Source: Antedon mediterranea
Lineage: Eukaryota; Echinodermata; Crinoidea; Comatulida; Antedonidae
Assembly: GCF_964355755.1 (NCBI RefSeq)
Contig: NC_092670.1
Location: 40,659,795-40,723,794, forward strand
Direction: 5' to 3'
DNA: 64,000 bases
This document shows, piece after piece, positions 1 to 64,000 of this stretch (its first letter is position 1; each line of letters begins with the position of its first letter). The notes below the pieces were generated by a model. The model was not told where the DNA came from. It worked only from the letters and a program-made list of their open reading frames with translations, and did no database searches. Both the position numbers and the translations under genes were made by a program.

Positions 1-360
1 GCAGTTTAATAATTATTAATCCCATGCTAGGCCGGAGAAACATCGAAGCTGTAGCATTCTGCTGTGAGCTTAATCCAGCGAGTGGATTACCATTGTTTGT
101 GCTTCGTATCTCACGGATTCCTTTCGTTTGAAGCTGGATTTAACCTTTCATTATTATGTTCAAGCTAACGCGATAGAATAATAAACCTACCAGTAACTGA
201 TATTAGTTTGGAATAATAATTTCAAGAAGATTAGCAAGATTATTTAATCCAATGTTTGGAAATGATCCGTGAATTTGGTTCTGCTTGACAAAGACGATCT
301 GCTGTGCATGATCGGCTGATCGACGTCAAGGTTGGGCGGCGATAACATATCTTCTTACCA
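1..360. promoter_or_regulatory. Non-repetitive AT-rich block with TAATCC words, upstream of or inside the homeobox gene
   Basis: No convincing exon is visible. The block lacks the short repeats that fill the following 2.5 kb. It carries four TAATCC/GGATTA words (17-22, 71-76, 84-89, 245-250), the core recognised by K50-class homeodomains such as Otx and Goosecoid. It may be an enhancer, an untranslated first exon or part of an upstream intron of the homeobox gene. This is inference from word content and low repetitiveness only. Confidence 0.25.
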
Positions 361-1734
361 TATCTGGGTGTACAAAAATACTACACAGTTGGGGTATCCA
401 CTACACAGTTATGTGAGGTTTAGGCCTAATCCTGATTTTTTTTTTATGGAATTTTACTATTTTTATAAAAAAATATTTTAAATATAGACCTTTTTTAAAT
501 GCTGTATTAGCTTTTATTTCATAACCTTGATTCGGCTCACATCTGTGTAGGATTAATTGCATTAATAATGATTATATTATTTTTTATTTTAATGTATAAT
601 ATTTGTTTGTTTCTTTATTTCCATTCAAAAACAAAAAAAATAAACATACATAAATATTCATTACAAAAATGCTTATACAGTATATATTAATACTTACAGT
701 ATGTACAGTACTGTAACTAACTATTTATACATCAAAATGCAAATTATTTAATTTGAAATATAAATTATGAAGACTAATTGTATACAGTAGGTTTTCGAAG
801 TGTATTTATTTGTCGTTTTTAAGATCATAAATTAAAAACAAATTATTAAAAAAGCATTGTATACTGTACTTATTAATTTAATTATGTATGACCTATGACC
901 TAATGAACATGAATTTATGATGAATGAATACATTAATATTTGCCCTTGATTGTTTTAAACGATATCCAAGCAGCATCACATTAATCACATTATGATGTCA
1001 TTCATTAATCATCATTTTGTCTTTCTTAATTTTGTTCACAATCCTTAAGACTTAAAGATTAAGTCTAATAATACATTTAAAAAAAAGTAAAAACATAAAA
1101 TCTATAATATTTATAAAATTTAGTTATCTTAATTTAAAGATTTCTTGTTTTCAATCCCATAATGCTAGTGAAAGTGAAAACATAAAATATGATACTGTAC
1201 ATTACATAATATACTGTATTAGAACATAAAACATTTACATTTTATTAAAAGCTTACAGTATCTTAGTTTAATAAGGATTTCTTGTTTTCAATCCCATAAT
1301 ACCTCTCATCGTGAATAAACATAGAAGAACAGATTAAATTTAAATAAAAAAGGAAATAAAAGTTGTATTCTGTACTGTATCAGTAAGGTAATATGAAATT
1401 AGACTTGATATAAATAGGTGGTGTTTAGCAGCCCACAGCAGACAGGAACCAGGAGAAGGAGAGAAGGATATTAATTTAACTTTATTATTGACGTTCATCC
1501 TGCTGTAACAATGTCAAGTTGCAAGTTAATAATGTACCGTACTTAATTTAGTTAATACTGTAATATTTTATATTTAAGTACATTCATTCATGGTCAACAT
1601 GGCTTAATATGATACGACCCTGTGTGAAGACACCTTTGGAACTACTAGTGTAACAATATGTCACCATAATTGGGATACTACTGTATCTCCTGAATAGGGA
1701 TTAACCATAGTGCTAATACATTCTTTGTCTTTGT

Positions 1735-1960
1735 GTCACAGGAAAGTGTTCCTTTAATATTAGGTTTAGTGCAAATAGTGTGTGCGACGCATGGTGGGTA
1801 CGGCTTTGGAGCAAATTTCACGACATGTACAGTACGTGATTTGTTGTACGTACATACACGTTGTGCCGTTTGCTCCCATCATGCTTTGTGCAATGACGTT
1901 CCTCGCGAAATCAAGCCATTTGCAATAAACCTTACAGTACTTCGTAGGGTTTTCCTTCAA
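1735..1960. mobile_element. MITE-like dispersed repeat related to the core of 15232-15525
   Basis: The segment shares ordered blocks with 15277-15465, including a GCAAATAGTGT-type block, a CATGATGGG-type block, its inverse CCCATCATGC, a CAATGACGTT-type block and CATTTGCAATAAA. The internal inverse pair of the CATGATGGG motif suggests a foldback core. The match was made by eye and ends are approximate. Confidence 0.45.
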
Positions 1961-2043
1961 TAAGGATGTACAGTACCAAAAAGGTTTCCGCTGTTGTAAA
2001 AATAAATTTGTCTCAGATTAAATATATATTTAAATTGAAATTA

Positions 2044-2455
2044 CAGTACTGTATCTACAGTACTGTATCTACAGTACTGTATCTACAGTACTGTATCTAC
2101 AGTACTGTATCTACAGTACTGTATCTACAGTACTGTATCTACAGTACTGTATCTACAGTACTATATCTACAGTACTGTCAGTACTGTATCTACAGTACTA
2201 TATCTACAGTACTGTCAGTACTGTATCTACAGTACTATATCTACAGTACTGTATCTACAGTACTATATCTACAGTACTGTCAGTACTGTATCTACAGTAC
2301 TATATCTACAGTACTGTATCTACAGTACTATATCTACAGTACTGTCAGTACTGTATCTACAGTACTATATCTACAGTACTGTATCTACAGTACTATATCT
2401 ACAGTACTGTCAGTACTGTATCTACAGTACTATATTCTACAGTACTGTATCTATA
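2044..2455. repeat. Satellite of a 14-bp unit built on the palindrome TACAGTACTGTA
   Basis: The first units are nearly identical copies of ACAGTACTGTATCT. From about 2160 the array becomes a higher-order repeat in which units read ACTATATCT and a GTCAGTACTGT junction alternate regularly. Every unit contains a 12-bp perfect palindrome. The long open frame through the array (YLQYCIYSTVS repeats) is a by-product of the 14-bp unit and is not a gene. Confidence 0.95.
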
Positions 2456-2832
2456 CTATACATCTGCTGCACATTCCCTAATTATGACTTACAGTAGTGT
2501 ACTGTAGTTATGATAATTGAGCCCTCTATAATGACACCAATTAGAACTGCTTACAGCTGCTAATCGCATACAGTACAGTGTGATATTTAAATTTTTGTTG
2601 AGCAAAGGTCATGTTGACTACTGTACTTACAGTATTTGTAGGTATCATTCCTTTTGCCTAACATTTGGTAAATTTTTAAAATTACTTACTTATAATTAAA
2701 TACTGTATGTATTTTGACAAGTAAGCAGCAGGTTAAAAACATGCAATTCATTTCCAGTCCATTTTAAAATAAGATACAGCTCTTAAAAATTGTAAAATGA
2801 AGTGCTAAACATACTACTGTACAGTACAGTAT

Positions 2833-3005
2833 AAGGCCAATTTACACAGATGAGCGGTAACGGTAAGCAGAAAAGCAGTTGCTTGTCCCATTTATAATCT
2901 GTATCTATCCTGAGTGGAAACTACCCGTCCGCTCCACGCTGTGTGTAAATAAAGAATAACATAGATTCTATATTTTTATTACCATCTACCGTGTAAATTG
3001 GCCTT
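2833..3005. mobile_element. Short MITE with TIR AAGGCCAATTTACAC
   Basis: The left end reads TAAGGCCAATTTACAC and the right end GTGTAAATTGGCCTTTA, giving inverted repeats of about 15 bp at the ends of a roughly 170-bp noncoding element. TA at each edge is compatible with a TA target duplication. No coding capacity is seen. Confidence 0.7.
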
Positions 3006-3388
3006 TAATGTCCTCAATCTTTTGCATTGTAAATTTCAAAATTATATTTGCCTGTGCAATTTACACAATCAAACATTTTTAATGAATTTAAAAACTATTG
3101 TAAATAAGAGCTTTGAAACATACAGTACAGTACTAATTTAAAGATATGTTGGGGAGTAAACATCATTATCATCATCATTATCATGACATCATCATGACAT
3201 CATCATTATAAATACATTCAATACAAATAATGGCATTAATAATGTGAAACAATTATGAAAGTTTTCTTGGAAAGGTTGTTTAAAAAGTAAATTACTCATA
3301 AAATAATAAATATAATTTTATTGCTATAGTAATTATTCACCAAATACAACTTTATTACTAATTATGCAATTTTGTATTTATTAAACAG

Positions 3389-6300
3389 AGCCTGGTTGGT
3401 AGCCTCAAGAAACGTAGAGAACGCGTTTCAGCAAACAATCACAAGAAGATCATGGTAAGAACACGATTATTAAACAAGTTATATTTCTGTTATAAATACT
3501 TTTTCAGCAATTTATTTTCTCAGCTTTACTTCACATCTACAGTACAGGTACCACCAGTTACATCTTCCTCCAAATATTGTCTGTTTTTTCCCTACTGTAC
3601 ATTTCTTTATTTTTCCTCTGCAAAATCACAGCTGTTTTCTCTACTGTACACTGTACCAAGCCTAGTATTTTTAATTTCTGTTCCCTGATTTACAGTACTT
3701 CCTCATTTAGAGGTGTTTTATCATTTTAATAAAACTTAAAGATGTATTGTCCCTTGAAACACAAAAAAATAAAAAATAAAATATTCTCAATTTAAATTGG
3801 CCATATCAAAGTAATATTAAAGTTATTAACTTTAAGTCGAAAATTCGAGCCAAAAACAACAGTTTACGTAATTAACAGGTAAATTAATTAGATTACATTT
3901 CGTCGGAGAAATCGTCGCAAGCGAAAGTAAACAAAGATTTCAAACCATGATTATGCATGATGCTAATTAGGATTGTTTACAACTCATCACGGTTGAGAAG
4001 GTGTTTTCACACAGATCGCGAGGAAGTTTTATGATTATGCATACAGAGTAGCCAAACAAGCGCATTGCATTATGGGATATGTTTTGATTGAAAACTTTGA
4101 CTGGAAGTCAAAGTTATTTTTTTAACAAAAAACATCTGTATTTCGGTTAAATAATTTTTTTTTTTGACTAATTTTTGGTGAAAGTTAATAACTATTATGA
4201 TACTTAAAAATGACCCACTTTTTTTCGAAATTAAAAAAAAAAATTTTTTTTTGGAATTAGTCAAAGGGACAATACATCTTTAATAAAACTACTGTAGCTA
4301 TTTTAAGTTTATTCAGTACACTGTATACTACAGTAACTCAAATCCTACAGGATGATGTGTGATATTTATAAATTCTGAGATAGGCACTATTGTTTATATT
4401 TTGCATTCAGAAGTAGGACGGTGTTTGTCTGTCCGTGAGGTGTGTACCAAACACACGCTATAGGATTAAGAATATAAACTTAAGTGTGACCCTAAATATA
4501 CCGGTTATAAGAGACAGTGATTGATTGCATTTAGATTGAATCCACTGCATGTAATACTTCTTAATCAATTGTAATTCCTTACGTGTGTAGATCATGTTCT
4601 GGACTGTTGTGTTTAAAGCTCTGTCTACACTATGAAACTTTATGTGATGTGCCCATATATATGGACATGGTGATGATTTCATATCACTGCCATATTTGTG
4701 CATATCACTGCCATATTTGGGCACATCATATGTCACAAAAAATTCAATAGTGTAAACAGATTGAGAATTAGGAAACAAATCATTAATTTTATAAATTCAA
4801 CGTCTGTACCTTGCACACCAAGTCAGCAACTATTGTGAAAATAAAAATAAATTCATTTTGAATAAATTAATAAATACCATATTACTATAGCTCATTGGGT
4901 TTAAACCCACCCCTTCTCTCCCAATTTTGTGTGGTCAATGGGAGTTGTTTGCTCACTGTGTACAATACCTTCACAAATGGTATTATTAATATACAGTACT
5001 AACAATTGTTAGTTTTGAATGTTTTTGATGACATTTTGCTTCTTATACAAATGACAGGAAGAAGAAGTATGTGATCCAAATATAGTGCATTCAGTAGCAT
5101 CTCTATCAAGTACGAATGACGGCGCCACCATACCATGTCAAATACCACCCTCGTCCGCTCGTAAAAGAAAACAAATGGTACCAAAACCGATAAGAGATAA
5201 AACAGAAACTGATGACGTTGATGTTATTAATGATGATGGAGACGCACAGGGGTGCAGCAGTGGTAACCAGTGGAATCTAACGCCAAATAAAAAACCTGGT
5301 AAGATTTTTATGTTTTTTAAACTTTGAATTAGAGAACGAGGTTTACAAGCATGATCAGATCAGAATTCATCTACTGTACATTACTGTACTGTACAGTATC
5401 TTACAGTACTGTATGTAAATGAAATATTGATATAACACATATTAATGTATTCAATTCTGAATGTTCCTAATTCAATGTCATCATTTATCATTAATTCAGT
5501 AAATTTGCCTGAGTCTTGAGGTTACAGTATTATAGATGTCTACTGTAAAATAGAGCAGAAAAACAAAATAATACTAAATATTAAATCTTATTGAGAATGA
5601 ACAAAAAAAATTAAATCTGTATCTTTAATTAATTTTCGGTTATCTAGATGTTTCTTGGGAGTGAAATTAGGTTGAGTGAAGGCCTTAAATAGCCTTAGGC
5701 CAAAAGTGAGTGTGCCACCCAGCACAATCTCTACAGTATCTGAAATAAATGAAAATGTTCATCTTGTAATTTAAAAATATAAAATAAAATTGATACTGTA
5801 GCAAAATTAATTGACAACAAAAGTTTTAAATATACTGGTACAGTATAACATGCTTTAACAATAATAAATCATCAGATAATGTATGTTTTTTTGTAAACAT
5901 TGTATTAATGCCTATGGAACATGAATTTAAAAGATTTAACATTAAAACAAGAATTAAAATATTCATTGTTTTTAAATTTTGAAATCCCATCAAAAAGAAA
6001 ATAAATCTTTTAATTCCTCAAAGATAAATTTAAATTGTAAAATTAAATTGAAATATGTTGATTTCAAGTTAGGGAATTATAAATTAAAAAGTGGAATAAA
6101 TCTATTAATTCTTACAGGGTATGTAAAGCTCTGTCTACGCTATCAAACTTTACAAAAAAAAGTGTGATGTAGCCATATATTGACATGATGATGTCATATC
6201 ACTACCATATTTGGACATATCACTACCATATTTGCATACATCACACTTTTTTGTCAAACTAATTTGATAGTGTAGACAGAACTTTAGAGAATACAATTTA

Positions 6301-9300
6301 GATTCTAATTTAGCATGTGTACCTGTACAGTACATAAAATGTATATTTGTGAGGCATTTCAAACCATATTTATCTACTGTACATATTCCACAGTATTCAT
6401 CATACTAATATAACAAATCTATAGAAGTATGTAACAGCAATATGTAATGCATATAAAGTATACTTTAAAATGTTTATTTTGTGTTCATGATGTACAGTAT
6501 GTCGTAGTTAAATGAAATGGATTGCAAGAGCATTTGAGTGAACCCTTAGGGGGATTAGTGAGCCATTATTGGATCAGGATCTGTGTTTGATTGAGAGCTA
6601 AGCAGGAAGGCCACATCACACTCTCTTAATACACTAATCCCCTGTACGTTTCAGCCCTGCCAACAGATCAGCTTGCGTTGCCAAATGCCCAGCTAGACAC
6701 GTACGACTTCACGAATCAAGATCTCTGATTTGTTCGTGAGATAATCTCATGGGGGATTATCGGGAAAGGGCACCATTATCAGCTTACAGGATTAAAGCCG
6801 GATTAGTGACTCAGAAGAAAATTTGATAGAATTATGATTTTAATACAATCCATTTGCGTTTAGATCTGATGGGCTTTCGGCAAACGACTTCAGTTTTTAC
6901 ATATTTATTTTGAGATAAAATGTTTTCATTGCCTGCCCACTCATACTCTGACGTGTTTGTAACATAAAAGTCAATATAGCTATTTCCATTGTAAAGCCTA
7001 TGTATTTAAACTTATAATACTGTAATACTGTTCTCAGATATTATTTAAAGAAATCTGTAATAATAGTTGAGTTACATTTTTTACAATTTGTAGTATGTAC
7101 AGTATATTTTACAGTATGTAAAACTTTATTTAAATCTAATAATTTAACACTTTATAATCTGTTACTGCATTTCATTTTACCCTGTTGTTTTGTTTATTCT
7201 TTGTCTTTGTAAATGTAATACTAAAGTCTGTATTTTAAAAATCAATATTTTATTACAAAAGGTGAATTACAGTAACGAATATGAATACTATTGATTATTG
7301 TACTGATGAGGAAAAATGATTCTTGAAACATGATGCTTAAATTTAAAACTGTTTTTATCGTTATTAAATACTGTACCTTGTTATACTTGCTGTACAGTCT
7401 GCTTTATCCTCATCCGTAATTTTTGTGGTATAATTTAATATGAATACACATTTTGAAACACTGGTATATTGAATTATCATTTTAAAATGAAAAATGTTTT
7501 TCAGTTGGTAAAATGTTACCATTGCACTGCATAGTGGAACAGTTTGAACAGCTCCCTCAACAGAAAGAAGAATATGCGATAGTTTCGTCCGAATTAGTTA
7601 TCAAAGACTTGCTTAAAACTGTATTGTGCAAGATTGGAGTTCGATGTCTTGAAAAATTCTACATTGAAGGTATGTGCAAAGAACGTCATTTTGTGCATAA
7701 CTTACCTGGATAAACTAAATATAGACTATGCTCAATTAATTAAACACCCTATTCATAAATAGTATAATCTTATACCTCCACAGTGATGCTACAAAGAAGA
7801 GGGCGCTGCTTATTATGGTTAAACTGTAGAAACCCCAAATCCACTATTTGTGATATTACACAGTACTCACTTAAAGTTTTAAGTCAGATGATAAAATTGG
7901 AAGATATGTTAAAGTTTTGCCCAAATTTGTATCAAATACTAGGCAGTTTGTTCTGAGCCATTGGTACTACTTTTGCTTATGATATAATACTTATAAATGT
8001 TGAATTTTTTTAATTGTGAGTGACGAGATATAAATTCTCATTTCGTGAGTTCTCAATAACAAGATCTCATTTTGAGGCTGGATTAGAGGTGCGCCATAGG
8101 TTTAACAATAACATTCTTACATTTTAGGTCATCTACAAGTACGAAATTGGAAACCGTTGCCGTTTAGTGCGATTTGCGACGACAAGGAGACCACGATTGG
8201 ACATCTTTTTGGTGAAATCATTTCTCATGTGTCATTGATTATTAAGCTTAAGAAACGGTAGGTTGATATGAGTACCTGGTGAGATTTGGTTCAAATCATA
8301 AAATTCATACTCTTATTCATACAAAATGAGTAGTGGTTGCTGCTTGCATCTGGGAGGAGAAGTACTGTAAACAATATCACATGGCTTGATATATTAATGT
8401 TACTACAAAAATATAATAGTATTTTTGATGCTAAATCTTTTACCTTTCTTGGTATAAGCCATGGAATGCTAAATGATATCATTAATATTCATGAAGTTGT
8501 CATTAATATTCATGAAGTTGTCATTAATATTCATGAGTTGACACCCACTAAAGACGATACACATCTTTTATACCTTATTATTCATGAAAATCAGAACTGT
8601 ATTCCGTTTTATTTACTAGCTGATTCTCGAGGCTGATAATTTGTTTAGTAGTTTTTATGTTAAGGTTAGGTTAGGCATATGGCTTGCCATAGCTTCACAT
8701 GTGATGTACATGTGACACTACATTACATAATTGTACTGGATAGATAATGCGGAGATTCAGTACAGAGAATTGGGTCTATTTGCTCAATGTTAAAAATGAA
8801 CATATCTACTATAATCGATTTATTTCAACCGTCTAAGTTTGGAATTTGATCCTTGTCTCTTTTCTTGTTTTTATAATTTCCTATTTAATTATTTATTTCA
8901 GTATTATTTCTAGGTATTTTCTATTTTAGAGTTTCTATTTCTGATACATTTTAAAAAATTCAAGATAATAAATAATTTCATAAAAACCATAATTCATTGA
9001 TTATAATGGTTGATGATATACCTGTATTTAATCATGTTATTTAAACGCTAAATTAAAACAACATACATTACATACATTACATACATTACAACATACATTA
9101 CAATACCAGCATTTTGATTACATTTGATACTATGTATTTTACTGTACAACATTCTGTTTCTATTTTTAGAATGGAGTCTACATCCTGGTTACCTAACCAG
9201 ATGATGAATGCGGGTTCGCTCAGGCATGACGAATCACAACAAGGAAATAAGAATAGTAGTAACACACTGCATGATGTAGCCACCAAAATAAAACAGCTGA

Positions 9301-12300
9301 TTGATAAAAGAGGTCCATCGATGCTTGTCTGCCATGGATGTCCATTCTCACAGGTTATTACCCTTTGCAGCTTTTCATTTTCACACGCACCACCCATCTA
9401 CTCACCTCACAATATTTAAAAACATTCTGCACATGCTCAGAAACAAATAAACATGTTTGGATTGATTGTTGTTGATTTAATAGCTGTGTATTCATGTGAC
9501 ACTTCATGAAAACAAAATGCTATTATTTCTTTCAGGAAGCAAAATTATTACTTGTTTGTTTAGTAAATTTAGCAAAGTAATAAATTATGATTCTGGTGTG
9601 TGAACACACCTTTTTTCTGACTGTTTCTGCCATTTCACACTAATTTTCATTCAGCACACCTACCATATTTTAAACAATAATATAATTTTTTAATTTGAAT
9701 TAGGCAAACTTTAGGCAATTATTATTACAATACTTTCTTTTTTAGTCAAATGATTAATTATATGAGTAAAAGAAAAAAGTGTTTAAAAAGTAATGTTTCA
9801 CATTTCAGAATGTTATAAATCAGATTCTGAGTGGGAAATGCAGCAAATTGATATCATCTGAAAAAGTGACCGCATTTTACTTATGGTTCAACATCTACAG
9901 TCGGCTTGCTGACAATACATTGATACCCGCCGAGAAACTGGACAGCACAAGCTCTACAAAGTTCATGCCTCGTAGGGTCAGAGGTCAAAGGACACTATTT
10001 GACCCTAGGTATGAAATACCATTACTGTTTAAATGGTATCGCTTGAATCCGCGTCCTAGTCGATTGGAATTGGAAGCTTACCTGTCACAGTTGAATTCTT
10101 CTGAAAGACGTAGAAACGGCCATCCTCTGCAGTATTCCTCGCTTGCAATATGGTTTAAAAATGCCCGTGCTAAATATCGAGATTTTACCAAAATTCCATC
10201 AATGTATAGATTTGACCGCAATGATGGTCACTCGTTGCCGTTAAATTACAGCCAGAAGCATTATTCTCCAAGACGGATGATAGAGTTGCAAGATCTGTCG
10301 CAACCAGACAGCAACACACGGCAGGATCCAACAGCTCAGGCCTTGGAAACGCTGTCAAATGTGGCGACTAAAGTTGCAAGTAGTCTAGCTATGAGCTCGG
10401 TGAGCAGTAGGTTATCATCCTTAAGCTCAGATACAATGGCATGCAGCCAGCTTAACGAGAGATACAATACCGTGTTGCAACATCACCGGCAAATGAAGGA
10501 TGTTGTTGAATCACAGCCTAACAGAACTTCAAAAACTACTTTAACTGTTCCTCAACCGTTAGTTCCCATACTAGTCGGTCGGCATCAGCCGTGGCAAAAT
10601 ATCGTCAGACAAAGTGCCGCATCAAATGGTGCCCCCAGCGCTGCTCCACCTACCTCCAGTATTATTAGAGCAAGAACCACAACCCCTCCGGCCCCAGCTA
10701 GACCCCATGTGTCGCTGAAAGGTAAAGTTTCCGTTCCGTGTCCACGCAAAAGATTTAATATTCACCCAACGCTTGAAGCTCCTCGGTTAGAATCATGGTT
10801 CACTGTCACACCAAAACCTGATAGAGAAATAATTCGCGTTTATGCAACACAACTTAACAACACCGACTTCAGACGTTCTCGTGATAAATACACCAGCCGA
10901 ATAATATACGTATGGTTTAAAAACCGCAGAGCGAAACAAAATCGTTTGCAACAACGAAGTGGTATTAAAGACGGCAGCGCTGTTGGATATCCTTCCGTCG
11001 GAAGCTCTGAAGATGGCATGGAAATTGATCCGTGCGATGGATCAGACATGGAAAGCAATTTTTCCGGAAATCAATCCGCTGATCAGTCTTTTAATTATTC
11101 TCACGGAGATCATTTGAAGTTGGAGTCGTGGTTCCAGGATAATCCTGAACCAACGCCGGAGATGCTTGACAAGTATACAAACGAACTCAATTGTGAGGGG
11201 TCATCGAGAGGTCATAAAATGGACGTTGAAGCAGTGAGCCAATGGTTTATTTCCAGGAGAGAGACAGTGACTGTTATTAAGGAGGAACCAGACATGTATA
11301 TGCAGCCTAGTGATGACGATAACAGGTAATTTTACTGAAACCTTCTCATATTCAAAGTCAAAAATAAATTCAGCACTGATGAAGTAGCTAAAGCTCTGTC
11401 TACACTATCAAACATTATGTGGCAACAAAATGTGATGTGCCCATATATGGACATGATGATGTCATATCACTACCATATTTAGGCACACACTTGTTTTTGT
11501 CAAACTAGCTTGATAGTGTAGACAGATCTTAATAGTAGCTTATATTTTCAATATTTAAAGTACTGTAATAACTGATCAGGAAAGATTGTTCCCCACCAAA
11601 AGATAACTGGAAGCATAATATTTCAAGTTGTACTGAGTATTAGGGAGGTTTCGCAATCTTACGAAAACGAATACGTCGCGCATTCGTTTTTCGTAAGCCA
11701 GTAAAAATCTGTTTCGCATGGCAACGAAATATTGAGGGCCCCGTCCTTAATATGACTGCGGTAAATTTGAGCGAAGCGCGGGTACGTGGTGCTTGGTGCT
11801 TGGCTGCCTAGGCCTAGCGTAACATCAAACCGAGTGAGGACTTTAAAAACTGCTATTTATCAAAATTGACCTGGCATTTTAGTAAATTACTTTAGTAAAT
11901 TACTTCCAATAAAAGTATCATTATTTTATAATCATGAATCATTCCTGATTAAAATGCAAAATAGCTCAAAAACTTTACTCGTTTTGTAGTTACGAATATG
12001 ACTGGTGATATTCGTCAACACGAATACGCTTTACGAATATGAAATAGGGATCAGCTCAAAAGTTTCACAAATGTGTGACGTATCCGTTTTCGTTATCGTA
12101 TTCGTAAGGTTGCGAAACCTCCCTATTTACTTCAACAAGACATCTCAAAGTTAGGGAAAAATCTCTTTACTATGTTTCCATTTCTTTATAATAATTGAAT
12201 TTGTAAATATTTTTTAGTGATGATTGGAATGATGTGAAAGTACGTCATTCAGTATTGGAGTTGTTAAAAGACTTAAATCAAACAAGGCTTGCTCAGATAA

Positions 12301-13464
12301 GCCCATTATCACAGGTAAGTACGTACTTAATGTATGTCCAGAAATACTCGTCCCTTATGCAGTACTTTTCAAGTTTCATAACATTTATTTACAGACTCTG
12401 ACATAAAAGATTAATAAAGTACAAAGCAATACAATAATGATAATAGGTCAGCGTTTGAAGGTCCTGAAAGATGAAGAAAAACATCTTGTGTTGGGTGAGC
12501 TTAAAAAAATGAATGAAAAAAGGATAAATAAATAAACTGTATGGAAAAGATAAGTGGGGTCAAGACATGACTGGCTAGTATTTAGAGAAGATATAATTTT
12601 TTATTTTTACATTCTGAGAGGCAGAGTCTAAAATGGCAGATGGAAGATTTGTCCACAGTGTGGGTCTGGGGTATCTTATATACCACAGTAATAGTAATTT
12701 GTTGTTTATTTTTCTGACAGTCCATGATATCCTGCATAGCTAATGCAAGGTACACAGCAGCTATAAGTAAAGATAAATGCCAAGAGTTTGGAAGATGGTT
12801 CAGAATATACAGGGCTCAAACACAAGGTAAGTAACCCCCTGAAGAAATGTAGAATCCAATGGGCCCAAACACAAGGTATGTAACCCCTACAGAAAAGGTA
12901 CTGTAGAATCCAATGGGCCCAAACACAAGGTGTGTAACACCTACAGAAAAGGTACTGTAGAATCCAATTGGCCCAAACACGGATCACCCCATAGAAAATG
13001 GGCCAGGCTGTACATGGTAGAGTCCAATGGGCTTAAATGCAGGGCAAGTAAACCTTAACATGCTTCACCCCATAGAAAATGGGCCAGGCTGTACATGGTA
13101 GAGTCCAATGGGCTTAAATGCAGGGCAAGTAAACCTTAACATGCTTCACCCCATAGAAAATGGGCCAGGTCATATATGGTAGAGTCCAATGAGTAAGTAA
13201 CCCCTATACAAATTATACCTAGGGCTTGTATGGTAGAATCCAATGGGCTCAAGTTATGTATTGTACTTTAGTAATTTAGTCTAGGCCTGGTATGATTTTT
13301 TTTACCCAGTATGTAAGCAAGGTATGTTCCACCTATTAGCAATTTGGTTTAGGCTCTGCTGAACATTTGGTCACACCTAACATCCTAGCTTTGTTGTGTG
13401 TAAACCAATCAGTTATGTCAACAGGTTTTTTTCTGTTTATTTTGCAGGTTTTGATCATCACTAA
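3389..13464 (+). CDS. SATB/dve (COMPASS) family homeobox transcription factor, 5' end incomplete
   Basis: Exons by splice sites and phase: 3389-3454, 5058-5298, 7505-7669, 8128-8257, 9170-9353, 9809-11325, 12218-12314, 12721-12826, 13448-13464 (TAA). Together they give 840 residues in an open frame. In order: a basic stretch (KKRRER); the SATB-type ubiquitin-like oligomerisation domain (MLPLHCIVEQFE through LIIKLKKR, exons 3-4); a divergent CUT-like domain (PFSQNVINQIL, exons 5-6); two homeodomains with long helix 2/3 loops as in Dve (helix 3 WFKNARAK and WFKNRRAK); a third, degenerate homeodomain (VSQWFISRRE) without an N-terminal arm; VIKEEP, a SUMO-type motif; then a second CUT-like domain (SPLSQSMISCIANA, KCQEFGRWF) close to vertebrate SATB. 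Likely a nuclear DNA-binding regulator. The true start is unknown: exon 1 is open upstream and its only ATG is the last codon (3452). The family is clear; assignment to dve rather than SATB rests on the paired homeodomains. Confidence 0.88.
4614..4762. mobile_element. MITE family 1 copy (TIR TAAAGCTCTGTCTACACTAT)
   Basis: The left end matches the family TIR; the right end (ATAGTGTAAACAGA) is mutated. The interior carries the diagnostic GATGTGCCCATATAT and TCATATCACTGCCATATTTG words, the latter partly duplicated. It lies in the intron before exon 2 of the homeobox gene. Confidence 0.85.
6124..6286. mobile_element. MITE family 1 copy
   Basis: The ends read TAAAGCTCTGTCTACGCTAT and ATAGTGTAGACAGAACTTTA, with the shared interior GATGATGTCATATCACTACC. 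TA at both edges is compatible with a TA target duplication of a Tc1/mariner-type transposase. It lies in the intron before exon 3 of the homeobox gene. Confidence 0.9.
6540..6830. promoter_or_regulatory. Candidate intronic enhancer: five TAATCC/GGATTA words in about 255 bp
   Basis: GGATTA or its complement occurs at 6552-6557, 6635-6640, 6754-6759, 6789-6794 and 6800-6805. The block is more GC-rich and less repetitive than the surrounding intron. TAATCC is the core site of K50 homeodomain proteins, and in Drosophila dve acts with the K50 factor Otd in photoreceptors, so such input would be plausible. Function is inferred from site clustering only. Confidence 0.35.
8487..8545. repeat. Three-copy tandem repeat of about 20 bp (CATTAATATTCATGAAGTTG)
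   Basis: Three consecutive near-identical copies lie in the intron between exons 4 and 5 of the homeobox gene. Related ATGAATATTCAT palindromic words recur at 13660-13680 and 52848-52870. Confidence 0.85.
9056..9104. repeat. Short ACATACATT microsatellite
   Basis: Repeated CATACATTA words precede exon 5 of the homeobox gene by about 65 bp. This is simple sequence with no coding content. Confidence 0.8.
11389..11531. mobile_element. MITE family 1 copy
   Basis: The ends are TAAAGCTCTGTCTACACTAT and ATAGTGTAGACAGATCTTA, with the conserved interior GATGATGTCATATCACTACC. It lies 64 bp past the donor of the large homeobox exon. This well-preserved copy defines the family TIR. Confidence 0.93.
11640..12126. 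mobile_element. TIR element of about 485 bp (ends TAGGGAGGTTTCGCAA)
   Basis: The left end reads TAGGGAGGTTTCGCAATC and the right end, complemented, TAGGGAGGTTTCGCAACC. Similarity continues about 35 bp into ACGAAAACG/ACGAATACG motifs, and several forward and inverted CGAATACG/CGTATTCG words lie inside. It has no protein-coding capacity and sits in the same intron as the MITE at 11389. Confidence 0.85.
12815..13270. repeat. Intronic minisatellite that copies an exon end and its 5' splice site
   Basis: The penultimate coding exon of the homeobox gene ends CAAACACAAG followed by GTAAGTAACC. In the intron this block recurs as CCAAACACAAGGTATGTAAC and CCAAACACAAGGTGTGTAAC, within units of about 54 bp containing TAGAATCCAATGGGC. 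The array then changes to an 81-bp unit (GGCTTAAATGCAGGGCAAGT with CCCCATAGAAAATGGGCC) repeated twice plus partial copies. At least two extra GT-containing splice-donor-like sites result. Confidence 0.9.
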
Positions 13465-15231
13465 TAATGTGCAAGAAATGTGTTAATGCATACAAACAGC
13501 AAATCAATAGTTAAAACAGTATTTGAATTAAATTATACAATTTGATTGTAAATTGAAATGTACCACGTGCAATTTTATTTTTAGCAGTTTTTTTATATTA
13601 AAATATTAAAAAAAATTAGGCAGCTTTTGGTTAAACCAGTTAGTTTATTATTGGCTGTTGATCTCATGAATATTCATTAGTTTATTAAAATTGGAACATT
13701 ATTGATGATTGATAGAGAAGTCTATTAGACAGCCTTAAGTTCAACCAGTTAATACAAAAAAGTAACTTATTACTAACCTTCTTTGTATCAGTGGTGGAGG
13801 AGGGCCTAAAAACTAAGTGCTGAACTTACCAAATGAAATATCTTTCGCCTTTTTTTCCCAAATTTAGAAGGGAATTTATTTATTTTTTATGCATATGGCC
13901 AAGGATTACCAATAGTAAATAATCAGATAGGTTGTAATCCCTCTGAAACAGGGGCAATTTTGTGAGCCAGTTCACCGGGGTAACCCCTTACTTACCACAA
14001 AAGATGAACTGGGTTCTTTAAAGTGCACACAGGTTATAATTATACCTGTGTACATTAGACCTACGGTTTAAAGTTCTTATATGAGAAGACTTGTTCCACG
14101 ACCAAAATTAGGAGCGAATCGACTTCGAACCCATGCCAATATTGTTGGCTCTTTAGTTAAGGTACCCAATGCCCCTGCCTTAATCGCAGCCATTTGATCC
14201 TCCTATGGTAATCAAATTTTGTCTGACAGCCACAGGCTGTATTGGAATCATATTTATAGTGTCTTAACATTTTACATGGAGTATGATAATTTGTTGATTA
14301 ATATTAAGAAGAATAATTAAGAATTTAACCCACCTAATTTAATATATTTAGGTAATAATAATATTTGATAGAATTTATTTGATTCGATGTAATAAACTTG
14401 GATACGGGTAAACAAGAAGGCGGGTTAATGAAATCAAATTTAAAGTGATTCGGGTAAACAAAATTAGGGATCATCTCAACAATTTCTACTGCAGTAACTA
14501 CCTTTTCTACTGCAGTAACTACCTTTTCTAAGGCAGTGTTTTTTCACGGCAATAATTATGATTTCAGTTTGTTTCAAAGCGACAAACTTCGCAATAAAAT
14601 GTAAAAGTGTATGTTTACCCACAAAACAAGCTTTCTGAATAAAGAAGTTAAAAAATAAATATAGTAACTGCAGAAGAATAGTTTTGACATTATGCCATAA
14701 TGATGGCAAAAGTACAAATGGGTGTGATAATGAAATAGTCTATGTATAATTTGTTTTTTGTCATCTTTATTACGGTAAAAATACTGTACAACATTTTAGA
14801 AAATTGGTGTATAAAAATAAGTTAGGTTTCATAAAATAAATATTAATAAGTATTGGAATTTTTTTAACACATTAGAAATGTGTAACTAATTAAATTAGTT
14901 TAACTTATGACAATCAAATTTGCAAAATAATTTTAATTTTGGCTTTATTTATGTATGATCTATAAATAGATTTCTTGTTTCCTAGCAACATTTTTTGATG
15001 CAATTATTTAAAGAAAACAAATATAGTAATTTTTGTGTGGTGCTTTTAAATATTTATACATTAGACAATATATTTGTAATTGAAACTGCTTTTAAACTTG
15101 TTTTTGTCTTTTCAAAATAAATTAAAACATGTGATATGTAACATACGTACAGGCTGAAAACAATACCAATGTTGCCTGATACATATTTGAGTAAGTACTT
15201 TACTAAATAAATAGAATAGAAATATATCTAG

Positions 15232-15525
15232 GCAACTCTCCCAATACTTGATAACCTGGTTTTCTGGAAAGTCTGGTATTCCAAATGTGTTCCTAATAAG
15301 GTTTCCTGCAAATAGTGTAAGCAGTGCATGATGGGAAGGAATTTGAAGCAATAGCGCTACCCCAGTATATAACATTTTTATTATATGGTGCTCCCAAACC
15401 CTTCTCATCATGCATTGTGCAATGATGTTTCTCACAAAATTCAAGCTATTTGCGATAAAAATGGATTTGGCACCTTTTGAACATTTGAAAAGTCTGGTTT
15501 TGGGAGAGTTGACTGTATATACTCG
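15232..15525. mobile_element. MITE family 4 (ends AACTCTCCCAA / TTGGGAGAGTT)
   Basis: The left end reads GCAACTCTCCCAATACTTG and the right end TTTTGGGAGAGTTGACTGTA, an inverted pair. The core carries a CATGATGGG ... CCCTTCTCATCATGC inverted pair shared with 1735-1960. A shorter element with comparable ends lies at 29515-29672. Confidence 0.65.
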
Positions 15526-16675
15526 TTTAGTAATATCAGCACAGACAAATTAATATTAAGAATGTCGATTTTTCCCAATTAAACCAGCTGCATCACAGAC
15601 ACCCTCCTACATCAAATTTAATAATTGTAGTTTGTCCCACCAGTTGTTTTTTTATACTTTGTTACAGTTGTTGTGTTAGAAGTTTGGTCATGTGACCATT
15701 TGTAAAATAGACCCATTTTCTCATTGACTCATGCACAGTATTTTTATAGTTATCAAATATTACAATGTAGTATTCAGAATAATGCAAAATAAAATTACAA
15801 AATTCTAATGAATTCAGTAGTTTGTTTACATCTCAAGTTGTATCAGTAGTTTATTATTATATCTCAAGTTGTATTGGTTTGGAATCATGAATACACATCG
15901 CTTTGACTTAATATTTTAGTAAAAAGATATAATATTTTGGCACATATGGCATTTCATACGTGTACTACTTGAGCTCTAGTTTTCAAACAAAAATTGAAAT
16001 GCGGACTGTTGGACTAACATAGAAAAGACAATAACCACAGACTTGGGCCAAGTCCAACGCATCGCAAGCTCAAGTAGATTTGTTTTAAGTTTGTCTACAT
16101 ATCACAACCTTTGGTAAACCAAAATAAAAACATTTTGAGTTTTAGTATCTAACTTGTATGCAACACTTTAGTACTGTGAAATGCCTGTTTTCTGTTTGGT
16201 GTAAATTGCCAAATAAGAAACTGTATATAAAGTTGTGAATCACATTTAGTTGTTTTGTATAATTTTAAATAGATAAACATCTTTATTACTTTATAACACC
16301 AGCCTTACGTTAGAACAGAAATCTCAAACATTTTTACAAAAACCCTTTCAACATGCAATATACCACCCAATCGTGAGGTTGGATCTAAATAATGCATGAC
16401 ACATGCTATGTACTCAAATGGCAAGGATACACTCAGGTGTATTATAAAAGATATAACACACCTGATTGTATTCTTGTAATTTGATTGGTGCCAGGACTGT
16501 TTAAAGCACCTTGATTGGTCCTAACATTGATCAAGGGCTTCTCTCGTCCAGTGCCCACCTTGACCAGAGGTCTGAGTGGATATTTCATTCGAAAAAAAAT
16601 TGACTGCTTTATTCAACTGTGTCTCATTAAATAGAGCAATCAATGTTTCAACTCATGAAGTATTCTCACCGTCCA

Positions 16676-16790
16676 ACTCATAAACATTCATTATTTGTAC
16701 CATTGCACTCATAAACATTCATTATTTGTACCATTGCACTCATAAACTTTCATTATTTGTACCATTGCACTCATAAATATTCATTATTTT
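16676..16790. repeat. 31-bp minisatellite, nearly four copies
   Basis: The unit begins CATAAACATTCATTATTTGT and ends ACCATTGCACT. It repeats with few differences directly downstream of the RDM1 stop codon, so it would lie in the RDM1 3' UTR or just beyond. Confidence 0.9.
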
Positions 16791-16802
16791 TATATATTAT
16801 TC

Positions 16803-18775
16803 TCAATAATCGAGTTCAAGGTCTATCAAAAGCTGCTCATTAATATCTTGTAACAATGTTGTATTTTCCCAGTTAATGTCATCTTCTGGTGATAGCGGTT
16901 CTTCTTCAACATCAACCTTGTTTATCTAAAAATATAACATTCATGTGAAAGTTCTAGACGGGTATAGGCGTAAAGCTACATTGAAACTGATCCTGGATTC
17001 AGTCTGGTGGCAAGAGTAACCACCGGGCTGTAAGGTTCTATTCTTACACAATACACACATTTCTCAACATTGTTTATCTGACAACCAGACCGAAATCCGG
17101 GCTCAATGTAAACATAGCTTAAGAGCAACACAAAGGGATATAGAGAAACCAGTATAGATAACAGTGGCAGATCCTGGGCCTAAAAAGGGTAAAATGCAGT
17201 GCTGAGCTAGGCCCCATCTCAAATCCACCCCTGTATAAATAACTGCAGTATAAAATGTATAGGTACATTCAATGCAAAATATCTATTTTAGTTGTTTACA
17301 TCAAAAAAATAAGTAGAGAAATAAAACGCACCTTGATAATACCCTGTAAATTGTGACTGGTGATAGAGGACGCTGCTTCATCTACGTATGGTGCGACCTT
17401 TCCCGTACTTAGCACAACAAGCTTGACCTTTGAGAACGCGTTCCCATATGCACGGTTACACGCCATCTTCTTGGCTCTCTTAACTGCTATTATTTTAGTT
17501 TCTATTTCTAAAAACAAAATGTTATTTTATAAAAAACAGTAATATTGATCAAAATGTCAAAAACATTTTTGGTGGTGTACCGCAAACTTGATATCAAACA
17601 TACTGCTGACTACCAACCTGATGGATTAAATGATATCAAACATACTGCTGTCAAACTACCAACCTGATGGATTAAATGCTACCTGTCCCAGTCCAATGCC
17701 GTCACTACTGATGTCGTCATGGAAACGGAATGATATTTTTGCATTGCATACAAAACTTGCAACATCTTTCTCATCAGCTTCTGTATATTTTGAAAGCTAA
17801 AAAAACAAAAATTTTCAATATTTAGAGGGTGGAGGGGTAGGCAGTGTGGTCCACCTATGATATAATACAGTGAAAAGACTACAGTATTTAAGCATTTACT
17901 AAACAAGATACTTACTGACACAATGCTTGCATTATATCCATTGAAGCCCAGATAGTAGTTAGCCAGCTCATAACACTTCTCCACAAATAACTGTTTATTT
18001 GCTTCATCAATAGCTTTCCCCTTTTTAGGATGTTGGACCTAGATGTAATAAACCCCTATTATTATCTATGTAATTTTCTAGGTAGGAGGGATGTTTGTAA
18101 TAGTACTGTAATGTATCCAATAGCAAGAGTAAATTAATGTGATTTAAAGCAAGAACACAGTGTTTGCCACGAGGAGAATACCGTCTATGATTTTAGACTA
18201 AGAGTTTTAAATAGTGAAAATGATCTTGTTAGGTGTACTACGATTGTTACGGTCTTCAAATCTCTTTGTTTTCATGTAATCTGAGTGTTGACTTACTTTC
18301 AGCAACTGTCCATCTATCATGTACTTAAGATGAACGGCTGCCTTAGCCTTAGCTGCTGCTTTACTTGAGTAGAACTTAACAAAGGCATAATATGAATCAA
18401 TGGCTTCATTTATTTTATTGTAAACTAGAACATCGTAGATGAGACCATATACTTCAAATATGTCTTTTAACCGCATCTGTAAAAAAATGAAAAATTATCA
18501 TCATCACTTTTTGTTTTGTTTGTAAAGTAACTTACTTGATCATGCTTGTCAGTGTGATATCGGAGTGTTTCTTAATAATAATAATGTTTTGTCAATTTTT
18601 GGGTTAAAAAAATTATATTTTAATAATGTAGTGTTTGAAATATATAAAGTAAAAGACATCATCTTACAGAGCATTCCTGTTGCGTCAACTTGCTACTGAT
18701 TCCAGTTATAAACAACGTGTTTGATGTTCCTAGTGGTTTTTTGAATTCAATCAATTCAGCTTCACATTCCACCAT
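16803..18775 (-). CDS. RDM1: RAD52 motif-containing protein 1 (RDM1-like)
   Basis: Six minus-strand exons join in frame to 280 residues: 18668-18775, 18297-18476, 17916-18038, 17664-17796, 17342-17517, 16803-16925 (TGA). Residues about 17-96 form an RRM (TLFITGISSKLT as strand 1; YYAFVKFYSSKAAAKAKAA as RNP1 region). Next comes the RDM1 signature CYELANYYLGFNGYNASIV and a conserved C-terminal part with AYGNAFSKVKLVVLSTGKVA and LQGII. Length agrees with the human protein of about 284 residues. RDM1 binds single-stranded DNA and RNA and is linked to recombination repair and cisplatin response in vertebrates. Exon 4 must use a weak GTTGGT donor to keep frame; a stronger-looking CAG/GTAGCA just upstream would run into a stop in exon 5. 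The C-terminus ends in an acidic tail. The gene converges on the homeobox gene. Confidence 0.9.
17589..17675. repeat. Tandem duplication of about 46 bp spanning the RDM1 exon 4 donor
   Basis: The block TGATATCAAACATACTGCTG followed by ACTACCAACCTGATGGATTA occurs twice, so the minus strand carries two identical candidate donors (CCATCAG/GTTGGT). The promoter-proximal one is in frame with the upstream exon; reading on toward the second meets a TAG directly after it. Confidence 0.85.
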
Positions 18776-18949
18776 TCTCAGTTTAAACTGTACTTTTTGA
18801 AGAATAAATGAACAGAGAATCCAGTAAATGAATCAGAATGATAAAATGAAGAAATATTCGGCTTTTATTGTCTATGATATCACTTCCCTCTTTTGTTAGC
18901 TACAAACATCTCCTGCGTACAAAGTAAGATTTAAGAAAGCAACAATGCA

Positions 18950-19270
18950 TCATTTAATTATATGTTAAGGGTGCTAGGCCTACTAGACTGGCTAGTCGTT
19001 AGGCCTAGCACCTAGCATACATAATTGTGCACCCGGAAGGGGGATCCTACTAGGACTACTCTAGTGGGCCCCTCTAGTCTATAGGCCTACCTAGATAGAT
19101 AGGCCTGGCTAGGCTATGCCTACTAACTAAAATAACTAACTAGGCTAGGCCTACTAGCTAGGCTAGGCCTACTACTACTCTACTACTAGCCTACTACTAG
19201 CTCCTAGCTTGGGCCTAAACTAATATATATACTTCTATATAATAGGCCTAGCCTACAGCTAGGTAATCTA
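18950..19270. repeat. TAGGCCTA-rich low-complexity DNA upstream of RDM1
   Basis: The interval is dominated by CTAGGCCTA, GCTAGGC and CTACTACTAC words. The same octamer is scattered singly through the whole window. I see no coding exon. RDM1 transcription would begin just to the left, so the block may overlap its 5' flank. Confidence 0.8.
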
Positions 19271-19435
19271 CCGGATATCCCGTCTTTTAGTTGAGCGTTA
19301 TGTTTAAAAAATCCCATAAAAAGTTAAGCCTTGGCCTAGGCCTCCTGTAAAATAAGTCTTCCTGGAGAAAATTTTAACCGAACCGCCACACAAAACAGGA
19401 CATCATGTAGTAGTAGAGGGCCAACCACAAAGGGG

Positions 19436-19630
19436 AAAGCAATTCGCGTCAACTATAATATGTGACGCGTCACTGAATTACAGCGTCACAAATATTATTT
19501 CAATGGATTTCTAGCTTTTCTGTTATTTCACTAAAATTAAATTCACGTAAATAAATAATTACAAAGTTGCTAAACATGTTTTATTTCACAAAAATAAATA
19601 AAAAAACATGTTATGTTAATAATCTTTACA
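19436..19630. repeat. Dispersed repeat, copy 1 (direct match at 28173-28410)
   Basis: It starts AAAGCAATTCGCGTCAACTA and shares long ordered blocks with 28173-28410, including CGCGTCACTG, TTACAGCGTCACAAATATTA and CACTAAAATTAAATTCACGT. Both copies lie beside LINE relics. No coding capacity is visible. Confidence 0.85.
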
Positions 19631-19674
19631 TTACACCAGCAATATTTTGAGAATTTCCATAAGTCTCTTTTCTT

Positions 19675-20165
19675 ACTAAGTTAACGTTTTCCGTCTTCCG
19701 ACATTACGCTTTCCACAATTTGTTTCCATTTTTTTCTGTTTATGGCAGGATGGTTTGTTATTGTGTTAGTGTCTACTTGTCCTGGTTTGTTATTGTGTTA
19801 GTGTCTACTTGTCCTTGTAGGCTAAGTCTTTCTTTATTTGATTCATCCAGTTATTTCTTGGTCTTCCTACGGGTCGTTTTACTTTCCTGTTAGTTTCCTT
19901 CATTGTTTGTTTGATTGGGGTATCATCCGGTAATCTAATTATGTGTCCATACCATTTTAGTCTCCTTCGTTTAATTCTTTTACTCCATTCTTCTTGTTTT
20001 GTTATCTCGTATATTTTCGTGTTACACTAGCACTCTATCTGTTAATTTAATATCTATCTTCTTTCGCAACATTTTCCTGTGATATATATCTATACTCTCT
20101 TGTAATTTTTTGTTTAGTAGGCCTACCCAGAGTTCACTGTTATATAAGAAAATACTTGCTATGTA
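19675..20165 (-). pseudogene. Decayed non-LTR retrotransposon (C-terminal reverse transcriptase region)
   Basis: On the minus strand the order of fragments is typical of the end of LINE polyproteins: YNSELW, then RRRLKWYGHIIRLPDD, then KRPVGRPRNNWMNQIKKDL and INRKKWKQIVESV. The reading is broken by a frameshift near 20028 and by a 32-bp tandem duplication at 19748-19815 that introduces stops. It resembles the RTE/craniofacial-like class of reverse transcriptases, judged by eye. Confidence 0.8.
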
Positions 20166-20429
20166 TGCGTCAAACAAACGGGAGTTCACGTCTATAGACA
20201 TCGTTTTGTGTTCTAGAAAGTGTAATGAATCTAAATGTGTGTGGTCATTATATCAAAATCCAAATAAATTACGAAAAAAGCAACATGGTGAATATTGGAT
20301 GTATCCAAAATTCGAAATTTAAAACTTCAAAGAAAAAAAATGTGTGGACACCAGGCTCAGTAAAATATTTCATGTAATTTAAACGATATTTTCAAATTAT
20401 ATTTTCAAGAAAAGGTAGAGAAAGGCTGA

Positions 20430-21790
20430 ACAAATACTGAATATGTGGAAACAGCGTTCACTCACTTTGTTTGGAAAAGCAACGATTATTTAAAATCATT
20501 GTTTCTTCCTATTTTTACGTATCTTTTTTCGAATTTACTGTGCACCTGACTCCCTTTTTTCAGGATATTCAAAGGAAAATATTTATATGGAATGGTAAAC
20601 CCGATAAAGTCAAACGAAAAGTTGTGTGTAATTTTGTTTAACAAAGGAGGTTTTAAAATTCCTCATATTCAAAGCTATTGTCTTAAGGTATGTTCGATTA
20701 AAAGATACCTTGACGAGAGTCAATCAAAGTGGAAGATATTGTTTTAGGATAAGATTAAGAAAGTAGATGGAAACATAGTTTTTGAAACATAGTTTTTGAA
20801 ACCAACTTCTCAAAACATTCAAAGATTTTGAAACAATTTGGTGGGTTTTATAAAGATATTTTACCCGCTTGGAGAAACTTTGTAGAACCTAGTACAACAG
20901 TCAATGACATTCTGTCATTATGGTACAACTCGTGTTTTGACAAACGAGAATTTAAAATTGAAAAAAAAGCTAGTCCATTAATAACGTAAATTATAATATG
21001 AAATATCGTTAATAAAGAAGGAAAAATATCAGAAATAGACGATTTTAAGCAAATGTCTAATTGTAAAAACTAATTTTTATAGTTCACTATGTCGGTCGAT
21101 CGGTCTGTCGGTCTGTCGGTCCGGTATCACTATGCGTTTTATCGCTTTTCTGTACTTTTTGAACTGTTTTGATGTACAGAAAAGTTTTAAAGTACATTTT
21201 TTTCTGAGAGCACGCGACTTATGGCTGTTGGCCTTGTTTTTATTATATCACCAAATTGTTAGTTCAATAGAAATTGGTGGAACAAAATTTTGAAAAATGT
21301 TTTTGAATCTAACATACAGAAATTTGTTTCGGTTAAAAAACAAGGAATTGTCATTATATTTATGAATATATATAAAATCATGTAAAAGAACCAATTGGAA
21401 ATGAATCAAAATGAGAATTGGAATTTAATAAGAGATTAGACTGGAAAAAAATTAATTAAGTTAAAACATTTTAAATTTCAGTTTATTCATTGGATAATTT
21501 CTACAAATACAATGTTGTTTAAAATGTCCAGCAATGAAATTCAGGAAACAATGTTACATATTATGTTTATAGAATGTGATAAGGTAAGAAATTATGGGAA
21601 AAGGGATATATTTATATAAAAATACATCGAAATATCAATGATAATTAAAATATTTCTAAAGAAAGTATATGCTTTGGGTTTGATAAGTCACATGAAGAAG
21701 CAACCCGCTTCATTATAATTGTAAAGTGGTACATTTTTCGTTGTAAAATTAAGGAACAATCTCTGAATTTTTAATAATTTACTTTACACA
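20430..21790 (+). pseudogene. Decayed Tx1/L1-type LINE, 3' part
   Basis: Scattered frames match the intact LINE at 44249-47773 in the same order: LTLFGKATIIKSLFLPIF (compare LTVIGKITIIKSLLLPKL), FIWNGKPDK, FNKGGFKIPHIQSYCLK, and near the end LGFDKSHEEATRFIIIVKW. Stops and frameshifts lie between them, so no product is expected. The RT catalytic region is absent. Confidence 0.8.
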
Positions 21791-22144
21791 CCAAAAATAC
21801 AAAAGATTATACTATTTGAGAACTGACGATATTTTCCTTTATGAGTATGTAGTTTAGAAGCCAATTTTGCAATGTTATTTATCAACAATCATCACTATAA
21901 TTTATGCGATTGTTTATGGTTTTTCTTGTTTATTCTCAAATTGCTTTTTTTCTGTTATCTTGTATTTTTGTATAGGCTATATTTGTGTTTTTTGAAAAAA
22001 GTATTTTTTTAAGCAGTTGATTGCGTATTAGTACACCATTACCTTATTTACAGGTAATAAAAACTGTTAGCAGAAAAACATTTTTACTCATAACCTAAAA
22101 ATCCCTAAGAGGTAATAAATTCAAAATCCATGCAGTACAATCTA

Positions 22145-24550
22145 TCATTCACGAGGAATGGCACAAATTTTAAATGGTTTTGGACTCATTGTTAACCCTA
22201 CAAGGGGATCAAGGTCCGGTAGAGGTTCACCTTCTGGAATTATTAATTTAAATCGTTGAAAGAAATTGGTCATGAATAGGAAAATCTCCATCTTGGCCAT
22301 ACTCTCACCCAAACAAGCTCTTCTTCCTGTAACACAATAATTGATTAATTAATTATTTCTTCTTTTGTTTTCATTTTATTATCTATATGCAATGCATTGC
22401 TTTGTTTGTTTGGATAAAAAAATAAATCTCAACGAAATACTGAATAAGAAAATGAAAATTCTAATTCATTCAGTAAATTAAAAAATGTTTTGTTTTTCAT
22501 TTTACAAAAATCAAATTTGTTTACTTACCAATACCAAAAGGCATGAACATTTTCGGTTTGTTAACTTTTTGTCCATCTTCTATTAAGAATCTTGAAGGGT
22601 CAAATGTCATAGGATCATCCCAATACTTTGGATCAGTGTGGATCCTATAGAGATTAAGATTGATGATTGTTCCTTTTGGAAGCTTGTAACCTTTTACAAG
22701 ACACTCTTGCGCGTTTCCATGCGGCAGAGTCGCACCTGCTATGTTGCCCAATCGCTGCACTTCACATGTGGTAGCTTCAAAATATGAGAGGCTGGTTTGA
22801 TCGGCCATTGTTGGTTTTCTACCATCTAGAACATCATCAATTTCTTTTCGAACCTAACAAGGAATAAGTAAGAATATAAGTTGTTCCGCCACTAGAGAGT
22901 GTACCATCTTATTTGGCATATTTGATTTGGGGACTTTTTTGTTAAGTATTTGTTTCCCTTTTTAGTACCTTTCCTGTGGAGTAATTTACAGAGTTTCCAA
23001 GTGCTAAAGCTTGGTTCCAACGCACGGACGCAACGCAAGGAAAAGTATGGACAAATGTGATAGTTAGACTATGCCACTACAGTATTTCTTAAGCATACTT
23101 TATCTTGGACTTCTTGATAAGTTGCCATGTAAATGAAAAACCACATCAAAGTGCTGGATGTTGTTTCAGCCCCTGCAATAAATATCGTCAAAAGGGACGT
23201 CCACATGACGTCTGCATTAAAGAATTTCTTCTCCTCTTTATCACACATTTCACCTTCTGCGAGGAGTCTATCAGTAATATCTCTGATGTTTTCAGGGTCA
23301 AAGGTCTCTTTATGTTTCTTAACTTGATTCCTTACAAACTCTGTAAGGTATATCGCTGGAAGTGCCTTGTGTTTGAACATTGGTAGAGACATTATAGACG
23401 GTATATGCGTTTCTATATTTTTTAAACTGCACTGCTTAAAGAACTTCAACAAATTTTGTAAGAGTTCCTGGAACTCTGGATCTGAGTATTCATAGCGGTC
23501 ACCAAATGCTATATTGCAGATAATATTGGCGACGGCACAGTTCACAATATGCTGAGGGTTGAAGGGGTCAGAGCGGTAATTGCCAGTCTCTTGGCAGAAA
23601 ATGTCAATTTCTGTTTTTATCTTCACTTCTAGACTTCTTTTTCCCATTCCAAAATAACGCAAGGCGGTTATCATCCATCTTCTCCTGGCCTTCCAGGCTG
23701 GACCATTTTCCCATACGACACTTCCTAAAAGGATATAATACCATATTAATCTCAAGAATTGCCGCTACTGCTGTTTCGCACGACACCGTTAAATTATTAA
23801 TTTCTCATCTAACTTTTAATTAATTTAATAAAATATTATTTAATGTCACCATATGTATCATCTAAAGCAATGTTCTCTTCCCCTGCCGCCATGAAAAGCC
23901 TCTTTCACCAATTGCGTAAACCAGTACTGTGTCATTTACAACAAGTGGGAGCTTCTTGCTCTGGACTCTGGATGCTTTATTGATATCAGGTCAGAGACCC
24001 TGCTTCTTGCTCTAGTGGCCATAGACACTGTCTGGACTCTGGATGCTTTTTCTTTCAGGGTTATCTTTACGATAGATTTGACAAACAAATTTAAAACATT
24101 ATAGCGTCGCCTTTTTTATTTGACATCCAATAAGAAGCATTCTATTTGTGGGAAGGGGAAGAGAGTTTAAATTGTCAACACTGAATCCATAAAATACTCA
24201 CCTTCTGTAGCCATATTGTACGTCATAAAGGGAACAAAGTTCCGTTCTGAAAACAATTCTGGTTGTTTCTGGAACATATCTATGGCAAGCTGTCCATCAT
24301 TTATCCAAATTGAAACTCGAAAAGGTCCCTGATATAGAGTCATTATATCGCCGAACTTCTCAGCCCATTCACACATCCTGTTGATCGGTCTCTTTCCGTA
24401 GGAAAGCATATTTCCCACGATCGGCAGCGGAGTAGGTCCGAGTGGAAGTGAATTTATCGAGCGTTGACGAAGATACAACGTTGAAAATATGATAACAAAC
24501 ACAATATACGTGCTGTAATTGGTAATCAAATCTGATAACAACAAACTCAT
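22145..24550 (-). CDS. Cytochrome P450, clan 2 (CYP2-like), downstream tandem copy
   Basis: Four exons join to 493 residues: 24202-24550, 23099-23724, 22529-22853, 22145-22326 (TGA). An N-terminal membrane anchor (about residues 11-27) is followed by the hinge LPLGPTPLPIVGN; family members usually have PPGP. The C-helix region WKARRRWMITALRYFGMGKR is CYP2-like. The I-helix has AGAETTSSTLMW, the K-helix ExxR is Glu356-Arg359 (EVQR), and the haem loop is FGIGRRACLG with axial Cys438. All residues needed for a haem-thiolate monooxygenase are present, so it should act in the ER membrane with P450 reductase; the substrate cannot be told. Exon lengths (349, 626, 325, 182) equal those of the neighbour at 29827-32500 exactly, showing recent tandem duplication. 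Confidence 0.95.
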
Positions 24551-25021
24551 TTTTATAAAAAGAATATTTAAACAACAGGTTAAATACAACATGAATTAGG
24601 CTTTGAACAACACACAACCAGCTACTTTCTGTACCTGCGATCACGAGTCCGTGTGTTTGTGGTTTATGCCTGGCTCCGGGGTTCAAGCAGCAAAGATAGT
24701 GTATCAATTACAATACACTAAAAAAAAACACTTAAAGAAGATAGCGATGGCATGATACCGTATTATTTATTTGTTTGTTAAACATTTTGGCAAATAACGC
24801 AAAAGGAAACCATGGGCCTATGGGTAGTGGGTACCTTATCCAAACTTCTGAGCGGCAATTACTTAGGTTATTCATCCACTTTTTTACATAGTACAAACAA
24901 TCAAGGTAGGCGGCTATACTTTCAGTCCCTGTGTGAATGAATTTTAGTAAAAACTGTTTAGGCGCGCAACAACGCAAGTGAGTTAAGTTGATCAATCAAT
25001 GGACACGATCGTTGTTGTCGC

Positions 25022-25983
25022 CCGGGCCGCGATTTTTTTTTTCGTACATAAGTTGGGGACCCCTTCATGAAACGTCACAAAATAAACATGAATAATTCAT
25101 CAGTTAAATTTGTTGTTCCGTGTGCACCCAAGCGTATAGCAACAAGAAGTGATTACACAACTGCGATACGATACTTTCTACAGTAGGCCTAGGATTATAA
25201 GTAAATTCACGTGATTGCCTTCGCGCACTCTTCTTCACACAAAATGTGTCGAGTCGAGGCTAATCAACAGCTAGGCAAGTACGGCAAGACATTAAACTAA
25301 GAAGTAATTCATTGGACATAGCCCAAAGAAAGCTTAGACCCACAAGAATAAAGAATGTGTATAATTTGTGTACTGTATTTTTTTAATTCTGCTATTTTAT
25401 TATCAAACAATATGCATGTACTCAAAGGAACTTTAAAAATGCGCGTATATGAACACATGAGATGGGAAGATTTGACCCACGAGAATAAAAATGTATTTTT
25501 GTGTAATGTTTATTGTTTAATTTTGCTGACTTATTACTCGGATTGTGTCATACCAAAGATAGTTACACTATAGTGTAACTATCTTTGGTCATACCTAACA
25601 CACACACGTCACACACACCCACACAGCTACTACTACTAGAATAGACATGGGTTTAGAGAAATTAGGCCTAATAGTATTAATAGAAACTATAGTTTTAACA
25701 CGTAATTCTTTAGTAAAAAATTATATTAAAAACACCATAAACTAAAGGCTGATTATTTCGACAATCCACACAAAACGCCGCTATTCTTCTATGAAATCGC
25801 ACGCCGCAACAAGAGCGGAGATAGGCCTAGAATCGTACCGCACTTGTGTAATCACTTCTTGTTGCTATACGCTTGGGTGCACACGGAACAAGAAAATTTA
25901 ACTGATGAATTATTCATGTTTATTTTGTGACGTTTCATGAGGGGGTCCCCAACTTATGTACGAAAAAAAAAATCGCGCCCGGG
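25022..25983. mobile_element. Long-TIR (foldback-type) element between the P450 genes
   Basis: About 170 bp at the left (CGCGATTTTTTTTTTCGTAC, then GGGGACCCCTTCATGAAACG, then TGTGCACCCAAGCGTATAGC) recurs in inverse orientation at 25820-25983. The sequence CCCGGGC adjoins both ends; because it is nearly palindromic it could be a 7-bp target duplication or part of the TIR. The roughly 620-bp interior has no recognisable transposase. Outside both ends lie sequences like MITE family 2, so the element probably inserted into such a repeat. Confidence 0.8.
25552..25589. repeat. 38-bp perfect palindrome
   Basis: The half-site ACCAAAGATAGTTACACTA is followed directly by its exact complement, with no spacer. 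It lies near the middle of the long-TIR element at 25022-25983 and could extrude as a cruciform. Confidence 0.95.
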
Positions 25984-26689
25984 CCTCCTACAACTAACGA
26001 CTAGAGTGGCGACGCGCGGAAGTGAGTTGACCAATCACAATAGACAGTTCCGAAGATCTGCGACGTCATTGGTTATAAATTTCGATGCGCTCCTTTTTAC
26101 GTCACGTCCTTGCGTTGCATCAAAGTTGACCTAACTACATAAAAACACTCCATATTACAATTGACAAATTAAGATAAAAAATGTTTTTTAAACTCAAATA
26201 AATTAAAAGAATTAATATTGCTATATTCTTTCAAAATTGCAAAAATTAAATTACTAATTTTAATCTTATAAATCATTTTATTTTCGGATCGATTAATTTA
26301 CAGTGGGACACATCATGACCCAACACAAATTGTCCACTAACCAAAAACCGAAATTATCCCCTTAATAGGGGGTTTCGCGGGAGAAAACAAAATCAAATAT
26401 ACCAAATGAACAATAATTGATATGGAATCAGCCAAAGTTTTTTACCAATGTAAATTTTAAAGCAAGAAAAAATAAAATAATATAATGTATAATGATTTAT
26501 CCATTTTTACGGAAGCCCGTTCGGGCCACAAGTTAACTATATTTTAAAAGCTGTTACCTGGCGGCGCCGCCACTTAATTATCTGGCGGCCGCCACTTAAT
26601 AATTAGTACATGTCCCGTCACGTGACATGTACGTGCATTGGATCAGAGGCGATGTTGCATATGGAACGCCATTGCCGCCTCCGGCAGCA

Positions 26690-26965
26690 AACTTTGATTC
26701 TATTCGGCTCTTTTACCATTATGTTCGGCTCTTTTACCATTCGGCGCATTTCTATTCGGCCCATTTACCATTACGTTCGGCTCTTTCAGTATTCGGCGCA
26801 TTTCTATTTGGCCCATTTACCATTACGTTCGGCTCTTTCAGCATTCGCCTCTTTTTTATTCGGCCCATTTACCATTACGTTCGGCTCTTTCAGCATTCGG
26901 CTCCTTTTTATTCGGCCCATTTACCATTACGTTCGGCTCTTTTTGATTTGGCCCTTTTTTATACG
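26690..26965. repeat. TTCGGC-box minisatellite (about 56-bp unit)
   Basis: Units combine TTCGGCTCTTTCAGCATTCG, CTCTTTTTTATTCGGCCCAT and TTACCATTACG, repeated about four to five times with variation. Open frames through it are repeat artefacts. Confidence 0.9.
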
Positions 26966-27296
26966 GCGCAATTAAATTCTAACCTTCTTCTTCTTTATTG
27001 TATCAAACAGAAACAATTTCAATACAAAAGGTAGCCAAGATATAGCCGAAGCTAATCAAGCTTGGTACCTTTTATCTTAACTAACTTAAGCTACGAAATT
27101 AACAAATAAATAACAGAACTTAAAAGAAAATCAAAATTTGATAACGTCAAAAACAAAACAAAAAAATGTTGAATAATAAATAAATAACATAAAGTTCTGT
27201 ATGTACTATACTGTAATAAACAAAACCATATCAGTTCAATAGATAATATCTGATGAATTAACAATATATAAAACATTGTAAATTATAGATTATTCT

Positions 27297-27640
27297 TTTA
27301 TAGGCCTATACTTAAATAAAAGTAATTCTTTAAGTTGTTTAGAGAAAGCAAATCTAGATGTAATTGTTCGTAATTCTAAAGGTAAATCATTCCAAATAAC
27401 AGCACCAGAAAAAGAGATTCTAAATCGTCCACAATTAATACGACAAGGGGGAATGGCTAAATTAAAATAATGATTAATTCTTGTATTATATGCATGATCA
27501 GTAGTTTCAAAATAATCAGATAAACTATGAGGTAATCTATTATTAATAGATCAAAAACAAATTTAGAAACAGATAAGGTATAAAGTTTATTTATATCTAA
27601 TATTTTAAGTAAATGAAATAAAGGCAATGAATGTGTTCCA
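27297..27640 (-). pseudogene. LINE relic, extreme C-terminus of a reverse transcriptase polyprotein
   Basis: Minus-strand frames read HSLPLFHLLKILDINKLYTL, then after a frameshift RLPHSLSDYFETTDHAYNTR, then SFSGAVIWNDLPLELRTITS and FAFSKQLKELLL. This LP-x-x-L, H-x-Y-x-TR, G-x-x-x-WN-x-LP, FK-x-x-LK series is the usual C-terminus of CR1/L2-like non-LTR elements. It is nested in the TIR element at 26509-28044. Confidence 0.85.
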
Positions 27641-28048
27641 AACTTTTACATGGGGTCAAATGGAAGAAAATCAACGGCTGGAAATGAGTCTATGAAAAGT
27701 TTACAAAACATATAGATGCAGCATGTAGAGTGTTTTGTTGGTTGAATTAAATGAATTTGAAGGAGGCTATTTCAATATGACTAATCATTTTATTGACATG
27801 ATTAATGTGTTAGAGAACTTTGGTTTGATTTATGGCCTAGGCTAGCTAGGCCTAGCCTAGTGTTAGCCTAACATTTAATAATAATAATAATTTACCCTTT
27901 CTCTCTCAAAATTTGTTAAAAGATGAATTAATTTTAGGTTATTCAACCTAAAATTGAATCTGGCGGCCGCCAGATAATTATCTGGCGGCCGCCAGATAAC
28001 AGCTTTTAAAATATAGTTAACTTGTGGCCCGAACGGGCTTCCGTATAA

Positions 28049-28410
28049 ATTGTATTGGTTTGGAACCATGCATACATATCGCTAGTCTAGCTTCTAGACG
28101 GAGTTCTCGTCTAGAATATCAGTAAAAATGTTGGCGAATTTGGCACATAAGGCGTTTCATACGTAAGCTACATAAAGCAATTCGCGTCAACTATGATATG
28201 TCACGCGTCACTGCATTACAGCGTCACAAATATTAGTATTTCAATGGATGGATCATGGAGGATTATTTATAACTTTTCTGTTATTTCACTAAAATTAAAT
28301 TCACGTAAATCAAATAATTACAAAGTTAATATTTATTAAATATGCTTTATTTCACAAAAATAAATCAAAAAACATATTATGTTAATAATCTTAGTAATAT
28401 TTTGAGAATT
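28049..28410. repeat. Dispersed-repeat block matching 15867-15965 and 19436-19630
   Basis: 28049-28160 resembles 15867-15965 (TTGTATTGGTTTGGAACCAT, GGCGTTTCATACGT) and 28173-28410 resembles 19436-19630. The joined order suggests one older element of which the other two sites keep only parts. Confidence 0.8.
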
Positions 28411-28952
28411 TTCATACCCAAATTCTTTTTTCTCTCATGAATGTAAATTTGTCTGTCATCAATTTTTAATCAAAAGTAATTTAAAATTATTTAGTATATT
28501 TAATAAGAAAAGTCTTCTTAAATTATTTTAGTTTTATGACCCTAGCAACCATAAGATGAACAAATAAAGTTAAAGAAATATAGAATCATAATGGCTTGCC
28601 AAACTTGTATTTTCAGAAATTGTTACTGTTATTATATAAAACTATTAGTGGACCTCTGTGTTTTAATATTATTGTTATTCAACCAAGAATTTATAAATAG
28701 ACTGTAGAACCTACTAACACACATAAACCAATACTACAGTAGTCCAGGTTAACAGACTGTATATCAACATTAATTATATAGCTTGAAATACATTTTCCAG
28801 ACAAAAAACGTTGATTGGTTGTCTAAAAAGACAATAAATACAGGCTTGGTGAATGTCTAGAACCGATACATACTGTATCAACATGACTCGTTAAATGTAT
28901 AAAAACAAATATTAAATAATATAAAATTTTTGGCAATATTCAGGTAATAATT

Positions 28953-29293
28953 ATAAAGCTTGGTTCCCACTAGGACGCAATGCAAGGACGTAAGCACAAC
29001 GCAAGTAATTTGACCAATAACAACGAAATGGAACCATTGCTTGTGATTGGTCAAGTTACTTGCGTTATGCCTACGCTATTGTTTTGTGTCTAAGTAAGAA
29101 CTAAGCTTTAGAAACATATTAGCTAAACTATAAATTGTGAGTTTTTTTCCTTTTATTTAATGGTACTGTATGATTTATTGATTGGTTTCAACAAAAACAA
29201 TGAAAATGTTTCTCAAAACTATTTATAAGCATAAATTGTTACATGCACAACGATTACATCCTTGAGTTGTGTCCTAGTGGGAACCAAGCCTTA
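28953..29293. mobile_element. MITE family 2 composite (TIR TAAAGCTTGGTTCCCACTAG)
   Basis: The left end carries the family TIR and ACGCAA(T/C)GCAAGGACGTAAG. A complete right half ends near 29110 (CTAAGCTTTA) and a second right end (CCTAGTGGGAACCAAGCC) lies at 29271-29293, so two copies appear overlapped or one was extended. It lies downstream of the second P450 gene. Confidence 0.8.
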
Positions 29294-29514
29294 GGTGTAA
29301 TGTGTATCTAATATTAATACAGAAGGCAGTCATAGAGAATGCCCTTTTGGAAAAAAAACATTTAAATTGTTATTAATTATTGCACAGGTACCATTATTAT
29401 GATTCAAGATTCTTTGAACTTTAACCTGTATTGTAACAGTCAACCCTCTTTCTGTTTCAGATCTATTTTCACTTCTATTTTCTCTTTCTCTACTTTTCAT
29501 TTGTTTATACAGTA

Positions 29515-29672
29515 GTTGGCTCTCCCAATACTGGACTCTCTAAAAACCAGAAACTCCCTCAAAACATGGCTTTACTTTCAAAGTCATAAATTTATGTTTC
29601 ATTATATTCTGAAAATCTAGCATATTAGGCGACCCATTGGAATGGTGTCCAGTACTGAGAGTTTTGACTATA
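29515..29672. mobile_element. MITE family 4 short copy
   Basis: The ends read GGCTCTCCCAATACTGGA and TCCAGTACTGAGAGTTTTGA, an inverted pair similar to the ends of 15232-15525. It lies about 150 bp past the stop codon of the minus-strand P450. Confidence 0.65.
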
Positions 29673-29826
29673 TTGGCGCTTTTTTTATTTCCTAAAGGTA
29701 GTTTTTTAAGAAGTTGATTTCTAATCTAATTCTGTTAGCAGAAGAACATTTTTACTCATAGCCTACCAAATCCCTGAGAATTTTAAATGATTTTGGACTC
29801 ATTGCTAATCTATGCAGTACAATCTA

Positions 29827-32500
29827 TTATTCCCGAGGAATTGCACAAACTTTAAATGGTTTTGGACTCATTGTTAACCCTACAAGGGGATCTAGATCCG
29901 GTAGAGTTTCACCTTCTGGAATTATTAATTTAAATCGTTGAAAGAAATTGGTCATTACGAGGAAAATCTCCATCTTGGCCATACTCTCACCCAAACAAGC
30001 TCTTCTTCCTGTAAAACAATTATAGTTTATTTATTATAGTATAAATATGTATAAGTATTACATTTATTATTACAATTTTTTTCATCTTGGTTGAATTTTA
30101 AAGAAAAAATCGATATTTATGTTTAAAAACATTGCACAAGTTACTGAATACGATAAAAATTAAAACATCAATTTTAATTTATTTCAAAAAATCAAATTGG
30201 TTTACTTACCAATACCAAAAGGCATGAACATTTTCGGTTTGCTAACTTTTTTCCCATCATCTATTAAGAATCTTGAAGGGTCAAAGGTCATCGGATCATC
30301 CCAATACTTTGGATCAGTGTGGATCCTATAGAGATTAAGATTGATGATTGTTCCTTTCGGAATCTTGTAACCTTTTACGACACACTCTTGCGCGTTTCCG
30401 TGAGGCAGCGTGGCACCTGCTATGTTGCCCAATCGTTGCACTTCATATGTGGTAGCTTCAAAATATGGGAGGCTGCTTTGATCGGCCATCGTTGGCTTTC
30501 TACCATCCAGAACATCATCAATCTCTTTCCGAACCTAACAAAGAATAAGTAAAAGAATATGAGTTGTTCTGCCACTTGAGAGTGTACCATCTTATTTGGC
30601 ATATTTGATTTGGGGACTTTTTTGTTGAGTATTATTCTCCCTTTTTAGTAACTTCTAACAATGCATTTCCTGCGGAGTAATTTACAGAGTTAATTTCCAA
30701 GCGTTAAAGCTTTTTTCATTTCATTTCATTACATTATTTATTTGGTCAATTTAAGTATATACAAAACAAAAAAAAACTGAAATTGGGGAGACCAGGGTCA
30801 ACCTAAGTGAACTTAATCACTGTAGCTGAGCCGGTTGACCAACTAGGACGCAACGCAAGGAAGTAAGTGCAACACAAGTGAGCTGGTGACTGCTCACTTG
30901 TCAACTCACTGGTGTTGCTCTTGCATATTGCATCCTTGTTGGATCCTGCTTTTATAGTAAATACTCAACTCAACTTGGTTAAGTTTCCAATCAATTACTG
31001 TACTCCAATTATTATCTAGCTACTACTACTAGTGATTAGTGAAAATGTTGTCAAATACTATTAACATTTACAATGGAAGAATATTTCTTAAGGAAGCATA
31101 CTTTATCTTGGACTTCTTGATAAGTTGCCATGTAAATAAAAAACCACATCAAAGTGCTGGATGTTGTTTCAGCCCCTGCAACAAATATCGTCAAAAGGGA
31201 CGTCCACATGACGTCTGGATTAAAGAATTTCTTCTCCTCTTTGTCACACATTTCACCTTCTGCGAGGAGTCTATCAGTAATATCTCTGATGTTTTCAGGG
31301 TCAAAGGTCTCTTTATGTTTCTTAACTTGATTCCTTACAAACTCTGTTAGGTATATTGCTGGAAGTGCCTTGTGTTTGAACATTGGTAGAGACATTATAG
31401 ACGGTATATGCATTTCTATATTTTTTAAACTGCACTGCTTAAAGAACTTCAACAAATTTTGTAAGAGTTCCTGGAACTCTGGATCTGAGTATTCATAGCG
31501 GTCACCAAATGCTATATTGCAGATAATATTGGCGACAGCACAGTTCACAATATGTTGAGGGTTGAAGGGGTTAGAGTGGTAATTCGCAGCTTCTTGGCAG
31601 AAAATGTCAGTTTCTGTTTTTATCTTCACTTCTAAACTTCTCTTTCCCATTCCAAAATGACGCAAGGCCGTTATCATCCATCGTCTCCTGGCCTTCCAGG
31701 CTGGGCCATTCTCCCATACAACGCTTCCTGAAAGATAAAACATATTATTCTCAAAAGAATTTTAGAATGTATTGTTACCAAAAACATGAAACTGAAGATT
31801 TATAAAATCAAACTTAATAGTCTATTTTGCAACTTTAATCAAGTTAATCACTTTTGTAGTGAAAAAAGACAAAATAAACGGTTAAATTTGTACCAAAAGC
31901 TAATTGGTTAGCAGTCAATTTTATTATTTTTTGCTTTATTGCAGTTTTTTTAAGGTAAATTTTTTTTTCAATCCAATTTTTGGTAAGTGAATATGTACAT
32001 TAAAATTGCATATTCAAGCAAAAAATGTTTAAAAATTATTTTTTCAAAAGAAAATATATCTTTAAATAAATTTATTTTATTTGGCATACAAAGACATCAG
32101 ATTCTTTATGGCTTTAAAAGAAATGGCAGCACTGTCTCCAAAACGTCTTACCTTCAGCAGCCATGTTGTACGTCATAAAAGGAACAGGGTTTCGTTGTGA
32201 AAACAGGTCGGGTTGTTTTTGGAACATATCTATGGCAAGCTGTCCATCATTTACCCAAAGCACAACTCGAAAAGGTCCCTGGTACAGAGTGATTATATCG
32301 CCGAACTTCTCAGCCCATTCACAAATTCTTTTATACGGTGTCTTTCCGTAGGAAAGCACATTTCCCACGATCGGCAGCGGAGTAGGGCCGGGTGGAAGTG
32401 AATTTATCGAGCGTTGACGAAGATACAACGTTAAAAAAATGATAACAAACACGATATACGCGCTGTAGTCGCTAACAGAATCAGATAACAACAAACTCAT
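29827..32500 (-). CDS. Cytochrome P450, clan 2 (CYP2-like), upstream tandem copy
   Basis: Exons 32152-32500, 31102-31727, 30210-30534 and 29827-30008 (TAA) join to 493 residues, collinear with and closely similar to the copy at 22145-24550. It has the N-terminal anchor, an intact hinge SLPPGPTPLPIVGN, the I-helix AGAETTSSTLMW, the ExxR pair and FGIGRRACLG with the haem-binding cysteine. Most differences lie in the N-terminal region, where substrate-recognition site 1 follows. Introns differ more than exons, except near splice sites. The last part of exon 4 and its 3' flank are partly duplicated at 29770-29820 (ATGATTTTGGACTCATTG), a noncoding fragment. Substrate unknown; an ER monooxygenase is expected. 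Confidence 0.95.
30700..30960. other. MITE family 2 fragment and simple sequence in P450 intron
   Basis: ACTAGGACGCAACGCAAGGA, AGTAAGTGCAACACAAGTGA and later inverse words (TGCATCCTTGTTGGATCC) show a degraded MITE family 2 copy in intron 2. The equivalent intron of the other P450 gene keeps a different fragment at 23010-23045, so both insertions predate or straddle the duplication. Confidence 0.5.
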
Positions 32501-34215
32501 ACTACTAGGCCTAGTCTGTTTTAAAAAGGATATATAAACAAGTTTAATACACGTAAATTAGGCTTTAAAACCGAGACAACTAGTAGCTACTCTCTCCGAC
32601 GGCTACACTACAATCACGAGTGTGTTGTAGTTTCGCTTATGAAACGTCTGGCCTGGGGTTCAAGGAAAACAGACAGGAGGGGATTAGGCGGTTATGACCT
32701 AGTAGCCAATGCAATGACCCAAATCATCCTTCGATTTAAAAAAAACGGAAAAAAATAATGTTTTCAATTATAAAAAGACAAAATAAATGGTTAAATTCAA
32801 CCAAAACCCCCTTAGCTATTTTAATTTATGTACAGCGCATTGGGAGCTTGCTTATAATTAATATGCGCTATATAACAATGAACTATAAATATTAATTATT
32901 TGTATTGCCTGGCAGCCAATTTGACTATTTGTTTGCTTTAAATTACAGTTTTTTTAGGTAAATATTTTTTCTTTGATCCACTTTTTGGTAAAAAAAGAAA
33001 ACTATAATGTATGTAACATTAACATTGCATATTCAACAACAATGTTAGACAATTATTTGGGGGACAATATAATATCTTTAAAAAAAAACAACGTTGTAGG
33101 CGGCGCATGCCATGAATTTATGGTTTTCACTGCGCTCTATCTATTGTATTGATGGAAAGTTATTTTTATCAGTTAAAAAATTAAATCAACGAGCGAGTGA
33201 ACTCACAGGGAATTCACACTCACAAACCAGGGGTGGCGCCAGGATCTTTCCGACGCGGGGGATAAATTCCCCGACGGGGGGGGGGGGGGGGGAAGCATCA
33301 CTTGGCTGGGGTCCAGGGGGAAGCCCCGGAAGCAACGCGTTATAGCGTAATTTGAGGCCGTTTTAATCAGATTTAGGGTAGCCAGTTTTTTCAATTTTGT
33401 ATGGTACATAAATAAAATACTGTGTGAAAAACACATTGCAAGAGGTCCGGTACGATGACTGTGTAAATCCATTCTTTCAAATTTAAAAATGAAGTTTTTA
33501 AAGTTCAATATGCCTATCATAGAAAATATACGCGAACGTAAAACCTCCCCACGGGCCAAGAGGTATATCGTTATAATCGCAGAGACGTAGGCAGGTTGCT
33601 GTCTGGGGGTGCGAAAATTGTAAATGCGCGAGATATCCATGGTCTGATCTGTAAGAAAATTTTGAAAAATAGGGCTGCTAGGTCCCCGGAAATTGCAATT
33701 ATACATTGATATATAAAACGAAATTACAAGTCTATCAGAGAACAAGCCCACCGAGGTTGAGATGGAGCTAAGGACATTTAAACAACTAGAGTTGTTAGGT
33801 CCCCGGATATTGGATTATAGTATTTCGAAAAAAAGAAACAAAATATATAAGGCTCCAGGACCAGCCCTACCATTAGGGTTGAGCTGCTAAGAAAATTGTG
33901 AAAAATAGAAACAAAATGTACGGTATTAATACATGACCAGCTCTATAATTGGGGACGGTTGAGCTAAGACAATTTTGAAAAGTAGAGATGCAGGTCTTCA
34001 AAAATTACACCTATACTTTAAAAAAATTCAGACATAGAGGCCTAAACAAGTTACCATTTTTACCTTTTATTTGGAGGGGAATGCGTCCACAAGCGTAGAC
34101 CATTTTCCGTCGGGGAAATCAGTTTATTTCCTAGATGTGAATCTGGAATTTCGATGTAATAGCCTAACTTAGCTATAATAAGATGTTGGCTAAATGAAAA
34201 TGGCATGTTTTTTGT

Positions 34216-34506
34216 TTAGTAATGTAGGCCGAGCCTACAGTGAAAAACGTCTATTTCAGGTTCAGGTAATCGTGAATTAAAAAATTGAACATACGAACAA
34301 TAAAATAGATCGCGAAGATAATTCGTACCCTTTTTCTGTCGATACACATGTAGTACACGACGTAATGCGTCAGTAAACTTCGCCTGGAAAGTAACTACAG
34401 TACACATTCTGGTCCCTGGGTGGAACATGATATCACGCGTAAACCGCAATGGGCCGGGCCCAATGTTAAACGATTCGTACAAAGGGACACCGCCAGACAA
34501 GTGCAT
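34216..34506 (-). other. Unrecognised 96-codon ORF inside the hAT-like element
   Basis: The reading starts at an ATG (34506) and has a fairly balanced composition, with basic and aromatic residues (for example RRVLHVYRQKKG and FYCSYVQFFNSR). I recognise no domain and no flanking exons, so it may be a captured exon, an old transposase piece or chance. Confidence 0.2.
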
Positions 34507-34687
34507 ACCTATTGTTTATTAGATCGCTGGCAATAATGCATGCATAATAAAGTGTAATAGCCCTCCGACGTACTTAACAAAAATGGAACTTCGCGATTTT
34601 CTAGTCGCTGAAGCTACGAAGTGAAACGCGAATGATTTTTACTTTATATTATATTCCCCAACGAAAAGTCACGTGGTGTGCACGCCG

Positions 34688-35180
34688 GCCATGTTTGTGT
34701 CCAACTATGCCTATGTAGCGTATGGAGTCGAGTCATTTGCTTAAAAAATGTATAACATTCACAAGGCTTTAAATATCGAATTTAATATCAAAACAATCAA
34801 TTTGTTTAAAGGTTTTTGCTAAGATAATAACGAAATCATAAAGTTACTGCGAACATGATTTTAAACAACAAAATGTAAAAACAATGCATTACTATAGAGA
34901 ATCGCTGTACAAACTAAACGCGCACGCGTAGAGCGTGCATGGAGCGCACAACCAGAACCGTTCCGAAATTGCTATTTTTGTTTTAAATCATGTTCGCAGT
35001 AACTTTATAATTTTTTTATTATTTTAACAAAAACCTTTAATCAAATTGATTGTTTTGATATTAAATTCGATAATTAAAGCCTTTTGTCTTGAACGTTATA
35101 CATTTTCAAAACAAAAGACTCAACTCCATACGCTACATAGGAATAGTTGGTACCTCCATGGTTGGACACAAACACGGCTT
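34688..35180. repeat. Inverted repeat, arms of about 180 bp, around a CpG-rich centre
   Basis: Left-arm words TTTGTGTCCAACTATGCCTA, GTAGCGTATGGAGT and TTTAATATCAAAACAATCAA recur inverted on the right, ending GGTTGGACACAAACACGG. The centre (about 34880-34985) contains CGCGCACGCGTAGAGCGTGC. It may be a foldback element nested in the hAT-like element. Confidence 0.8.
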
Positions 35181-35712
35181 CTAATCCATTCGAAGTCGTA
35201 AAGATTGTATAGCCCCCCCCCCCCCCCCCCACCCCCTCCCGCTGGCGCCACCACTGTCACAAACACGACAAAACGATAAAAAAAAATTTAATTTTTCTCA
35301 CGCGATACGCACGCGTCGATCATAATTATGATGAGACACATAACATCATGCGAGAATTTGGAACTAAAGAGGGCGCTATATAATCTTTGGACAAAACGAC
35401 CAAGACCGGCCATCAACGTCAAGGTAGCGCAAAGCATGCACTGGTCGTACAAGTTAACCTAGCTAGGCCTACATCCTAACTAAAACAATTATTAGCGCCT
35501 CACAATCCACATTATTTATAAAGTGTGAGTTTTTAAATTATTAATTCCACAAGCCTCATCATCATTAATATAAATAACGCAGTGAGTCGTGGCGGATAGG
35601 TGACCCAGCAGTTTCCGTCCGTTAGAAACCTTCTTGCGCCGGGGATCGGAAGATTCTACTCTACTACTAACTAGGCCTAGCTTTGCTCCGTTTTTGTTAA
35701 AATCATTGGATT

Positions 35713-38700
35713 ATGTTGAGGAGTGTAAGGTGCTTAAAGGAGTTACTAAAACTAAGTAAATCTTCTACAAAAATCACCAAAAAACAAGTGTAAGTTTAAA
35801 CTATCTGCTATTTTTAATGTTTGTGCTTTTTTATACTTTCAAATTTCATTTTTTTTAATGATAAAAATGGTGTATGTTTGTCCATAGAGATATTATATAC
35901 ATGTACTATAATATCTCAGGTTTATCTATTTATTGTCATTTGTTATCTTTTGTAGTTTAAATGGGGCCCTTAGATTATGTAGTGGATTAAATAGTACTTT
36001 CATGCTTTTGAAAGACACATGTAAAAAGACAATAGACAGGTATTATTACAGTATTTCTCTTTTTTTTTCATTTTTAGAACTCTAGCGCCATTTATGATGA
36101 GTACTAAGCATGGAAGTGATCATCTGGAAAGGACATCTAACGAAGAAAGGACAAATGTGAGTTTTTTCTTTGATTTAATGTCAAGAGATTTGTAATTCCA
36201 GAGAGGCGAATAAGCAATTTGCTTTAGCCTTAATTTCAAGGTAATTCAAGATATGTTTTTATGTTACACATGCACATTTTATATAGATTGCTTAATTTTC
36301 ACTCTGTCCTTTCTCATTTTTAAGTTTCCTGAATCTTAATAGTTTACACATGTTTTTATTTTTGATTGATACTTGTATTTATGTTATGTTATACTTTATA
36401 GATGTGAAATTGAATTGAGTTTAATATATTGTAATTTTTTATTTATTAAAATAAGAAATATTTTTATTTACTTTACACGTTACAGCCAGAGTATTCCGAG
36501 GCAGAGGTCATTGAACTTAATGACATGTCGCCTACTGTCAAGCGACTTTTACTAAAAGTAAACGACCAATCATTTATTTTTAAAGCTGGCCAATGGTAAG
36601 ATTATAAATAGTTCATATTTATTAGGTTAATACTACAGTAGGTATAGGTGATATCATCATGGGTGTCTAGAAAATTCAGATATAGAAAACTCAGATCTCA
36701 GATATCTGAGTTTTCTAGATCTAGAAAACTCAGATATCAATACAGTATCTGACTTTTCTAGTTCCAAAATGAAACTAGAAAACTCAGATCATCATTTGAT
36801 TGGTTGGTAGGTCATTTGGATCATTCCATTATTAATCGGAAGGTAGGTCATTTGAAATACTAGAGTATTATTAAAACTGATTACTGTGTACATTTTCTTA
36901 CTAATATTGTAACATGTAGAAGCGGCCTACGGCTTAAATCATAAAGAAAATACAGTGCATGTTACCATTAAAATATAGGCTTAAAAATGAGGCATGTACG
37001 AGTTGGTGTGGGTACGAGTTGGTGTGGGTAGAAGTTGGTTGAGGTATGAGTTAGCCAAGTTTGGAATAGGTACGAGTTGACCACTTGTAGTCTAGTACTG
37101 TAGGACCAGGTCTACTCTTCGCGATACATCGCGATAGCGCCCACATGTTGAGCCTTGAAATGAATTGAGTTTGCTTAGCTAGGCCTAAATGCTAAGCCTA
37201 CATTTTAAAAGGTGTAAACTGTATTTCTTTATGATTTAAGTCGTAGGCTGCTACTACAAGTTACAATAATTATTAGTTTTCTAGCTCTAGAAAAGTCAGA
37301 TATCTGAGTTTTAGAAAACTCAGATATATCTGAGATCTGAGTTTTCTAGACACCCTATCATCATGGGTATGTTTTATGAGTAAAGCCTGGTTTCCATTAA
37401 AATCGCTACAGCGTTTCCATTAAAATCGCTACACGCGCAGATGTTGCCGACGCAATCGGGAAGGCTCCCCGATTCATCGCAGTCAAATCGGCAAAGTTCA
37501 ACCATGTTCCATTGTGTCGGCGATGAATCGTATACGCGTACCAAAGAATATTTAGCGCTCGCGTACTAGATCCCCGATAAATTCTAGTTTCCATAGAATC
37601 GCTACTCTCTGTCGTGTAGCGATTTTATGGAAACCAGGCTTAAGGTAAGAATATAGGAGGATCCAAAGAGGGAACAAGCTGACCCAACCCCCACTAAGTC
37701 TAAATAATTGCAAAAGATAGGACATATGTTGAGTTCTTTTTCAATTTTAAACCCTTGAATCATTGATTTAAAAGTGTAGGTGTAATCAGTTTTTTTGTAA
37801 TATTTCAATTTTTAATTGTTTTGTAGGGTAGACTTCATCATTCCCAACATTGAAACATTCACAGGCTTCTCCATGTCTTCATCACCTGACCAACTCCAGT
37901 CATCCTTCATTGAGCTTGCCGTTCAATTTAGTGATTACCCTCCCACCCTCTGGGTCCACAAAGAGGTAACAATCATTATTTTGTTTATTTCAGGGTGGAT
38001 TTCTATATACACGATCCAACAGTGCAAATAGTAGGAGGGTATTCTATATCATCAGAGCCTTTTCAGTTTTTGTACAATAGAGTTTTAGAGTTAGCTGTCA
38101 AATTTAGTAAATACCCTCCAGCCTTTTGGACACATACGCAGGTATGAAATAAAACACTAAATTTATGTGCACTTTTCTAGTTACAGTATTATTTATGTTG
38201 AAATAAACAAAATCGTTTTGCAGTAGAATTTTGACATTATCCCTATACGATCAAATTTTATGGGAGAAAAAAATGATGATGATGTCATATCACTACCATA
38301 TTTGGGCACATCAAACTTTTTTTGTCAAACTAGTTGGATAGTGTGGACAGAGCTTAATACTTGATCATTTTTTTTTCAAGTGTCAAATTGGAAATAAGGT
38401 TTCACTACGTGTCGGAGGAACTCAAATTATATATGACCCCCAGCCAAGTGACCCGCATTACAATGTTTTACTAATTGCTGGAGGTATCGGTATCAACCCT
38501 CTCCTATCAATGATACGTCACGCCAACAGTCTAAAGAGGGCGCAAACTCATTGGTTTTCCCCTGTGCGTTTTCAATTACTCTATAGTGCATCTACAAGGA
38601 AAGAATTAATTTTTCAGGTAGTATATTTTCTTCAGATTTTTTTCTATGTTCTATTAAAGGATATTTGTACTGGTGGTTATTTAAGCATGGGAATTTAAGC

Positions 38701-39837
38701 AAGAAGCACCAAAGTGGGCTACTGTTTTTTCTGAATAGAAAAATGTTTTATTAAATTACAATCCACTTTCTTAGATAGTTTTGATTACGGTATATAATTA
38801 ATGTTTTTGTTTTTTGTTACAGGATGATATAAGTGAGATTGTAAACAACTTTCCATCCGTTTTTCAAAGTACATTATTTGTCACTCAGGAAGACGTATCG
38901 TCAGACAATAAATATACTCAGGGTATGTACAAGTTAGGTTAGATAATAATTACAATTCTGTTGAGTCAGTAATAAACTCTATATTATTATAACTGTCATT
39001 TCGGTACAATTACAGTATTATCATTAACTCTATGTTATTGTTGGGTAACTATAACTAATTAAGTAATATTTATTGAAAGTACAATTTATAAAATAAAATA
39101 AAGTACAATTTATAAAATAAAATAAAGTACAATTTATAAAATAAAATAAAGTACAATTTATAAAATAAAATAAAGTACAATTTATAAAATAAAATAAAGT
39201 ACAATTTATAAAATAAAATAAAGTACAATTTATAAAATAAAATAAAGTACAATTTATAAAATAAAATAAAGTACAATTTATAAAATAAAATAAAGTACAA
39301 TTTATAAAATAAAATAAAGTACAATTTATAAAATAAAATAAAGTACAATTTATAAAATAAAATAAAGTACAATTTATAAAATAAAATAAAGTACAATTTA
39401 TAAAATAAAATAAAGTACAATTTATAAAATAAAATAAAGTACAATTTATAAAATAAAATAAAAATGAATATGAATACATAGAATAATACAAACATTATAC
39501 TTGAGAGAAATTAAGCCCAATGTTTGTTTCCAACTTACTTAAGACAATACTTAAGACAATACTTAAGACAATACTTAAGACAATACTTAAGACAATACTT
39601 ACACTTCAGTTCATTCTCCTCTTCATCTAACTTAAGTCATTACTATCTCATCTAAAACTTTAATTTATTACAGGTCGAATTCAAGATTCACATCTAGCAA
39701 GTGCTGTTCAAGAATTTGGTTCGGAAAACTTAGAATGTTATATATGTGGACCACCACCAATGATAGAAGATATGGAATCTAGTCTACTTAAGTTAAACAT
39801 GAAACCTGAAAATGTTCATTATGAAAAGTGGTGGTAA
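35713..39837 (+). CDS. OXNAD1: OXNAD1-like mitochondrial FAD/NAD-binding oxidoreductase
   Basis: Exons: 35713-35789, 36078-36156, 36486-36595, then either 37827-37965 (4A) or 37994-38141 (4B), then 38381-38617, 38823-38922, 39674-39837 (TAA). Either path stays in frame, giving about 300 residues. Exon 1 encodes a basic, hydroxylated, acid-free start typical of a mitochondrial presequence. The body has a ferredoxin-reductase fold: FKAGQW before the FAD loop, GFSMSSSP (4A) or GYSISSEP (4B) as flavin-binding motif, YDPQP, the nucleotide loop LIAGGIGINPLLSMIRHA, YICGPPPM, and the C-terminal YEKWW, all as in vertebrate OXNAD1. An electron-transfer role with NAD(P)H is expected from the fold; the partner is not known. 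The TIR element at 36661 and MITEs sit in its introns. Confidence 0.92.
36661..37355. mobile_element. TIR element with 9-bp target duplication TATCATCAT
   Basis: TATCATCAT flanks both ends (36652-36660 and 37356-37364). The termini are GGGTGTCTAGAAAA and TTTTCTAGACACCC. Subterminal zones are packed with CTCAGATATCTGAGTTTTCT-type palindromes on both sides. The middle has AGTTGGTGTGGGTACG tandem units at 36999-37065. The 9-bp duplication would suit a Mutator-like transposase. It is inserted in OXNAD1 intron 3. Confidence 0.88.
37384..37645. mobile_element. MITE with TIR AAGCCTGGTTTCCATAAAAT, related to family 2
   Basis: The left end AAAGCCTGGTTTCCATTAAA and the right end, complemented, TAAGCCTGGTTTCCATAAAA both run on into ATCGCTACA. 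The left TIR is partly duplicated. The outermost bases resemble MITE family 2 (AAGCTTGGTTCCCA), suggesting mobilisation by a related transposase. Confidence 0.85.
37827..37965 (+). CDS. OXNAD1: OXNAD1 alternative exon 4A
   Basis: A 139-nt exon, entered in phase 2 (TG|G) and left in phase 0. It encodes VDFIIPNIETFTGFSMSSSP and, further on, ELAVQFSDYPPTLWVHKE. Donor GTAACA is mediocre; acceptor TTGTAG is good. It is the copy closer to the vertebrate OXNAD1 sequence (GFS-x-x-SSP, LWVH). It precedes exon 4B by 28 bp. Confidence 0.88.
37994..38141 (+). CDS. OXNAD1: OXNAD1 alternative exon 4B (mutually exclusive with 4A)
   Basis: A 148-nt exon with the same entry and exit phases as 4A. It encodes VDFYIHDPTVQIVGGYSISS and ELAVKFSKYPPAFWTHTQ, about 20 identities to 4A over 46 positions with three extra residues. 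The flavin motif becomes GYSISSEP. The acceptor is TATTTCAG and the donor GTATGA. Inclusion of both 4A and 4B shifts the frame to a TAG at 38078-38080; retaining the 28-bp spacer stops at 38029-38031. So only one can be used per functional transcript. Confidence 0.82.
38268..38356. mobile_element. MITE family 1, right part only
   Basis: GATGATGTCATATCACTACC, CATATTTGGGCACATCA and the end TAGTGTGGACAGAGCTTA are present; the left end is missing. It lies just before OXNAD1 exon 5. Confidence 0.85.
39076..39461. repeat. 24-bp minisatellite, 16 near-identical copies
   Basis: The unit AAAGTACAATTTATAAAATA plus AAAT repeats almost without change in the last OXNAD1 intron. Because 24 is a multiple of three, it produces long open frames on the minus strand (TLFYFINC repeats) that are artefacts. 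Confidence 0.97.
39535..39602. repeat. 12-bp tandem repeat ACTTAAGACAAT, about five copies
   Basis: Five head-to-tail copies lie 72 bp upstream of the last OXNAD1 exon, within the region of its branch point and acceptor. Confidence 0.93.
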
Positions 39838-40965
39838 TATATACTAATATTTGGACATGGAGTAAGAATAAGCATATGCTTACATCATCTAAGTCTCGGA
39901 TATAAAGCATCAGTACTAAGTGACAACATCAGCCATCAAGGCTAAGAGATGGTATTCTGTAATATAGAGTGTGGTGCACAATATCTACAATACACTATTA
40001 TATCTAAATATTTTTATTAAGGCAAACTTCAAGAATTATAAATTATTTTCGTACAAATTTGGAAACTAAATTGCAAAAAGAAACCCTACAAGCGTTAAAA
40101 CGGTATTAAAATTGACGTGTCTTAAAAAATATAGGTGTTATTTTTAATTTTGCAATATTGTAGCACACAAGAAGGTAATTTAAAGTTTGACACCTTATAC
40201 CCCTCAGGTAATGCATGTTCAGGGCCCATTCATTTAGGTTATACATGTGCAGGGCCCAGATATTATTTAGATCAAGGCAATATTTTATTTATACTTTAAG
40301 AAATTATGGGCCTTTGGTGTTTGGGTTTTACCCTGTATAAACAAAGTTGAATAGAATAAGATACATTATAATACAAATAAAGTTTTAATACAATTTTGAA
40401 CTACAAGATTATATTTATTGTTGATTCTATTATTTGAATGAGTTGCATAATGATATTTTGCTCCTGTGACCATGTATTTCCCTCAGCTAGCTCTTCGGGA
40501 AATATATATGTCAAATCTTATATTACACCTTTAAGCAGGCAATATATGTATACTACACCCTTGGTTGTCTATTTTTAGTGTTCAGGTTTACACTCTATAT
40601 ACAAAGTTTAATGAAATGAGATACTAATTGAGTTGTATAATATCATGTAAAAATTGTTTTGACAATCAGTAGGTCAAAGGTTAACATTTGATTGACAAGT
40701 AAAGTAGGCTTACGTAAAGTATGTGAATCCATACAGATGTTACTTTTTTTGAAAATTTTTAATTCACTTTTATAATGTATTATGTTAATAAGGATTTAAA
40801 TTATGGTCCTATTCGTTAATTTATGTAAATTTGATTTTCTCTGCATTTCATTTGTTTGATCTGGGTATATCACTAGTCTATTAGTTATTACAATTTATGT
40901 CCATTACTAGCTTGGCGGCGGACAATCTTTCTATACACTACAGAGTATAGTTTAAAAGGTTTGCG
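39838..40965. other. OXNAD1 3' flank and UST upstream region
   Basis: It holds the OXNAD1 3' UTR; a possible AATAAA polyadenylation signal is at 40377-40382. A pair of TTATACATGTGCAGGGCCCA-like blocks occurs at 40209-40259. The rest is AT-rich and ends in the presumed UST promoter. No coding sequence is seen. Confidence 0.5.
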
Positions 40966-43900
40966 ATGGCAATATGCAGTTTTGTTTGCATATCAAAACG
41001 TATTGCTATTCTCTTTGGTATTTTTATATTGATATTGTTTTGTTTAAAATTCGGAACCATCCAAAAACAGGAAAAATTAAATCCAAGTTCCAAAGGTAAG
41101 TGTTCGTTATATCGAATCATCAGTTCACAATAGCGTTTCGCTTTTACGGCGCGCGACGCGCCTGTCGAGTACAAATGTCGTTATACGCATGCTAATAATG
41201 TTTCTGAATTAGGCCTATCTTTTTTAGGCCATGTTTCCGCAGAAGGAAATTAACCGATAAAGTTCATGTGGAAACGGGGTTTAAACGATTCCGCTTGAGA
41301 AAGATTAACCGATAATTTTCACATTAAAAAACAAGATCATTATCCGGTAAATGCGATATTTTAACCTTTGACCGTAAGACAAATTGTTGTGTTGTGATTG
41401 GCCGCTTGGGATTACAGTCTTGATTCATTATGCGCGCGCAATTGCTTTTTGATTAATTATCTGATTTTTAAAAAAATGTAATAATATTTTTTGTTTGGCT
41501 GCGGAAACACGACCTTACTCGATAGGCGCAATGGTGAAAATGATGAATTTTAAAAATGTTTTTTTTTTTGCAATAGTTGAATGTTCCTTGTCGATATCTT
41601 CTGCAAGAAACATTTTTTGGGATGAGCGAAAGGAAACGATACAAAACTTGCCGTTTTCAGCTACTTTTAAAAACAAATCTGTAAGAAAAATGTATTCTTT
41701 TGAGAGTTGAGTTACTGATCTGGTAGGCCTAGTACAGTATGACGTAATTGGATTGGCAGAAGCGTTAGAAATTGAGCATGAATTGTTGATCGCGTAGCCA
41801 TGTGCGTGCTAGTCGTATGGCGCGTTGTGAAAACAGAAAGTCACACAGGCCTAAGCGAATTCATCCATATATCCTACGTTTTATTAGAAGAAAATTATTT
41901 TAAAATGCTATGCATTATCATTAGGCCTAAGTTGAAATAAGATGTTTAAACTTGAATACATTGGTTGCAGGGTGTCCGAATCATTTTCAATCGTGTACCA
42001 AAGTGCGGCAGCCGATCTCTCGTGAACGTTGTTCAAAACCTAGTGGATCAAAATCAAGTTAACTTGATACATTCGCAAGTGTATAATAAAACCGAACTCT
42101 CGGAAGCGCAAAAGGTTGTCTTCTTTCTTTGTATTTTTTTTTATTAAGCTCTGTCTACACTATCAAACTTTATGTGACACAAAAATGTGATGTGCCCATA
42201 ATATGAACATGGTGGTGTCATATCACTACCCGGTACCATATTTGGGCACATCACATTTTAGTGTAGACAGAGCTTTAGAAATAAGATTGGAATCATTAGA
42301 ATAGAGTGATAAAGTATAGCCTACAGTATGAAAGATGTGATGCATTACCATGAATGTGAAGATGTGATGCATTACCATGAATGTGAATATGTGATGCATT
42401 ACCATGAATGTGAAGATGTGATGCATTACCATGAATGTGAAGATGTGATGCATTACCATGAATGTGAAGATGTGATGCATTACCATGAATGTGAAGATGT
42501 GATGCATTACCATGAATGTGAAGATGTGATGCATTACCATGAATGTGAAGATGTGATGCATTACCATGAATGTGAAGATGTGATGCATTACCATGAATGT
42601 GAATGTTTGAAACCAAGAGAATCTAACAACTCAAGCTGGGTTCCGGAGATCAAGGGCTGCGACACGGTCGGTTCCACGCCCATTAAACAGAGCCTATCCC
42701 CCGCCACGCAGAATATGTACATAGTACAGTAGTGTTGGTATTTTTCGCAGCCAGATATAAGATCAAAGGACTTTTACAAGTTCCTATCTTGGAAAGGTGA
42801 GCTAAGTGTTCTGTTGTTAGATTGATCTGGTTGTACCTTATATACTCAAACCATGGAGTTATCAAACTTACGATCACTTTTTTCAATGATTTTTTCTTTC
42901 TGGACATCACTTCTTTCTTTGCACACTAGAGTTTGATAGTGGATGTTCTACCGAATCTTGATCCGCCATTTGTGTTTCATCGTCATATGTTCTACATTGA
43001 TTTTCGCAAGTAAGTTATCATCATTATCTTTAAATCTTCTTTAAATATTTTTTAGAAATGATCACTACGGTAGTTGAATGTTTTTAAAGTTATATGAAGT
43101 TTCTTTTTGAATAATTAAAAATATAATTGTGTTTTTATCTTAGACACAGTATCGTTCCTGTGAAATATATCAACATAATCAGAGATCCAATTGAGAGAGC
43201 CACATCAGAATATTATTTCAGACGTTTTGGAGATGAGGAAACCGAAAAAGATTTCAAAGGATCGGACCTTTATCAGGTAGGCCTACATTACTTACTATTT
43301 TTACAAATCTTTGACAAAATCACAATTTATATGAAAGAATACTCTCATGATGACCAGAGGGGATTTGTTGTTTTCGTCTTAAATCTTAGCTAAGTCCGCG
43401 GCCGTTCCATACGAGATAAAAATAACTTGTTTTTTATAATAAATAATTCGTTTCTTCTTGAGTATCTTGGCTTCAGCAAAAATATTGATAAATGCACGCC
43501 CAAGCTCTAACTTGTATAAATCTAATTGACAGGCTTTTTTTTATGTTGTGTTTTTATTTTTTTACAGACAATAAATGAATGTGTGCTTGGTAACAAGGCA
43601 GAGTGTATCGGTAACAATCTACAGTACATCATCCCATTCTTTTGTGGAGATAGTCCTGAGTGTCTGTGAGTATTCTCAAGCTAGCTTGGTTCCCACTTGA
43701 ACGCAATGACGTAGGCGCAACGCAATTGAGTTGACCAATCACAAGCGACAGCTCGGATGACGTAATTGGTCAATTTGCTTAGGATTGGCTTACATCCTTG
43801 CGTAATGGGAACCAGGCTTCAGTTTTCGTGAAAAGAATTTTAGCTTTTATCTTAATATTTATTTAGGCCTACAAACTGTGGTAACAAGTTTTTCTATTTT

Positions 43901-44246
43901 CTTGTAATGAAGAACACTAAACAGCAGAGTTCCATTAGAAATAGCAAAACAAAATGTGGAACGAGATTTCATAATGGTGGGCTTACTAGAAGATTTTAGG
44001 AGCACAGTTGCAGTTTTAGAAAAACTACTCCCTGAAGTATTTAACGGAGCAGCCAACTATCTAACAAACCCAAGTAAGTAGAAATGTTTGAAGAAATGTT
44101 TTTCTCCTGTAAGATTTATGCTTTTGCTAATAGATATAAACTTGAATTGAACTGAATACATTACAGAAGACATTTTAAAACTTGGTTCCCACAAGGACGC
44201 AACGCAAGGATGTAAACGCAACGCAAGCATGTAAACGCAACGCAAG

Positions 44247-44282
<36 letters not shown>

Positions 44283-47200
44283 TTTATCATATAATACATT
44301 ACAAAGGAAAAACATAATCAAATAAAAAATTAAAATAAAAAGCAACAAACAAAAACAACAAAGATATCCATCTAACAAATTAAATAAAGGTTCATAAAAA
44401 TTATTCTACTCTATAAACCATTTTATATTTGATTTATAAATTCTTCTAATTTTATCCATTTTCTATTAAAAATACTGTCCTCAAAATTCTGATGATAAAT
44501 AAATTTTTCTGTTTCATAAAACCTTTTTAACTCGTTCATAACCATTTTGATAGTTGGCTTACATTTAACTAGTTTACATTTATAAATAAATGATTTTACA
44601 ATTAGAATAATTGCATTAATGGCTTTTAAATTAAAAAACTGATGCGCATCTTGGTATCCGAAAATTATGCTCTCTTTACTAAAAATAAATTGCACTCCAG
44701 TTTTTTCTGAAATTTTTTCCTGGAGGAGGTTCCATATCCTTTTTACTATTGGACAATTACAGAACAAATGCTGAATGGTTTTAATTTTACCATCTCCAAA
44801 TGAGCACATTGAAGTTTCTTTTATATTCATTTTAAATAATTGTTCATTTGTTGCAATTATTCTATTTACAATTTTATATTGAAAATATATTAAAGCAATA
44901 TTCATTGTACACGTATGTGGAGCTAGGTAGATTGTTTTCCATTGTTCGTTATTGAATACAAATTTATTTTCTGCCCATTTCTTTTGTGCTTTCCACGATT
45001 TAAACATTGAGTTATTTAAAACATCATAAAAAATACGACATCCCTTTCTTTGTTGAAAGAGTACTTTTATGTGAAATGGAATATCTGGCAAAACTGTTTT
45101 TTTAATTTCACATATCATTAAATTGTTAAATTTTTCCCTAAGAAGCCTTTTTAATCCTATTAATTTTATATAATTTATCTTAATACCATAGGTATCTTCG
45201 ACTTCTTTTTTATTCATAAATTGCCCATTGCTGTTAAACAAATCATTAACAAACAAAATACCTGCTTTTTCCCAATTTCCATATCTTATACATTCGTTGC
45301 CTATTCTTATTACTTCATTATTCCAAATTTGCATTCGTAATAGCTCGTCAACAGACTTTGGATAATGAATAGAAATAAAATTACTCCATGCATCTATTAC
45401 CTCTTTCCAGAAGAGAATTTTAACATTATCTCTAATGCTGGACAGACGTTTACAATTCGTTTCAAGTTGCATAGAGTTAGACAAATTTGTTATGTACTTA
45501 AATAGCTTAAATATTGGGTTGTCTTCGGATTTATTGTTGAAAATTCTACGCAACCAAGTTATTTTTAATGACATAAAAAAAAAGTTCAAATCTACCATTC
45601 TTAATCCACCATGTAAGTAATCACTTTTCATCTGATGCCGGTTTATTTTATCAGGTTTGTTTTGCCAAATAAAACGAAAAAATAAATTATTAAGACGTAC
45701 TACGTATTCATTTGATGGGTTCGGTAAGGACATGATCATATGAATGAGTTTTGGTAACAAGAGTGATTTAATAATAGTTATTTTACCAATTACTGTCAAG
45801 TTTCGTTTAGACCATTGGTTTATCATACGCTCTATCGTTAAAAACACTCTTTCATAGTTTACATTAATCATTTGAACTGCATCTAATGAAAAGTCAATAC
45901 CTAAAATTGAAAATATGGCATTGCCTATCCAGTTTATCTTTTTTCTTGTTTTTAACCTTACATTGCTACCTCTCTTACTACCTATCCATACAACTTTTGT
46001 TTTTTCTTCATTTATTCTTAAACCGGAAATACTCTCGTATGTATCCAGTGTATCGAGTGTTGCATGCAGTGATGCTTCAGACCCATCAAGTATAATGGTA
46101 GTGTCGTCTGCATATTGAGATATTGTATATTCCTCATCTCTAATTTTAACTCCCTTAATTAGTTTGTTTTGCTTTATTAAATTATTCAATATTTCTGCAC
46201 AAATTATAAAAATATATGGAGAAAGAGGGTCTCCTTGTCTACAGCCTCTTTCAATTTTAAAACGATTTGACATAGCACCGTTAACATTAACTGAGGAATA
46301 CATTTCCGAATAAAAAATTGTAATCCACCTTCTAATAGACTCGCCAAAGTTAAACATTTCCATGGCTCTATCAATGAATATATGTGAAACAGAGTCGAAG
46401 GCTTTTTCGAAGTCAATTAATAATAGCATACCGGGAATCTTTAACTGTTCACTAAGACATATAATGTCATTCATTAGTCTAATATTTTCGCCAATAAATC
46501 TATCTGGCATAAAACCGTTTTGCTCTCTACTTATAATATGACTTAATACATTCTTTATTCGATTAGCTATACATCCAGACGCTAACTTATAGGTGATGCT
46601 TAATAGTGATATAGGTCGCCAATTTTTTAGAAGGTCCCTTGGTTTATTCGGTTTAGGTATAAGCGTTATGATTCCAATTTGTTGAGATTGAGATAGTTTT
46701 CCGTTCTTATACACCCAATCGAGCATTCTAACTAAATAACCACTAATATTAATCCAGAAAAATTTAAAGAATTCGGCGGAGAAACCATCTTGTCCGGGAC
46801 TTTTATTGTTTTTCATATTTTTAAGAACTTGTAATATTTCATCAATTGTTAATGGCCCTTCAATTTCCTCCTTTTGTTTTTGTGATAATTTTGTCATACT
46901 ATTTTTTTCAAATATTGTTTTCATAGTTACAAGATCAATTTTAACGTCTTTGTTTTTGTACAATTTGTTATAATAACTTTCTACATTCTTTATAATTTGT
47001 TTATTATCAGTTATATCCTGACCCATTTCCCTCCTAATTTTATTCAAACTTTTATTTACAATCTTTTTTTTCTCCAAATTAAGGAAGAAAGAAGATGGTT
47101 TTTCCCCTTGTTCCACCAACTGAGCTCGCGATCTCAGCATGATCCCTTCAATTTTAACCATACGTAATTGTTGTAATTCAATCTTTATGGAATTTAGCTC

Positions 47201-48249
47201 TTCAATATTGTTGTCCATTTCTGGACCAATTTGAAGGTCATCCATCTTTCTTTCAATTACATTAATTTTATCTTCTAATTCTTTTTCTCGCTTTTCATTT
47301 TCTTTTTTTAACCTTGAGGAGAACGAAATTGTTTTGCCTCTTATTCCTAAGAGCAACATTTCAAAAAATAATGCATCATTAATAGAAAGGGACAAATCTG
47401 AGACTGGGATATCCTTAATTGTGTCTCTTTTGTATGGCGACGCAGCATATAGTTCTGTAATTGTTTGGATTTCTTTTTTAACTATTTTAACATATTCCTC
47501 ATTTCTTAACAAGCTATTATTGAACTTCCAATAGGTGATTCTATCTTTTTTCGTTTGTGTTAATACCTTTAAGCTAACCAAAGAGTGATCTGTACGATAT
47601 CCTGGGTCTATTTTACATGTGTCTATTATTGAGAGTAATTCCTCTGATATCAAAAAGAAATCGAGCCGTGCTTGTTTTAGTGGTTTGTGTTGTCGCCATG
47701 TAAACCTTTTTATGTCAGGGTGTATTGTTCTCCATGCGTCTATTAAATCATTTTCTGACATAAGTTTAAGTACCAACGCAAGCATGTTGACCAATGACAA
47801 GAGGCAGTTTGAATAATCCATCGCTTGTGATTGGTTAACTCACTTACGTTGCGTTACGTCCTTGTGTTGCGTTTCTAGTGGGAACCAAGCTAATTACACA
47901 AGACATTTCAAAGTTTGGTTCCATTAGGACGCACCTCAAGTCAAGTGAATCATTGACGTTCATCAAATTCAACTCTTTATATGGAGACTTTATATTCGTA
48001 TATGGCCAGCAGCGTCGCGATTGGTCAAACGTTGCTTGTTTGTTTCTTTTAACTGTAATGTAAATTATTTCAAATTGTATTACAGATACGAATTTTAATT
48101 GCAGAAAAGGTAAATATGTCACAAAATATAAAGTACCTCCAACAGACGAAGTGAGAGCGATACTCTATCAGGAGATGGCTTTGGAATATGAGTTTTTTGA
48201 ATTTATAAAACAACGATTAAATAAACAAAAACAATCATTGGGTATATAG
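40966..48249 (+). CDS. UST: Uronyl 2-O-sulfotransferase-like enzyme
   Basis: Eight exons join to 337 residues: 40966-41095, 41577-41680, 41971-42114, 42930-43009, 43144-43276, 43568-43665, 43913-44073, 48086-48249 (TAG). The N-terminus has a short cytosolic part and a signal anchor (about residues 12-28: ILFGIFILILFCL), giving a type II Golgi protein. The 5'-phosphosulfate loop is NRVPKCGSRS (85-94); UST has NRVGKCGSRT while HS2ST has NRVPKTASTS. HRHMFYIDF carries the likely catalytic histidine (143 or 145). INIIRDPIER is the 3'-phosphate site, followed by YYFRRFGD, IIPFFCGDSPECL and FIMVGLLEDF, all UST-like. It should transfer sulfate from PAPS to O-2 of iduronic/glucuronic acid in dermatan/chondroitin chains. 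Exon 3 uses a weak GTTGTC donor. The last intron is over 4 kb because of nested transposons. Confidence 0.9.
42145..42277. mobile_element. MITE family 1 copy
   Basis: The ends are TAAGCTCTGTCTACACTATC and GTGTAGACAGAGCTTTA, with GATGTGCCCATA, TCATATCACTACC and CATATTTGGGCACATCACA inside. It lies 30 bp beyond the UST exon 3 donor. Confidence 0.92.
42334..42604. repeat. 27-bp minisatellite, ten copies
   Basis: The unit is GATGTGATGCATTACCATGA plus ATGTGAA, ten times with a single variant in copy 2. As a multiple of three it yields long frames on both strands (DVMHYHECE; MVMHHIFTF). It lies in UST intron 3. Confidence 0.97.
43681..43820. mobile_element. MITE family 2 copy
   Basis: The ends are AGCTTGGTTCCCACTTGAAC and ATGGGAACCAGGCTT. 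The interior shows the family's GTTGACCAATCACAAGCGAC and inverse AATTGGTCAATTTGC. It begins 17 bp after the UST exon 6 donor. Confidence 0.9.
44175..47891. mobile_element. MITE family 2 copy split by a LINE
   Basis: The left half starts AAAACTTGGTTCCCACAAGG and carries a local duplication of ATGTAAACGCAACGCAAGC. The right half continues at 47785 with TGTTGACCAATGACAAG and ends TTCTAGTGGGAACCAAGC. Removing the LINE and one copy of the target duplication restores a normal family 2 element. A further fragment (GTTTGGTTCCATTAGGACGC) follows at 47911. Confidence 0.88.
44249..47773 (-). mobile_element. 5'-truncated Tx1/L1-type LINE with open ORF2
   Basis: On the minus strand the element starts near 47773, inside the C-terminal end of an APE endonuclease (LDFFLISEELLSII, YRTDHSLVSL), and reads to a stop at 44423. 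The reverse transcriptase has NNKSPGQDGFSAEFFKFFW, NWRPISLLSITYKLAS, LLIDFEKAFDSVSH, RGCRQGDPLSPYIFIICAEI and the catalytic QYADDT (YADD at 46103-46114). A CSFGDGKIKTIQHLFCNC segment is a C-terminal Cys/His motif of this clade. A poly(A) tail appears as poly(T) at 44249-44280. CAACGCAAGCA flanks both ends (44238-44248; 47774-47784). The absence of stops over 1.1 kilocodons shows a young insertion. The leading residues of the open frame come from the MITE. Confidence 0.94.
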
Positions 48250-48524
48250 TCTATTAGTCTGTAACCTATAATCACTTGAGGTGATTACTTACGAGTTGTG
48301 ACACAGTAGCTCAATGCATATCCTGTCAGTGTTGGTGTTCCGGTTTCAATTATTTATTTACCAGTATTTTGTAGCTGTTGTAAAATTCAAATTATATATT
48401 CATTCATCAGTTTTTTTACTTCCATTTATTATCATTTGAAAAAAAAATATACATAGAATATTAATATAAATAAATGATAAAGACGCTAGTAAATTACCAA
48501 CTGAACATAGAATATTATAATATA

Positions 48525-48665
48525 GCTTCACATTGATGATGGTAATTGTGCTTCACATTGATGATGGTAATTGTGTTTCACATTGATGATGGTAATTGTG
48601 CTTCACATTGATGATGGTAATTGTGCTTCACATTGATGATGGTAAGTGCTTCACATTGATGATGG
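48525..48665. repeat. About 25-bp minisatellite, six copies
   Basis: The unit GCTTCACATTGATGATGGTA plus ATTGT repeats; the last copies are shortened to GCTTCACATTGATGATGGTA plus A. Confidence 0.93.
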
Positions 48666-49794
48666 TAAGTGCTTCTCAAAGCATTATGTATTATTATATT
48701 GATAACCGTCGTAAAAAAACGAAATAAAATATCACTATTAGTATTAATACAGTATAAATATGGTAAAACTGTACTTTAAATCAAGTTATAACTACGTATG
48801 GAATACCTCAAACTATGAAGGCCGCTGAATATTTTGGCAAAACAAAGTATTGGCATAATCAAGTTTATCAATAACAAGTATTTTTGTATTCTAAAAATGG
48901 TTGATATTTAATTTTTATTATTCCCCTGACATATCACATGATTTAAGAACCACGATCCCTGCAGGGATCTTGTTTCTATAGCTTTATTGAATATTGACTT
49001 AATTTGAGCATAGCAACCATTGATAACACACGCGTGTAAAATGCTAACACGCACCAATAAAATAAGTAATGTACTAACAGTTATCGAACCGAAGAACACA
49101 TATTAAGTATTAACTCAATTAATATCTTAACACGTATTCTCTGTGTTTGCCTAATGTACTGCCACATGGACATAAACCCAATGTAATTAAATTTATAATA
49201 ATAAACATTGATAGAACCTTTCATGAATTTAATTCCGCAGACAAGGAAAGAATGAGTTTGTGTTTCACTCTTCTCTGCGTAGACTAAAATTACAATAAAT
49301 TATAATTAATTAATATCTCGGCTTCAGACAATCGTGAAGTATCTATAATTCTGTTTTTTTAGTGAAAATATCATCCACTCCCCTTTATGTGCATATATTT
49401 CATATTTTGTCTCTCGATACAAGTTTTTTTTTAATTTCATCTAAAAATGTATATTAATTAAAAAAATATAATAAAGCTATCAATATTCTACGATCTCGTG
49501 TTTTTTTTCTTTCATATCCTCATCACAGATAGCACGCGATGTTGGTTAATTAGGTAGAGATACAGCTGATTTGGTAATATAATATACTATGGGAAATATA
49601 CTGTTACTCCTCTACATGACGGATCTGTATCATCACGGATCTATCAAATAATATTATACAGTAACGTATTTGTAGATACAGTAGATTCTCAATAGTTTGG
49701 AAACCAAACAAAGTTGTTGTACATTCAACAAGTCTCCACACTATCATCCGTGGCTTAAGGTAGTCTCCACACTATCATCCGTGGCTTAAGCTTG

Positions 49795-50244
49795 TTTCTT
49801 TGTTTCCTACTGAAACGCAATGAGTCGACCAATCACAAGCGACAGTTTGGACGACTAATCGCGTCGTGATTAGTCGACGCGCTTACGTCCTTGCGTTGCG
49901 GTCTAAAGCGTGGTTCCCACTAGCGACGCAACACAAGGACGTAACGCAACGCAAGTGAATTGACCAATCACAAGCGATGGCTTATTCGCTTGTTATTGCT
50001 AACTGTTTATAACTTCGCTTGTCATTGGTTAAAACGCTTGCGTTGCGTTTACGTCCTTGCGTTACGTTCTAGTGGGAATCATGCTTAAGCGCGGTTTCCA
50101 CTAGAGAGGCAACGCATGCGAGTTGACCAATGACAAGCGACAATTTGAATATTTTATCGCATGTGATTGGTCAATTCACTTTACGTTACGTTACGTCCCT
50201 TTGTTGCGTCACCAAGCATTAATGATGGTGGGAGGAACCAAGTT
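49795..50244. mobile_element. Three adjacent MITE family 2 copies
   Basis: Copies lie at about 49795-49907, 49903-50086 and 50086-50244, head to tail and sharing edges (TAAAGCGTGGTTCCCACTAG; GCTTAAGCGCGGTTTCCACT). Each contains the TTGACCAATCACAAGCGA word and its inverse. They end 35 bp from the GPCR stop codon and so would fall in its 3' UTR. Confidence 0.85.
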
Positions 50245-50278
50245 AAAACGATATACGTGTAATAGGAACATCTGACCA

Positions 50279-51928
50279 TCATTTTGGGACCGTTAATACA
50301 TTTTGTCCCGTAGATATTTTCCTTGTTTTCAAATGAGCTGGAATTACTTTATGTTTAACATTTTGACTGGCAGTATCGATGCTGTTTCTCTTGCCGATTT
50401 TCAACTGTTCTAAATTCTTCGGTTTGCCAGCTTCGTTCCTATAATTATTGCTGATACGTGGATTATGATTTCCAGCTTTTGCTCCTACGCCACCAGCAGT
50501 AACCCTGGCTCCTGCGTAAATCTGGTTCGTCCTTCTAAGAGACTGCGCCAACCCCGTTCTAGCTGTTGTTCTTCTTTTGCTTTTATTAGTTCGACTTTTC
50601 CACTTATCACCTTTTTTATTTTTTGATTCGCATTTTAAATTTCCACTAATAACGCTGACACTGCCCGTTGGTGATTGTCTGCCTAAAAGTTCGTCATATG
50701 TTTCGTCGTCGCTGCTATAGTGACCCAGCATGAACGACAATCTTCGCGCACTTTCATGTTTCTCGTGTAGTCTCAAAATGGTCGATCGTGACGGTCGCGT
50801 TTTTATCTGCATGTCTGGTACGGAATCTTTACTTTCGTCATCGTCTTTCGACAAATCATCCATTTCAATATTTTCATCAATTCCGACGCCGGAATCCAAT
50901 TGACCCTTAGTACTCATTTTTATAGGAAGAAAATCAATGTTGTCATGGTGAGAATCTTCCTCGTGTACTTCTGGCAAAACTCTCCTTCGTCCATCTAACA
51001 ACACATTGCTTCCGAGCATGCGCGACGCGTATGAACGCACGTACGCTCCTTTGCACTTCAGCAATCTCCACGTACATTTTCTATAAAGATTGTTCATCAA
51101 AACGTACAAACATGAGTTACTTATCGTTGAAACACCAACCAATATATGGATAAGACTTATTGCTAAAGCTGGTGTCTCGATAGAAAAAACCGACACGGCC
51201 AAACCGATGAAATACAAACTCCAAACACAAACAAATGCGCAGATAATTAATGAAATTAAACGAAACGCTCGTTTTGATTTTGTGAAATTGTTTTTTTGTT
51301 GCGGGTAGCTCTTCAGTGTATCAGAATGAAGATTAATAGCTTTGTGTATTTTATAATAAGAACAAATTATGATTAAAACCGGAAATAACCAAATAGAAAA
51401 CATTAGATATATCGTAAACGTTCGATCGGAATCGCTAATCTCCGATGTATACTTAGGCGGGCATAGGTATTGTAAGGGGTAATAACCCCATCCTGTTAGT
51501 GGAATTAAAACATTCTTAAGTGAAAATATGACGCTGATTGCCATAGGTAAAAGTGCTGATTTCATTTGTAGAAGTTTAGTATCTTTTAACTTGACAGTTG
51601 TCCTGTATCTGTACAAACTGATCACGACCGACACCACCGACGACAAAGTCATGAAATATAACGTTGTTCCGCTTAGAAATTTAACACGTTTTACTTGACT
51701 ACATGTTGAATCAGGTGTCATGAGTGTTAGGAAAGTGGTTATGGAGATAAACGTCACAAGAAAGGCGTCAACAACCGCAAGAAACGCATTTAAGAGATTT
51801 GTGGCAGAATATAACATCTTGTTTCTCAAGAACACTACGAATGCAGTTGTGTTCATTACAGAGGATATGATTCCTATTATAAGATGCATTGCTGTTAGAT
51901 ACGCGGCCCAACCATAATGTGACGACAT
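50279..51928 (-). CDS. Intronless rhodopsin-like (class A) GPCR, orphan
   Basis: A single 549-codon frame starts at the ATG at 51928. The extracellular N-terminus is short. Seven hydrophobic segments lie at about 14-34, 46-70, 86-106, 122-144, 170-192, 222-249 and 254-277. Class A marks are Asn26 in TM1, LAVVDAF with Asp54 in TM2, Cys76 and Cys156 for the usual disulfide, and VWSLYF with Trp236 in TM6. The DRY motif is replaced by LYRYRTT and NPxxY by NSCLY, so it is divergent. The cytosolic tail is long (about 265 residues), with acidic (DDLSKDDDESKD) and basic, Ser/Thr-rich parts suited to kinase and arrestin control. Ligand unknown; such lineage-expanded orphan receptors are common in echinoderm-type genomes. 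Tandem MITEs adjoin the 3' end. Confidence 0.88.
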   Translation of the reverse strand: MSSHYGWAAYLTAMHLIIGIISSVMNTTAFVVFLRNKMLYSATNLLNAFLAVVDAFLVTFISITTFLTLMTPDSTCSQVKRVKFLSGTTLYFMTLSSVVSVVISLYRYRTTVKLKDTKLLQMKSALLPMAISVIFSLKNVLIPLTGWGYYPLQYLCPPKYTSEISDSDRTFTIYLMFSIWLFPVLIIICSYYKIHKAINLHSDTLKSYPQQKNNFTKSKRAFRLISLIICAFVCVWSLYFIGLAVSVFSIETPALAISLIHILVGVSTISNSCLYVLMNNLYRKCTWRLLKCKGAYVRSYASRMLGSNVLLDGRRRVLPEVHEEDSHHDNIDFLPIKMSTKGQLDSGVGIDENIEMDDLSKDDDESKDSVPDMQIKTRPSRSTILRLHEKHESARRLSFMLGHYSSDDETYDELLGRQSPTGSVSVISGNLKCESKNKKGDKWKSRTNKSKRRTTARTGLAQSLRRTNQIYAGARVTAGGVGAKAGNHNPRISNNYRNEAGKPKNLEQLKIGKRNSIDTASQNVKHKVIPAHLKTRKISTGQNVLTVPK

Positions 51929-51990
51929 GTTGAAGTCTTAGTGCTGGAAATGACAAAATGTCATCATCTATGTTCAACTGCTGCTGTGTT

Positions 51991-52247
51991 AGCTGCAGTT
52001 TTGTTAATAACATTTAAACCACTTTAAAGAAGTTGAACATTCATAATTCGTTATATATGGTCAGTCATACTGCTGTGCCATGTTAAAGTTTTTCCGTGTT
52101 AGCTGCTGTTATCACATCTATGTTCAAAAATACTTTTTTCAAAATGGCAGAACCACTTTTTGCTGCAGTTATGTTGAATCATAACATTTAACCTACTTTA
52201 GAGAAGTTGGTCCATATTGGAAGATTCATAATTCATTATATGCAGTT
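51991..52247. promoter_or_regulatory. Duplicated upstream block of the GPCR gene
   Basis: 51991-52058 (GCTGCAGTT, AACATTTAAACCACTTTAAA, GAAGTTG, TTCATAATTCGTTATAT) recurs at 52161-52247 with one insertion. TGTTAGCTGC and ATCTATGTTCAA words recur between them. The block begins 60 bp upstream of the start codon, so it spans the probable 5' UTR and promoter. A regulatory role is inferred. Confidence 0.45.
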
Positions 52248-53131
52248 GAAGTATTTCGGTGCTAGATGAAAGAGAAAATTGCGTCATCTGTTCAACAATT
52301 GTTTTCCAAAATAAAAAGGTACGGTACAATTAACACTTTTTAGTGTGTGATTACATTTTCCCATTCGAAACATTTGTCGTTTATACTCGTAGCAGTTGCT
52401 CATACTATTCTTTTGTTCAGATTGCTGATGTCTTCTGAGTCAGTCCAAGAAAGCAACCGATCTTACAGAGTAGGTAGACAGCGAGTTGGAGAAAATTATT
52501 GCGAATGTACATCAGTACACTTGTTTGAACCGCCAAAGTGCATTCGTACGGTATATTATGTTTCCAGTAAAATGTTTGAGTAGGCCGGCTATAGCTAGTA
52601 TCAGAATATATATTCAGGTATTCGATCAAAAATACTCACACGATGATTAGATGACTAAATCATTACACCGACAATTTAATTATAATAAAAAAAATACTCG
52701 GCTGATAAAAGAAGTAAAATTTGACTCCACTGCGTTGACGGTTGCCCCACGACGAATGACGCGGGGCAGGATTGGCTACGCAGCATCATCAATAATTAGA
52801 CGCTTTAGAAACTATACTGCACTACTATCTTCCAATTTTCAATGAAATAATGAATATTCATGAGATCATCATTAACAGCCAATAATAAACTGTATATATA
52901 TATTACGTACGTTACTGTTATAATTATTGAAAATGAACTTATTGTTAAGGATGAGAATTTAAAGGCTGTACAAATTTAATGCAAATTGTTTTTGTTCTTG
53001 CTTCGTTTCAGAAGCTTCCGTTCAGACTAATTGTCATAAGACCTTTAGGCCTAAAAGATTTAAAATCTGTTTACTAGGAGTCGTGGTAGGCCTACTTTCA
53101 CCAATCACAGCCGACAGTTTGGATGTCCGTC
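52248..53131. other. Noncoding DNA upstream of the GPCR gene
   Basis: No convincing exon is seen. A short degraded TIR-like segment (TTGCCCCACGACGAATGACG) lies near 52741, and an ATGAATATTCATGAGATCAT palindromic word at 52849 matches the inverse at 13653-13680. Confidence 0.4.
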
Positions 53132-53276
53132 TAAAGATTGGTTCACACTTAGGACGCACGCAAGGGCGTACACGCAACGCGGAAAATTTGACCAATCAGA
53201 AACGAAGGACTCCGAACGGTTGCTTCTGATTGATTACATTGCGCGTACGTCCTCGCGTCCACGTTGCGCGTTCTTA
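53132..53276. mobile_element. MITE family 2 divergent copy
   Basis: The ends are TAAAGATTGGTTCACACTTA and GTTGCGCGTTCTTA. The interior TTTGACCAATCAGAAACGAA and inverse TTGCTTCTGATTGATTAC follow the family plan. A right-end fragment lies at 53817-53850. Confidence 0.8.
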
Positions 53277-55424
53277 GTTATTTTAATAATTCAACATACA
53301 ATTTCTTTCACTCTTGGAAGTTGCCATTTTATTATGGTTAATCATTTGCATTAGGCCTAACTGTGTATAATTTGCTACATATTATCTATATTCAATGAAA
53401 GCAAATCCTTGATAAAATTGTGTATGGAAACACAGAGTAAAATAACAAGACAATAGGTAACGACACGGTCATCCCATTAGTGACGTATAATAGCATTTTA
53501 TTATTGCCTTCATGGCCACACTTTCTGAAAACAACTTGTGACAGTGTTGAATGCATTAGACTGCTATTATAAATGACTTGAATATTACAAAGGACTGCAG
53601 TATTATTCAAATATTATCATCACATTAGGAGGTATTATTTCAATTCTAAAAATACTAAGATAAATTGGCTACTGCAATTTATTAATTATTATTGATTGTC
53701 GGGATTCTATTATCCATATTGATAGGTAGATTCTTCGTGGTAGATAATTCGTTAGATTCTTGATATATGGTGATGTGATTTCAGCTTATTTTCTTATTAT
53801 TGATTTTTACTTTCTCGCTTGCGTTGTGCCTACGTCATTGCATTGCGTACAAGAGGACGAGAGAACAAATATTACCAAATTAACGATTTAAATAATTATC
53901 TAATAAAGATCCCATATGCTCAACATATTGTATTGTGTTGTCTTTTACCATCATTATTACCTATACCACCATTTATTAAATTGGCATAGTTTTGCTTTTC
54001 ATTTTTGCATTGTAACTTTTGTGTTTTATTTACTTGATTTATTATTGTTTTCTATTTATATTAAAGTATACAGATGTAATAATTTCATTTTATTGGAATA
54101 AGTACATCTTTATTTGAACAATAGCACAGGAAATAGATAGGCCTACGTAAAATGATATAATTGTGTTTATTTTGAAGGGGGAAAGTGCGTCCGGTGTAAG
54201 ATTTAAATCTGTCCGGTGTTTGAAAGTGTCCACTGGACAATTTTCAGCATTGAATATTGTAATACTAGCTGTTGAAAATGGCCGCAACCACCCGGGGGCA
54301 GCTTTCATCGATAAAAAAGTAGGACCATCGAGACATCGACATCATATTAACCCCGTAAAAACTAGGGCACTGGACGTTCACCAACTCCCGTTAGGGTAAT
54401 TATAATTCCTTAGAATACCAACTTGAATCGCAAAATATCAAGTGGATTGAAATAAATATTACTATTATTATATCTGGAGACATATAGTCTAATCAAATTA
54501 AATTGTTTGTTTTTGATTGAGTATATACAACCTGTTGTCAATTTGAAGTAAATCGACAACTTGAAAAATATATAGCCTACTGTATTATTATTTCGAGGGA
54601 ATGAATATCACTAAATCATATAGGCATAGGGCCTACCTATTTCGTTATCTCGAAATATTATTTCATTCGAAATTCGAATTACTACTTCGCGAGAGAACGA
54701 AATAATTTCCCTCGAAATTATTTCGTTCTCTCGATCATCATCATCATCATCATCATTCCTTGTCTCGAAGTAGTAATTCGTTTTTTATATTATTCAGTTC
54801 TTGAAATCTTATTTTGTTCTCCCTAAATATATTCGTTCCCTCAAAATATTTTTCAGTTCTCAAAATATTATTTTGTAATATTCATAATACTGCTACTAAT
54901 TTAATAATATCAACTGATAACAAAAGTTCTTTAAACAAGTAAGTTCGTCATTGTTAAAGTCAGTTCTTTTTCATTATATTTTTTTCACAGATGCCTGATT
55001 TTTGTTTTTATTTAATAAAACATTGAATTGGTTAGTCACAATATTTGCTTTGTTTCTAGAGACTTTACATTATTTATTTATTTATCTAAAATACATTTGA
55101 AAAATATTGTTGATGCATATTACCAAAAAATATTTGTTTTTTATATTTTATATGGCAAAATAAACACCTTAATTGCGCATCATAATTATTCGTTCACTCA
55201 AGGGTATTTCGGTTTTTTGTTTTTTTCGAATATTAGGGTATTTCGTTCCCAATACAAACAGTCCAATACCGTTATACATCAAATTCATAGAATAATGGCT
55301 TATATTGAAATGAAGCGTTTAAAACGTCTTTGCCACAATGTCTGTACATGCAGCTGAGTTTAAAAAATCGCGGTTGTATTTTTGTTTTATATGGACATAT
55401 AAACATAGAAACCACCAGCTAATA
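53277..55424. other. AT-rich intergenic DNA without recognised genes
   Basis: I see only short chance frames, a MITE family 2 right-end fragment (53817-53850) and the hairpin at 54675-54780. A 78-codon frame at 54163-54399 is more GC-rich than its surroundings but shows no domain I know. Confidence 0.5.
54675..54780. repeat. Nested perfect inverted repeats (hairpin)
   Basis: The outer arms CGAATTACTACTTCG (54675-54689) and CGAAGTAGTAATTCG (54766-54780) enclose inner arms GAGAGAACGAAATAAT (54691-54706) and ATTATTTCGTTCTCTC (54717-54732). A (ATC)n run lies between the right arms. Similar TTTCGTTCTC words continue to about 54860. Confidence 0.93.
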
Positions 55425-56390
55425 CCAGAAATACCAACAGCTTATGTATCAATTTTTAAAATCAACACCAGCTAATTTAGAACGGTCAGCAGATAATGTA
55501 GTAACGAAAATTGCCTCACAGCTAATGTTGAAAATATTGTATAATTTAAAAACCTGTCTACATCATGTGAAAATGCATTTCTTTACTTACCGGTAGCTAT
55601 CCATCTATCCACGTCTCGTAAGTGACCAACCAACAACCACTTCTAGTAAGTAACCACCTCTATTGAACGACCACCGTCTCTGATAATCGCCCACCATCTC
55701 TTAACGACCACACCACTCGTCAAGGACGAGCTATTTTAAAGGACCACCACCTCGGCTTCTCATAATCAACCTCATGACGGACTACCTCTCTTAACGACCA
55801 CGCCTAAAGTGTCGACCTCTCTATAAAAAAAAACGTCCACCTCTCCACTGGGACCACTTCTCATAATCGACTACCATCCGTAACGACCACCTTTCGCAAA
55901 TTACCACCTCTATTGAGGTGGTCACTTACGGGAGGTGTAGTCGGTAAAAGAAGTGGTCGTCTACGAGCGGTGGTAGTTTATGAAAAGCAGTCCCTTATGA
56001 GAGGAGGTTACCCCTTCAGGAAGTTGTCCATTGTGAGAAGCGGTCCTTTAACAGAGGTAGTCCCTTTTAAATATTAAAGGTGGTCGCTAACAAGGGTAGT
56101 TGCTTACGATCAGAGTGCTACGTTTTGAAAGCCGATCACTTACGAGAGGTGGATAGACTGACAGCTAAACTAAGTAGAGAAATACATTTGCACATGATTT
56201 AGACATTTAGGTTTGTAAAATATATAATTATTATTTTATTAGCTGGCGATATTAACTACATCAGCTGTGAGGCAATTTTCGTTACTTCATTACCTGTTAA
56301 GTTGTATATTAGCTAATGTTGATTTTTATTTAATAAATAACTGTTGGTGTTTCTACATTAGCTAGTTCTAGGTTTTACTACATGGGTGGA
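55425..56390. mobile_element. Foldback element whose arms are arrays of GACCACCTCTCGTAAG-like units
   Basis: The left arm (55425-55905) runs from CCAGCTAATACCAG through AACGAAAATTGCCTCACAGC and ATCCATCTATCCACGTCTCG into a degenerate array of short units (GACCACC, TCTC, GTAAG). The right arm is the inverse, from GAGGTGGTCACTTACGGGAG to GGTGGATAGACTGACAGCTA, GCTGTGAGGCAATTTTCGTT and AACTGTTGGTGTTTC. A related single arm lies at 59340-60075. No protein coding is seen. Confidence 0.82.
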
Positions 56391-57925
56391 TTTGACAGTT
56401 TCGACGACATTTGCTGCCGTTTTCTACACTAGCGGTTTTGAACAGGGACTAGTGTAAAGGAAATGCCACAAGTTGTGTTTTTTTATTTTTTTTTATTTAT
56501 TGTTTTGTGTACTAAAGTGGCAGCATAATCAGTATTTATTTTTACCAGATGTCCAGCAAGGGTAATGTCCCATAACTCAGGCCACAATTGTCAGGTCAAC
56601 CTCAAAACAGCGGCTCTCGGGAGATATTAATTACCGGTAGTCGTGTTAACTGTCATCTGTTATTTGTCAGGAGAAGGGGTGCGAACTTGCCATATCTCAA
56701 ATTAAGATTACGCTTACCATGAATATGATTTCATTACAAGAATTATATACCACAGTATGTTACGTAATTTAATTCTCTTATTTTAAAAAATAACTAAATA
56801 AATTAGTATATGATTCTAGTATAAGTATTATAAAAAATGTTTCTATTTAATATACAGGGAGCGGGGGTTGCCTCATAGCCTGAACGGTTTTAATACGAAC
56901 TTATGTACTATAATATTATTTTACGTAGATTACTATTTAATATTATTTTATTTATTTAACAACATATTTATACAGGATTATACACAATCAAGTAGAAATA
57001 TACTTGTTTTGCATTGTGGTCCTGTCGACAAAAACGGATACAAATTTAAATACAATTTCAATTAATATTATAATATAATTTGAGATGAACGTATAATATG
57101 TAATAAAGAATAACTATATGATTATATTTTATACTCCTATCTGAATGTGCTATTTATTGTGTAATAGAACGACTGAAGCGTTTACCAATAAGAGTATCTT
57201 CGAAATTTAATTTAATAAATGGCATTTCCCTCCAATAGTTTTTTTCTCTCATTTTTTGTGTACTTGCCACTGTAATAAATTACCATTCCCTAACCATGAA
57301 CATTCTAGAATAAGATGTTTACATTTAAGACATCATGTATAATTAATATAATAACAATCAGGAACATTCCAGTATGCTATTAATAGAAACTGTAATCAAA
57401 TAGAATAAGAAGTATAAAGAATGATATAGAAGGATAGGAACATCTTGTATATAAAGGGATGTAAAACTATTGTCATGTTGTTGGATATTAGAGGTTGGAT
57501 ATTAGATTGTAAAAGTTATTGTGAAGCTGTTGTTTAAAATGCTTACTGGGTTGTTGAAAGTTGAAGTTGATTGAAATTAAAGATTTGTTTTTGAGTTATT
57601 TTACAACTTTGTGAATTTGGTGTGTATACTTTTATGTCACAAGGGAGTTTCTAAAGTATTTTCAACCGCTCGGAAACATACGTAAAAGGAGTTCGTGACA
57701 TCCACTTAAGGCACAAAGTTTAAATTATAGGCCTACACCTGACAAAACTGTTTGCTCTTTCTTCTAATCGGCAATTGGTTAAAACAAATGTAGCAAGAAG
57801 CTGATTGGCTCAATGTTTGTTCAAAACCTCCTACATTTAAAAAATCATTCACTTTGCTTGCAAAGTTCCAATCACGGTGTTGTTCGTTACAATCTGCCTT
57901 CTTTCTATTTTTACTTATTATCATT
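56391..57925. other. Upstream flank of the integrase-OTU gene, possibly with an LTR-like promoter
   Basis: No exon is recognised. At 57448-57455 TATATAAA, then an ATTAAA at 57578 and TGTCACA at about 57634 resemble the U3-R-U5 order of a solo LTR, but I could not find a matching 5' end, target duplication or primer-binding site. It may equally be the core promoter of the gene that starts at 57926. Confidence 0.35.
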
Positions 57926-60900
57926 ATGGCCGATCATGAGTTTGATGCCTTGAGAAACTATCTACAAAACAACGTTTATCCTGTAAATTATTCTGAAATA
58001 TTAAAACGAAGTTTGCGACGGAAAGCCAAGAACTTTACAATTCTTCGTGATATCTTGTATTACAAACAACATTCTGGTAGATTGTTGCGTGTATTGTTAC
58101 CGAAAGAAAAACACGAAGTGTTAAACAGTATCCATAAGCAGGCACATGGTGGTCACTTGGGTGTCAACAAAACGTAAGTTTAAAGTTTGTCAATTAAATA
58201 ATATTTAAGCTTCGATAAGTTTCTGGGTGACTTTAAAACTGTTTATATGTTTGGCCAGGTGGAATGCCATCCTGAGATGAGTATTAGTAATTAGTACAGC
58301 ATTGTTTTTAAATGATTTTATACGTAATTTTACTTTCTGTGGACCACAGAATTCGAAACAAATGATTAAATGAATGAATTAAATGAATAATAACTAATAC
58401 TTATCAATTGAAAAATGTATAATGACCGTGTACATTATGAAGTTAGTATTTTATATATAGATTCAAACATATTTTTATACCTCCATGAATGAAAAATATG
58501 TTAAGTCGATAATAATTTCTACTCAATATATTATCGCAATTAATTGTATAAATATATTGAAGTTGAACATAAAATATCACATGTAAAAAATACAAAACAT
58601 ATATTGGCATTCAATAATTAATCAAAAATGTTCCGAATATGAGCACTGTTTCAATAATTTGACAGATTATTATTATATAATTTACACAGTGCTACACAAC
58701 GCATATATCTTTAGTTCAAAATTAAGATATCTCTTTTAATAAAGATAGATTATTTCAATTGAAAACTAAGATGTCTTACTTTTTAAAAGAAATATCTATG
58801 TTAATAGATATTTTTTTGTAGGCTTATTACACCTCGAAAAACCAAGAAGAATACAGTACAACTAGCTCTATCTATAATAGTAATGTTTTAGTTTTATAAC
58901 AGTTCATATACGGTACTCTACACGTGCCCACTGCATAACTAACACAGAAAAAAATCCACTTGTGATATTCCGAATGGGACAAGAATCTTCCATTCTAAAT
59001 ATCTTGGTAAGTAAGTAATATAGAGATATCCCTCATGAGAGATATCTTAGTTTTAAATAGTGATACAAATACTTCCCGAATGAAAACTTATTCAGGTCTT
59101 GGTATAATAAATATGTTCAATATTAGTTGCTCATTCATAATGCAAAAAGCCATATCAGTATTAACTTTCGTTCGTTTAAAATGTATACTTATGAAAGAAA
59201 ACACAATTTGACAAAAAAAAAGGTAAGGAAGAAGACTTTTATTATGTAACTTTAAAGTGGATTATTACATTTTTTTTTAGGGAATACTTCTTTAAAAAAA
59301 ACGCATTTTCAATAACAAAACTAGTTTCCAATCCCCCGGTAATGGAGTAAAACCACCTGCAGCTTATGTAATGAAAAAAATTAACACCATGTAGAACGAT
59401 CAACAACGAATGTAGGAACGAAAATTGCATCCCAGCTAATGTAGGACTATCGCCAGCTAATGTAGAAAATATATATTTTACAAACCTAAATGTCTAAATC
59501 ATGTGCAAATGCATCTGTTTACTTAGCTATCCATCTATCCACGTCTCGTAACCGACCAACTTTCTAAAACGACCACACATCGTAAGCAACCAACTCTTTT
59601 AAGGGACCGTTTCTCATAATCGACTTCCTCTCTCGTAACGACAACTTTTTTGGGTGACCACCTCTATTAAACGGCCATCGTCTCTGTTAAGGGATCGCTT
59701 CCCATAATCGACCAACTATTGTAAGTGATCACATCCTCTCATTATGGACCGCTTCTCATAATCGACCACCTCTCGTAGTAAGCGACCACCTCTCTTAACA
59801 ACCACAACTCTCGTAAGCGACCGCTTTTTATTTTCGACCGCCTCTCGTAAGTGATGATCTCTTTTAGAAGACCACCATATCTCTAAATGGACCGCTTCTC
59901 ATAATATACCAACTCTTGTATAAATCACCTCTCTTAAGTGACCACTTCTAATAAACGACCTCTCTGTTAGGAGACCGCTTCTCATAATCGATCACATATC
60001 GTAAGCGACCACCTCCCTTATCGACCACATCTTTCGTAAGTGACCACCTATTTTAAAGGACCACTACCTCTCGCAATCTACCATTGTGGCTCACTAAAAA
60101 GTACCCGGTTTCCTTAATAGGGTGTCCTCTACATTTTAAAAATAAATAAATTTAACCAGTATGTAGTGTTAAAACGTATATATTTCCCCTTGTTTATTTT
60201 TTAAAAAAAAGTGGCGATTTTTATATCTACTCTGTCGCACATTCACCAAGCGTACACAATAATTCTAGTAGGACAATTAATTATTTATACTTTTCAAGTT
60301 AGTTTTTTATTGCCTGAGTGAATTATTACCAGATTGAGGGCGTAGTTATTTTGTATGGGAGGCTGCACTCAATTTGAAGTTTATATGGGGGTATTTAGAA
60401 TGTAAACACGGTACAATCAGGGAGATGTAAATCTCCCTGGTACAATGTGACACGGAATCATCACGGACTGATGGACATTTTTCATAGAAGGTATCTTTTC
60501 CCTTTTCAATATTCATTTATCATTGTCAAATAAAAAAACTAGAAACATAGATAAATATTAAAAGTGAATTAATCAGTTGTGCCCAGTGCTTGCCTTAAAC
60601 GAAAAGTTAAAATATATGGAACGCCAAACTGTAATGTTATTATAATGCATTGATGAGAATGGTGATGTGAACTGCGGTAATAAATAATAAATAATATTAA
60701 AAAACAAAATAAAATTAAAATATTTAAAGAATCCATAATACAGTTTTAAGGTCAATAGTAAACCTACAAAGAGATTGAATATCATCAATACAATAAACAC
60801 ATTTTTTTTTTTTTTTAACAGTTGGAAAAAGATACGCGAAAGGTATTATTGGAAGGGGTCATTTGATGGTGTTCGTAATTTTATAGCCGCCTGTGATCAG

Positions 60901-63750
60901 TGCCAACGGAAAGAAGTTTTAAAAAAAGCAAAAGTGCCACTTCAACCTATACCCGTAACAGATACTGCTTTCAGACAGATCGGTATGGATATTGTTGGGC
61001 CTTTGGTAAAGACAGAAAATGGTAAGGTATCTCATGACAAATTACTGAAAAACAAAAATGCTGTGACTGGATAAAAAAGCTAAATCAAAACGTAAAAGTA
61101 AAAAGCAAGAAGACATGAATGAAATACGTTCAGAAAACTTTGTAATTCATTCTTCAGGGCCTAAAATTACAGTTAATAATTAGTTCTGTTCGGCCTTTAT
61201 TGTAATAGGGCTGAACTTAAATTTATTATTGTAAAGGCACAAGCGCAATTTCTGTGAGGTTTCTTGAAATTGTTAACTAAACTAAAATTATGACAGTTCT
61301 CTTTTTTACACTGTCAACAAAAACTAGATTTACCAAGAATCAGATGCTCTTATTATTGTCACCGGATTTACATCGATTATGGCTATACTGTAATAATCTT
61401 TATTTCTGCCTGTTTTAATTTGATCCAAACCATGACTGGGGTAATACTGTTCAGCGCATAGAGGTTTTACAACATTAGGCGCTATGTAAATCCACGATAT
61501 TATTATTGTTCTTGTTCTTATTATATTTATTGATATTAATATTGTTATTATTATTGTTATTTCATTCGTACAGTTCGGGTGTTGTACATCTCATCATGAC
61601 ATTTTGACACTACTATTATTACGGCTTATTATATTATTATTTGCTGTGTTTCAGGTAATCGGTACTTACTTGTATTTACGGAGTACCTTACCAAATGGGT
61701 GGAAGCTGATGCAATTCCAGATAAATCTGCTAAAACAGTGCTGAGATCTTTTATTGATTTTGTCTGCAGACATGGAACACCTTCTATATTGATTACAGAC
61801 CAGGGTAGAGAGTTTTGTAATGAGCTGAATGACAGCTTCTGTAAGCTGATTGGGGTAGACCACAGAGTTGCCTCACCATACCATCCTCAAACAGGCGGGC
61901 AAACGGAGCGCTTTAACAGAACACTTTGCACAATGCTTATGACGTTGACCAACGCAGACCAAAATGACTGGGATATACAACTCCCATACGTGTTGTTTGC
62001 CTACAGAACATCCGAGCACAAGTCTACGAAATGTGACCCATTCTCATTAGTTTACGGTAGAAAGGCTGTGTTGCCTGTAGAATTACGTATTCCCATCGTT
62101 TCGTCTAATAAAGATGACATATCCGGAACTGTTCCTTTAAAAATAAGAGTGGACGCTTTTTTGAAACTCAAAGATTCAAGGAGAAAGGCATCAGAAAATA
62201 TCAAAAAAGCACAGAAAAAGCAAAAACATTATCATGATGCTGGTGTTAAAAGCAACACGTACTATGCAGGAGATCAAGTGCTCTTGCAGAATTCCAGAAA
62301 TTTGTCAAGAAAGGGAGGCAAACTTAATGCTCGATGGACTGGTCCATATATTATAGAAAAAGTCCTCACTCACAATACATATCGACTAAAAGGAAGAAGG
62401 GCTATTGTTAACGGAAACAAGATCAGACATTACAAGTCCGATAAAACAACCTCTTTGAACTGTCCATCATCAAGCACTAAACAGAAATGTAATACCAATG
62501 ATAAGCATCTCCCTCCAAAGAAACGAAAGCGAACGCCAGACATCCCACCTGAAGTAACGCACCATGATAACATACCTACATCCAAGAATGGTGATATCAC
62601 ACCGGATGATCACATTATTAACATACCTACATCCAAGAATGTTGATGATAACGATAACAGACCTACATCCAAGAATTATGATATCACACCGGATGATCAC
62701 ATTAACATACCTACATCCAAGAACGATGATATCACACTGGATAATCACGATAACATACCTACATTAGACAATGATAATGTCGCACCGGATGATGACCATG
62801 ACAACAGTAGGCCTGTATCTGATAGTGATGTGGTATACCTCAACACGAAAACTTCAAGAAAGTTATTCTTTCCTGTCGATGCCAATTGGCAGCTTGAAAA
62901 GGCAGCACCATTTGGTATCAATGTCAAAAATTTTCACAAAACTCACTTAAAATGTGAAATGGACAAGGCAGCCAGGCCTACTAAAGTTGTTAATATGAGA
63001 GGGGACGGCAACTGTCTTTTTAGGGCTTTGAGTTATATTCTCTTTGGTGTCCAGAACTACCATGTAGTTGTACGGGATTACATACTAAACTATATGTCCA
63101 TGAACAAAAACCTATTTGAAAAAATTGAATCCAGATCATTTGAACGATACGTGGAAGACACGAGAATGGGGGAATATGGGACATGGGGTTCGGACATCGA
63201 AATCATGGCATTTGCGACCATGTCAAATACGAATGTTTATGTTTACAGTAAATATGGAAGAAGGAAAGGGCTTCCACATTATGAATGGTTGAAATATGCA
63301 CCAATAAGTAATCAGTTTGGTGATTTAGTATCTGAAAGAAACATCTACCTATCAAACTTATGTGCACACTTTGAGCCTGTCCTGGATGTAGACAAGAAAA
63401 CTTATGACGCTGAATTAAAATACACTCGTACACCATACGCACCAATCAAAAACCACCTTGCACGGAAATACTGGGATATTGTATCCGATGTGACCCTCAA
63501 TGCTGCTCTGGTAGATAATTACGAAGATGAAGCGGTAATGCGTTCCGAAGGCATTATGGACGTTATATACGTATCTGAATTCACGGACACACATTATGAC
63601 ATTGAAGCAGTCAACCATCTAAAAGATGATATCGATCCAAATATATTCAATTTGCTTTGTGACATGGAACATTTCCCGGAAAGGATTCATCAGAGCAACA
63701 ATGAAGTACCTGGACAATTATATGTTGATTCATACAACGTCACTCTTTAA
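57926..63750 (+). CDS. Gypsy-integrase-like transposase fused to an OTU protease domain (Ginger1-type)
   Basis: Three exons, 57926-58173, 60822-61021 and 61655-63750 (TAA), join to 847 residues. Features in order: YPVNY (18-22), resembling the YPYY motif; a His/Cys zinc-binding domain (H70, H74, H77; C107, C110); a DDE core with Asp139 (GMDIVGP), Asp198 (ITDQGREF) and Glu234 (HPQTGGQTERFNR), spacing D-35-E; a GPY/F module (RWTGPYIIEKV, 376-386); a repetitive acidic linker (IPTSKN and DITPDDH units); and an OTU cysteine protease domain at about 594-725 with Asp600, Cys603 (RGDGNCLFRALS) and His721 (LCAHFEP). Ginger1 DNA transposons are described as having this integrase plus a C-terminal OTU or Ulp1 domain. 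There is no reverse transcriptase and there are introns, so it is not a Gypsy element. Active transposon or domesticated host gene cannot be decided here; terminal repeats were not found. Confidence 0.87.
59340..60075. mobile_element. Single arm of the GACCACC foldback family, in intron 1 of the integrase-OTU gene
   Basis: It repeats the order of 55425-55905: CACCTGCAGCTTATGTA, GGAACGAAAATTGCATCCCA, AAATCATGTGCAAATGCATC, CTATCCATCTATCCACGTCT, then a long degenerate array of GACCACC/TCTCGTAAG/GGGACCGCTTCTCATAATC units. The inverse arm is missing. Confidence 0.82.
62560..62790 (+). repeat. In-frame tandem repeat in the linker of the integrase-OTU protein
   Basis: The DNA unit ACATACCTACATCCAAGAAT with GATATCACACCGGATGATCA repeats about four times in frame, encoding IPTSKN and DITPDDH units. 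It separates the integrase from the OTU domain and is expected to be disordered and acidic. Confidence 0.93.
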
Positions 63751-64000
63751 CTGTAGGCCTACCTATGACCGGTAATCTCAACATACACAGAAGCATTAAA
63801 TGGTGAAAAGGGTATTTGTTTACCTTATAGAGGTAAGTTTCGTTAATGCTTTGATTTTTTACAGGTGCTTCCGTCAAGAGGAGATTGTCGGCTTTGTCTG
63901 AAACTCATCGACGAAGAAATACCAATTGCATTTGTCGGACCAGAAAGAAGAACATAGATTCACCACAGCGGCTAATTAAAGCGTCACCATCTTTCATTGA
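63751..64000 (+). other. 3' flank of the integrase-OTU gene with a possible further exon
   Basis: A good acceptor (TTTTTTACAG ending at 63864) is followed by two open readings. One runs to a TAG near 63955 (PSRGDCRLCLKLIDEEIPIA); the other, starting GASVKRRLSALSETH, stays open to the window edge. It could be an exon of an alternative transcript or of the next gene. There is not enough sequence to judge. Confidence 0.3.

Follow-up and report, generated by a model that had tools for sequence, protein, structure and literature searches.

The window analysed here, a 64,000-nt stretch of the Antedon mediterranea genome, contains a complete OXNAD1-like gene at positions 35713-39837 of the forward strand, composed of 7 exons with GT-AG borders throughout (Table 1). 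Exon 4 is present in two adjacent versions, 4A and 4B, and a splice-consistent gene model gives an open reading frame of 301 aa when only 4A is included and of 304 aa when only 4B is included. With either exon the protein ends in EKWW, and the motif ICGPPPM is encoded in exon 7. The identity of the gene as OXNAD1, first proposed in a sequence-only reading of this DNA, is borne out by a match to NAD_binding_1 (PF00175; 2.9e-14, Pfam), by the presence of the CGPPPM motif of the C-terminal NAD-binding domain, and by ferredoxin-reductase-type (FNR-type) family profiles that match along the whole length of the protein. The scores of these FNR-type profiles fall far below any curated cut-off, as expected for a eukaryotic member of the ferredoxin-reductase-type superfamily.

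Table 1. Coding exons of the OXNAD1-like gene, the spacer between the two versions of exon 4, and the arms of the inverted repeat around 4B (positions within the window).
Feature	Position	Strand	Details
Coding exon 1	35713-35789	+	ATG at 35713; splice-consistent model, frame open
Coding exon 2	36078-36156	+	Splice-consistent gene model
Coding exon 3	36486-36595	+	Phase 2 at end (TG/G); gene model
Alternative exon 4A	37827-37965	+	W-VDFIIPNIETFTGFSMSSSPDQLQSSFIELAVQFSDYPPTLWVHKE; 139 nt; gene model, 4A/4B alignment, profile gain
Spacer	37966-37993	+	GTAACAATCATTATTTTGTTTATTTCAG; GT...AG, 28 nt, between 4A and 4B
Left arm of inverted repeat	37978-37992	+	15 nt, perfect; spans the 4B polypyrimidine tract to the A of the acceptor AG
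Alternative exon 4B	37994-38141	+	W-VDFYIHDPTVQIVGGYSISSEPFQFLYNRVLELAVKFSKYPPAFWTHTQ; 148 nt; gene model, 4A/4B alignment, profile gain
Right arm of inverted repeat	38199-38213	+	TGAAATAAACAAAAT; starts 58 nt past the final base of 4B
Coding exon 5	38381-38617	+	Phase 0; joined by 4A or 4B
Coding exon 6	38823-38922	+	Gene model
Coding exon 7	39674-39837	+	TAA stop, last base 39837; gene model

OXNAD1 is single-copy in the 354-Mb assembly of this animal, and a search of that assembly for a second copy or a haplotig found neither. A scan of prokaryote genomes for relatives of the locus returned one distant bacterial reductase (24% identity), which is uninformative on the exon pair; a search of viral contigs found no relatives, and a scan of the interval from 34 to 41 kb of the window against the Rfam families gave no match. 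In human, DPH3 and OXNAD1 share a bidirectional promoter (PMC4742151); a search of the window with a DPH3 query sequence did not find that gene.

Several further features were seen within and around the gene. Intron 3 holds inverted-repeat elements resembling small non-autonomous transposons at 36661-37355 and 37383-37641, with CTCAGATATCTGAGTTTTCTAGA palindromes and AAGCCTGGTTTCCATTAAA termini. The intron preceding exon 7 contains, at 39076-39462, a perfect minisatellite consisting of 16 copies, 100% identical, of the 24-bp unit AAAGTACAATTTATAAAATAAAAT, and a second minisatellite with a 12-bp unit lies at 39536-39601. Elsewhere in the window, inspection by eye identified tandem cytochrome P450-like genes on the reverse strand (23069-24592 and 31051-32500), whose nearly identical exons indicate a recent gene duplication, a 1132-aa open reading frame of reverse-transcriptase (LINE-like) sequence (44423-47821, reverse strand), and an open frame fusing retrotransposon integrase-like and OTU-protease-like parts (61699-63750, forward strand).

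The exon 4 pair as a probable ancient tandem duplication

The two versions of exon 4 are clearly related to one another: 24 of 47 aligned residues are identical, and all gaps in the alignment comprise whole codons. Nucleotide identity at the first, second and third codon positions is 57, 77 and 34%, respectively (permutation P of 1e-4), and the proportion of synonymous differences is saturated (pS of 0.84, or 25.25 of 30 synonymous sites), compared with a pN of 0.33; the pS estimate is drawn from only about 30 synonymous sites, and the third-position difference is partly compositional. Taken with the matching phases and the similar lengths of 139 and 148 nt, the level of identity and its codon periodicity corroborate a tandem duplication as the origin of the pair. 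In simulations of neutral drift run to the observed third-position divergence, none of 4000 runs retained an amino-acid identity of 51% or more, and an open frame survived in just 2-4% of runs, with the remaining 96-98% acquiring stop codons. Because drifting copies never kept the observed identity, both exons must have been under constraint for most of a long period, and the best reading of the pair is an ancient tandem exon duplication in which neither member is a recent or a decaying copy. It could still be that one of the two exons has lost its function recently, without having gained a stop codon as yet.

One compositional feature sets 4A apart. Codons ending in C make up 20 of its 46 codons, as against 6 of 49 in 4B (P = 0.001) and 33 of 253 in the tally taken for the other exons (P = 6e-6). 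The bias could stem from an exonic splicing signal or from a conversion event in the past.

Two observations on myosin sequences in the same genome concern exon and gene duplication more generally. Within G000:C1:19156500-19163500, at about 19159547-19159821, a myosin gene contains two adjoining homologous stretches, separated by what looks like an 84-nt intron and each followed by GTAAGT, which likely represent a second tandem exon duplication. Over about 5.5 Mb (G000:C3:19.6-25.1 Mb), there are at least 20 scattered fragments of the myosin head, mostly on one strand, that match identical parts of the profile (342-408 and 564-640); this arrangement suggests that myosin genes or fragments have expanded locally on a large scale. 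Tropomyosin matches, considered as a possible benchmark for alternative exons, were weak and mostly confined to one repetitive frame, and were set aside.

Exon 4 and the predicted flavin-contacting segment

We compared the scores of reductase family profiles for the protein lacking exon 4 with those for the two complete forms. The BenC-type profile gives 68 bits without exon 4, 101 bits with 4A (a gain of about 33) and 87 bits with 4B (a gain of about 19), and the flavohemoprotein profile gives 60 bits without exon 4, 69 with 4A and 76 with 4B (about +15 for 4B). Since the inclusion of either exon lifts the scores above those of the exon-less protein, each one restores signal of the FAD domain. 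In weak alignments with the solved reductases 5ogx, 1krh and 1tvc, the segments GFSMSS of 4A and GYSISS of 4B line up with the RxYS flavin motif, where they stand opposite RSYSFSS of the benzoate dioxygenase reductase 1krh. The Arg of the motif is aligned, again weakly, with Thr in 4A and with Gly in 4B, and the position that corresponds to the flavin-stacking Tyr is occupied by Phe in 4A and by Tyr in 4B. These comparisons support the view that exon 4 encodes the predicted flavin-contacting segment of a ferredoxin-reductase-type FAD domain. The sequence-only reading had described it as an exon bearing an FAD motif, and the position it gave the exon, on the flavin-contacting segment, is supported by the alignment with 1krh; the Pfam FAD-binding model has no match to the OXNAD1-like protein, and the term applies by alignment only. 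The 4A and 4B proteins differ in the exon 4 segment only, including three residues of loop length, and the two forms may differ in function, possibly in the flavin environment or redox behaviour that the sequence-only reading proposed.

Reading frame and a 28-nt spacer favour inclusion of a single exon

Both exons are entered in phase 2, sharing with exon 3 a Trp codon split as TG/G, and both are left in phase 0. These phases, the exon coordinates and the 28-bp gap had all been given correctly to the base, and our reconstruction also reproduces the two premature stop codons that had been reported: joining 4A to 4B leads to a TAG at 38078-38080, and retention of the spacer leads to a TAG at 38029-38031. 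When both exons are skipped, the frame shifts and then reaches a stop. Inclusion of either 4A or 4B is thus the sole productive outcome, all other combinations stopping early.

With up to 3 mismatches allowed, the genome contains the spacer sequence a single time, and the remaining introns of the gene are at least 205 nt long. To hold strictly that no animal could remove an intron of 28 nt would be too strong, since in dicyemids introns of about 22-30 nt are spliced. The earlier statement that the spacer falls short of the introns normally spliced in animals does hold for typical animals, as the shortest introns found to be spliced, with validation, in human are reported to be 43 nt long (PMC4463651). 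Candidate branch points for 4B, recognized by consensus only and as imperfect matches, are located at 37969, 37975 and 37978, which correspond to +4, +10 and +13 relative to the 4A donor; a branch point farther upstream is unlikely because AG dinucleotides are present at 37962 and 37964. The distance from donor to branch point, with a spacer of 28 nt and consensus candidates at 4-13 nt, lies below the proposed minimum of about 50 nt (PMC7969005; PMC5740500). By consensus count, the 4A donor (GAG/GTAACA) ranks among the two weakest donors of the gene.

Under the mechanism that we propose, an ancient tandem duplication would have given rise to two alternative exons for the flavin segment, exactly one of which enters each mRNA. 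The spacer would at once provide 4A with its donor and 4B with its branch point, pyrimidine tract and acceptor. Within its 28 nt, binding of U1 to the donor of 4A and of U2 to the branch point of 4B would be mutually exclusive, because the plausible branch adenosines sit just 4-13 nt past the donor. Commitment to splicing of exon 3 to 4A to exon 5 would then block 4B, and commitment to splicing of exon 3 to 4B to exon 5 would block the 4A donor. The products of double inclusion, double skipping and spacer retention, all out of frame, would be targets of nonsense-mediated decay. On these grounds we predict with good confidence that 4A and 4B, as products of an ancient duplication, are spliced in a mutually exclusive manner through steric exclusion together with loss of frame.

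An inverted repeat around exon 4B

The region also contains a 15-nt perfect inverted repeat, absent from the sequence-only reading, whose arms would, upon pairing, loop out 4B and cover its acceptor. A stem of this length was reached in none of 2000 shuffles, and the duplex at the 4B acceptor has a predicted energy of -15.6 kcal/mol, compared with -3.5 to -12.9 kcal/mol for the other acceptors of the gene. The pair probability of the stem is near 1 in local folds and about 0.27 in a 681-nt context. The stem may nevertheless be part of the background, because perfect inverted repeats of 15 nt turn up in 24 of 174 comparable tiles of the window. The data are suggestive of a stem that could mask 4B, and such masking might, as a weakly grounded step of the mechanism, bias the choice toward 4A. 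A more elaborate version would treat the spacer as a switch built of overlapping signals, in which 28 nt combine the 4A donor, the branch point, tract and acceptor of 4B, and one arm of a stem able to mask 4B, kept over a very long time and toggling the reductase between two variants of the flavin site; we put this version forward only tentatively, as something that is rather unlikely to hold in full.

Alternative explanations

The reading most directly opposed to two functional exons is that only one of them is used, and that the other, a copy either silent or in decay, is free of stop codons by chance. The weak 4A donor and the unusual third-position composition of 4A would fit such a view. 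However, it is difficult to reconcile with saturated synonymous sites alongside conservation of half of the amino acids, with simulations in which neutral copies lose similarity and nearly always gain stops, and with splice sites and phases that are intact in both exons; in addition, the two exons show about equal numbers of identities (25 and 26) to a human OXNAD1 exon. We thus regard a silent copy as very improbable. A different possibility accepts both alternatives as real and attributes their exclusivity mainly to nonsense-mediated decay, possibly aided by RNA structure, rather than to a steric block across 28 nt. The exon lengths, neither of which is a multiple of three, and the early stops in the double-inclusion and skipping products are just what it would require, and the very short introns of dicyemid animals are in keeping with it. 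Some ciliates have introns of about 25 nt (PMC5014332), and in human clusters steric spacing occurs in 9%, compared with 60% for frame-breaking lengths (PMC5740500). Given that the spacer is below both the validated 43-nt human intron (PMC4463651) and the other introns of the gene, we consider decay as the main agent an unlikely explanation, if one to be taken seriously.

RNA structure could also act as a switch in its own right, if the segment at 38199-38213 paired with the acceptor of either 4A or 4B, one at a time, in the style of a docking site and selectors. The pairing with the 4B acceptor is perfect over its 15 nt, that with the 4A acceptor region (-12.9 kcal/mol) is stronger than those of the gene's other acceptors, and competitors of this kind have been proposed to arise by tandem duplication (PMC6071210). 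Yet the 4A pairing is marginal against shuffled sequences (P of 0.03-0.05), and for that reason we keep the docking-site switch as a rival only; the acceptor regions of 4A and 4B, moreover, have no detectable homology (P of 0.26-0.60), and the probability of the stem drops in the larger fold. A competing-structure switch accordingly appears improbable to us, and we retain mutually exclusive splicing through steric exclusion and frame loss as the preferred reading.

Relation to known mutually exclusive exons and implications

Metabolic enzymes in which a tandem-duplicated exon swaps a functional segment, as predicted here, include PKM (exons 9/10) and KHK (exons 3a/3c); unlike the OXNAD1 pair, these have longer introns, and studies exist of their regulators and of the kinetics of their isoforms. 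The nearest mechanistic parallel is OGDH, likewise an oxidoreductase gene with mutually exclusive exons (4a/4b), where in human branch points located 25-41 nt from the donor of the upstream exon enforce exclusivity (PMC7969005). OGDH differs in the gene and domain concerned (the Ca2+ response of an E1 subunit), in its longer intron and in its mapped branch points, whereas the case for OXNAD1 is a 28-nt spacer read from sequence. Exons 2/3 of alpha-tropomyosin and other steric pairs, a class surveyed in PMC5740500, resemble the OXNAD1 arrangement in that tandem exons are separated by too short a distance from donor to branch point; in alpha-tropomyosin, however, the branch point lies far upstream of the acceptor in a longer intron, while in OXNAD1 the donor, the candidate branch points, the pyrimidine tract and the acceptor all fall within 28 nt. 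The docking-site/selector clusters of Dscam, 14-3-3zeta and MRP1 (PMC6071210) similarly involve base pairing within introns close to alternative exons in tandem, but OXNAD1 has one strong stem, which would cover an acceptor rather than join sites, and a competing partner that is marginal.

In the literature searched, no paper describing mutually exclusive OXNAD1 exons was found, and the main text of two human surveys does not mention OXNAD1; in human tumours, an OXNAD1 splicing event of another type (tag AA) is on record. The 4A/4B pair thus appears to be undescribed so far, although the class of mechanism is well known from PKM, OGDH and tropomyosin. The spacer itself would provide a minimal natural test case for whether U1 and U2 exclude each other sterically, and it clearly predicts what junction reads should show. 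The reductase OXNAD1 is conserved, yet its function is obscure. If the proposed reading is correct, one gene would give rise to two enzyme forms in this crinoid; the long maintenance of two versions of the flavin site would then indicate two regimes, whether of substrate, of partner or of redox behaviour, and may offer a handle on the role of the enzyme.
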